A DNA stretch of 39,402 bases from Clostridiales bacterium (lineage in GTDB: Bacteria > Bacillota > Clostridia > Christensenellales > Borkfalkiaceae). The stretch lies in NCBI GenBank assembly GCA_015055545.1, contig SVHY01000017.1:1-39402 (forward strand). Direction: 5' to 3'. Of the stretch, positions 1 through 39,402 are shown one piece after another. The translations under genes and the position numbers were made by a program. The notes beneath the pieces were generated by a model. It saw only the letters and a list, made by a program, of their open reading frames with translations, ran no database searches and was not told the DNA's origin. Numbering within the stretch: the first letter of the stretch is position 1; each line of letters starts with the position of its first letter.

Positions 1-965
1 GGCTTTGTTGCGGTGATATTTTCCAGCGTTACGTTGGAAATAGACCCGATTTCTCTGCCCGCAGGACCGCGCATACGACTACCCAAATAAATGAATATAG
101 GTGCGTTGACGTTGCGCATGTTCACGTTGCGAATGGTAATGCCGTCGATCACCGCACCGTCTACGCTTTCAATGGCAATGCCCGAAATACGCGTTTCGTA
201 CACTTCAATATTTTCCATTAAAATATTCTTAAATCCGCCGTTCGTTTCCGTACCGAATTTAAGCGCGTTACAACGGCTCTTTACCTTACAATCCCAAACG
301 TGGATATCTTCGCAAATGCCAAGGCAGTTGAGCGTATACGAGCTTTTGAACACAATCCCGTCGTCGCCCGTTTCGATATCGCAATCGTGGATACGCACGT
401 TTTTCGAGTTATCGGGCGAAATACCGTCGATATACACGCGCATTTTGATATCGTAAACATCCACGTTCTCACAGCCCGCGAAGTAAATCGCCAAATCGGT
501 CGTGTTATTGATTTCCAAACCGCTAATTTCCACGTTCTTGCAATACTTCAACGCTATCGTTTTCGCGCCCCTATGCACAAGCTCACGCACGTTGTCCTCG
601 TCCCACACCGAACGCATATCGATTTTACCTTTACCGAAAATCGCAATATTTTCGCAATCGAGAGCCACAAACATGGAAGTATTGAAAAAGCTGTGCGACG
701 CGTCCTGATAAAGCGGATAATCCACGGGTTCGTGCGGGCAATAATCGTAGAAATTCAAACTACCCAGCACCTCCGCGCCCTCTTGGATTTCAACGCGCAC
801 GTTGCTCTTTAAAAACACCGTGGAGAGCACGAATTTTCCCGCAGGGAAGTATACCTTACCGCCGCCGTACGCCGCGCATACGTCGATTGCCCGTTGTACC
901 GCCGCGGTACTCAGCGTTTCGCCGTCCGCCACCGCGCCGAATTTTAATACGTTATATTCTTTCAT
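1..965 (-). CDS. Glycoside hydrolase family 28 (polygalacturonase-like), 3' end outside window
   Basis: The reading frame stays open from ATG at 965 to the window edge (about 321 residues), so the C-terminus is missing; GH28 enzymes usually have 400-500 residues. It has the right-handed beta-helix style of pectin-active enzymes: an N-terminal NVLKFGAVADG start as in pectate-lyase-superfamily proteins, then the GH28 signature DGISPDNSKNV followed by ETGDDGIVFKS, which carries the two adjacent catalytic aspartates. The usual GHG histidine motif is replaced by ALKFGTETNGG, as in several bacterial GH28 subfamilies. No signal peptide is visible, so it is probably cytoplasmic and acts on imported oligogalacturonides or related sugars (inference). 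The SD GAGGAG overlaps the stop of the preceding gene, so it is the last visible gene of the operon starting at 2558. Confidence 0.85.
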   Translation of the reverse strand, partial: MKEYNVLKFGAVADGETLSTAAVQRAIDVCAAYGGGKVYFPAGKFVLSTVFLKSNVRVEIQEGAEVLGSLNFYDYCPHEPVDYPLYQDASHSFFNTSMFVALDCENIAIFGKGKIDMRSVWDEDNVRELVHRGAKTIALKYCKNVEISGLEINNTTDLAIYFAGCENVDVYDIKMRVYIDGISPDNSKNVRIHDCDIETGDDGIVFKSSYTLNCLGICEDIHVWDCKVKSRCNALKFGTETNGGFKNILMENIEVYETRISGIAIESVDGAVIDGITIRNVNMRNVNAPIFIYLGSRMRGPAGREIGSISNVTLENITATK

Positions 966-975
966 AGTTATCTCC

Positions 976-1329
976 TCATGCTAATCCGTAAGCCAAAACG
1001 ATACGCACGTTTGCGTCGAAAATATTCCGAACGAAAATACGCACCGCTTCGCTTGTCGTCTTGTCTATTTTGTTGCCCTCAAAGCTTTTGAGCATGGTTA
1101 CGGCAGCGTTGAAATTTTTATAGATGATTTGCGCGTCCTCTTCAATCGCCGTGTAAGCATCTTCCGTGCCGTTATGCTGAATTTCGTACATCTTTTCGAC
1201 GGTGTCGTTCATATCGGACAAAATTTCCGTATTACCCGTTTTCAACAGCTCCGCCGCTTGATGATTTAAATCGCAAAGCAGCGCAATAAAGTTTTGTAGC
1301 GTTTCGTTCCCTTCAAGCTCGGTTGCCAT
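976..1329 (-). CDS. Small helical protein of unknown function (117 aa)
   Basis: I do not recognise a family. The protein is acidic and predicted largely alpha-helical, without signal peptide or membrane segment. Its ATG overlaps the stop codon of the UDP-sugar pyrophosphorylase gene by one base (TAATG arrangement), and the next gene starts ten bases after its own stop, so it is translated as part of a tightly coupled three-gene operon. The pattern of hydrophobic residues suggests a helical bundle, perhaps a regulatory or adaptor partner of the pyrophosphorylase, but that is only inference from position. Coding status is well supported by the couplings at both ends. Confidence 0.75.
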   Translation of the reverse strand: MATELEGNETLQNFIALLCDLNHQAAELLKTGNTEILSDMNDTVEKMYEIQHNGTEDAYTAIEEDAQIIYKNFNAAVTMLKSFEGNKIDKTTSEAVRIFVRNIFDANVRIVLAYGLA

Positions 1330-2558
1330 TACAGTTCCACTCCGTTCAGTTTCAAAAGCTCACGCGCGCTTTCCACGCTGTCCACGCCCGTCTTGTTCTT
1401 AATGGGCGCAAATTCCTTTTCACGCACCACCTCAAAAGGCAAAACGCTGTCCATAGGCTTAATCAAATCCACCGCAAGCGTTTCAAACTTCTTGCCGTTT
1501 TCCTTTTCGGGCTTACGCGTTACGCCGTCCTCGCAAAGGCACTCGATTTTCTTTTCTACGATATGCACGGGAATCTTCTTGTTCACGATTTCTTCCAACT
1601 GGGACAAACGGAACAAATAGTTCATAATCGCGCCGTAGCAATACGCCAAATCCCCGTTTTCGTCCTTTTGGTTCGCCATTTCGTCCGTCAGTTCGTAATA
1701 TTCAATAATATCGGGTTTATCGCCGTCCATGCACAAAACGCCCACCTTTTCGTACGGGTTGGTTTTGCAGATAACTTTCGCGCCGCAATTCACGCCGCTA
1801 TCAATCGTCGCACCGACGAATACGGGGTCGGCTATGCGTTGCAAGACGTTATCCACCGCGTAGATGTTCAACCATTCCACACCGCGCTTATGCAAATCCT
1901 CGCCAAGCCCCGCGCGGACAAGCGAACCGAACCAACCGCCGTTACCGTTGGGCGAAAGCGCGGGCGTGTCTTTCGTTTCCAAGAAGATTTTACCGTTGAA
2001 ATCTACCGCGGGCGCCATATCCTGTTTGAAGAATTTCACTTCCGATTCGGGATATCCGAAGAAGTTATGTTCTTTCCAAAAGCTCGTCGTTTGCGCGTGG
2101 TTTTTATCGCTGGTCATGATATATAAAGGCACGATAGCGCCGCATTTTGCGTTAACTTCTGCCAAGTTCTTCATTTGTTGTTCAAAAATATACAAAGGCT
2201 TGGTAACGCCGATATCGTACGCACCTTTCGGACCGTCCACGCCCAAGCGCGTACCCATACCGCCCGCAAGCAACACGGCAGCCACTTTACCAGCCTTAAT
2301 CGCCTCCACGCCGATTTTTTCAAATTCCGCTCTACGCGCAGAAATTGCGCTTTGGCGTAAGCCCTTAATCGGGCGAATATCTCTACCCTTACCGCTCATA
2401 TCCACGGGGTTTTTGAGCGCGTCTTCAAAATCCCAACTGATATTTTCAATCGCATCTAAAAGTTTTTCTTTCCCCGCCGCGTCTAATTCGTCGTAGTAGG
2501 AAAGCAGTTGCATTTGGTCTTTTTCCGTTAAAAGCGCTTTTGCCTGTTCGTAGGTCAT
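1329..2558 (-). CDS. UDPGP type 1 family UDP-sugar pyrophosphorylase
   Basis: This is a nucleotidyltransferase of the eukaryotic-type UDP-GlcNAc/UDP-glucose pyrophosphorylase family (UTP + sugar-1-phosphate gives UDP-sugar + PPi). The nucleotide-binding motif LAGGMGTRLG followed by PKGAYDIG lies near residue 95-120, and the sugar-binding region contains SPNGNGGWFGSL and YAVDNVLQRIADP. Length (409 aa) fits bacterial members of the family. An upstream ATG at 2570 is possible, but the SD-like AAGGATGG touches it directly and is correctly spaced only for the ATG at 2558, so I chose the latter. Substrate (GlcNAc, GalNAc or glucose) cannot be told. It leads the operon with the small helical protein and GH28 enzyme and has its own promoter at 2591-2619. 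Confidence 0.9.
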   Translation of the reverse strand: MTYEQAKALLTEKDQMQLLSYYDELDAAGKEKLLDAIENISWDFEDALKNPVDMSGKGRDIRPIKGLRQSAISARRAEFEKIGVEAIKAGKVAAVLLAGGMGTRLGVDGPKGAYDIGVTKPLYIFEQQMKNLAEVNAKCGAIVPLYIMTSDKNHAQTTSFWKEHNFFGYPESEVKFFKQDMAPAVDFNGKIFLETKDTPALSPNGNGGWFGSLVRAGLGEDLHKRGVEWLNIYAVDNVLQRIADPVFVGATIDSGVNCGAKVICKTNPYEKVGVLCMDGDKPDIIEYYELTDEMANQKDENGDLAYCYGAIMNYLFRLSQLEEIVNKKIPVHIVEKKIECLCEDGVTRKPEKENGKKFETLAVDLIKPMDSVLPFEVVREKEFAPIKNKTGVDSVESARELLKLNGVEL

Positions 2559-2590
2559 GATAAATACCATCCTTTTTTTATCTTATCAAT

Positions 2591-2619
2591 ATTCTATCAA
2601 ATTTACGCGTGAAAAGCAA
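2591..2619 (-). promoter_or_regulatory. Sigma-A promoter of the UDP-sugar pyrophosphorylase operon
   Basis: Minus strand -35 TTGCTT (2614-2619), 17-base spacer, -10 TAGAAT (2591-2596). It is back-to-back with the plus-strand promoter at 2677-2705. Confidence 0.7.
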
Positions 2620-2676
2620 GTTTTTGGAAGTATGTTTTACTAAATATTCTTATCCGTTTTTATGGTATTCTTTCAC

Positions 2677-2705
2677 TTTACAATCGCGCGAAAATATGCT
2701 ATACT
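2677..2705 (+). promoter_or_regulatory. Promoter placing the transcription start at the ATG (leaderless candidate)
   Basis: -35 TTTACA (2677-2682), 17-base spacer, -10 TATACT (2700-2705). Only six bases (all but one T) separate the -10 from the ATG at 2712, so the expected start of transcription is the start codon itself. There is no SD sequence in front of the gene. Confidence 0.65.
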
Positions 2706-2711
2706 GTTTTT

Positions 2712-3119
2712 ATGAAACACAAAAGCAAAAACCAAGGCGCGTTCTACCGTCTAAAACGTTGGTGGCTCGGGCTATCCTTTCCTCTCTATTGCAAAGCGCA
2801 CGGCGTAAAACAATATCAAGGCGCAATCGTACAGAGCGTGCAGGGCGACGAATTACAAATCGTCCACCGCGCCAAGCACGGTTTTCCGTATAACGTATAC
2901 GTCTATTCCAAACCGCTCAACTGCGTACTTGGATATTTAGACGAATATTTAAGCAAAAAGCTCGTCAAGCTCTTTGGCAAAGGCTTTTGCCGCGACGCGT
3001 TCGTGGAAACGATCACGGGCGGCGGCGCGTATCCATATTACGGCTGTAATATCCGTATTTTGGAAAGCATGTCTTTTATGGAAGATTGCGAAGATTTTTC
3101 CGCTCTGCGCGGCGAATAA
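2712..3119 (+). CDS. HIRAN-like small protein (135 aa), possibly translated from a leaderless mRNA
   Basis: The central part (about residues 35-95) resembles a HIRAN domain, a DNA-end-binding beta fold found fused to helicases and nucleases: a GDELQIV strand, a turn, VYVYSKPLNCVLGYL and a following helix with LVKLFGKGF. The usual HIRAN N-x-x-D-x-x-A motif is not clearly present, so the family call is tentative. The N-terminus is basic (MKHKSKNQ) and contains RLKRWWLGLSFPLYC; the C-terminus is acidic. No alternative in-frame start with an SD exists downstream, and the only ATG lies where transcription should start. It is monocistronic, bounded by its promoter and the bidirectional terminator at 3122-3152. 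Confidence 0.65.
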   Translation: MKHKSKNQGAFYRLKRWWLGLSFPLYCKAHGVKQYQGAIVQSVQGDELQIVHRAKHGFPYNVYVYSKPLNCVLGYLDEYLSKKLVKLFGKGFCRDAFVETITGGGAYPYYGCNIRILESMSFMEDCEDFSALRGE

Positions 3120-3121
3120 GT

Positions 3122-3152
3122 AAAAACGAACCTTGTCGCAAGGTTCGTTTTT
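3122..3152. terminator. Bidirectional intrinsic terminator
   Basis: A perfect 13-bp stem (3122-3134 with 3140-3152) and a five-base loop, with A-tract on one side and T-tract on the other. It separates the convergent genes ending at 3119 (plus) and 3156 (minus). Confidence 0.85.
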
Positions 3153-3155
3153 CGT

Positions 3156-3749
3156 TTAGAAATCGTATTCTTCGTCTTTGGGTTTCTTTTTGACGGGCGG
3201 TTTTTTGGGTTTTTCGTTTGCCGCATTCGGCATGACTTTCGCCATCATTTGCGCCGTCCAAGCCGCTTGACGGGCGAGCTTTTCTTCTTCCGCGTGGTCC
3301 ATTTGTCCTAAAATCGTACCCTTGAAATCGTCCGCGCTACGGATTTTGTCTTCAATCCGATTACATTCCGTCGTTATACGGATTTTATTCGTATTAAAAA
3401 TCCTACCCCAAAAGGTCGTTTTTACGTACACGTCCACGATTTTATTGAGCGGCGCATCCAACGCTTGCGTGCTAAACACACCCTTTTTATGTATCACGCG
3501 CTTATTCGTCAACACGAACTCCACGCGCGTAAATTTCACCGACTTTACGAACGCAACCAAAAACGCGATTGCAGGCAACGCGCACAGCCCCAGCCCAAGC
3601 GTTTGATAACCAAGCGCAATAGCGGCAACGGGCGCGGCTATCAATAACACGGTGAGCGTCCACCAACCGATAAGCCCCCAATTATCTCGTCTTGCTTTTT
3701 CCACAATCAGTTCGTTTTCGTATAAATGCTTTTCAACGTAGCGACCCAT
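3156..3749 (-). CDS. Bacterial PH-domain (bPH2/YdbT-type) membrane protein
   Basis: A 197-residue protein with two adjacent transmembrane helices (about residues 24-46 and 50-70) followed by a bacterial PH-like domain with the typical signature FVLTNKRVIHKKGVFS and PLNKIVDVYVK, then a charged tail rich in KKPP and ending DEEYDF. Proteins of this type sit in the cytoplasmic membrane; their function is mostly unknown, with links to envelope stress. It starts with a good SD (AAGGAG, seven bases from ATG) and has a consensus promoter at 3768-3796. Monocistronic. Family assignment is secure, function is not. Confidence 0.85.
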   Translation of the reverse strand: MGRYVEKHLYENELIVEKARRDNWGLIGWWTLTVLLIAAPVAAIALGYQTLGLGLCALPAIAFLVAFVKSVKFTRVEFVLTNKRVIHKKGVFSTQALDAPLNKIVDVYVKTTFWGRIFNTNKIRITTECNRIEDKIRSADDFKGTILGQMDHAEEEKLARQAAWTAQMMAKVMPNAANEKPKKPPVKKKPKDEEYDF

Positions 3750-3767
3750 AATTTTCTCCTTTCTTCT

Positions 3768-3796
3768 ATTGTAGCGGAAACGGAAGAAAATGTCAA
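3768..3796 (-). promoter_or_regulatory. Sigma-A promoter of the PH-domain gene
   Basis: -35 TTGACA (3791-3796), 17-base spacer, -10 TACAAT (3768-3773), about 18 bases before the ATG. Confidence 0.8.
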
Positions 3797-3837
3797 TATC
3801 TTTTTTCGGTTTTTTTCGCGGCTTTCTAGAAAAAGTT

Positions 3838-4425
3838 TTATTTTTCCGTCGAAAAAGGTCGCGACGAGCCGCCCAGCGTGCGTTTGGTTGCCAAAAACAC
3901 GCGATATAAGGGCATAAATAACAGCGAAACGGAAATTGCCGCGTTGATCGTTTGCGGAATCATAAACGGCAAAGACGCCGTGAAATACAACCTCGTCGCT
4001 TTCTTGGAATACCCGTACCAAACGGGCGTTAAAATATTATCGATAAGCGAAAAACAAACCGTACCCACGCACGCCAAAAGCACAATCCAAAGCAAAATGC
4101 GTTGGGGCGGTTTTTTCGTCCGTCCAAGCAGTCCGAACGCAAGCGTTAGCAGGTTATAATAAACGAGATACAGCACCAAAACGGTGGGATAGAACCCGAA
4201 CACAAGCTGTCTAACTAGCGCGAACGCCGTCGCCGCCGTCATACCCCGACCACAGCCGTACACGTACGCATATGATACGAACAGCACGGTAACAAGCTCC
4301 ACCCCAGGGATTGCCGAGAAGACGACTTGCGCCGCGATAACGAGCGCGACGAACACGGCAAGATAGGCACATTCCTTTGCGGAACGCGCCCTGCCTGTTT
4401 TCAGTTTCTTGCCGTTTTGAAACAT
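3838..4425 (-). CDS. ECF-type transporter S component, probably for cobalamin
   Basis: A 195-residue integral membrane protein with about six hydrophobic segments and the small-residue pattern AVFVALVIAAQVVFSAIPG in the first helix, the part by which S components dock on the shared EcfT subunit. The second gene of a two-gene unit, 18 bases after the DUF4430 lipoprotein gene, with its own SD (AAGGA). The unit lies behind a cobalamin riboswitch, which is the main reason to propose B12 (or a corrinoid precursor) as substrate; the protein alone would only support substrate-specific component of an ECF importer. No EcfA/EcfT genes are in the window, so it would use a shared energising module encoded elsewhere (inference from group II ECF systems). 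Confidence 0.8.
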   Translation of the reverse strand: MFQNGKKLKTGRARSAKECAYLAVFVALVIAAQVVFSAIPGVELVTVLFVSYAYVYGCGRGMTAATAFALVRQLVFGFYPTVLVLYLVYYNLLTLAFGLLGRTKKPPQRILLWIVLLACVGTVCFSLIDNILTPVWYGYSKKATRLYFTASLPFMIPQTINAAISVSLLFMPLYRVFLATKRTLGGSSRPFSTEK

Positions 4426-4443
4426 TCTCTGTTAATCCTTATA

Positions 4444-4914
4444 TCAATAAGTCCAAGCGTCGTACGACCAAATATAGTATTCGCCCGACTTCACCACCAA
4501 CGAACTTGCGCCAAGCGCGGCTTGTCCGTACGTTTCGCCGTTATATTCCACCGTTCCGTAATCGGTCGTAGAAAATTCTTCGTCGGACGTGTACAGCATC
4601 CAGCTATGCCCCGAATTTCCCGAAGATTCTTCCGCTTTGCCGTTGATAGAAATGATATACGCACCGTACGTGCTTTCCTGCACTTCAAATTCGATTTTGC
4701 CTTCTTCTTTGAGTTTGGTGAGCGCGCTGAGCGCGGTTGCACCCTCTTCCGCTTCGTTCACTTTCATAACGATAAGCGTTTCCGTCACTTTTTCCAAATC
4801 CACCGATTTGGTTTGCGCTTTGGGGTCTGCTTCTTCTTTGCAAGCAAATAGACAGCATACGGACATAATCACCGTAAGAAAAAGAGTGAAAATAGTTGAT
4901 AATTTACGTTTCAT
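4444..4914 (-). CDS. DUF4430 (transcobalamin C-terminal-like) lipoprotein
   Basis: The N-terminus is a lipoprotein signal peptide with lipobox LFAC, so Cys25 would be lipidated and the protein anchored outside the membrane. The remaining 130 residues fit DUF4430, a domain related to the C-terminal cobalamin-binding domain of transcobalamin and intrinsic factor: a glycine- and serine-rich stretch with GHSWMLYTSDEEF, then a C-terminal YYIWSYDAWTY. First gene after the cobalamin riboswitch and attenuator (SD AAGGAG, eight bases from ATG). The likely role is capture of cobalamin at the surface and delivery to the S component encoded by the next gene. That role follows from riboswitch plus domain relationship and is not shown by the sequence alone. 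Confidence 0.85.
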   Translation of the reverse strand: MKRKLSTIFTLFLTVIMSVCCLFACKEEADPKAQTKSVDLEKVTETLIVMKVNEAEEGATALSALTKLKEEGKIEFEVQESTYGAYIISINGKAEESSGNSGHSWMLYTSDEEFSTTDYGTVEYNGETYGQAALGASSLVVKSGEYYIWSYDAWTY

Positions 4915-4927
4915 AATAAAACTCCTT

Positions 4928-4964
4928 AAAAAAAATTTTGCCTATCCAAAAGGGTAGGCAAAAA
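4928..4964 (-). terminator. Rho-independent terminator of the cobalamin riboswitch (expression platform)
   Basis: On the minus strand a GCCTACCC-loop-GGATAGGC hairpin (one C-A mismatch) extended by TTTTG/CAAAA is followed by eight Ts that run into the SD AAGGAG of the lipoprotein gene. It suggests control by premature termination when B12 is bound. Confidence 0.8.
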
Positions 4965-5014
4965 AGCACGTGTTTAAAAACGTCCGTACGCGACGTTTTT
5001 TACGTTTTTTCCGC

Positions 5015-5205
5015 TTCCCCTCGGAATCCGTAATCTCTAAAACGCACGGCAGGTCTACCGACTTACAACGCTTCGTATGCGTTTCATCGCATACATGCCC
5101 CTATCCTTCCCACTTTCGCAGTGAATAAAGGCAAAGCGTTCTTACGGTTGCGGGGGCAGTGGAGCAATTCTTTCGAGTTCTCTCTTCCCTATTATTCGAC
5201 TTTTC
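5015..5205 (-). ncRNA. Cobalamin riboswitch (B12 element)
   Basis: Read on the minus strand, the region contains the hallmark blocks of the class in the right order: AATAGGGAAG near 5190, CTGCCCCCGCAACCGT near 5150, CACTG with AAAGTGGGAAGG near 5115, a variable hairpin with ATGCG/CGCAT, and the B12 box AGTCGGTAGACCTGCC at 5048-5063. A terminator hairpin follows before the DUF4430 lipoprotein gene. The riboswitch binds adenosylcobalamin or a related cobalamin and would shut off the uptake genes when B12 is plentiful. Boundaries are approximate. Confidence 0.93.
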
Positions 5206-5242
5206 AAAAAGTCAAACCGTACGCTCGTATTCTATTGAATCT

Positions 5243-5248
5243 ATTATA
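5243..5248 (-). promoter_or_regulatory. -10 element of the cobalamin riboswitch transcript
   Basis: TATAAT on the minus strand, about 40 bases ahead of the first conserved riboswitch block. No good -35 is seen at 16-18 bases; a CCGTTT/AAACGG dyad (5263-5268 and 5281-5286) covers the place where it would be. Confidence 0.55.
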
Positions 5249-5318
5249 CGACTTTTTTCCGTCCGTTTATATCACTTAACAAACGGAAAAACATAACAAA
5301 ACAAACATTTTAACCAAA

Positions 5319-6221
5319 TCAAAGGCTTGCGTGCAGTTGTTCTCTCGTCGTTTTGGACATCCAGCAGCAAGAAACGGAGTTGGGACCTACGTGTGAACCG
5401 ATAACGGGACCCATAATGGTAATTTCCACTTGCACGCCGTACGTCTTTTCAATGAGCGCGGCAAGTTCGTTTGCGCCGCTTTCGTTATCCGTATGCACGA
5501 CGATGACGATATTTTTCTCGTCTATGCCCGCTTTTGCGATATGGTCGATTACGCGCGCATACGCCTTTTTCAAGCCCTTACATTTTTCCAAAACGGTGAG
5601 TTTTCCGTCTTTATCGAACGCAAGCATAGGCTTGATATTGAGCATCGTGCCTATTGCCGCACTAACGGCGGAAACTCTGCCTCCCTTTTTGAGATAGAAC
5701 AAATCGGCGGGAATAATACAGTGCTGGATATTATTGCGCACGTTCATTAAATAATCGTACGTATCCTTTGCGGACATACCGTTATCTCTGCAATCAGCGG
5801 CAAGTCCAACGAGCATACCCTGCCCCACCGTCGCCGTCAAGGGGTCAACCGCGTAGACGTTGAAATCGGGATATTCCTTTTTCACGTCCGCCGCCGCCTG
5901 CACCGTTATGGTAATGGTGTTGGCGAGCCCTGACGAAATCATGAAATGCAAAACGTCTTTCACGCCCGCTTTCGCCATTTTCGTAAAATGCTCCACGTGC
6001 GCGTCGTAGTTCAGTTTCGCCGTACGCGGGAAATAATTTTCGCGCACTTTGTTATAAAAAGCAACGTATTCTTGTTGCGTAGAAAAATCGTCCACGCCCT
6101 CTTCTATCTTTCCGTCCTTTTCCAAAGTAAACGTCAACGGCACGAACCAGATATTCCGTTTTTGCACGTATTCCTTTTTCAAATCGGACGTAGAATCGGT
6201 GGAAACCGCAAACAAAGCCAT
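5319..6221 (-). CDS. DegV family fatty-acid-binding protein (FakB-like)
   Basis: A full-length (300 aa) DegV-fold protein. Family motifs: STDSTSDL at the N-terminus, HFMISSGLANT in the lipid-binding region, LFYLKKGGRVS and GPVIGSHVGPNSV near the C-terminus. FakB proteins hold a fatty acid while FakA phosphorylates its carboxyl group so that it can enter phospholipid synthesis; no FakA is in the window. The frame extends upstream to 6314, but the SD AAGGAG lies eight bases before the ATG at 6221, and the promoter -10 and -35 lie inside the extension, which settles the start. Monocistronic, divergent from the phosphohexomutase gene. Confidence 0.93.
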   Translation of the reverse strand: MALFAVSTDSTSDLKKEYVQKRNIWFVPLTFTLEKDGKIEEGVDDFSTQQEYVAFYNKVRENYFPRTAKLNYDAHVEHFTKMAKAGVKDVLHFMISSGLANTITITVQAAADVKKEYPDFNVYAVDPLTATVGQGMLVGLAADCRDNGMSAKDTYDYLMNVRNNIQHCIIPADLFYLKKGGRVSAVSAAIGTMLNIKPMLAFDKDGKLTVLEKCKGLKKAYARVIDHIAKAGIDEKNIVIVVHTDNESGANELAALIEKTYGVQVEITIMGPVIGSHVGPNSVSCCWMSKTTREQLHASL

Positions 6222-6252
6222 GTTCTTGCTCCTTACTTGATATTCTTTTATG

Positions 6253-6281
6253 ATTATATCACAAAACTCGTAGCCCGTCAA
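6253..6281 (-). promoter_or_regulatory. Sigma-A promoter of the DegV gene
   Basis: -35 TTGACG (6276-6281), 17-base spacer, -10 TATAAT (6253-6258) with TG one base upstream (extended -10). Confidence 0.88.
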
Positions 6282-6424
6282 GATTTTCTTACGGATTTTA
6301 TAAAATTTTGTCATTTGTCCTTATTACAAACACCCGTTTTCGACAAGCTTGTAAAAACGGACGTGGAAAAAGCAATTTTTTTTCATTCCAACCGAAAATT
6401 TTAAAGATTTTTTTCTTAAAAGAC

Positions 6425-6453
6425 TTGAAAAAATACTTTTAATCCGTTATAAT
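6425..6453 (+). promoter_or_regulatory. Sigma-A promoter of the phosphohexomutase-transketolase operon
   Basis: -35 TTGAAA (6425-6430), 17-base spacer, -10 TATAAT (6448-6453). SD AAGGAA lies about nine bases ahead of the ATG at 6485. Confidence 0.85.
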
Positions 6454-6484
6454 AGAAGTATCAATAGATAAGGAATGCAAAACT

Positions 6485-8071
6485 ATGACGTTACAGGATT
6501 ATTTGCAACTTAGAAACGGTTCGGACGTACGCGGCGTTGCGTGTGAAGGCATCGAGGGACAAAGCGTAACACTCACGGAAGAAGCGACGGAAAATATCGC
6601 GAAAGCGTTTTGCGTTTGGCTCATATCCCATACGGGAAAAACGCAAGTAACGGTTGCCGTCGGCTACGATTCCCGTATTACTGCCATACCCCTTTGCGAC
6701 GCGGCGGTGCGCGGGATTACTTCCACGGGGCATAACGCGGTTGTAACGGGACTTTCCACTACGCCGTCTATGTTTATGCTTTTAAAGGACGAAACGCGGC
6801 AAAAGGAACGCTATTGCCACGGCTCGATTATGATTACGGCAAGCCACTTGCCCTTTAACCGCAACGGCTTGAAATTCTTTGCGCACGGCGGCGGCTTGGA
6901 AAGCGCGGACGTGAAAGAGATTTTAGAGCTTGCTGCAACCTACCGCTTTGCGGAAACGGCGGCTGTGGGCGAACGCATAGACGCGCCCTATATCGATACG
7001 TACGCGGCAAGCCTAGTAGATAAAATCCGCACGGCTACGGGCGAAGAAACGCCACTTGCGGGCAAGAAAATCGTCGTAGACGCAGGCAACGGCGCAGGCG
7101 GATTTTTCGCAGATAAAGTGCTTGTACCCTTGGGCGCGGACGTGAGCGGTTCGCAGTTTTTAGACCCCGACGGCACGTTCCCTAACCATATTCCCAACCC
7201 CGAAAACGCGCAGGCCATGCAATCCGTTTGCGACGCGGTGAAAGCGGCGAACGCGGATTTGGGTATCATTTTCGACACGGACGTAGACCGCGCGGGCGCG
7301 GTAGACAAGGACGGCGTTGAAATCAACCGCAACCGTTTGATTGCGCTCATTTCCGCCGTTTTACTCTCCGAACGAAAAGGCACGATCGTTACCGATTCGG
7401 TTACTTCCGACGGTTTGACCAAGTTCATTCAAGACCGCGGCGGCAAGCATTTACGTTTTAAACGCGGTTATAAAAACGTCATCAACGAAGCTATTAAAAG
7501 AAACGAAACGGGCGAATATTGTCCCCTTGCGATTGAAACGAGCGGGCACGCGGCTCTACTTGAAAACTATTTCTTGGACGACGGCGCGTATTTGATTACG
7601 CGGCTGCTTATCGCCCTTTCGGACGCGGCGAAAACGGGACACGAGCTCACCGATTTAATCGCCGATTTGCAAGTCCCCGCCGAAGCGGAGGAGTTGCGTG
7701 TGAATTTCGTAGACGGCTGCGATTTCCGCGCGCTCGGCAAAAAGCTTTTGGAAGATTTCACGGTGTACGGACAAAACCTGTACTACGCGAAACCCGCCGA
7801 AGAAAATTACGAGGGATTCCGTTTACGTTACGACGAACACCACGGCAACGGTTGGGCGCTTATCCGCATGAGCTTACACGACCCCGTTTTACCTATCAAC
7901 GTGGAATCCAACGTCGTAGACGGGAACGTGAAAATCGTCAAGGATTTGTATTATTTCTTGAAGAAATACGATTTCTTGGATTTAACGCCCTTTGAACAAT
8001 CTATTAACGCTTGGCGTAAACGCAAAACGCAAGCCGTTAAAGAAAAATTTGCACAGATTGAAAATAAATAA
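6485..8071 (+). CDS. Phosphohexomutase (phosphomannomutase/phosphoglucomutase family)
   Basis: An alpha-D-phosphohexomutase of 528 residues that interconverts sugar-6-phosphates and sugar-1-phosphates. The catalytic phosphoserine is Ser120 in ITASHLPFNRNG (most relatives have ASHNP). The Mg-binding loop is DTDVDR with Asp264, Asp266 and Asp268. The sugar-recognition loop ETSGHAA lies near residue 350 and the C-terminal phosphate-binding domain contains EGFRLRYDEHHG. It is transcribed with transketolase, 20 bases apart. Its sugar-1-phosphate product could feed UDP-sugar synthesis such as the pyrophosphorylase at 1329-2558, although the two are not in one operon. Which hexose it prefers cannot be told. 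Confidence 0.92.
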   Translation: MTLQDYLQLRNGSDVRGVACEGIEGQSVTLTEEATENIAKAFCVWLISHTGKTQVTVAVGYDSRITAIPLCDAAVRGITSTGHNAVVTGLSTTPSMFMLLKDETRQKERYCHGSIMITASHLPFNRNGLKFFAHGGGLESADVKEILELAATYRFAETAAVGERIDAPYIDTYAASLVDKIRTATGEETPLAGKKIVVDAGNGAGGFFADKVLVPLGADVSGSQFLDPDGTFPNHIPNPENAQAMQSVCDAVKAANADLGIIFDTDVDRAGAVDKDGVEINRNRLIALISAVLLSERKGTIVTDSVTSDGLTKFIQDRGGKHLRFKRGYKNVINEAIKRNETGEYCPLAIETSGHAALLENYFLDDGAYLITRLLIALSDAAKTGHELTDLIADLQVPAEAEELRVNFVDGCDFRALGKKLLEDFTVYGQNLYYAKPAEENYEGFRLRYDEHHGNGWALIRMSLHDPVLPINVESNVVDGNVKIVKDLYYFLKKYDFLDLTPFEQSINAWRKRKTQAVKEKFAQIENK

Positions 8072-8091
8072 AAATTTTTAGGAGTTATATA

Positions 8092-10092
8092 ATGGAAGTA
8101 CAAAAAACCACCCTTAACGCGATAAGAATTTTATCCGCGGAAGCTATTGAAACGGCAAAATCGGGACACCCCGGCTTACCTCTTGGCTGTGCGCCGATCG
8201 CTTACGCGTTATTTCAAAACGCATTGACGTTCAACCCCAAAGACCCGAAATGGGACAACCGCGACAGATTCGTTCTTTCCGCAGGTCACGGCTCTATGCT
8301 CTACTATTCGCTGTTGCATTTATACGGCTACGGGCTGACGATGGACGATTTAATGCATTTCCGTCAGTTCGGTTCAAAAACCCCCGGTCATCCCGAATTC
8401 GGGCACACGGTGGGCGTAGAAACGACGACCGGTCCTTTGGGACAAGGCATTGCCAACGCGGTTGGTATGGCACTTGCCGAGGCTAACCTTGCGGCAAGAT
8501 ACAACAAACCCGATTATAACGTGGTTGACCACTACACCTACGCGATTTGCGGCGACGGGTGCTTGGAAGAAGGTATTTCCTACGAAGCTTGCTCGTTTGC
8601 GGGCGCACACGGACTGGGTAAGCTCATTCTCTTATACGACGATAACGATATCACGATCGAAGGCGATACGGACGTAACGTTCAAGGAAAACGTCGGCGCG
8701 CGCTTTGCAGCGCAAAACTGGCAAGTGTTGCACGTGGACTTGGTTTCCTCTCCCGACGATATCGACGCTTTGAACAAAGCGATTGCCGAGGCAAAAGCAA
8801 AAACGGATAAACCGTCCGTTATCATCTGCCATACGCGTATCGGTTTCGGTTCGCCACTTGAGGGCAGCGAAAAGAGCCACGGTGCTCCCCTTGGCGCAGA
8901 CAATTTGCAAAAAACGAAAGAAAATCTCGGCTGGACGTACGCTCCTTTTGAATGTCCGCAAGAAGTCTACGACCACTGCGCGGAAGCGGCGAAAAAAGGC
9001 GCAAGCGCGGAAGTGGCTTGGAAAAAGATGTTCATCGATTACGAAAACGAATACCCCGAACTCGCGGCGCAGTATAAAGCGGCTATGTCGGGCGAAAAGC
9101 TTGATGCAAGCGATTTAGACGATTTGTACGATTTCGATAAACCTATGGCAACCCGTCAAACGTCCGCGAAAGTTCTCAACAAACTCGCGGCAAAAATCCC
9201 CGCTCTTATCGGCGGCTCGGCAGACCTTGCCCCCTCCAACCTTTCGGAAATGAAAGACACGGACGATATCAAATACGGTACGTTCTCGCCCAACGACTTC
9301 TCGGGTAGAAATATCCATTTCGGTATCCGTGAACACGCAATGGCGGCTATGGCGAACGGTATGCAACTGCACGGCGGTATGCAAGCGTATTGTGCGACCT
9401 TCTTCGTGTTCAGCGACTATTGTAAGCCGGCTATGCGCCTTTCCGCGCTCATGAAATTGCCCGTTACGTATATCATGACGCACGATTCCATCGGCGTTGG
9501 CGAAGACGGTCCTACCCACCAACCCGTTGAACAGCTTATCATGCTCCGTTCTATCCCCGGTTTGAAAGTATTCCGTCCCGCAGACGGCAAGGAAACGGCG
9601 GCGGCTTGGACGTCCGCGGTTTGCGGCAACGAACCCACCGTACTCGTTCTCACCCGTCAAGCTTTGCCTCAATACGAAAACAGCGGCAAAGCGGCGCTCA
9701 AAGGCGGCTACGTTTTGGAAGACTGCGACGGCACGCCCGACGTACTCCTTATCGCAACGGGTTCGGAAGTGGAAATCTGCGTGAAAGCGAAAGCGGCTTT
9801 GAAAGAACAAGGTGTCAACGCGCGCGTCGTATCCATGCCCTGTATCGAAGAATTTGAAAAGCAGGACAGCGACTACAAAGCAAGCGTATTACCCAAGGAA
9901 GTCAAAGCAAGAGTATGCGTAGAAGCAGGCTCTCCGTACAGCTGGTATAAATACGCCGGCGATTGCGGCGAAATCGTGGCTATGCGCTCGTTCGGTGCAT
10001 CTGCACCCGCAGGCAAGCTCTTCCCCCACTTTGGTTTCACCGTAGAAAACGTAGTGGAAAAAGCGCTTACTTCCATGAAAAACGCAAAATAA
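8092..10092 (+). CDS. tkt: Transketolase
   Basis: A full-length thiamine-diphosphate transketolase (666 aa) of the non-oxidative pentose phosphate pathway. Visible motifs: SGHPGLPLG near residue 25, the GHG loop in LSAGHGSMLYYSLLHLYG, the ThDP/Mg motif GDGCLEEGISYEA with the downstream DDNDITIEG, the pyrimidine-domain part HFGIREHAMAAMANG with the catalytic glutamate, and HDSIGVGEDGPTHQPVEQL. The C-terminal domain is complete (GSEVEICVKAKAAL). SD TAGGAG, seven bases from ATG. Second gene of the operon, closed by the terminator at 10108-10141. Confidence 0.97.
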   Translation: MEVQKTTLNAIRILSAEAIETAKSGHPGLPLGCAPIAYALFQNALTFNPKDPKWDNRDRFVLSAGHGSMLYYSLLHLYGYGLTMDDLMHFRQFGSKTPGHPEFGHTVGVETTTGPLGQGIANAVGMALAEANLAARYNKPDYNVVDHYTYAICGDGCLEEGISYEACSFAGAHGLGKLILLYDDNDITIEGDTDVTFKENVGARFAAQNWQVLHVDLVSSPDDIDALNKAIAEAKAKTDKPSVIICHTRIGFGSPLEGSEKSHGAPLGADNLQKTKENLGWTYAPFECPQEVYDHCAEAAKKGASAEVAWKKMFIDYENEYPELAAQYKAAMSGEKLDASDLDDLYDFDKPMATRQTSAKVLNKLAAKIPALIGGSADLAPSNLSEMKDTDDIKYGTFSPNDFSGRNIHFGIREHAMAAMANGMQLHGGMQAYCATFFVFSDYCKPAMRLSALMKLPVTYIMTHDSIGVGEDGPTHQPVEQLIMLRSIPGLKVFRPADGKETAAAWTSAVCGNEPTVLVLTRQALPQYENSGKAALKGGYVLEDCDGTPDVLLIATGSEVEICVKAKAALKEQGVNARVVSMPCIEEFEKQDSDYKASVLPKEVKARVCVEAGSPYSWYKYAGDCGEIVAMRSFGASAPAGKLFPHFGFTVENVVEKALTSMKNAK

Positions 10093-10107
10093 GTTGGATA
10101 AAAATTC

Positions 10108-10141
10108 TCCGTTCCGTATGCTGTACGGAACGGATTTTTTT
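10108..10141 (+). terminator. Intrinsic terminator after transketolase
   Basis: Perfect 11-bp stem (10108-10118 with 10124-10134), five-base loop, then seven Ts. Confidence 0.9.
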
Positions 10142-10216
10142 CGTCTAATTATCACCTTTTCACAACGCAATTTACGCATTGATAATTTATAATATAGTCA
10201 GTAAAACAACCTACAC

Positions 10217-10512
10217 TGTTTCTTTAGCCTGGCAATAGTTGAGCACAACAAGGTTTTAACGGCAAAAAGCCGCCCATACTTCGTCAATCTCACTTATAAT
10301 ACTTGGGTATGATTGCGTTCGATTTCCTTGTCTAAACGTCTTTTTGCTCGTTAAAACTGCTTTGCACCCAAAGAGCGTATTTTTAGGCGATTTTTGTCCA
10401 ACGTGGGCGCAGGCGTATTGAACATACGGCAAGAACGCGGTGGGCGAAAAGCGACAAAAAGACGCCTTTCGGGCTTGTTGCACTCAACTATTACCAGGCT
10501 ATCCGAGAAACA
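10217..10512 (-). ncRNA. Folded 296-base repeat-like element, candidate structured RNA
   Basis: The arms 10225-10252 and 10474-10501 form a 28-bp stem, extended by seven pairs (10217-10223 with 10506-10512) after a small internal loop. Inside lie two further long hairpins: 10253-10269 with 10340-10357 (17 pairs, one bulged base), stacked directly on the closing stem, and 10386-10398 with 10453-10466 (12 pairs around a small internal loop) capped by CGTAT/ATACG at 10414-10428. Together they make a three-way junction. At all three non-Watson-Crick positions of the closing stem (10233/10493, 10244/10482, 10245/10481) the minus-strand RNA has G-U pairs while the plus strand would have C-A mismatches, so I assign it to the minus strand. 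It fills most of the 473-base gap between tkt and the S41 protease gene. It could equally be a MITE-like mobile element; I see no clear target duplication and no second copy here. Confidence 0.6.
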
Positions 10513-10527
10513 CCTCCATATAATTTG

Positions 10528-10562
10528 CAAAAGCGCATACCTTTCTTAGGTATGCGCTTTTG
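10528..10562 (-). terminator. Terminator-like hairpin after the S41 protease gene
   Basis: A 14-bp perfect stem (10528-10541 with 10549-10562) with a seven-base loop. The T-run on the minus strand is short (four), so termination may be partial and could allow transcription into the folded element downstream. Confidence 0.65.
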
Positions 10563-10566
10563 TTTC

Positions 10567-11901
10567 TTAAAACAAAGTTTTGATAGCGGCAATCAACTCA
10601 CTATCCACCGTGGCGTAGTCTTCCAACGCCACTTTCGTACCGTCCTCAACCAGTACGCCGCGACCGTGGATACAGTTGTTTGAAATAGGCCAGTATATCT
10701 TTGCCGTCGTCAATTTCACGGCGTCCTTTTTCACAGGCGAAAGCAAATACGTCGTTTGCATAATCCCTTTCCCAAACGTCTTGGCTACGCCGCCGCGGGG
10801 AATCAAGCAAATATCCGCGTACGTCGTCGCGCCGTAATCCACCATACAACCGATTAAACATTCCGCCGCCGACGCCGTATTGTTATCGGCAAGCACGCAA
10901 ATACGGCTCTCACTCGTAAAATACCGCCGATAGAAATTCCCGCTTGCGGCAAATTCTTCTCTTTTGCCGTTGCCGTATTTTGCAACCGCGACAACGGGGT
11001 GCAGCTCTTGCGCGCTTTTGCAAAAATAACTTGCAATCTCTTGCATGATATCCAAATACCCGCCGCCGTTGCCCCGCAAATCGAGCACCAAATTCTTCTT
11101 ACCGTCCACGCGGAATTCGTCCATCGCCAAACCGAATTGTTTTGCCGCGTTGCCGTTAAAGCTCGCCAAACGGATATACGCCGTATCGTCGTCTAAAACG
11201 CTTAAAACGTTCTCGTCCGCCGTTAAATGCAGCGCGTCCTTGCCCGTAAAGGTGTAGGAAATCTCGTTCGTGCGATAGTACACGTAATTTTCCACGTATT
11301 TGCTTTTATACGCCGTCAAAAGCACGGGTTCGCCCTTTCTAGTCACGCGCAAAGAAAACTTCTCGTTATCGTCAAGCGTTTGCAAAAACGCGGATAAATC
11401 GTCGAATTTACCGCTTTCCGTCATCTCCGTTTGGGTTTTGCCAAAGGCTACGATATAATCACCCACGCGCACGCCCGCGTTCTCCGCAGGCGAATTGCCG
11501 TACACTTCCACAACGAGCATTTTATCATCGCTCGTGTCCAAGCCCACGCCCAAACCGCTTTTATTACCCTCGCCCGACGACTTCACGGCGGCGTATTCTT
11601 CCGCGGAATAGTAGGTGGAATACTTATCCAAAAGTTTTTCACTAACGGCGTCAAACACGACTTCATAAAATTCTTCGTCGGAAATGTCCTCGTAATATTC
11701 CCTGTCTATCCGCGATTTCATTCTAACGAGCGAACGCACTTCATCGTCCAAGATCGCGTACCAAGTGGTAAGCCCACCGCCCACAAAACAAACAAGGGCA
11801 AGCAGCGTTGCCAACACGTATCGCCACGCTTTGCCCTTTTTCGTTCGTTTTTCGTTATCTTTTTCTTTCGTTTCTTCTTGTAAAGAAGAATTTTCGTCCA
11901 T
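10567..11901 (-). CDS. S41 family C-terminal processing protease (CtpA-like), membrane anchored
   Basis: A 444-residue S41 protease. Order: a highly charged cytoplasmic N-terminus (1-26), one transmembrane helix (27-50), a cap region, a PDZ domain around 114-200 (GLGVGLDTSDDKMLVVEV, SPAENAGVRVGDYIVA), and the catalytic domain from about 215. The serine nucleophile is Ser344 in NNTASAAE and the general base Lys378 in GKGIMQT; LVLDLRGNGGG is the family strand-loop. The protein acts outside the membrane on C-termini of envelope or secreted proteins. SD AAGGAG, seven bases before ATG. Second gene of an operon, 24 bases after the CdaR/PucR-type regulator. Confidence 0.93.
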   Translation of the reverse strand: MDENSSLQEETKEKDNEKRTKKGKAWRYVLATLLALVCFVGGGLTTWYAILDDEVRSLVRMKSRIDREYYEDISDEEFYEVVFDAVSEKLLDKYSTYYSAEEYAAVKSSGEGNKSGLGVGLDTSDDKMLVVEVYGNSPAENAGVRVGDYIVAFGKTQTEMTESGKFDDLSAFLQTLDDNEKFSLRVTRKGEPVLLTAYKSKYVENYVYYRTNEISYTFTGKDALHLTADENVLSVLDDDTAYIRLASFNGNAAKQFGLAMDEFRVDGKKNLVLDLRGNGGGYLDIMQEIASYFCKSAQELHPVVAVAKYGNGKREEFAASGNFYRRYFTSESRICVLADNNTASAAECLIGCMVDYGATTYADICLIPRGGVAKTFGKGIMQTTYLLSPVKKDAVKLTTAKIYWPISNNCIHGRGVLVEDGTKVALEDYATVDSELIAAIKTLF

Positions 11902-11925
11902 ATTCCACTCCTTGTTTTATCTTGA

Positions 11926-12942
11926 CTATTTCCCGAGCAATTTATGAATCAAGGTCAACACGCGGAAGGATACGGCGTCGGAAAAAGAACGGATATTCAA
12001 GCCCGTCGCCTTTTCGATTTTATCCAAACGGTATAAAAGCGTGTTGCGGTGCATATATAAATTTCTCGACGTTTCGCTCACGTTCAAGCTGCTTTGTAAA
12101 AACTCCTCCGCCGTCAAGAGCATTTCCTCGTCCTCAAACAACTCCTTGAAATTCTCGTCTGTGAATTCAGACATGTATTTTTCCAGCTTGCTTTCGGGCA
12201 TTTCCTCCAAGGCTTTCACCAAAATAAACTCACGATAGGAATGTACGTTGCCCTTTGCCTCAAACACGTCCGCGTACCGAATAGCGTTCTCCGCGCGCGT
12301 GTACGAATCCGCAATATCTTTAAGTTCGTGTACGGTCGAGCCCACCCCGACGATCGCGTTCAAACCAAGTTCTTCCTTTAACGACTGCGCCAAAAATTCC
12401 GCGTAATCGAACGCCGATTGATATTCGTTGTCCGTCTTATCCAAGAACTTGACGAACACGCAAGTATCTTCGTTCATTTGTACGGCGGTATCCAAGCTGT
12501 TCCCGCTGTATTGCTCGATAACGGACAGCGTTTCGTCCATGAGCTTGGGGATTTTCAAAACGATGGCAAAACAAGCCGCGCCGCGCACGGCGTATTTGGT
12601 CGTGTATTTATACACGCCGAGCGACGAACATTCGCCAAGCAAAATACGCTTTAAATGCTCCGTTTTGGAAAGCTCCGTTTCCCTGTCTTTTACACTCTCG
12701 AGATACGCAGGCAAAAGCGCGGCAAAACTTCGCTCCGTTTGCGACGTTCCGACAAGCACGCCGATATACCCCGCGTTCTTATAAGTAAAACGGAAAAAGG
12801 TATGCGAACCGTCGTCGGTGATATCGTCGAATTGCTTATCGCAAACGGGCACGTCCTTAGGTTTTGTGTTTTCGGCGTAAAACGAAATGGACGCGCCTAT
12901 TTTTTCGGAAGTTTCTTGAATAATTTTTTCCAACTCGGTCAT
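11926..12942 (-). CDS. CdaR/PucR-type transcriptional regulator
   Basis: A 338-residue protein ending in a PucR/CdaR-type helix-turn-helix: EEFLQSSLNVSETSRNLYMHRNTLLYRLDKIEK near residues 280-315. The middle part (about 160-260) resembles the degenerate GGDEF-like domain of CdaR regulators; the N-terminal 150 residues are not recognised and could be a ligand-sensing domain. The frame is open up to 13194, but SD AAGGGG lies eight bases before the ATG at 12942 and the promoter sits inside the extension. Operon leader for the S41 protease, so it may control that gene or itself; a 12-base tandem repeat in its own leader (12956-12979) could be its operator. Confidence 0.85.
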   Translation of the reverse strand: MTELEKIIQETSEKIGASISFYAENTKPKDVPVCDKQFDDITDDGSHTFFRFTYKNAGYIGVLVGTSQTERSFAALLPAYLESVKDRETELSKTEHLKRILLGECSSLGVYKYTTKYAVRGAACFAIVLKIPKLMDETLSVIEQYSGNSLDTAVQMNEDTCVFVKFLDKTDNEYQSAFDYAEFLAQSLKEELGLNAIVGVGSTVHELKDIADSYTRAENAIRYADVFEAKGNVHSYREFILVKALEEMPESKLEKYMSEFTDENFKELFEDEEMLLTAEEFLQSSLNVSETSRNLYMHRNTLLYRLDKIEKATGLNIRSFSDAVSFRVLTLIHKLLGK

Positions 12943-12955
12943 AACGGTTTCCCCT

Positions 12956-12979
12956 TTTGTATAGCCATTTGTATATCCA
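12956..12979 (-). repeat. 12-base tandem repeat in the regulator's leader
   Basis: Two adjacent copies on the plus strand, TTTGTATAGCCA and TTTGTATATCCA, differ at one base. They begin a few bases downstream of the predicted transcription start of the CdaR/PucR-type gene, a usual place for an autoregulatory operator. Confidence 0.6.
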
Positions 12980-12987
12980 CTGTTACT

Positions 12988-13016
12988 ATTATAACCCAAA
13001 AAAAATTTTTTTTCAA
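12988..13016 (-). promoter_or_regulatory. Sigma-A promoter of the CdaR/PucR regulator-S41 operon
   Basis: -35 TTGAAA (13011-13016), 17-base spacer, -10 TATAAT (12988-12993). The spacer carries most of an A8T8 tract that starts in the -35 box, likely intrinsically bent DNA. Confidence 0.82.
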
Positions 13017-13109
13017 GGATTTTTCGACATAACCTACGCGCTTGTCGCATTTTTTTAAAAAAAGTTTTGTGAAATTTACCAAAACCCGCAAAAACTTTTT
13101 CCTTTATTA

Positions 13110-13138
13110 TTGACATATTTGTTAGAAAGTGATATAAT
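13110..13138 (+). promoter_or_regulatory. Perfect consensus sigma-A promoter of the eight-TM gene
   Basis: -35 TTGACA (13110-13115), 17-base spacer, -10 TATAAT (13133-13138) with TG one base upstream. The match to consensus is complete, so expression should be high unless repressed. The leader is about 80 bases, with SD CAGGAG before the ATG at 13224. Confidence 0.93.
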
Positions 13139-13223
13139 ACAATAAAGTAAGTAATATGCGCTTTATCTTTTTGTCGCTTGGCAAAAAAACGCAACCAAAA
13201 TATATCGTATCAGGAGATTTGAC

Positions 13224-14741
13224 ATGACGGAAATGAACGAAAACCCTAACGTTTACGCAGTTCCCTATCCCACCGAACCCGTAGCCGTTCCCCAAATGCC
13301 AATGGAAGTCCAACCCCAACCGCAAACGGAAGAACCTACGCCCAAAAAGAAGACGAACGCAGGCTATCGCGTATTCGCGGCGATTTTGGCAGTAGCAGCA
13401 ATCGCCGTTGCGTTCCTTTTCAAGTTTAGCTTTTTATGGCTCAACTTGGAAACGATGGGCATCACCAAAGAACTGACGTTCTTTAACGCTATCAAAGATA
13501 CGTTTGCTGATAAGTCGTTCAAATTATTCGGCGTTTTACCCAACGCATTCCCCACGGACGGAATCGGCGAAAAAATCGCCGCGCTCGCCTTTTACGCAAG
13601 TGCAGTTTCCCTGCTTTTAACGGCGGTTTTGGGGCTTATCACCGTATTCACGAACAAGAAAGCGCCCGCTATGTTTAGCGCGACGGCGTTCTTCTTCACC
13701 GCTACGTTCGCAACGCTTGCGGCGTCCGTTTGGGCGTACGTAACGGCAACGCAAATTTATGAATACGAACTCAACTACATATTGCTCGGTTTGGTAGCGG
13801 CAGGGCTCGTTTGTTTCGTAGTAGCCGCTCTTATCAAAAACGGCAAAACCGCTTGGTTTAACTTGTTGCAATTCATTCTTACGCTGGCGGCAATGGGCGC
13901 GGCTGTTTACTGCCTTGTCAAATACTGCCCCGTCATGTACTTAACCGTAGAAACGGGCTTTAAATGGATTGCCCTTGCGATTGCAGCCGTAGCGTCCCTT
14001 TGCATTATCTTCGGTGCAATCCGTATGCGCACGAAAAAAGGTATCGCGTTTGATATCGTACGCTTTATCGTACAATTCATTCTCGGCGTGTTCGTATGCT
14101 ACGTAGCGATTGCGAGCGAGGATTTCGGTGACAAAACCAAGTTCCTTATCTTCGCTATCGTCGTAGCGGCAGCATCCCTTTTGCAAATCGTGCTTGCGGT
14201 TATCGCGAAAAAGGCAAGCGGCGCGAAACCGGAAGACGAAGTTTGCGAACGTGAACAAGCGGAAAACGCAGAAACGGAAAGTATCGCAACCGAACCTGTA
14301 AAGAAAGAAAAGAAATCGAAGAAAGCGAAAAAGCAAAAGGCTGTACAAGCGCAAGCGGTTGCAGTACCTGAATTTGTGGTGGAAGAATACGCAGAGGCGT
14401 TGCCTTACACGGGCGGTCCTGTGGAAGGCGTAGAAATTGCGCAAGAAGTCAACCCCACGTACGTTGCGCCTCCCGCACCCGTACAAACGGCAGGCTACGA
14501 TTTCTATAATACCAAGAGCTTTGACCCGTTCATTGCTTTACTTGAAAACGAAGAAAGAAATCAGTTTACGGAAATTTTCATTTTGAAATACAAAGGCGAT
14601 ATGCCCGAAATTCCCACCTACCAAGTAGGCGGCGACAACAAGGAATTCTTCCGTAAGATGTTTATCTATCTTGGACAATACCGCGACAAAATCCCCGACG
14701 GATTGCTTGCAAAGATGTATCAGTTCTCGATTAAAATGTAA
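13224..14741 (+). CDS. Eight-TM protein with separate C-terminal domain, unknown function
   Basis: I do not recognise a named family. Residues 1-45 are a proline- and glutamine-rich cytoplasmic segment (PQPQTEEPTPKKK). Eight hydrophobic helices follow at about 50-72, 118-141, 151-174, 185-204, 211-232, 246-265, 277-297 and 306-328. Then comes a disordered, highly charged linker (330-420, with KKEKKSKKAKKQK) and a compact C-terminal domain (about 424-505) that contains YDFYNTKSFDPFIALL, FTEIFILKYKG and EFFRKMFIYLGQYRDKIPD and looks folded and well conserved in style compared with the linker. Such a tail could be a localisation or interaction module. It is monocistronic, with the strongest promoter of the window and its own terminator. 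Confidence 0.9.
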   Translation: MTEMNENPNVYAVPYPTEPVAVPQMPMEVQPQPQTEEPTPKKKTNAGYRVFAAILAVAAIAVAFLFKFSFLWLNLETMGITKELTFFNAIKDTFADKSFKLFGVLPNAFPTDGIGEKIAALAFYASAVSLLLTAVLGLITVFTNKKAPAMFSATAFFFTATFATLAASVWAYVTATQIYEYELNYILLGLVAAGLVCFVVAALIKNGKTAWFNLLQFILTLAAMGAAVYCLVKYCPVMYLTVETGFKWIALAIAAVASLCIIFGAIRMRTKKGIAFDIVRFIVQFILGVFVCYVAIASEDFGDKTKFLIFAIVVAAASLLQIVLAVIAKKASGAKPEDEVCEREQAENAETESIATEPVKKEKKSKKAKKQKAVQAQAVAVPEFVVEEYAEALPYTGGPVEGVEIAQEVNPTYVAPPAPVQTAGYDFYNTKSFDPFIALLENEERNQFTEIFILKYKGDMPEIPTYQVGGDNKEFFRKMFIYLGQYRDKIPDGLLAKMYQFSIKM

Positions 14742-14757
14742 TTACTGAAAAACGAAC

Positions 14758-14792
14758 CCGCCCTTTCTCTACGTGAGAAAGGGCGGATTTTT
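14758..14792 (+). terminator. Intrinsic terminator after the eight-TM gene
   Basis: Perfect 12-bp stem (14758-14769 with 14775-14786), five-base loop, then ATTTTT. It lies between convergent genes. Confidence 0.9.
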
Positions 14793-14801
14793 GTTGCGTC
14801 G

Positions 14802-15161
14802 TTATTTGATTTTTATTTTTACCAAAATCCCGCCGTCGTCCGTAAACGTGCGCTCCGCGCTGATTTCGTCTACGATAAACAGTCCTCTGCCGTGTTCGGC
14901 GAATACGTCCACGCGGCTACTGTTTTTCGGCGGAACAAACTGCGGCGTGGAAAACACCGTTAAATGAATACATCCGTCTTTGATTTCCCCGCAAAGCCGC
15001 GCTTTGCCTTGCGCGTGGCGAAGTACGTTGCCGACGAGCTCCGTCGCCGCAAGCTTGCTGGTAAACACGCTTTCGGCGGGGATATTTTCTTCGCCCAAAA
15101 AACGGCAAAAGGAATCGATTGCCTGTTTCATCATTGCGTAATTTTCCACTTCAAAAATCAT
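14802..15161 (-). CDS. RsbW/SpoIIAB-like anti-sigma ATP-binding protein
   Basis: A 119-residue GHKL-type ATPase domain of the anti-sigma serine kinase family. The N-box is intact (LAATELVGNVLRHA with Glu41 and Asn45), and the G-box EHGRGLFIVDEIS is present. Such proteins bind their sigma factor to silence it and phosphorylate the STAS antagonist to inactivate it. It is the last gene of a four-gene module, nine bases after the sigma factor gene, with SD AAGGGG. The order STAS, degenerate ATPase, sigma, ATPase differs from the Bacillus rsbV-rsbW-sigB layout, because the intact ATPase lies after the sigma gene. Confidence 0.88.
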   Translation of the reverse strand: MIFEVENYAMMKQAIDSFCRFLGEENIPAESVFTSKLAATELVGNVLRHAQGKARLCGEIKDGCIHLTVFSTPQFVPPKNSSRVDVFAEHGRGLFIVDEISAERTFTDDGGILVKIKIK

Positions 15162-15170
15162 TGCTACCCC

Positions 15171-15905
15171 TTACATATTATTCGCTAATTGTTCTTTGAG
15201 TTTACCAAGCACCTTTTTTTCCATACGCGAAACGAACATTTGCGATACGCCCAAGCGTTTTGCCGTTTCGCTTTGTGAAAGCTGATCGACGTAGCGGTAT
15301 TTCACAAGCGCTTTTTCCCTGTCCGAGAAATGGCGCATTGCCGCTCGCAACGCCTCTTTCGTTTCAAACGCCTCGTACGCGTCGTCATCGTCGGCTATCA
15401 TCGAATACAAAGACTGATTTTCGCCGCTTTCGTTGTCCGTAGCCATGCTATCGAGCGACACCACACCGCCCACTTCCAACGCCTTTACGACGTCTTCTTC
15501 CGCCAAATTTAAGGTGGTTGCGATATGCCGTACGCTGGGTTTTATACCTTGTTCCGACTCGTATTCGGCGGAATATTTTTTTACCGCGCCGCTAATTTCG
15601 CCCAGCCGCCTCGGCAACTTCACCATCCGCGATTTATCACGGAAATAGTTTTTAATTTCGCCCGTAATCGTGGGCGTAATAAAGGTGGTGAATTGCATAC
15701 CGAGCGAGGGATCGAAGCGATCGATGCCACGCAAAAGCGCGTACGCCGCGACTTGATACAAATCGTCGTACTCCACGCCCCGCCCTACGAATTTTTTAGC
15801 GAGAATTTCGGCTATGTAGAGATATTTCTCGGCGATTTTGTTGCGCAAGGCAATATCGCCGCTCTCTTTGTAAAGCTTAAACAGCTCGTCTATCTTTTCT
15901 TCCAT
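15171..15905 (-). CDS. RNA polymerase sigma factor of the SigB/SigF/SigG group
   Basis: A 244-residue group 3 sigma factor. Region 2 is clear (EYDDLYQVAAYALLRGIDRF, FTTFITPTITGEIKNYFRDK), followed by the SigB/F-type linker KLPRRLGEI, region 3 (KPSVRHIATTLNLAEEDVVKAL) and region 4 with the helix-turn-helix LSQSETAKRLGVSQMFVSRMEKK. It is likely held by the neighbouring ATP-binding protein(s) and released by the STAS protein, a partner-switching circuit for general stress or sporulation-related genes. The gene starts two bases after the stop of the degenerate ATPase gene. From sequence alone I cannot separate a stress sigma from a sporulation sigma. Confidence 0.93.
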   Translation of the reverse strand: MEEKIDELFKLYKESGDIALRNKIAEKYLYIAEILAKKFVGRGVEYDDLYQVAAYALLRGIDRFDPSLGMQFTTFITPTITGEIKNYFRDKSRMVKLPRRLGEISGAVKKYSAEYESEQGIKPSVRHIATTLNLAEEDVVKALEVGGVVSLDSMATDNESGENQSLYSMIADDDDAYEAFETKEALRAAMRHFSDREKALVKYRYVDQLSQSETAKRLGVSQMFVSRMEKKVLGKLKEQLANNM

Positions 15906-15907
15906 TC

Positions 15908-16264
15908 TCAGCCTTCAAACGCGATTTTTTCAATAATACCCGTTTCCCCAACGGTAAAGTCCACTTCACCCACGAGCGCGGAAAGGAGCGCTCTGGAAAT
16001 TTCGTCTTCCATACCGTCTACCCTTTCGCCGCCCTTTTCTGCGCCGCGCACCTCGCAAGCCAAGCTTTCGCCTACCGTAAAATCGATAGCCGCGCTGATA
16101 TAGCCGTTGCGCTTTAAAATGAGCAAGCTTTCCGTAACGCATACTTTAAAATCTTCCGTCGTATCCACGTCAAAGCCCGCAAGCGCGCACAGCCCGCCCG
16201 TCGTCAAACGTACCGTTGTTAAATATTCGCCCGTCAAGGGTAATTGCACGTAAAATTTTTCCAC
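15908..16264 (-). CDS. Degenerate RsbW-like domain protein without ATP-site residues
   Basis: About 118 residues with the outline of an anti-sigma GHKL domain (VQLPLTGEYLTTVRLTTGGLCALAG, then DFKVCVTESLLILKRNG). At the N-box the glutamate is kept but the Mg-binding asparagine is replaced by isoleucine, and no G-box with G-x-G can be found, so ATP binding and kinase activity are unlikely. A TTG at 16273 would give three more residues and overlap the STAS gene; I chose the GTG at 16264 because the SD GGAG in the STAS gene is ten bases from it and only one base from the TTG. It sits between the STAS gene and the sigma gene in one operon. It could be a sigma-binding protein or decoy. Confidence 0.78.
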   Translation of the reverse strand: MEKFYVQLPLTGEYLTTVRLTTGGLCALAGFDVDTTEDFKVCVTESLLILKRNGYISAAIDFTVGESLACEVRGAEKGGERVDGMEDEISRALLSALVGEVDFTVGETGIIEKIAFEG

Positions 16265-16265
16265 T

Positions 16266-16574
16266 TTAAGCAATCTCCATAATAGAATCGAGCGAACAAA
16301 TCAAAAACAGTTTCTTGATTTTCGCTTGCAGATTGACGAGTTTCATCGTAAACCCGTCCGTTTTCAAACCTTTCAAAATCTTCACGAACGTACCCAGCGT
16401 CGTGCTGTCGATAAAACGTAAATTTTCGCAATCGAACACCACGTTTTGCGGCGCGGTTTTATACGCTTCCATCACCGTTTGATAGAACGTTTCCGCGTTC
16501 CCCAAATCGATTTCACCCGACAGCGCAATCGTAAGCGCTCCGTCCTTTACGCCGATAATTTTCACTTCTTCCAT
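16266..16574 (-). CDS. STAS-domain anti-anti-sigma factor (RsbV/SpoIIAA-like)
   Basis: A 102-residue STAS domain. The phosphorylation site of the family is present as FIDSTTLG with Ser57, matching Ser58 of SpoIIAA in position. Strands SGEIDLGNAETFY and VVFDCENLRFID are typical. When unphosphorylated it should bind the anti-sigma ATPase and free the sigma factor. First gene of the module; SD AAGGCGG is 9-10 bases from the ATG. A weak promoter may lie at 16612-16640, overlapping the 3' end of the permease gene: TTTAAA, 17 bases, TATATA. Confidence 0.92.
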   Translation of the reverse strand: MEEVKIIGVKDGALTIALSGEIDLGNAETFYQTVMEAYKTAPQNVVFDCENLRFIDSTTLGTFVKILKGLKTDGFTMKLVNLQAKIKKLFLICSLDSIMEIA

Positions 16575-16631
16575 AAAATTTTTCCGCCTTTTTAGTCTTC
16601 TATATTATATATAACGCAAGCTTACGCTCTT

Positions 16632-17597
16632 TTAAACAGGGAAAATATTCAAAATCAAGCCCACTGCCACGGACACGAAATAGGAAACGGCGATAAGCAC
16701 AAGGTTGCGTTTCCATTTTTTGGTGTTTTTGAGCAGCACGACGAACCCCATACCCGCGTTTGCGCACAGCCCCGCCACACACGAACCGAACGTAATACCG
16801 CCCTGTAAAAACGCTTCCGTCAAAACCACGCTGGACGCGCAGTTGGGAATCAATCCGATAGCGCAAGCGATAAAGGGCTGGGCGAACCTGCCACGGTGCA
16901 TAAACGCGATAAACGCGCTTTCGCCCACCGTGTGGATAATGGCAGTCAACGCGAAATTGACGAGAAAAATAAACGCCGTAACCGTAAGCGTATGATAGAG
17001 CGGATACAAACAGTATTTTTTCCAAGGTCCGTCGCCCGCATGCGCTTTCCCACATGCACAAACCACGTCCACTTCCTTGTCCCGTTCGTACTGTTTCATG
17101 AAGATATCGCGCGCGTTTTTCGGTGCGTTCTTTTCCTCTTCCGTCGGGGCTTGCACGCATACCTGCCCCCTACCTACGCTCTTTAAAATACCGTCCGCGG
17201 CGTAACCTACGATAATCCCGACGATAATCTTGACGGCAATCGTGGGCAACACCCAAAGCGCGCCCGTACCACCCGTGCGCACGCCGTCCGCGAGCATAAT
17301 CAAAAACGCTTCGTCGCTGGTGGAAAAGAATATCGCAAGCAACGTACCGACGGTGATATACTTCTTTTCGTAAAATTTCGCCGCCATAACGGAAAATCCG
17401 CATTGCGGAATAAGCCCCGTCGCCGAACCGATGACAGGCCCTAACCTGCCGCCCAAGCGGTTTGCGCTTTTCATCGTCGTCTTGTTTTCCAACAGCTGAA
17501 TAATCACGTACATCAAAAATATCCACGGCACCATATACGCCGTGTCTTTCAACGCGTGTAAAGTAAATTCCCAAAAATGCTCGAAAAAATGTTCCAT
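16632..17597 (-). CDS. Putative heavy-metal/arsenic permease (ArsP_2-type, ten-TM)
   Basis: A polytopic membrane protein that fits the putative 10-TM exporter family ArsP_2 (PF11449): two related halves, each with a GLIP-x-C motif (GLIPQCGFSV and GLIPNCASSV), joined by a soluble loop containing VVCACGKAHAGDGP with two cysteines and a histidine that could bind metal. The longer frame starting at 17642 only translates the end of tsaD in another frame; the ATG at 17597 is four bases after the tsaD stop and starts MEHFFEHFWEFTL, so I chose it. There is no clear SD, which suggests coupling to tsaD. Substrate unproven. Confidence 0.8.
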   Translation of the reverse strand: MEHFFEHFWEFTLHALKDTAYMVPWIFLMYVIIQLLENKTTMKSANRLGGRLGPVIGSATGLIPQCGFSVMAAKFYEKKYITVGTLLAIFFSTSDEAFLIMLADGVRTGGTGALWVLPTIAVKIIVGIIVGYAADGILKSVGRGQVCVQAPTEEEKNAPKNARDIFMKQYERDKEVDVVCACGKAHAGDGPWKKYCLYPLYHTLTVTAFIFLVNFALTAIIHTVGESAFIAFMHRGRFAQPFIACAIGLIPNCASSVVLTEAFLQGGITFGSCVAGLCANAGMGFVVLLKNTKKWKRNLVLIAVSYFVSVAVGLILNIFPV

Positions 17598-17601
17598 CGT
17601 T

Positions 17602-18657
17602 TTATGATAAAGTCTTTGATAAAGGTATGGACGCTTTCGCATTTAAGCGTAAGTCCGCAAAATTGCCTAATTTAAACTGCGTTAAGCCCTCGGCGGCAAT
17701 CATTGCCGCGTTGTCCGTGCAATACCGTTTTTCGGGCAAAACGAGTTTAAACCCGTTCTTCTTGCACGCCGCAGCCAAGCTCTGACGAAGATAAGTATTC
17801 GCCACAACGCCGCCGCCCGCCGTAACCGTTTTTACGCCCGTTTCTTTTGCCGCGGCAACCGTCTTTTCCACGAGCACGTCCACCGCCGCACATTCAAAAG
17901 ATTTCGCCACGTCCGCCTTTTCGTACGGTTCGCCCTTTTGTTCTTTCGTATGACAGTAATTGATAACAGCCGTCTTTAAACCGCTGTACGAGAAATTATA
18001 CCCGCCGCCGCCTTTAAACATTTTCGGCATAGGTACGACGTTTTTCCCGCCTAACGCGCAACGTTCGATATTCGGTCCACCGGGGTATTGTAAACCCAAC
18101 ACGCGCGCCACTTTATCAAACGCTTCACCCACGGCGTCGTCCAGCGTTCCGCCTAAAATCGCAAACTCACTTTCCGTTTTCGTATGCAAAATCGCGGTAT
18201 GACCGCCGCTTGCAAGCAAGGTGATAAAGGGCGGTTTTAACGCCGTATCGCTAAGATACGCCGCGGCAAGATGCCCACGGATATGGTTGACGGCAATCAA
18301 GGGTTTTTTAATCGCGTACGCAAACGCTTTTGCAAACGAAACGCCCACGAGCAACGCGCCCAAAAGCCCCGCGCCGTAAGTAACGGCAACGGCGTCGATG
18401 TCCGCGTAAGTAATCCCCGCCTTTTTCACTGCGTTTTCCACCACGAGCGAAACCGCGTCCGTATGTGCGCGCGATGCAATTTCAGGCACGACGCCGCCGT
18501 ATAAAGCCTGAATATTCGCCGACGACGCAATTTCGTCCGACAGAATTTTTCTGCCGCAAATCACCGCCGCCGCCGTTTCGTCGCAGGAAGTTTCTATACC
18601 CAAAATAATGGGGTTTTCTTTGTTTATATCTACCGTATACATATCCTTTTTAACCAT
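17602..18657 (-). CDS. tsaD: tRNA N6-adenosine threonylcarbamoyltransferase TsaD
   Basis: The universal enzyme that transfers threonylcarbamoyl to A37 of ANN-decoding tRNAs (t6A). It has LGIETSCDETAAAV at the N-terminus, the metal site H125-x3-H129 in VNHIRGHLAAAYL, ASGGHTAIL, NFSYSGLKTAV and VTAGGGVVANTYLR. Length 351 aa is normal. A second start, ATG at 18642, is possible; its SD (AAGGA) is too close, and the ATG at 18657 has no SD either, so the start is uncertain. A terminator-like palindrome ends only 13 bases before the 18657 ATG. Confidence 0.95.
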   Translation of the reverse strand: MVKKDMYTVDINKENPIILGIETSCDETAAAVICGRKILSDEIASSANIQALYGGVVPEIASRAHTDAVSLVVENAVKKAGITYADIDAVAVTYGAGLLGALLVGVSFAKAFAYAIKKPLIAVNHIRGHLAAAYLSDTALKPPFITLLASGGHTAILHTKTESEFAILGGTLDDAVGEAFDKVARVLGLQYPGGPNIERCALGGKNVVPMPKMFKGGGGYNFSYSGLKTAVINYCHTKEQKGEPYEKADVAKSFECAAVDVLVEKTVAAAKETGVKTVTAGGGVVANTYLRQSLAAACKKNGFKLVLPEKRYCTDNAAMIAAEGLTQFKLGNFADLRLNAKASIPLSKTLS

Positions 18658-18670
18658 CTAATAAAGTTGC

Positions 18671-18695
18671 AAAAACGGCACGCGCGTGCCGTTTG
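18671..18695 (-). terminator. Terminator-like palindrome between prfB and tsaD
   Basis: A 22-base perfect palindrome (18673-18694, core GGCACGCGCGTGCC) followed on the minus strand by five Ts counted from the stem end. It would end the secA-prfB transcript, yet leaves no room for a tsaD promoter downstream. Confidence 0.6.
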
Positions 18696-18711
18696 CATGA
18701 TATCGTCTTGG

Positions 18712-19809
18712 CTATGATTTTTTCAAATAATCAATCACAAACCCGTGGATATCCCCGTCCATAACCGCTTGGATATCCCCTTTTTCAAAGCCCGTGCGGT
18801 GGTCTTTCGCCATCGTGTAAGGGCAGAACACGTAAGAGCGGATTTGCGCGCCCCATTCGATTTTCTTCACGTCGCCTTTCATCGCTTGCGCTTCGGCTTG
18901 GCGCGCCTCTATCTTCTTTTCCAAGAGCTTGGAACGGAGCATGTTAAAGCACATGGCTTTGTTTTGGAGCTGTGAACGCTCGTTTTGGCATTGTACCACA
19001 ATCCCCGTCGGGAAGTGCGTGATACGCACGGCAGAGGCAACCTTATTGACGTTTTGACCGCCCGCGCCGCCCGAATGGTAAATATCGATACGGATATCGT
19101 CGTCGTTGATTTCCACTTCGTTATCGTCTTCTACTTCAGGCATAACTTCCAACGAACAGAAAGACGTTTGACGGCGTTTATTCGCGTCGAACGGGGAAAT
19201 ACGCACCAAACGGTGCACGCCCATTTCCGCTTTCAAATACCCGTACGCGTTTTCGCCTTCTACTCTAAAATCCACGCTCTTAAAACCTGCACCGTCGCCC
19301 GCTTCGCGGTCGAGTTCGTACACCTTAAAGCCGCGCTTTTCGCAATACCTGCAATACATGCGGTATAACATTTGACACCAGTCGCAAGCTTCCGTACCGC
19401 CCGCGCCTGCGTGTAAGCTTAAAAGCGCGTTGTGATTGTCGTACGGTCCTTTCAAAATGGCGCGGATACGCATATCTTCGATATCCTTTTCCGCCGTCGC
19501 AAGCATTTCGTCAAGCTCGGCAATTAGGCTCTCGTCGCCCGTTTCTTCAATGAGCGCAACCCAATCTTCCGCGTCGGAAAGCGCCGTAGCGCCTTTATCG
19601 TACGCGTCGATTTTGCCGCGAATACTCGAAATTTCCCGTCCGATTTTGGTGGATTTTTCCAAATCCTGCCAAACGTCGGGGCTTTGCTGTTCTTCTTCGA
19701 GCTGCGTAAGTCTAGGGCGCAAATGCTCGATATCCAGCGCGTATTCCGCTTCTTTTAAAACGGCGCGCATACCCTGTATTTTTAATCTGTAATCGTCTGC
19801 TTTGAACAT
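18712..19809 (-). CDS. prfB: Peptide chain release factor 2, in a single frame
   Basis: RF2 recognises UGA and UAA. The stop-recognition tripeptide SPF is at 205-207 and the GGQ peptidyl-hydrolase motif at 250-252 (HSGGAGGQNVNK). The protein is full length (365 aa) and runs in one frame from the first ATG; the in-frame TGA near codon 25 that gives the programmed +1 frameshift in many bacteria is absent, so this gene is not autoregulated that way. It starts one base after the secA stop, with its SD (AAGGAA) inside the end of secA. The secA-prfB order is common in Bacillota. Confidence 0.96.
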   Translation of the reverse strand: MFKADDYRLKIQGMRAVLKEAEYALDIEHLRPRLTQLEEEQQSPDVWQDLEKSTKIGREISSIRGKIDAYDKGATALSDAEDWVALIEETGDESLIAELDEMLATAEKDIEDMRIRAILKGPYDNHNALLSLHAGAGGTEACDWCQMLYRMYCRYCEKRGFKVYELDREAGDGAGFKSVDFRVEGENAYGYLKAEMGVHRLVRISPFDANKRRQTSFCSLEVMPEVEDDNEVEINDDDIRIDIYHSGGAGGQNVNKVASAVRITHFPTGIVVQCQNERSQLQNKAMCFNMLRSKLLEKKIEARQAEAQAMKGDVKKIEWGAQIRSYVFCPYTMAKDHRTGFEKGDIQAVMDGDIHGFVIDYLKKS

Positions 19810-19810
19810 A

Positions 19811-22774
19811 TTATTCCTTGTTTTCCTTATTCGCCTGTTCTTGCGCTTCCTGCGCCGCTTTCGCCTTTTCCATCGCCTCTTTATACGAGCTCATACTCGT
19901 AATGGGCGAGGGCATTTGTCGACGGAACGCGCGACGAGGCGTAGCAGAAGCGCTTGCCGTGGGTTGCGCGGATTGTGCAGGTGCTTGCGCGGGCGCAGGG
20001 GCTTGGCGTACTTCCACTTTCACTTTCAACAAAATGCTAATCGTCGTGCGTTGGATACGCGCCACCATTTCGTCGAACATATCAAACCCTTCTTTCTTGT
20101 AGGAAATAATCGGGTCTACTTGTCCGTACGCGCGCAAACTGATACCCTTTCTCAACTGATCCATAGCGTCGATATGGTCAATCCAGTTTCTATCCACGTT
20201 CATGAGCAGTACACGGCGTTCTACGGAGTAGAAGTCGATGCCCGCCTCTTTGAGCTCTTCAATCTTCTTTTCGTATTCCTTTTCGACCTTACGGGAAATC
20301 TTTTTAAGAGCAAGCTCGTAGTCCCATTTCATCAAGCGTTCGCGCGTAACGTAGTTCGTGCCTTCGGGCAACAGTTTTGCCTCCAAAGCCGCGTTGAGTT
20401 CGTCTTCGTTCCAAAGCTCGGGCATGTCTTCGATATTCACCGTCGCCGAAATAGTATCCGCTACGAAATCGGGGATATATTTGAGCACCTGTTCGTGTAC
20501 GTTTCCGCCGCGGAGCACGTTCATACGTTCTTCGTACATAACCATACGTTGCTTGTTCATAACGTCGTCGTATTGAAGTACGTTTTTACGGATACCGAAG
20601 TTTCTGCCTTCGATCATTCTTTGCGCGTTCTCAATGCCGCGCGATAACATTCTCGATTGCAAGCACGTGTCTTCGTCGATTTTGAAGAACGCGTACATCG
20701 CTTTCATTCTCTCGCCGCCAAAGCGCATAACCAAGTCGTCTTCCAAGGACAAATAGAACACGGACATACCGATATCCCCTTGACGACCGGAACGACCGCG
20801 GAGCTGGTTGTCGATACGGCGCGATTCGTGGCGTTCCGTACCGATAATACAAAGCCCGCCTGCCGCGATAACCTTTTCCTTTTCTTCGTCCGTCTCTTTC
20901 TTGTAGTATTCGTAAACCTTTTTATAGCGTTCGCGAAGTTGGGCGATTTTTTCGTCCACGTCCGTGATATACATGCTCATGGCAAGGTCGATATCTTCCC
21001 TGTCCGCACCCTCTTCACGCAAGCGTTTTTTCGCCAAATATTCGGGGTTACCGCCAAGCAGAATATCCGTACCACGACCTGCCATGTTCGTGGAAATGGT
21101 AACTGCGCCGTATCTACCCGCTTGCGCGACGATTTCCGCTTCGCGTTCGTGGTTTTTCGCGTTCAAGATATTGTGCTTCACGCCGTTGCGCTTTAACAAA
21201 CGGGAAATTTCTTCCGATTTATCCACGGACGACGTACCCACCAAAATAGGCTGACCGCTTTCGTGGCGCTCAATGATTTCGTTTACGATAGCGCGTTTCT
21301 TGCCGTCTACCGTCGAATATACCATATCGGGCAAGTCCACGCGTTTTACGGGTCGGTTGGTGGGGATTTCCACTACGTCGAGCGAATAAATCGTTCTAAA
21401 TTCCGCCTCTTCCGTCTTTGCCGTACCCGTCATGCCCGAAAGCTTGGAATACAAACGGAAATAATTTTGGAAGGTAATCGTTGCGTACGTCTTGTTTTCG
21501 CTACGCACTTCCACGCCTTCCTTTGCCTCGATTGCTTGGTGCAAGCCGTCCGAATACCGACGACCAATCATCAATCTACCCGTAAATTCGTCTACGATAA
21601 CCACTTCGCCGTCGGACACGATATAATCTTCGTCCAGCTTGAAAATCTTATGCGCTTTGAGCGCTTGTTGGATATGGTGATTGAGGTCCGCGTGTTCGAT
21701 TTCCGCGATATTGTCGATATGGAAGAATTTTTCCGCTTTTCTCGCGCCGCTGTCGGTGAGTTCCACCGTCTTGTCCTTGCGGTTGATGATATAATCCCAA
21801 TCCTTTTGCTGGGCAAGCGATTTCTTGCCCGTGGGCGCAGCCGCAAGCGCCGCAGCTTTTCTTTCCGCTAACTCCGCTTCGTAGTTGGCTTGTTCTTCCA
21901 AGGTCATCTTGGTATAATCTACAAACTCTTCTTCCTCCTCGTCCGTATCTTCCACGACCTTTTTCTTCTTTTTCTTATTGCCTTTTTGCGCGGCAATCGC
22001 TTCGTTTTCCGCGTCTTTGAGTTCGTCGTCAAACCCGCCCGAAAGCGTACGCACGAGCTTATCCACTTGCACGTACAAATCGGAGGATTTTTCGCCCTTA
22101 CCCGAAATGATAAGCGGCGTTCTCGCTTCGTCGATCAAGATAGAGTCCACTTCGTCCACGATTGCAAACGACAAATCGCGCTGTACCATTTTATTCAAAT
22201 CCGTCTTTAAGTTATCGCGCAGATAGTCGAACCCAAACTCGTTGTTCGTACCGTATACGATATCGCACTGATACGCCGCACGTTTTTGATCGTCGTCCAT
22301 ACCCGGTACGACGACGCCGACGGTCAAGCCCATAAACTTATGCACTTTCCCCATCCATTCCGCGTCACGCTTAGCAAGATAGTCGTTTACCGTTACGACG
22401 TGCACGCTCTTGCCCGTCAAAGCGTTCAAATACGCAGGGAGCGTGGAAACGAGCGTTTTACCTTCACCCGTACGCATTTCCGCGATACGGCCTTGGTGCA
22501 AACAAATACCGCCGATAATCTGTACGCGGAAGTGGCGCATATTCAAAACACGGCTTGCCGCCTCTCTCAAAACGGCAAACGCGTCGTATAAAATATCGTC
22601 CGTCGTTTCCCCGTTTTTCAAGCGTTCTTTTAAAACGTTCGTTTGGCTTTTCAACGTTTCGTCGTCCATATCACGGTATTTCCCGTCTAACGCCTCCACC
22701 TTATCCGCCATCTTGTTCAGCTTTTTCAAGCTTTTTCTGCCATCGCCGCTCATCAGATACTTAATCAATCCCAT
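19811..22774 (-). CDS. secA: Preprotein translocase ATPase SecA
   Basis: SecA drives proteins through SecYEG. Walker A is AEMRTGEGKT near residue 105, the DEAD-like box is VDEVDSILID, and GTNNEFGFDYLRDN, GMTGTAKTEE, NMAGRGTDILLGG, ERHESRRIDNQLRGRSGRQGD and the scaffold motif NRNWIDHIDAMDQLRKGI are all present. Two oddities: an insertion of roughly 75 residues (about 246-325) at the start of the preprotein cross-linking domain that contains six lysines, a run of acidic residues and an Ala-rich helix, and a C-terminus rich in Ala, Gln and Lys that lacks the usual zinc-binding C-x-C-x8-C-H tail. Length 987 aa. SD GGAG before the ATG at 22774. Confidence 0.97.
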   Translation of the reverse strand: MGLIKYLMSGDGRKSLKKLNKMADKVEALDGKYRDMDDETLKSQTNVLKERLKNGETTDDILYDAFAVLREAASRVLNMRHFRVQIIGGICLHQGRIAEMRTGEGKTLVSTLPAYLNALTGKSVHVVTVNDYLAKRDAEWMGKVHKFMGLTVGVVVPGMDDDQKRAAYQCDIVYGTNNEFGFDYLRDNLKTDLNKMVQRDLSFAIVDEVDSILIDEARTPLIISGKGEKSSDLYVQVDKLVRTLSGGFDDELKDAENEAIAAQKGNKKKKKKVVEDTDEEEEEFVDYTKMTLEEQANYEAELAERKAAALAAAPTGKKSLAQQKDWDYIINRKDKTVELTDSGARKAEKFFHIDNIAEIEHADLNHHIQQALKAHKIFKLDEDYIVSDGEVVIVDEFTGRLMIGRRYSDGLHQAIEAKEGVEVRSENKTYATITFQNYFRLYSKLSGMTGTAKTEEAEFRTIYSLDVVEIPTNRPVKRVDLPDMVYSTVDGKKRAIVNEIIERHESGQPILVGTSSVDKSEEISRLLKRNGVKHNILNAKNHEREAEIVAQAGRYGAVTISTNMAGRGTDILLGGNPEYLAKKRLREEGADREDIDLAMSMYITDVDEKIAQLRERYKKVYEYYKKETDEEKEKVIAAGGLCIIGTERHESRRIDNQLRGRSGRQGDIGMSVFYLSLEDDLVMRFGGERMKAMYAFFKIDEDTCLQSRMLSRGIENAQRMIEGRNFGIRKNVLQYDDVMNKQRMVMYEERMNVLRGGNVHEQVLKYIPDFVADTISATVNIEDMPELWNEDELNAALEAKLLPEGTNYVTRERLMKWDYELALKKISRKVEKEYEKKIEELKEAGIDFYSVERRVLLMNVDRNWIDHIDAMDQLRKGISLRAYGQVDPIISYKKEGFDMFDEMVARIQRTTISILLKVKVEVRQAPAPAQAPAQSAQPTASASATPRRAFRRQMPSPITSMSSYKEAMEKAKAAQEAQEQANKENKE

Positions 22775-22857
22775 GCAACTTCTCTCCGTTGTCTTTTTTA
22801 CGATTTTTCGTTACTTTTTACTTACGCATACGCGCGGGCGCGTCTTGCGCTCTCTCT

Positions 22858-22885
22858 ATTTTACAATATTTTTGCCAAAATGCAA
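22858..22885 (-). promoter_or_regulatory. Sigma-A promoter of secA-prfB
   Basis: -35 TTGCAT (22880-22885), 16-base spacer, -10 TAAAAT (22858-22863). The leader is about 75 bases. Confidence 0.65.
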
Positions 22886-22960
22886 AGCGTTTTCACGCCC
22901 TTTTGTAAAATTCTCTTACATATATACCCGCTTTTATCCCCTTTCACACGCTTTTTCTCG

Positions 22961-22989
22961 TTGACATTCCAAAAAGAATGTGTTATACT
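22961..22989 (+). promoter_or_regulatory. Sigma-A promoter of asnA, with a dyad in the spacer
   Basis: -35 TTGACA (22961-22966), 17-base spacer, -10 TATACT (22984-22989). A dyad ACATTC-n6-GAATGT (22964-22981) overlaps the end of the -35 box and fills most of the spacer, where a bound protein would block RNA polymerase. Confidence 0.82.
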
Positions 22990-23018
22990 ATCATAAATCT
23001 CTGCTGTGAGGTAGCTAT

Positions 23019-24026
23019 ATGAGCAAAGTAACCGTACCCAAAGGGTATCAATCGGTTTTAGGTATGTACGATACGCAAACGGCGATCGGGCTTTTGAAAC
23101 GCACGTTTGAAGAACGCCTGTGCTTGGCGCTCAATTTAAAGCGCGTTTCCGCGCCCCTGTTCGTCGACCCCGACACGGGCTTGAACGACGATTTGAGCGG
23201 TGTGGAACGTCCCGTCAAATTCGACTTGAAAGAAACGGGCAAAAACGCCGTCGTCGTGCACTCGCTTGCTAAGTGGAAACGCATGGCGCTGTCCGTGTAC
23301 GGCTTTTCCGCAGGCGAGGGTTTGTATACGGATATGAACGCCATTCGCCGCGACGAGGAAATGGACAATCTGCACTCCGTCTACACCGATCAATGGGACT
23401 GGGAAAAAATCATCACGCCCGACACGCGCAACGAAGATTACCTTAAAAAGGTAGTCCAAGGCATCGTCGGCGCGATTTGCGATACGCTCGATTTCTTGAA
23501 ATGCCGCTATCCGCAAATCGACGTGGATTTAACGCGCACGGTTTCCTTTATCACGTCGCAAGAGCTGGAAGATTTATACCCTAACCTTTCTTCCAAAGAA
23601 CGGGAAAACGCGTACGTCAAAGAACACAAAACGGTGTTCATTATGCAAATCGGCGATAAATTAAAATCGGGCAAACCGCACGACTCGCGCGCGCCCGACT
23701 ACGACGACTGGTCTTTAAACGGCGATATTCTGTTTTGGGACGATATCTTAAACTGTGCCGTGGAAATCTCGTCCATGGGTATCCGCGTAGACGAAAAAGC
23801 GCTGGACGAACAGCTCAAAAAAGCGAACGCGGACGAAAGGCGGAAACTGCCTTTCCACAAAGCCTTGCTTGCAGGAGAATTGCCCTTGACCATGGGCGGC
23901 GGTATCGGTCAATCCCGACTTTCCATGTTGCTGCTTGGCAAAGCGCATATCGGCGAAGTACAAGTTTCCCTTTGGGACGACGAAACGCGCCGCGTTTGCA
24001 AAGAAAACGGTATCGTATTATTATAA
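23019..24026 (+). CDS. asnA: Aspartate-ammonia ligase (AsnA-type asparagine synthetase)
   Basis: The ammonia-dependent asparagine synthetase (Asp + NH3 + ATP gives Asn + AMP + PPi), related to class II aminoacyl-tRNA synthetases. Length 335 aa is normal. Typical stretches: LNLKRVSAPLFVDPDTGLNDDLSGVERPV, HSLAKWKRMAL, MNAIRRDE, HSVYVDQWDWEK-like HSVYTDQWDWEK, and the C-terminal GGGIGQSRLSMLLLGKAHIGEVQ (given here in parts of at most a domain motif). SD GAGGT lies before the ATG. Monocistronic: promoter at 22961-22989, terminator at 24051-24073. Confidence 0.96.
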   Translation: MSKVTVPKGYQSVLGMYDTQTAIGLLKRTFEERLCLALNLKRVSAPLFVDPDTGLNDDLSGVERPVKFDLKETGKNAVVVHSLAKWKRMALSVYGFSAGEGLYTDMNAIRRDEEMDNLHSVYTDQWDWEKIITPDTRNEDYLKKVVQGIVGAICDTLDFLKCRYPQIDVDLTRTVSFITSQELEDLYPNLSSKERENAYVKEHKTVFIMQIGDKLKSGKPHDSRAPDYDDWSLNGDILFWDDILNCAVEISSMGIRVDEKALDEQLKKANADERRKLPFHKALLAGELPLTMGGGIGQSRLSMLLLGKAHIGEVQVSLWDDETRRVCKENGIVLL

Positions 24027-24050
24027 AATCCTTTTATTTTATATCAAAAG

Positions 24051-24073
24051 ACAGGCGTAAAGCCTGTTTTTTT
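24051..24073 (+). terminator. Intrinsic terminator after asnA
   Basis: Stem ACAGGC/GCCTGT with loop GTAAA, followed by a run of Ts. Confidence 0.82.
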
Positions 24074-24082
24074 CTTTTTTTA

Positions 24083-24111
24083 TTGATTTTTTCCTAAAAA
24101 TATGCTATAAT
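24083..24111 (+). promoter_or_regulatory. Sigma-A promoter of the small membrane protein gene
   Basis: -35 TTGATT (24083-24088), 17-base spacer, -10 TATAAT (24106-24111). SD AAGGAG before ATG at 24135. Confidence 0.82.
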
Positions 24112-24134
24112 AAAGAAAAAAAGGAGAAAAACAC

Positions 24135-24572
24135 ATGAAAAATTTCAGTAAAACGTATCAACTTATAACGGCAATCGTCGCCTTTGTTTTCCCCTTATTT
24201 ATTTTTATTTCCGAAATTATCGCGTTTGACGTGTACGTTGACAGCCCCGACGTCAACGGCGCAGAGGCGTTCGGCATTATCGTTATCGTTGCGCTTGCAC
24301 TCCTGTTTTCTTTGTGTATCATAGCAAGCGGTATTTTAAAATTAGTATCGGCGATCGGCTTACGTCGCGCCGCTACTAACGCGCCGCAAAGACGTTTCCG
24401 TATCGTCGGAATCGTCGGTTGTTTCGTATGCGCCGCCGCGCTCGTTTGCTTTGGAATTATCTTCCTTTTATCCTATCGCGGCGGGTATTTTTCCAAAGCG
24501 GTGTATTTCCTTTGGGCAGGCGGTGAAATTACCGTTGCCGTTTTGGAATGTAAACACGCGAAAAGCGTTTGA
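24135..24572 (+). CDS. Small four-TM membrane protein, unknown function
   Basis: A 145-residue protein with about four transmembrane helices (near residues 8-30, 45-72, 90-112 and 120-138) and a short basic cytoplasmic loop (GLRRAATNAPQRRFR) between helices two and three. I recognise no family. It has its own promoter and SD (AAGGAG, nine bases from ATG) and a strong terminator, so it is a real monocistronic gene. Confidence 0.8.
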   Translation: MKNFSKTYQLITAIVAFVFPLFIFISEIIAFDVYVDSPDVNGAEAFGIIVIVALALLFSLCIIASGILKLVSAIGLRRAATNAPQRRFRIVGIVGCFVCAAALVCFGIIFLLSYRGGYFSKAVYFLWAGGEITVAVLECKHAKSV

Positions 24573-24582
24573 CCTTTCATAG

Positions 24583-24622
24583 AAAAAACAGGCGAGAGTT
24601 TTTCAACTTTCGCCTGTTTTTT
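24583..24622. terminator. Bidirectional terminator between the small membrane gene and metK
   Basis: An 18-bp stem (24583-24600 with 24605-24622) with a four-base loop and A/T flanks. The one irregular pair is G-U on the plus strand and A-C on the minus strand. Confidence 0.88.
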
Positions 24623-24631
24623 ATACACGTT

Positions 24632-25798
24632 TTATAAATATTTTTTCAAGCTTTCCGCTTTGTCCGTTTGTTCCCAAGCGAACCCGTCGCGACCGAAATG
24701 TCCGTACGCCGCCGTCTGCGCGAATACGGGTTTTCTAAGCCCCAAAGCTTTGATAATGGAATATGGTCTTAAATCGAACTCGTTCTTGACGATTTCCACG
24801 AGTTTTTCGTCGTCCACTTTACCCGTGCCGTGGCTGTCTACGAATACGGAAACGGGGTTAGCAACGCCGATGGCGTACGCCACTTGGATTTCCAGCTCGT
24901 CCGCAAGCCCTGCCGCCACCAAGTTCTTGGCTATATAACGGCAATAATACGCCGCGCTTCTGTCCACTTTCGTAGGGTCTTTGCCCGAGAACGCGCCGCC
25001 GCCGTGCGCACATCTACCGCCGTAGGTGTCAACGATAATTTTTCTGCCCGTCAAGCCGCTATCCCCTTCCGGACCGCCGATTTCAAACCTGCCCGTGGGG
25101 TTGACGAAGATTTTCGTATTCTCGTCCATAAGACAAGCGGGAATAATCTCGTCGATGACGAATTTTTTAATATCCGCGCGAATTTGTTCTTGCGAAACTT
25201 GACAGTCGTGTTGCGTGGAAACGACCACCGTATCCACACGCTTTGCCACGCCGTCGTGATACTCCACCGTTACCTGCGTTTTGCCGTCGGGACGAAGGTA
25301 AGAAAGCGTTCCGCTCTTTCTTAAATCCGTCAAGCGTTTAGCAAGCTTATGGGAAAGAGAGAGCGTAAGGGGCATAAGTTCTTCCGTTTCACGGCAAGCA
25401 TACCCGAACATCATACCCTGATCGCCCGCGCCGAGCGTATTTGCAATATCGTCGTCCGCACCCGATTTATTTTCCAAAGACGCGTCCACGCCCATGGCGA
25501 TATCGGGGGATTGACTGTGCACGGCAACGATGATACGGCATTTATCGTAAGAAAACGTGCCGAAATCATAGCCGATATTTTTAATAATTTCTCTGGCTTT
25601 TTGTTCGTAATTAATTTGCGCCGTCGTCGTTACTTCACCCATGATAAGTAGCGTATCGAACGCCGCGGAACACTCGATTGCAGCGCGTGCGCTAGGGTCA
25701 ACGGATAAAATCGCGTCTAAAATCCCGTCGGAAATATTATCGCATACCTTATCGGGATGCCCTTCGGTAACGCTTTCACTCGTAAAAAACTTCTTCAT
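24632..25798 (-). CDS. metK: S-adenosylmethionine synthetase
   Basis: Makes SAM from methionine and ATP. Motifs: [14 protein letters not shown] at the N-terminus, [12 protein letters not shown], and the P-loop-like [23 protein letters not shown] region near residue 260. Length 388 aa is normal. The frame is open to 25861, but SD GAGGAA lies before the ATG at 25798 and the promoter -10 is at 25833, so the extension is not translated. The leader is only about 30 bases, which leaves no room for a SAM riboswitch, unlike metK in many Bacillota. Divergent from the radical SAM gene. Confidence 0.97.
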
Positions 25799-25832
25799 AC
25801 TATTTTTCCTCATTTTTCTTTTGCGTTTATAT

Positions 25833-25861
25833 ATTATAACCCTTTTTATAACGCTTGTCAA
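25833..25861 (-). promoter_or_regulatory. Perfect consensus sigma-A promoter of metK
   Basis: -35 TTGACA (25856-25861), 17-base spacer, -10 TATAAT (25833-25838). Confidence 0.92.
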
Positions 25862-25890
25862 GTTATTCTATACCGCGCGCAAACATACGC

Positions 25891-25919
25891 TTGCAAAAAA
25901 ATTCTAATTATGGTATAAT
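25891..25919 (+). promoter_or_regulatory. Promoter of the radical SAM gene, start predicted at the ATG
   Basis: -35 TTGCAA (25891-25896), 17-base spacer, -10 TATAAT (25914-25919). Seven bases separate the -10 from the ATG at 25927 and no SD is present, so the mRNA is probably leaderless. Its -35 is 29 bases from the metK -35, back to back. Confidence 0.78.
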
Positions 25920-25926
25920 AAATGCT

Positions 25927-26805
25927 ATGAACGCGGATTTGGAAAAACTTTTGACAAATTGTCGGTTGTGCCCGCTTTCGTGCGGCGCGAACCGTTTAAC
26001 GGGCGTGGGCGCGTGCGGTGTGAGCGGATTGCATATCGCAAAATACTATTTACACCCCTTTGAAGAACCGTGTATTTCCCATAAAAACGGGAGCGGCACT
26101 ATCTTTTTTACGGGCTGTAATTTACGCTGTCCGTACTGTCAAAATTTTGAAGTTTCGCGTGCGCAACGCGGCAAGGCGATTACCCCGCAAGAGCTTGCGG
26201 ATATTTTCAAACGCTTGGAAGATATGGGCGCGGACAATATCTCGCTCGTTACCCCGTCGCATATTGCGCCGTACCTAATGCAAGCGTTCCGTTTATACAA
26301 GCCGCAAATCCCCGTCGTGTACAACACGGGCGGGTACGACAGCGTGGAAACGCTTTCCCTTATCGACGAATATATCGATATCTATTTGCCCGATTTGAAA
26401 TTTTATTCCCCTTCGCTTTCCAAGCGGTATTTGGGCAGGGAAAACTATTTTGAAGTTGCCGAAAAGGCGCTTTTGTTTATGGCGAAAAAGCCTTTACGAA
26501 TGCAAAATGAAAAAATGCTTTCGGGGCTTATCGTTCGTCATCTCGTCATGCCCCTTTGCACGGGCGATTCCAAAGCGGTTGTCAAGTGGTTTGCGCGCAA
26601 TCTGAAGAAGGGCGCGTATTTGAGCCTTATGCGGCAATACACACCCTTTGGCGATATTGAAAAATACCCCGAACTCTCCCGCAAAATCACCGCGCGCGAA
26701 TATAACGCCGTCGTAGAAGAAGCGTTATCGCTCGGCATTGAAAACCTGTTCACGCAAGAGAAGCAATCGGCAAGCGAAGAATATATCCCCTCTTGGGATT
26801 ATTGA
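25927..26805 (+). CDS. PflA/PflX-like radical SAM protein, probably from a leaderless mRNA
   Basis: A 292-residue radical SAM protein with the 4Fe-4S triad Cys64-x3-Cys68-x2-Cys71 in GCNLRCPYCQNFE. The N-terminus has further cysteines (Cys12, 15, 19, 30) in CRLCPLSCGANR and GVGACGVS, a pattern of PflX-type relatives of pyruvate formate-lyase activase. Further typical parts: VTPSHIAPYL, VVYNTGGYDSVETL and DIYLPDLKFYSPSLSKRYLG. No glycyl radical enzyme is in the window, so the substrate is unknown. The frame extends to a TTG at 25855, but this lies inside the metK promoter. The ATG at 25927 has no SD. Confidence 0.9.
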   Translation: MNADLEKLLTNCRLCPLSCGANRLTGVGACGVSGLHIAKYYLHPFEEPCISHKNGSGTIFFTGCNLRCPYCQNFEVSRAQRGKAITPQELADIFKRLEDMGADNISLVTPSHIAPYLMQAFRLYKPQIPVVYNTGGYDSVETLSLIDEYIDIYLPDLKFYSPSLSKRYLGRENYFEVAEKALLFMAKKPLRMQNEKMLSGLIVRHLVMPLCTGDSKAVVKWFARNLKKGAYLSLMRQYTPFGDIEKYPELSRKITAREYNAVVEEALSLGIENLFTQEKQSASEEYIPSWDY

Positions 26806-26896
26806 TTACTGATTATCGAAAATCGTATTTTTCCAAAGCACGATTTTGCTTGCGAGTTTCGCGGCTTTTTTCGGCGAAGCGAACGCGATTTCCGCT

Positions 26897-26916
26897 TCCG
26901 CTTTTCGGATTTTTTT
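26897..26916 (+). terminator. Weak terminator or attenuator ahead of the ABC-F gene
   Basis: TCCG-CTTTT-CGGA hairpin followed by seven Ts, in the 166-base gap between the radical SAM and ABC-F genes. A GAAGCG/CGCTTC pairing just upstream (from 26875) could form instead. It could end the first transcript or attenuate the second; no promoter with a good -35 is seen in the gap. Confidence 0.5.
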
Positions 26917-26971
26917 CATATATTTTTTTTGATTTTTCACACGCTTACTTTGCGTAAAAAAGGAGCAAATT

Positions 26972-28864
26972 ATGCTGATTTCTTCGGATAAGGTATGCTT
27001 TGGTTTCGGTGGCGATTCCCTTTTGGAAAACGTCGATTTTGCCCTGTCCGAAAACGAGCGCGTGGGACTTATCGGCGGTAACGGCGAGGGCAAAACCACG
27101 CTCATTCGCTTAATTTTAGGCGAATTAGAACCCGAAAGCGGCAGTATTTTTCGCAAAAACGGGATTCGTATCGGTTATCTCGCGCAAAACGGCGGGTACG
27201 ATTCGTCGCTTACCGTATTTGAAGAAATGCGCGAAGTATTCGCAAGCGATATCCGCGATTTACAAACGCTTGAACAAATCGAACGGGATATTTCCACTTT
27301 AAACGAACAATCCAGCGAATACCGCGTTTTGAGCGCAAAATACGAGAGTTTGAACAAGCGTATCGCCGCGCGGGACAGTTATCATTTTGAAGTAAAAATC
27401 CGCACCGTCTTAAACGGTATGGGCTTTGCAAACGCCTATAAGCAACCCGTTGCCACCATGTCGGGCGGGGAAAAAACGCGGTTGAAATTATGCCGACTGC
27501 TTTTGGAAGAACCCGAGCTTTTGATTTTGGACGAACCGACCAACCACTTGGATATGAAAACGCTGTTTTGGTTGGAAGAGTATCTCTCCACGTTCAAAGG
27601 CGCGATTTTAACCGTTTCGCACGATCGGTATTTCTTGGACAAAACCGTTTCGCAAATTTACGAGCTCGAACGCAAAAAGCTGTCCGTGTTCAAGGGCAAT
27701 TACACCAAATACAAACTCTTAAAAGCCGAGCGCGTGGCGGCTTTAACCAAAGCGTACGAAAAACAGCAGGAAGAACGCGCGCATATGCAGGAATACGTGG
27801 ATAGAAACCTCGTCCGCGCGTCCACGACGAAAATGGCGCAATCACGGCGCAAGGCGCTTGAAAAAATGGAACTTATCGAAAAACCGCTCTTGCCTCCGCC
27901 GCCGCCCCGTTTTCAATTTACCTACGCGGAAAAACCGTACGAAACGGTGCTCAAAATCAACGCGCTTAACCTGTTTGCAGGTGAGAAGAAATTGTTTGAA
28001 AACGCGTCGTTTACGCTTATGCGCGGCGAAAAATGCGCCGTCGTCGGCGATAACGGCACAGGCAAATCCACCCTTTTAAAAGAACTCGTCAAAAACAAAA
28101 ATCAAGCGATACAGCTGGGTCGGTTTGTCAAAATCGCCTATTACGATCAGGAAAACGCCAACCTTGACCAAAACGAAAGCGTGCTTGCCGAACTTTGGGG
28201 TAGACACGTTTCTTGGGATCAAACGCGCGTGCGCAATATCCTTGCCGCGGCAGGACTCGTCGCGGAAGACATGGAAAAACAAGTGCGTATGCTCTCGGGC
28301 GGAGAACGTGCAAAACTCGCTTTGGCAGTTTTCGCTTGCGAACAGGGCAATTTTCTCATTTTGGACGAGCCTACCAACCATCTCGATTTGCCCGCAAGAG
28401 AGAGCTTGGAAAGCGCGTTAAAGGCATTTGACGGCACGGTACTTTTCGTATCGCACGACCGCTATTTTATCCGCGCTTTGGCGGGAAAAATTTTGGAGTT
28501 GGACGGCAAAACCGCCACCGCGTACCCTTGCGATTACGATACGTATACGGCGACCAAACAAACGGAGAAAAAACCGCTTGCATCCATACATACCCCCGCT
28601 CTTTCGACAAATTCCGCGCCGAAAAACGAATATTACCAAAGCAAGGAAGAACGCGCGGAAAAAGCGCGTAAACAAACGCGCGTGAAAAAAATCGAAACGG
28701 AAATTTCCCGCTTGGAAACGGAAGAATCCGACTTAAACGCCGACCTTTCTAAACCGGAAATCACTTCCAATTTCCCGCTCTTATCCCAAAAATGCGCACG
28801 CTTGGAAGAAATTCACGCGGCATTAGAAACCCTCTATCAAGAATACGAACAATTGCTTTCATAA
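26972..28864 (+). CDS. ABC-F family ATPase
   Basis: A soluble protein of 630 residues with two ABC domains and no membrane part, the ABC-F class that works on ribosomes (translation factors and antibiotic-resistance proteins). First domain: Walker A GGNGEGKT (Lys41), signature MSGGEKTRLKL, Walker B LLILDEPTNHLD. The linker (about 240-300) is helical and charged and carries SRRKALEKME, then PLLPPPPPRFQF. Second domain: GDNGTGKST, LSGGERAKLAL, FLILDEPTNHLD. A C-terminal coiled coil follows (about 555-630). It resembles the Uup/YdiF-type more than a dedicated resistance protein; resistance cannot be claimed. SD AAGGAG before the ATG. Confidence 0.93.
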   Translation: MLISSDKVCFGFGGDSLLENVDFALSENERVGLIGGNGEGKTTLIRLILGELEPESGSIFRKNGIRIGYLAQNGGYDSSLTVFEEMREVFASDIRDLQTLEQIERDISTLNEQSSEYRVLSAKYESLNKRIAARDSYHFEVKIRTVLNGMGFANAYKQPVATMSGGEKTRLKLCRLLLEEPELLILDEPTNHLDMKTLFWLEEYLSTFKGAILTVSHDRYFLDKTVSQIYELERKKLSVFKGNYTKYKLLKAERVAALTKAYEKQQEERAHMQEYVDRNLVRASTTKMAQSRRKALEKMELIEKPLLPPPPPRFQFTYAEKPYETVLKINALNLFAGEKKLFENASFTLMRGEKCAVVGDNGTGKSTLLKELVKNKNQAIQLGRFVKIAYYDQENANLDQNESVLAELWGRHVSWDQTRVRNILAAAGLVAEDMEKQVRMLSGGERAKLALAVFACEQGNFLILDEPTNHLDLPARESLESALKAFDGTVLFVSHDRYFIRALAGKILELDGKTATAYPCDYDTYTATKQTEKKPLASIHTPALSTNSAPKNEYYQSKEERAEKARKQTRVKKIETEISRLETEESDLNADLSKPEITSNFPLLSQKCARLEEIHAALETLYQEYEQLLS

Positions 28865-28873
28865 TTTTTTCAA

Positions 28874-28894
28874 AAACGCTTGACAAACGCTTGA
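28874..28894 (+). repeat. Direct repeat over the -35 box of the SPFH gene
   Basis: Two perfect copies of AAACGCTTGA (28874-28883 and 28885-28894) at an 11-base period, about one helical turn. The first overlaps the -35 TTGACA, so a bound protein should repress. Confidence 0.6.
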
Positions 28895-28908
28895 AAATAT
28901 GATATCAT
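28880..28908 (+). promoter_or_regulatory. Sigma-A promoter of the SPFH operon
   Basis: -35 TTGACA (28880-28885), 17-base spacer, -10 TATCAT (28903-28908). Confidence 0.82.
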
Positions 28909-28942
28909 TTTAATATCAAAATCCATACGGAGGTTAGATATT

Positions 28943-29959
28943 ATGGAAGAAATCGTATTGAGAAACAAAAAGCACGGTATGCGGACGTTGGTTCTGTGTA
29001 TTTTAGTGGAGCTTTTATCGCTGGCAGGGGTCATTTTTGCCGCTGCGAAAGCGGAAAGCACGGGCAATAACGTTTGGTTTGCGTTGTTTGTACCTTGTCT
29101 TATCGTCTTTTGCTTGGCGTGGATTCCCTTGACGGGGCTGCGGATTTTAAAACCGCAAGAGGCGCTTGCGTTGACGTTGTTCGGGAAGTATATCGGCACG
29201 CTCAAAGGCGAAGGTTTTTACGCGATTAATCCTTTCTGCGTCGCGGTGAATCCTGCGTCGAAAACCAAACTCAACCAAAGCGGCGACGTGAGCAGTAAAG
29301 CCGCGCCCACGCTTGCGGATGCAGCGACGGCGTTCGGGACTGTGAACAAGAAAATTTCGCTTAAAATCATGACGCTGAATAACAACCGTCAGAAAATCAA
29401 CGATTGCTTGGGCAACCCCGTGGAAATCGGGATTGCGGTTATGTGGAAGGTAGTCGATACGGCAAAAGCCGTGTTCAACGTAGACAATTATAAAGAATAC
29501 TTATCCTTGCAATGCGACAGCGCGTTGAGAAATATCGTGCGCGTATACCCTTACGACGTAGCCCCGGGCGTGGACACGACGGGCGACGGTGTGGAAGACG
29601 ACGGTAGCTTGCGCGGTTCGAGCGAAGTAGTCGCTTCCCGTATCCGCGACGAAATTCAAGCGCGTGTAAACGAGGCGGGTATTGAAATTATCGAAGCGCG
29701 CATTACCTATCTTGCGTACGCACCCGAAATCGCGGCGGTTATGCTGCAACGTCAACAGGCGTCGGCTATTATCGACGCGAGAAAGATGATCGTAGACGGC
29801 GCGGTGGGTATGGTGGAAATGGCTCTGGAACGCTTAAACGGCGGCGGACTCGTGCAGCTCGACGAAGAAAGAAAAGCGGCAATGGTTTCCAACCTTTTGG
29901 TGGTCCTTTGCGGCAACCACGACGCGCAACCCGTCGTAAACGCTGGGAATTTATATTAA
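28943..29959 (+). CDS. SPFH-domain membrane protein
   Basis: A 338-residue member of the SPFH (stomatin/prohibitin/flotillin/HflK) superfamily. Two N-terminal hydrophobic helices (about 13-35 and 45-65) are followed by the SPFH domain: ILKPQEALALTLFGKYIGTLKGEGFYAINPF, VEIGIAVMWKVVDTAKAVFNVDNYKEYL, and the coiled-coil part RIRDEIQARVNEAGIEIIEARITYLAYAPEIAAVMLQRQQA (domain described, typical motifs only). These proteins form ring- or cage-like oligomers at membranes. It has a perfect -35, SD GGAGG, and is followed 36 bases later by a small ribbon-helix-helix gene, a pairing I recall from other Clostridia. Confidence 0.92.
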   Translation: MEEIVLRNKKHGMRTLVLCILVELLSLAGVIFAAAKAESTGNNVWFALFVPCLIVFCLAWIPLTGLRILKPQEALALTLFGKYIGTLKGEGFYAINPFCVAVNPASKTKLNQSGDVSSKAAPTLADAATAFGTVNKKISLKIMTLNNNRQKINDCLGNPVEIGIAVMWKVVDTAKAVFNVDNYKEYLSLQCDSALRNIVRVYPYDVAPGVDTTGDGVEDDGSLRGSSEVVASRIRDEIQARVNEAGIEIIEARITYLAYAPEIAAVMLQRQQASAIIDARKMIVDGAVGMVEMALERLNGGGLVQLDEERKAAMVSNLLVVLCGNHDAQPVVNAGNLY

Positions 29960-29994
29960 CGGATAAAAAAGTCTATTAACGAGGTGACGTTTCC

Positions 29995-30198
29995 ATGAAT
30001 GAAAACGGCAAAAAACAAATCCCTTTACGGTTATCTCCCAAGCTCTATAACGCGATCGCGGCTTGGGCGGAAGACGATTTTCGCTCGGTGAACGGGCAAA
30101 TCGAATACTTGCTTTCCGAATGTGTGCGCCAACGCAAGAAAAACGGCAAATACGTTTCGGACGAAATAGACGTTCCTCCTGAATTAGACTTGCAATAA
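29995..30198 (+). CDS. Ribbon-helix-helix (Arc-like) small protein
   Basis: 67 residues with the Arc/MetJ fold outline: the short strand [36 protein letters not shown] spans strand, helix 1 and helix 2, and [14 protein letters not shown] matches the RHH second helix. Such proteins bind DNA as dimers through the strand (here KKQIPLRL). It follows the SPFH gene in one operon with SD GAGGTGA, and could act on the direct repeat at the operon's own promoter (inference). The C-terminus is acidic ([12 protein letters not shown]). Confidence 0.82.
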
Positions 30199-30217
30199 CC
30201 AAACGCAAAAAAAATTT

Positions 30218-30252
30218 ACGGCGTAGCGGTTTTTCCGCTACGCCGTTTTTTG
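30218..30252. terminator. Bidirectional terminator after the SPFH-RHH operon
   Basis: Perfect 12-bp stem ACGGCGTAGCGG/CCGCTACGCCGT with a five-T loop; T-run on the plus side and, for the opposite gene, TAAAT8 on the minus side. Confidence 0.92.
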
Positions 30253-30256
30253 TCTT

Positions 30257-31168
30257 CTAAAATATCCCCGGCCAAATGAGGGATAAGCCCATACCCACTA
30301 CGAAGGAAACTGCGTTTGCCGCAAGCGAATACAAAACGTATACACCCGCTTTCCGTTTTTGGGGTAATAGCTTGGGCAGGAAAATTGCGTAGAAAATATA
30401 TTCCACGTTAAATATCAAAAACTCCAAGCCTACGTACGCTAGAATAAACGCAAGTCTACCCGCGCTCAAATAAATGAAATGCAGAGCTACGTTCAACGCA
30501 ACCTGCGTCAAAAGATTGACCCCGACGATGAATAGAAACGCTTTTTTGCCTTTAAATTTAAACGCAAGCGCAAATAACAGCTCGACGGCAAGCGTAATCA
30601 CAACCCGCGCTATCAAACCGAAAATTTCGTGTGTATAATTATAATCTATATACACGCGCATACCGCCGTTGTTTTTCCATAACACACCGTTTTCCGCTTG
30701 GGTTAAGTCCACCCCCGACATATCCACGGTGTAATAACTGTCAAAGGCGTATTTATCGTATATACCGCTACACACGAACACGTCTGAGTCGGGGAAATAA
30801 AGCAAAATTTTAAAATTATTAGGAGGATAATACGTCCAATCGATAGTAGGTTTTTCGTTCAACGTCCAAACCCGTTGCAAAAAATAATACCCGTCGATAT
30901 CTTGATAGCGTACGAACTTAAAAAAAATTTCTTCCCCTACGTCGTCGTGGTCGTAGTATTCGCCGCCACGCCACGCGCTGAACGGGCCCGTGGAGGAATC
31001 ATCGGAAAGCAACGTCCCGTAGCAAAGCCCGCTTGGCATATTTTCAAATTTTACGGTTACGGACGGTTTCGGCCCCATGTCCGCGCTTGCCGTAATCGGA
31101 CGGAACGTAAATACGCTCAAAATACAAACGAACAATAAGCAAACCGCCGTTATCCACTTTCTCACCAT
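30257..31168 (-). CDS. Secreted-domain membrane protein of unknown function
   Basis: 303 residues. A signal peptide or first membrane helix (1-29, ending ITASADMG) is followed by an extracellular domain of about 150 residues rich in aromatic residues (YGTLLSDDSSTGPFS, WRGGEYYDHDD, WTLNEKPTIDWTYYPPN), then about five transmembrane helices from residue 185 on. No family recognised. It starts 18 bases after the metH stop with a perfect SD AAAGGAGG, so it is the last gene of the CDF-metH operon, without visible functional link to methionine metabolism. Confidence 0.82.
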   Translation of the reverse strand: MVRKWITAVCLLFVCILSVFTFRPITASADMGPKPSVTVKFENMPSGLCYGTLLSDDSSTGPFSAWRGGEYYDHDDVGEEIFFKFVRYQDIDGYYFLQRVWTLNEKPTIDWTYYPPNNFKILLYFPDSDVFVCSGIYDKYAFDSYYTVDMSGVDLTQAENGVLWKNNGGMRVYIDYNYTHEIFGLIARVVITLAVELLFALAFKFKGKKAFLFIVGVNLLTQVALNVALHFIYLSAGRLAFILAYVGLEFLIFNVEYIFYAIFLPKLLPQKRKAGVYVLYSLAANAVSFVVGMGLSLIWPGIF

Positions 31169-31186
31169 CGCTCCTCCTTTGACCGT

Positions 31187-33577
31187 TTATTTTACTATTT
31201 CTTCCGCGAACCGCACCGTTTCCATCGCGTCTTTTGCGTATTTATCCGCGCCCATAATATCCGCGTATTCCTTGGTAAGCACCGCACCGCCGACCACGAT
31301 TTTACACCAAGGCGCGCTTTTTCGTAAGGCGCGTACCGTTTCTTCCATAGCAGGTACGGTGGTCGTCATAAGCGCGCTCAATCCCACGAGCGGCGCGCGC
31401 GTTTCTTGCACCGCGTCCACTATCGTTTGCGGCGCAACGTCCTTACCCAAATCCACCACGGCAAACCCGTAATTTTCAAGGAGCAGTTTTACGATATTCT
31501 TGCCGATATCGTGGATATCCCCTTTCACCGTTGCCAAAACGAACGTACCTTTGTTTGCGCTACGTTCGCCCACCGCCGCCGCTTTCACGCTCTCAAAAGC
31601 CGCTTTCGCCGCCTCCGCGCTCATTAAAAGCTGCGGCAGATACACCGTTTTCTTTTCAAAGCCCGCGCCCACGATATCAAGAGCGGGGATAATTTCGCCG
31701 TTTACGATGTCGAGCGGCGTACGCGTTTGCAACAACTCACGCGTCAATTCGCCCGCTTGTTTGCTAAACCCTTTTACAATCGCGCGTTGCAACTGCGAGG
31801 CATAATTTTCTTCCGTTTTTGCAACCGCCGTCGTCGCCGTTTGTTCCACTGTAAACGACGGAGCGAAACGGATATAGTCCGCGCAGTTTTCGTCCAAGCC
31901 GTTCAAGGCTTTATACGCGTAATAAGTTTTGAGCATATCCGCCGAATAGGGGTTCATAATCGCCGCCGAAAGTCCGCTGTTTAATGCAAGTGCGAAAAAC
32001 GCCGCGTTCACGCCGTCGCGATTGGGCAGCCCGAACGAAACGTTAGAAACGCCGAGCGACGTATGACAACCCAGCTCCGTTTTTATCCGTTTTAAAGCGT
32101 CGAGCGTAGCCAACGCCGCGCGATTATCCGCGCTGATTGCCATAGCGAGCGGGTCGAACACGATATCCTTTTTATCAATGCCGTATTTTTCGGCTTCCTT
32201 GAGAATGTTTTTTGCAATTTCCACTCTGCCGTCCGCGTCCGCGGGAATACCGTTATCGTCAAGCGTTAGCGCCACCACCACGCCGCCGTATTTTTTGACG
32301 AGCGGGAATACCGCCGCCATACTCTCTTTCTTGCCGTTTACCGAATTTACCATAACTTTTCCGTTATAGTAGCGCATACCTTTTTCCATGGCTATCGGGT
32401 CTGCCGTATCCACCTGCAAAGGCAAATCGGTTACCGCTTGCAATTCACAAACGGCGGTTTTAAGCATTTCCCGTTCGTCGATTTCGGGAAGTCCTACGTT
32501 GACATCCAAAATATGTACGCCTTTATCCGCTTGCGAAACGCCTTCGTTTAAAATGTAGCCGATATCCCGTTCTTTAAGCGCCTGTTTAAAGCGTTTTTTG
32601 CCCGTGGGGTTAATGCGTTCGCCTATCAAGACGGGTTCGTTTCCAAACGCCACCGCGTGCGTATACGACGAAACGACAGTCAAGCCCTTATCCGTCAACG
32701 GCAGGGGTGCAAGGTCTTGCGTTTCCTTTTTCAACGCCGCTATATACGCGGGCGTAGTTCCACAGCAACCGCCCACCGCGCGCACGCCTTTTTTCACGAG
32801 CGCCGCCACTTCCTTGGCAAATTCAGTCGCAGAAACATCGTATACCGTTTTCCCGTCTACCGCCTTGGGCAATCCCGCGTTGGGTTTGAATACGACGGGA
32901 ATAGACGCGCAGGTGAGCAGCTGTTCCACCACACCGCGCAGTTGTTTAGGTCCAAGCGAGCAGTTCGCGCCGATCGCCGCCGCGCCCATACATTCCGCAA
33001 GCGCCACCATCGCCGCGGGCGTTGCGCCCGTCATCAGCTTGCCGTCTTCGCCGTACGCGTTACTTACGATCACGGGCAAATCACCGTTCTCTTTCGCCGC
33101 TAAAATTGCCGCTTTCGTTTCGTAGCAATCGCTCATCGTTTCCACGAGAATACAATCCGCGCCGTACTTTACGCCGAGCTTGACCGTTTTTGCAAACGCC
33201 GCAACCGCGTCGTCAAAATCCAAATCCCCAAGCGGTTTCAACAATTTTCCCGTAGGTCCGATATCGAGCGCGATAAATTTTTCCGCTTTGGAAACGCTGT
33301 TTGCTTTCGCCTGTTTTGCGTTTTCTATCGCCGCTTTCACGATTTCTTCCAGCTCGTTATCGTCAAACTTCAAACCGTTCGCGCCGAACGTGTTGGTACA
33401 AACGACGTTGCTACCCGCGTTAAAATACGCCGTATGAATATCCACGATATCTTGCGCGTGCGTGAGATTCCAACGCTCGGGCTGTTCCCCCGCGCCAAGA
33501 CCGCGTTCTTGCAACAGCGTACCCATGCCGCCGTCTAAATATACGATATGCTCTTGTAAATACTCGTTAAACTTCAT
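31187..33577 (-). CDS. metH: Cobalamin-dependent methionine synthase without reactivation domain
   Basis: Transfers the methyl group of 5-methyl-THF to homocysteine via B12. Domains in order: homocysteine S-methyltransferase (1-290; zinc cysteines in GANCSLGPKQL and VGGCCGTTPAYI), pterin-binding domain (about 310-560; GERINPTGKKRFK, VLDVNVGLPEIDE), cobalamin-binding helical cap (about 590-670) and B12 Rossmann domain with GDIHDIGKNIVK (the D-x-H-x2-G lower-ligand motif) near 680. At 796 aa it ends there; the SAM-dependent reactivation domain is encoded separately by the preceding gene, whose stop overlaps this start by ATGA. SD AGGAG six bases from ATG. Confidence 0.96.
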   Translation of the reverse strand: MKFNEYLQEHIVYLDGGMGTLLQERGLGAGEQPERWNLTHAQDIVDIHTAYFNAGSNVVCTNTFGANGLKFDDNELEEIVKAAIENAKQAKANSVSKAEKFIALDIGPTGKLLKPLGDLDFDDAVAAFAKTVKLGVKYGADCILVETMSDCYETKAAILAAKENGDLPVIVSNAYGEDGKLMTGATPAAMVALAECMGAAAIGANCSLGPKQLRGVVEQLLTCASIPVVFKPNAGLPKAVDGKTVYDVSATEFAKEVAALVKKGVRAVGGCCGTTPAYIAALKKETQDLAPLPLTDKGLTVVSSYTHAVAFGNEPVLIGERINPTGKKRFKQALKERDIGYILNEGVSQADKGVHILDVNVGLPEIDEREMLKTAVCELQAVTDLPLQVDTADPIAMEKGMRYYNGKVMVNSVNGKKESMAAVFPLVKKYGGVVVALTLDDNGIPADADGRVEIAKNILKEAEKYGIDKKDIVFDPLAMAISADNRAALATLDALKRIKTELGCHTSLGVSNVSFGLPNRDGVNAAFFALALNSGLSAAIMNPYSADMLKTYYAYKALNGLDENCADYIRFAPSFTVEQTATTAVAKTEENYASQLQRAIVKGFSKQAGELTRELLQTRTPLDIVNGEIIPALDIVGAGFEKKTVYLPQLLMSAEAAKAAFESVKAAAVGERSANKGTFVLATVKGDIHDIGKNIVKLLLENYGFAVVDLGKDVAPQTIVDAVQETRAPLVGLSALMTTTVPAMEETVRALRKSAPWCKIVVGGAVLTKEYADIMGADKYAKDAMETVRFAEEIVK

Positions 33578-34224
33578 TCTTCGCTCCTAAAACTACAATC
33601 CGTTTTCGCGCAATTTCGGCATTTTTCTCCGTTCGCTTCACACATGGTATGCCCCAAGCCCACGAAAGCCGTTACCGATTTGGTGGGCGACATCAGCAAA
33701 CCGTCCGTCAAGGTCAGCCCGATTTTGCGTTCGCAATCAAGTAGCGCAAAAATCTCTTTTTGCGTTCGTAAGGGCAAATCGCCGTACCCGGGGCTAAACC
33801 GCGCGCCCGCCAAGGGCAAATCCGCGCAAAACGCATTACACAAACTCTCTATCCGTTCCGCGCCGATTGCTTGCAAAAACAGGGCTTTTGCGGGCGCAAT
33901 TTTTCCGTACTTTAAAAGCATACGGTCGATTTCCACACCCAAAGTCGCCGCGAACACAACCGCTTTTTCACAGCCCGAAAGGCGGTTAGAAAGCGTTTTA
34001 GAGGATACGGAAAACGCTGAAAAATCGCAAACGTCGCCTTGGATTTTAACGGGCAGAACGCAATAACAAACCTTATAGGAAAGCTTGTCCTTGATTTCGT
34101 CTTTCAACTCTTGCAAAAGCGCAAGCGTTCGTTCGTCCGCGTCGCCTTTCACGCCCGCATAACGTAAAATCTCCTTATCGCAAAAGGGAGGCACGGGATA
34201 GGTTTTTATCAAAACCGTGTTCAT
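33574..34224 (-). CDS. Stand-alone MetH reactivation-domain protein with Cys cluster
   Basis: 216 residues matching the SAM-binding activation domain of MetH, with the hallmark ARFSPGYGDLPL and the C-terminal LLMSPTKSVTAFVGLG. It would reductively methylate cob(II)alamin on the MetH protein encoded next, using SAM. Its tail has a cysteine pattern C-x6-C-x2-C-x4-C (CEANGEKCRNCAKTDC), suited to an Fe-S cluster; MetH of E. coli type lacks this. Overlaps of four bases (ATGA) with both metF and metH show strict co-translation. Confidence 0.92.
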   Translation of the reverse strand: MNTVLIKTYPVPPFCDKEILRYAGVKGDADERTLALLQELKDEIKDKLSYKVCYCVLPVKIQGDVCDFSAFSVSSKTLSNRLSGCEKAVVFAATLGVEIDRMLLKYGKIAPAKALFLQAIGAERIESLCNAFCADLPLAGARFSPGYGDLPLRTQKEIFALLDCERKIGLTLTDGLLMSPTKSVTAFVGLGHTMCEANGEKCRNCAKTDCSFRSEE

Positions 34225-35096
34225 TTACCTAAAATGTCCGAAAGGTTGCTTTGGATTTTTTCCGCAACTTCGGGTTTGTTCATGGAATACACGTGTACGT
34301 TCTTAATACCGTTTGCGTACAAATCGATAATTTGGTCGGTGGCGTAGGCTATCCCCGCCTGTTTCATTGCCAACGGGTCGTTGCCGAATTTATCTACGAT
34401 ACTCTTAAAGCGTTGGGGCATAAACGAGCCTGAAAGCTTGATCGCCCGTTCCACTTGGTTGGCGTTGGTTATAGGCATAATCCCCGGCACGACGGGAACG
34501 GTAATGCCCGCCTCGCGGATTTTATACAAGAAGTTATAGAGCAAGTTGTTGTCGAAAAACATTTGCGTCGTCAAGAAATCACAACCCGCTTCTACCTTTG
34601 CTTTTAAATACGCGATATCCGCCTTTTGACACGCGCTTTCGGGGTGGACTTCGGGATAACACGCGCCGCCGATACAAAAATCGCCGACGGCTTTGAGCTC
34701 GTGCACCAGCTCTACGGCGTGTTGATAATCCCACGCGCTCCTATCCGCGTTTTCCATGCCCGCGGGAATATCGCCGCGGAGCGCCATTACGTTTTCAATG
34801 CCCGCCGCTTTCATTTGCGCGATTTTCTCGCGTACCGTCGCTTTGGACGAAGATACGCAGGTCAAATGCGCAAGCGTGGGTACGCCGTACGCCTTTTTGA
34901 TATTTTGCGCGATATCGAGCGTGTATTTGCTCGTTCCGCCGCCCGCGCCGTACGTCACGCTCATGAACGCAGGACGAAGTTTTGCGATTTCTTCCGTTGC
35001 CGTTTTCACGCTCTCAAAACCCGTCTCCGTTTTAGGTGGGAACACTTCAAACGAAAGGGATAATTTGTCTTGATTTAATAAATCTTTAATTTTCAT
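34221..35096 (-). CDS. metF: Methylenetetrahydrofolate reductase
   Basis: Reduces 5,10-methylene-THF to 5-methyl-THF with FAD, giving the methyl donor for MetH. Visible: SLSFEVFPPKTETG at the N-terminus (catalytic Glu), SVTYGAGGGTS, LAHLTCV, NVMALRGDIP, FLTTQMFFDNN and PGIMPITN. Full length at 291 aa. It starts inside the end of the HD-hydrolase gene (11-base overlap) and ends in an ATGA overlap with the MetH reactivation gene, so five consecutive genes are translationally linked. Confidence 0.96.
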   Translation of the reverse strand: MKIKDLLNQDKLSLSFEVFPPKTETGFESVKTATEEIAKLRPAFMSVTYGAGGGTSKYTLDIAQNIKKAYGVPTLAHLTCVSSSKATVREKIAQMKAAGIENVMALRGDIPAGMENADRSAWDYQHAVELVHELKAVGDFCIGGACYPEVHPESACQKADIAYLKAKVEAGCDFLTTQMFFDNNLLYNFLYKIREAGITVPVVPGIMPITNANQVERAIKLSGSFMPQRFKSIVDKFGNDPLAMKQAGIAYATDQIIDLYANGIKNVHVYSMNKPEVAEKIQSNLSDILGK

Positions 35097-35703
35097 GACC
35101 GTTTTCCTTTGTAGCCGTTTCTTGTAAATTGCCTTTACGAATGTTTTCTTGAATAATGTTATCCGTCACCGCGTACAGCGTTTCTGAGCCCAAACGCGTT
35201 TTTTCCTGCCGTTTATATACCTTGTCCGCCGTTACCTTATGCGCCCGCCAGTCCCCGCCGTTGTTGCTGTCGTTTAAAAGGAGCGGCTGTAAATTATCCA
35301 TGGCGTGCGCGAATTTCGCCTCCGCCGTTTGGTTTTCTTCAAATTCGTCGAAAAGCGCGATAAGCTTGGATTTTTGATCGGGCGGCAACAACGAATAAAT
35401 ACGCTCTTTCGCCCTGTCTTCACGTAGCTTCTGTGTTTTTAAATCGGCGTCGTCGTACGCGTACGTATCCCCCGCGTCGATTTCCACTACGTCGTGGATA
35501 AGGCACATCATAACGACTTTTAGAATATCCACCTTCTCGTTTGCGTATTCTTGCAATAAATACGCCATCACCGCCATATGCCAAGCGTGTTCGGCGTCGT
35601 TTTCGCTCCTACCCCCGCCCGATAAATGCGTTTGACGGAAAATATTTTTTTCCTTATCGATTTCTAAAATGAATTTTAATTGTTGCTGTAATCTTTCGTC
35701 CAT
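35086..35703 (-). CDS. HD-domain hydrolase (YfbR/HDDC2-like)
   Basis: 205 residues with a metal-dependent HD phosphohydrolase domain: RSENDAEHAWHMAVMAYLL supplies the first His, LIHDVVEIDAGDTYAY the HD pair and the following Glu, and FAHAMDNLQPLLLND the last Asp. The relatives HDDC2 and YfbR are 5'-deoxynucleotidases, so a nucleotidase role is the best guess. It overlaps metF by 11 bases and follows the CDF gene by 24. Confidence 0.88.
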   Translation of the reverse strand: MDERLQQQLKFILEIDKEKNIFRQTHLSGGGRSENDAEHAWHMAVMAYLLQEYANEKVDILKVVMMCLIHDVVEIDAGDTYAYDDADLKTQKLREDRAKERIYSLLPPDQKSKLIALFDEFEENQTAEAKFAHAMDNLQPLLLNDSNNGGDWRAHKVTADKVYKRQEKTRLGSETLYAVTDNIIQENIRKGNLQETATKENGHEN

Positions 35704-35727
35704 ATTCTGTCTTCCGTAAACTACGTA

Positions 35728-36858
35728 TCAATTAAATGCGTACGATTCAAAGGAAATTTCCGCTTGAAATTTACATTCGTTTAAACCGTTTAATTTCTCT
35801 TCTACGATCGCTTTGAGTTCGCTTTCTTTGCCTTGCAAGTCTTCGGGCAAGGGTACGTCGAAAAACACCTTCGTGAACCCGTCGCAAGGTATGCTCCGAA
35901 AATCGTGTAAGGATAACCTACTATCCCTTTCCAAAAGCGCGTTTACAGCCGTGCGTTTCCAACGGTTGAGCTCGGGACTGTCTATCACTACAGGGTCGTA
36001 ATGCACGGTCATGTGCGTGCCGTACGCAGACATTTCCCGTTCAAATTTGTCAATCAGTTCGTGTACGTATAACGGGTCTAAATTTTTGTCAACCTCAAAA
36101 TGGATTGAACAAAAGGATATCCCCGGACCGTAATCGTGAATCATCAAATCGTGATACCCCACCACAATCGGATATTCTTCCAACTTCTTCAAAATCGCAC
36201 TTTTGAGCGTATCGTCGTTCTTCTTACCAAGGATAGGCGACGACGTTTCACGAACGAGCATAATCCCGCTAAATAGAATGAACGCCGCTACGAACAACCC
36301 TGCGTACCCGTCTACGGATAAGCCCGTGAAATGTTCTAAAAGATTAGCCGCCAAAATCACCAACGTTACGATTGCGTCGTTCCGACAATCCGCCGCCGTC
36401 GCTTTGAGCGTTGCCGAATGAATTTTTTTCGCCGTTTTAGCATTGTAAACGCATAACCCGATTTTGACGAGTATGGAAACTGCCAAAATCACGACGGTTA
36501 TCATCGAAAACACTACCGCTTGCGGTGAGATGATTTTTTCAACCGAACTTTTTGCAAGCTCGAACCCCACGAACATAATGACGATGGATACGATTAAGCT
36601 CGCCACGTATTCAAACCGCGCGTGTCCGTACGGGTGATCGGCGTCGGCAGGCTTTTGCGAGAGCTTAAACCCTATCATCGTAATCACGAAACTGATACCG
36701 TCGGAGAAATTGTTCACGGCATCCGCGATAATAGACGTGGATTTGGAAACAATCCCCGCTATCAGCTTGCCAGTAGCAAGAAAAATATTCGTGAGCACGC
36801 CTATCAGCCCTGCTTTTTTGCCGATATCCGCTCTGTTTTCCGTGTTGCTTTGCGACAT
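35728..36858 (-). CDS. Cation diffusion facilitator, possibly Mn exporter
   Basis: 376 residues: six-TM CDF transporter (first helix from about residue 20) plus cytoplasmic C-terminal domain (VGYHDLMIHDYGPGISFCSIHFEVD). The transport site reads N-x3-D in TM2 (NNFSD) and D-x3-D in TM5 (DCRND), without the histidine of zinc-type members; this pattern is seen in manganese exporters such as MntE, so Mn(II) is the best guess. HPYGHARFEY after TM2 is typical. The frame runs to 36909, but SD AAGGAG lies before the ATG at 36858 and the promoter overlaps the extension. First gene of the operon through metH. Confidence 0.92.
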   Translation of the reverse strand: MSQSNTENRADIGKKAGLIGVLTNIFLATGKLIAGIVSKSTSIIADAVNNFSDGISFVITMIGFKLSQKPADADHPYGHARFEYVASLIVSIVIMFVGFELAKSSVEKIISPQAVVFSMITVVILAVSILVKIGLCVYNAKTAKKIHSATLKATAADCRNDAIVTLVILAANLLEHFTGLSVDGYAGLFVAAFILFSGIMLVRETSSPILGKKNDDTLKSAILKKLEEYPIVVGYHDLMIHDYGPGISFCSIHFEVDKNLDPLYVHELIDKFEREMSAYGTHMTVHYDPVVIDSPELNRWKRTAVNALLERDSRLSLHDFRSIPCDGFTKVFFDVPLPEDLQGKESELKAIVEEKLNGLNECKFQAEISFESYAFN

Positions 36859-36888
36859 AATCGCTCCTTGTATATTTAGATTATCTAT

Positions 36889-36917
36889 ATTATATTCCAA
36901 GAACGGCATTTATGCAA
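36889..36917 (-). promoter_or_regulatory. Sigma-A promoter of the CDF-HD-metF-metH operon
   Basis: -35 TTGCAT (36912-36917), 17-base spacer, -10 TATAAT (36889-36894). No riboswitch fits in the 30-base leader. Confidence 0.82.
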
Positions 36918-36938
36918 GTTTTTTCCACAAAAATCAAG

Positions 36939-36961
36939 AAAAAAGTTAGATTTGAATCTAA
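36939..36961 (-). terminator. Terminator after the GIY-YIG gene
   Basis: Hairpin TTAGAT/ATCTAA with four-base loop (36946-36961), then CTTTTTTC on the minus strand. Confidence 0.7.
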
Positions 36962-36963
36962 TA

Positions 36964-37809
36964 TTAATTCTTATTTAAGCCAAATTGTCGAGTAAGCAGC
37001 ACTTCTTTCCAATGCGTTTCTCGTCCCAAAATATATTCGTTTCCCAAATTCATATTGCATACTTCTAAAATAGAATACTTAAAATTATATTTATAGTTCA
37101 AACCATTCGATTTTAATAATCCTTTCAATTCTACGTTCCCACCGTGTCCGTCCTTTGCATAACTTTCCCAACGTTGCCAAATACAATCATCGCCGTATGC
37201 ACTTCCTACATACTGTTTTCCCGTTAAAGTGTCTACTATTAGATAGATACCTTTTACATTGGATAACGCCGATTTCCAAGATAAAATATTATCAACTACT
37301 ATGTGTTTTAGCGTTTTATAATCAATATTAACTTGATCAAAGCCTAAAAAATCCGTCAACGCAACACGCTTATCCAAAATATGTGATAACGGCATTTTCG
37401 CAATCGGTTCGCCATTCTTCGGTTCCAATTCCAATGTTGGATAAGATGCTCTAAATTCTTTTTTGAATTTAAAAAAAGCCCTACCGATATATTCCGTTGC
37501 CGCGTCTATTAATTCTGTTTCATATTTCCAACCTATCCAACCGTTTCCATTTTCAACGGGAATAGGATTAATAGGCAAAACCTTATAAATGCCACCAAAC
37601 ATCCAAATATCTTTCTCATAATAAACAAGCGACAAAATAAATGGTCTATTCCAATTTTTTCCTGTTTGATATTCTTGCCATTCCTTAAAATTATCAATTA
37701 AAAATGCGTTGTATGGTTCTTTTCTCCTATCTCTTCCAATAGCAAAGTGAACTTTATAATTAGAAAAATCCTCTTCCTTTATGTTCAATAATTCGTGTAA
37801 TTTTATCAT
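36964..37809 (-). CDS. GIY-YIG nuclease-family protein, AT-rich
   Basis: 281 residues. The C-terminal third is a GIY-YIG nuclease domain: GIY at 187-189 (NVKGIYLIVDTLTG), YVG at 200-202 in place of YIG, Arg213 in WQRWESY and Glu264 in GRETHWKEV as the probable catalytic Arg and metal-binding Glu. The N-terminal 180 residues are unrecognised, with AIGRDRRKEPYNAFLID and several Trp-rich stretches. Stand-alone proteins of this shape are common in defence islands and phages. The gene is clearly AT-richer than its neighbours, carries its own perfect promoter and SD and a terminator, and sits next to tRNA-Ser, all signs of recent acquisition. Confidence 0.88.
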   Translation of the reverse strand: MIKLHELLNIKEEDFSNYKVHFAIGRDRRKEPYNAFLIDNFKEWQEYQTGKNWNRPFILSLVYYEKDIWMFGGIYKVLPINPIPVENGNGWIGWKYETELIDAATEYIGRAFFKFKKEFRASYPTLELEPKNGEPIAKMPLSHILDKRVALTDFLGFDQVNIDYKTLKHIVVDNILSWKSALSNVKGIYLIVDTLTGKQYVGSAYGDDCIWQRWESYAKDGHGGNVELKGLLKSNGLNYKYNFKYSILEVCNMNLGNEYILGRETHWKEVLLTRQFGLNKN

Positions 37810-37850
37810 TAAAAACTCCTTAATTTAGGCAAACTTATATTTACTTTTTA

Positions 37851-37879
37851 ATTATAGCACTTTCATCTTTTTTTGTCAA
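37851..37879 (-). promoter_or_regulatory. Perfect consensus sigma-A promoter of the GIY-YIG gene
   Basis: -35 TTGACA (37874-37879), 17-base spacer, -10 TATAAT (37851-37856). Confidence 0.9.
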
Positions 37880-37930
37880 TAAAACGACAAACTATCAAAT
37901 GTTCTGCCTGTTAATTCGGATTTTCTCACG

Positions 37931-37944
37931 CTCCGCCTGCGCCA
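37931..37944 (+). repeat. Inverted copy of the tRNA-Ser 3' end
   Basis: CTCCGCCTGCGCCA on the plus strand equals the last 14 bases (including CCA) of tRNA-Ser, which is on the minus strand at 37977-37990. The two copies face each other across the terminator and can fold into one long hairpin. Confidence 0.8.
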
Positions 37945-37950
37945 AAAGCA

Positions 37951-37971
37951 AAAAACACCCTTTCGGGTGTT
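37951..37971 (-). terminator. Terminator of tRNA-Ser
   Basis: Stem AACACCC/GGGTGTT with TTTC loop, then Ts on the minus strand. Confidence 0.85.
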
Positions 37972-37976
37972 GCTTG

Positions 37977-38065
37977 TGGCGCAGGCGGAGGGATTCGAAC
38001 CCCCGTGGGCTTTCACCCAAACGGTTTTCAAGACCGCCTCGTTGTGACCGCTTCGATACGCCTGC
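37977..38065 (-). tRNA. tRNA-Ser(UGA)
   Basis: An 89-base type II tRNA. Acceptor stem GCAGGCG/CGCCTGC, D stem TCG/CGA, anticodon stem GCGGT/ACCGT with loop CTTGAAA (anticodon TGA, reads UCN), a long variable arm (GGGTGAAAGCCC), T arm GGGGG-TTCGAAT-CCCTC, discriminator G and encoded CCA. Promoter -35 TTGACA (38102-38107), 17 bases, -10 TATAAT (38079-38084). Confidence 0.95.
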
Positions 38066-38078
38066 ACAATTCTCAATT

Positions 38079-38107
38079 ATTATACCCTACCTAAAAAAAA
38101 TTGTCAA
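38079..38107 (-). promoter_or_regulatory. Perfect consensus sigma-A promoter of tRNA-Ser
   Basis: -35 TTGACA (38102-38107), 17-base spacer containing eight Ts, -10 TATAAT (38079-38084). Confidence 0.9.
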
Positions 38108-38170
38108 GTATTTGCTTTACGATTTATCAGAAACTGCGTAAAATAAATAGCTTTTTTGTTTCGTTCGTGA

Positions 38171-38176
38171 TATAAT
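38171..38176 (+). promoter_or_regulatory. Extended -10 promoter of the SLC13/ArsB-like gene
   Basis: TATAAT with TG one base upstream; the -35 region at 17 bases (TAGCTT) is poor, so the extended -10 probably carries the promoter. Confidence 0.6.
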
Positions 38177-38203
38177 ATGTAGCGTTGGAAAAAAGGAGTA
38201 GCT

Positions 38204-39364
38204 ATGCACGTTAGCGTTAAAAAACACGTTTGGCATCATCACCACGGCGAAATATGGCATAAAATTACGGGGTTTTTGAAGAAAAACGCCGTTTTGTGCA
38301 TTGCCGTTTGCGCCGCGCTTATCACCTGTTTTATCATACCTCCCGACAAGGCGTATCTTGCGTATTTCGATTTCAAGACACTCACTTGTCTTTTTTGCGT
38401 GCTTGCCGTTGTGTGCGCACTCCGCAATATCCGTTTTTTCACCGTTCTCGCACGAAAAATCGTCAGAATTTTTAAAACCACGCGATCAAGTATTCTCGCG
38501 CTCGTGTACATAACCTTTTTGGGGTCTATGCTCATTGCAAACGACATGGCGCTTCTCACCTTTTTGCCGCTTGGGTATTTCGTATTATCGTCTACGGGCA
38601 AGCAAAAATATATGGCGTTCACGTTCATCATGCAAAACATCGCCGCTAACCTTGGCGGTATGTTGACGCCCTTTGGCAATCCCCAAAACTTATACCTGTA
38701 TTCTTTCTTCCAAATCCCGACGGGCGCGTTCGTTTTGACCATGCTGCCGCCCTTTGGCATTTCAGTACTGCTAATCACGCTGTGCTGTATGATTTTCGTC
38801 AAGAAAGAACCGCTCGAAATTCACGACGAACCCGTACGTTTACCCGTGGCACGCACGCTCGTTTACGGCTTGCTGTTCGCCCTTTCTATTATTATTGTAT
38901 TTCGATTTATTCCTTATTGGATAGGGCTAATCGTCGTACCGCTTGCGCTGTTGTTTTTGGATAAAAAAGCACTTAAACAAGTGGATTACGGTCTGTTGTT
39001 CACGTTCGTAGCGTTTTTCGTTTTCGCGGGGAATATGGCGCGAATCCCTGCCGTAGAACGTCTGCTTGGCGGATTAATCGCTAAAAACCCGCTTATCGTT
39101 TCGGCGGCGTCCTGTCAAATTATCAGCAACGTGCCGTCGGCAATTTTGCTTTCGCAATTCACAAGCGATTGGCGCGGACTCCTTGTAGGCGTGAATATCG
39201 GCGGCGCGGGAACGTTGATTGCATCGCTTGCCAGTCTTATCACGTTCCGCGAATACACGTCCAAAACGCACGGTCAAACGGGGAAATATATCCTTTGGTT
39301 TTCCCTGTTCAATTTCGGATTCTTATTCACGCTTACGGCGCTTGAATACTTTATTTTCTTATGA
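38204..39364 (+). CDS. SLC13/ArsB-type (CitMHS-like) anion transporter
   Basis: 386 residues, about ten transmembrane helices, ion-transporter superfamily fold. The two pseudo-symmetric substrate loops are visible: IANDMALLTFLPLG then NIAANLGGMLTPFGNPQNLYLY in the first half, QIISNVPSAILLSQF then NIGGAGTLIASLASLI in the second. The N-terminus carries a histidine cluster (VWHHHHGEIWH) that could bind metal. Substrate could be a dicarboxylate, citrate or inorganic anion. SD AAGGAG, five bases before ATG. The next gene overlaps its stop by ATGA. Confidence 0.88.
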   Translation: MHVSVKKHVWHHHHGEIWHKITGFLKKNAVLCIAVCAALITCFIIPPDKAYLAYFDFKTLTCLFCVLAVVCALRNIRFFTVLARKIVRIFKTTRSSILALVYITFLGSMLIANDMALLTFLPLGYFVLSSTGKQKYMAFTFIMQNIAANLGGMLTPFGNPQNLYLYSFFQIPTGAFVLTMLPPFGISVLLITLCCMIFVKKEPLEIHDEPVRLPVARTLVYGLLFALSIIIVFRFIPYWIGLIVVPLALLFLDKKALKQVDYGLLFTFVAFFVFAGNMARIPAVERLLGGLIAKNPLIVSAASCQIISNVPSAILLSQFTSDWRGLLVGVNIGGAGTLIASLASLITFREYTSKTHGQTGKYILWFSLFNFGFLFTLTALEYFIFL

Positions 39365-39402
39365 CGCACTCTTTACAAGAACAACTGAAAAATTTTGCGT
39401 AT
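39361..39402 (+). CDS. Start of a coupled gene, cut by the window end
   Basis: ATG overlaps the transporter's TGA (ATGA), followed by 14 codons (MTHSLQEQLKNFAY) with no stop before the window end. Identity unknown. Confidence 0.55.
   Translation, partial: MTHSLQEQLKNFAY

Follow-up and report, generated by a model that had tools for sequence, protein, structure and literature searches.

What is the strongly folded block that lies between the tkt and S41 protease genes in the analysed DNA (a stretch of 39,402 nt from a Clostridiales bacterium, GCA_015055545.1, hereafter the window)? The original prediction, made from the letters of the window, saw it as one unit selected as an RNA read from the minus strand, with a small mobile element as the main alternative. 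We consider it likely, with a probability of roughly 0.8, that positions 10225-10501 are a non-autonomous, MITE-like mobile element, member of a superfamily spread over the class Clostridia, which inserted in the hairpin loop of a putative small-RNA gene.

Two nested structures in the folded block

The strong folding was confirmed. The region 10205-10525 (321 nt) reaches -116.3 kcal/mol on the plus strand (z -7.95) and -117.3 kcal/mol on the minus strand (z -6.66), with 0 of 100 shuffles as good in each case, and the 277-bp element folded as DNA has a z of -9.06 (0 of 200 shuffles). An inverted-repeat search recovered the 28-bp closing stem that had been described, with arms of 28 nt that are 89% complementary (10225-10252 and 10474-10501), and also the left hairpin, whose stem pairs 10253-10268 with 10342-10357.

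The block contains two nested things, a mobile element copy (10225-10501) and, around it, the outer hairpin of a putative small-RNA gene (Table 1). Since the ends of the copies found in the own genome match the 28-bp stem and not the 7-bp extension outside it, the repeat unit is 10225-10501. The extension does pair, as originally described, but it is not part of the same unit, being outside the repeat and belonging to the other conserved block. The junction had been drawn as three-way; it is four-way, because the mini-hairpin TGC/GCA (10358-10366, helix 6) is kept in the family, paired in 96.2% of the cells across the family alignment.

No ORF of at least 100 aa overlaps the element. The Rfam search gave no match at E<=1 for 10200-10520, and none at gathering at this window position. 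On the minus strand of the window, a cobalamin riboswitch (RF00174, 74.3 bits) was found at 5031-5236.

Table 1. Features of the mobile element copy and of the putative small-RNA gene around it (positions in the window).
Feature	Positions	Strand	Basis
Conserved upstream block of the putative small-RNA gene, TTATCAC..ACAACGCAATTTACGCA	10149..10178	+	alignment of 22 congeneric loci
Conserved -10-like TATAAT	10188..10193	+	congeneric alignment
Host small-RNA hairpin, 5' arm (the 7-bp extension)	10217..10223	+	congeneric loci
Mobile element copy, 277 bp	10225..10501	+ (orientation of the family alignments)	7 full own-genome copies; genus lengths
Left TA, target duplication	10225..10226	.	single TA at empty sites of congeners
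Left terminal inverted repeat (TIR), 28 nt, starts with TA	10225..10252	+	pairs kept in the family (helix 1)
Left hairpin domain, source of model R1 (R1 match 10250-10370)	10253..10357	+	family alignment
Mini-hairpin TGC/GCA, fourth junction arm	10358..10366	+	helix 6
Right hairpin domain, with inner CGTAT/ATACG stem	10367..10473	+	helices 7-10
Right TIR, 28 nt, ends with TA	10474..10501	+	pairs kept in the family (helix 1)
Right TA, target duplication	10500..10501	.	empty sites; interrupted frame of L005 agrees with one TA
Host small-RNA hairpin, 3' arm	10506..10512	+	congeneric loci
Conserved CACCTCC, anti-Shine-Dalgarno-like	10511..10517	+	congeneric alignment
Terminator hairpin of the putative small-RNA gene, probably shared with S41 (opposite strand)	10528..10562	+	inverted repeat; T-runs in L135 and L146

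Copies in the genome and the genus

Seven full-length copies were found in the own genome (the window copy and six more), together with shortened copies and a second subfamily that shares the inner part and carries other TIRs. The 32 copies collected from the genus are all 276-281 bp long, and deletion derivatives of 151, 171 and 194 bp also occur. One divergent query matched 15 of the 57 genus genomes, the own genome included. Solo or tandem TIR remnants of about 30 bp (L156, 1539-1600; L159, 784-815) are apparently the product of deletions between short repeats of the element.

Conserved block around the insertion

The S41 gene was matched in 50 of the 57 genus genomes, and 30 loci were kept (for one of them, L148, the script picked another ORF). 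A conserved block with a variable apical loop stands beside S41 in 24 of the 30 loci inspected, 22 of them recognized by a first pattern (including the window and G017) and two (L139 and L143) by a looser one. The S41 proteins at these loci are only 50-56% identical to that of the window. At L144 (G006:C98), two inverted S41 copies are separated by a near-perfect palindrome, possibly an assembly artefact.

On the plus strand, the block is composed of TTATCAC, ACAACGCAATTTACGCA, TATAAT, the hairpin GTTTCC..GGAAAC, CACCTCC and the terminator hairpin, in this order. T-runs occur on the plus-strand side of the terminator in L135 and L146, so the block is read as a plus-strand unit. From this conservation between tkt and S41, we infer a small-RNA gene and its transcription. 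No canonical -35 was found at the usual spacing from the TATAAT of 10188-10193, and the terminator scan did not list the hairpin at 10528-10562 of the window. The block has no Rfam family at gathering, with weak sub-threshold matches (e.g. Atu_C9) over the terminator. The suggestion that the RNA is the tail of the S41 operon is not supported by this arrangement, in which the promoter-like block and the T-runs of the terminator both read on the plus strand.

When genome_contigs was scanned with an exact pattern of the empty hairpin, too narrow for a census since it required TTATGG, eight stretches were returned; five show the block (L174, L175, L177, L178 and L179) and three look like chance. 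The block-bearing stretches are from MAGs of Clostridia or Clostridiales, three of the five from dairy cattle or roe deer gut.

Filled and empty sites

The element occupies the apical loop of the small-RNA hairpin in the window and in G017 (L136/L077). At least five congeners (L126, L132, L134, L143 and L145) have the empty site with a single TA, GGAATAAGGAAAC, the kind of site for which a comparison of syntenic loci had been proposed. In another place (L005), the element lies inside an isomerase-like reading frame, whose two flanking parts are consistent with one TA; the right half of this frame matches PF01261 and the left half alone matches no Pfam family. At the sequence level, the filled and empty sites together with L005 show a TA target duplication. 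The mobile element that the original prediction kept as its alternative is supported by multiple copies, TA ends, filled and empty sites, and one interrupted frame.

The window copy is 87-94% identical to the other copies of its genome and 77% identical to the G017 copy at the same site, and the tree groups the copies by genome. This makes two insertions at the same TA, as judged from these sequences, more likely than a single inherited one. At the small-RNA site, gene conversion would be the alternative to a second insertion. In G025 and G023 (L081 and L085), two species, elements that are 72% identical stand at the same site in opposite orientations, which points to repeated use of one site or to inversion.

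We propose that the element, which is about 277 bp long and has paired ends and a four-way-junction fold, targets TA for insertion and would be mobilized in trans by an enzyme. In the own genome, it would have entered the small-RNA gene of the plus strand, whose first hairpin holds it in the apical loop. As the ends of the element pair, the insertion would lengthen the host hairpin and leave the promoter-like block, CACCTCC and the terminator in place, so the small RNA may still work. The same loop carries other extensions in L135, L142, L146, L150 and L153, suggesting that it tolerates length. If so, this locus is a natural experiment, a small RNA that would tolerate a 277-nt insertion in its loop.

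The element could also be selected to be harmless in any transcript, for instance if it extends host hairpins or is cleaved by RNase III. Both strands fold and the copy sits in an apical loop that is a variable part of the small RNA, as would be expected from such selection, but the elements show no clear excess in gene leaders (13 of 41, compared with 104 of 492 TA sites taken as controls, or with 28 of 115 when only those outside long ORFs are counted). A preference for leaders, which had seemed probable on visual inspection, was thus discarded, and we regard selection for harmlessness as unlikely.

Conservation of the fold

The fold of the element is kept by compensatory change. In the alignment of 26 genus copies (A3), 90.8% of the cells are paired, against 37-45% when the structure is slid, and 52 of the 105 pairs changed on both sides (32.6 expected from shuffles). 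Further pair types in A3 are not clearly above the shuffles (112 against 107.7, reached by 66 of 500). The signal is strong in the alignment of 35 copies that includes other families (A4), with 87.8% of the cells paired (again 37-45% when slid) and 80 of the 98 pairs changed on both sides against 58.7 from shuffles, corresponding to 594 cells against 190.7. The check for compensatory changes that had been suggested for this fold thus came out clearly in its favor. Relatedness is not removed by shuffling; it is retained in the slid controls, which give the same answer. Testing used the alignments from which the structures had been predicted, and this favors the structures. Several families have the asymmetric internal loops and the junction in common.

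Strand preference of the pairs

An RNA selected on one strand should have wobble pairs clearly in excess of A-C mismatches, which are the wobble pairs of the other strand. We counted both, on the plus strand, over strand-neutral pairs, that is, those predicted on both strands. The ratio of G-U to A-C is 72:99 in the 32 genus copies (91 pairs), becoming 58:58 when counted per genome and column. It is 133:96 in 35 copies (98 pairs), 136:111 in 45 copies (92 pairs), and 100:76 with one row per genome or subfamily. The energy gained from G-U pairs is larger on the plus strand in 27 of the 32 genus copies, the window copy being among the five exceptions. Pairs predicted on one strand only follow the strand of prediction (plus-only 109:9; minus-only 7:34). 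An early count of 76 G-U against 4 A-C in the right inner stem was set aside, since it is biased by a structure predicted from the plus strand. There is at most a weak tilt to the plus strand, and none to the minus strand.

The three irregular pairs of the closing stem are indeed G-U on the minus strand and C-A on the plus strand in the window copy. Such agreement of three in three was taken as unexpected; counting either strand, it has a chance of 1 in 4, and it is not family-wide. An RNA of the minus strand, cellular or acting in cis and selected for its fold, would be consistent with the stable minus-strand fold, with the conservation of the fold in relatives, and with the strand-neutral pairs of the window copy (1 G-U and 5 A-C on the plus strand, thus mostly wobble on the minus strand). 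Selection on a minus-strand RNA is, however, not borne out by the strand-neutral counts, where G-U shows no consistent minus excess, nor by the energy comparison. In addition, the copies lie in both orientations relative to the neighboring genes and the host block reads on the plus strand. We consider this origin very improbable.

Distribution over Clostridia

A search of 101 relatives with an own-genome copy found a single match outside the genus, in one genome and 25 bases long. Among plasmids, the window copy had one partial match, in Vescimonas fastidiosa (44% covered, E 1e-4), which turned out to be a full element with unrelated ends and opened a wider family. The Vescimonas element matched 11 of the 391 genomes of the class sample, where only two candidates were scored in most genomes. 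It also matched three unannotated fecal records titled 'Bacteriophage sp.', one at 87.6% over the whole length, one with 54% covered and one over 31 bases.

Model R1, built from the left hairpin only of 35 elements, matched 79 of the 391 genomes at E<=0.001, which represent 23 families and 52 of 223 genera. Six of these genomes (G000, G213, G240, G355, G424 and G466) were themselves sources of sequences for building it. The 78 matched genomes other than the own one are all listed as 'same class', so they lie outside its order, and R1 found none in the 5 listed own-family and 13 listed own-order genomes. This patchiness suggests horizontal spread or loss.

Where the ends were inspected outside the genus, the length of the full element is nearly constant too. 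Of 20 further places from seven of the 79 genomes, all of other families, 18 have paired TIRs whose outer edges enclose 275-285 bp; spans of about 216-356 bp were searched, and the spread comes partly from flanking bases that pair by chance. The two places without a good TIR pair are near a contig start and at a contig end. In G108, all seven copies span 273-278 bp.

G277 contains a one-hairpin version of the element (L250, L252, L254, L256 and others). Its 28 TIR matches comprise ten pairs that each measure exactly 160 bp between outer edges, a single pair of 61 bp, and six ends without a partner; at 11 loci the script gave no good pairs, the ends being closer than the range searched. Between its two subgroups the arms show paired changes, as from AGCGG/CGCTG to AACGG/CGTTG.

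The TIRs are unrelated between subfamilies and the ends are less alike than the core. Copies of G128 (L230-L235) have near-identical interiors and differing TIRs, which may reflect assembly collapse or a real difference between ends and core; they were not used as evidence of movement.

Search for a mobilizing enzyme

No autonomous relative with these TIRs was recognized in the genomes searched. In the 57 genus genomes (13 of them matched), allowing at most one mismatch, no TIR pair longer than 281 bp was found, except for a 5-kb combination in G031:C36, which we read as two remnants plus a separate element. Unpaired ends were partly followed in this search, those of G019 and G031 proving to be short remnants, and draft assemblies could lack an IS. 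G277, a single contig with a contamination estimate of 11, has no TIR pair between 200 bp and 15 kb. One exact TIR pattern had 0 matches in viral_contigs, and the window copy had no match among phages. An IS630 partner was also considered and rejected, since the IS630 catalytic domain PF13358 was found in 0 of the 57 genus genomes.

We weighed two further variants of the mobile element reading, which, like selection for harmlessness, can share its probability. The copies could be ordinary MITEs that depend on a sequence-specific DDE transposase, its autonomous copy being absent from the assemblies, with the arms kept mainly by template-switch correction of imperfect palindromes and not by selection. 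The TIRs, the TA duplication and the deletion derivatives are of this type, and the near equality of G-U and A-C residues is compatible with a process acting on DNA. This origin is less expected, however, from the recurrence of the same asymmetric internal loops and junction over several families, from the lack of an IS-size TIR pair in the single contig of G277, and from ends that are less alike between subfamilies than the core. We regard it as a real possibility, somewhat short of even odds.

In integron attC sites and REP/RAYT hairpins, the pairing is conserved while the sequence of the arms drifts, as here; attC sites serve the recombination of cassettes, and REP hairpins have only a fraction of the length of the 277-bp element. 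By analogy, the folded single strand could be what a mobility enzyme recognizes, in which case the pairing and the length would matter and the TIR sequence would not. Unrelated TIRs on one fold, outer spans of 273-285 bp, the ten exact 160-bp pairs of G277 with their paired arm changes, and the absence of a clear strand preference are all consistent with this. The TA duplication, on the other hand, resembles cut-and-paste transposition, and the enzyme itself is hypothetical. We find such recognition rather doubtful. A further step, which we also hold to be unlikely, is a Clostridia-wide lineage of mobile DNA recognized by its folded single strand, with shape and length inherited while the terminal sequences drift. 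If true, its mobility would be directed by structure, and none of the known kinds of system (DDE-MITE, IS200/IS605, REP and integron) would cover it.

Comparison with known elements

As in bacterial MITEs, there is no ORF of at least 100 aa, TIRs and a TA duplication are present, and copies are dispersed in one genome. Descriptions of bacterial MITEs are mostly confined to one genus or family and present them as short IS remnants that keep the IS ends. In the present case the range is a class, and the interior fold and the length persist although the ends vary from one subfamily to another, which makes the question of the mover directly testable. Searches of open-licence full-text papers listed no description of this element family. 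The element adds a structured family without an Rfam entry, whose model already finds it in about a fifth of the sampled genomes.

As described in PMC2229807 and PMC10969869, ERIC/IRU, Correia/NEMIS and RUP are likewise small, with TIRs, terminal TA and target duplication, and give stable stem-loop transcripts. Their descriptions set them apart from the present element: they are shorter than about 200 bp, form long stem-loops and belong to named genera or families, while this one has about 277 bp, a four-way junction, a range of 23 families of one class and TIRs that are not shared. Only RUP is reported to be connected with an IS through its TIRs (IS630-Spn1). Most of them, like this element, have no recognized mover, and Correia is reported to invert. 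Several known bacterial MITEs are also without an autonomous relative, according to PMC2229807.

Rickettsia palindromic elements are palindromic repeats also found inside structured RNA genes (tmRNA and M1 RNA). According to PMC2229807, they occur specifically in Rickettsia and contain reading frames that are fused into proteins, whereas the host here is a putative small RNA. IStrons also join a mobile element with a structured RNA, and clostridia are mentioned in the text of PMC4227781; IStrons carry a group I intron and IS genes, while this element has no 100-aa ORF and no Rfam match.

Likeness of some right ends to tRNA

Some right ends resemble part of a tRNA, a likeness that takes no part in our explanation. 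No fit to a T-arm is seen in the ends of B-type, G047, Vescimonas, G213 and G240 copies. The T-arm loop is present with a weak stem in the G355 end (3 of 5 pairs) and in the own-genome A-type ends (2 of 5 on the plus strand). The right ends of the copies of G019, G031, G028 and G040, and one strand in G424, fit a tRNA T-arm with 4-5 of the 5 stem pairs (e.g. L154, L104, L110, L109 and L192; one example is ACGAG TTCGACT CTCGT). These T-arm-like ends are followed by a 7-bp acceptor-like stem at tRNA spacing.
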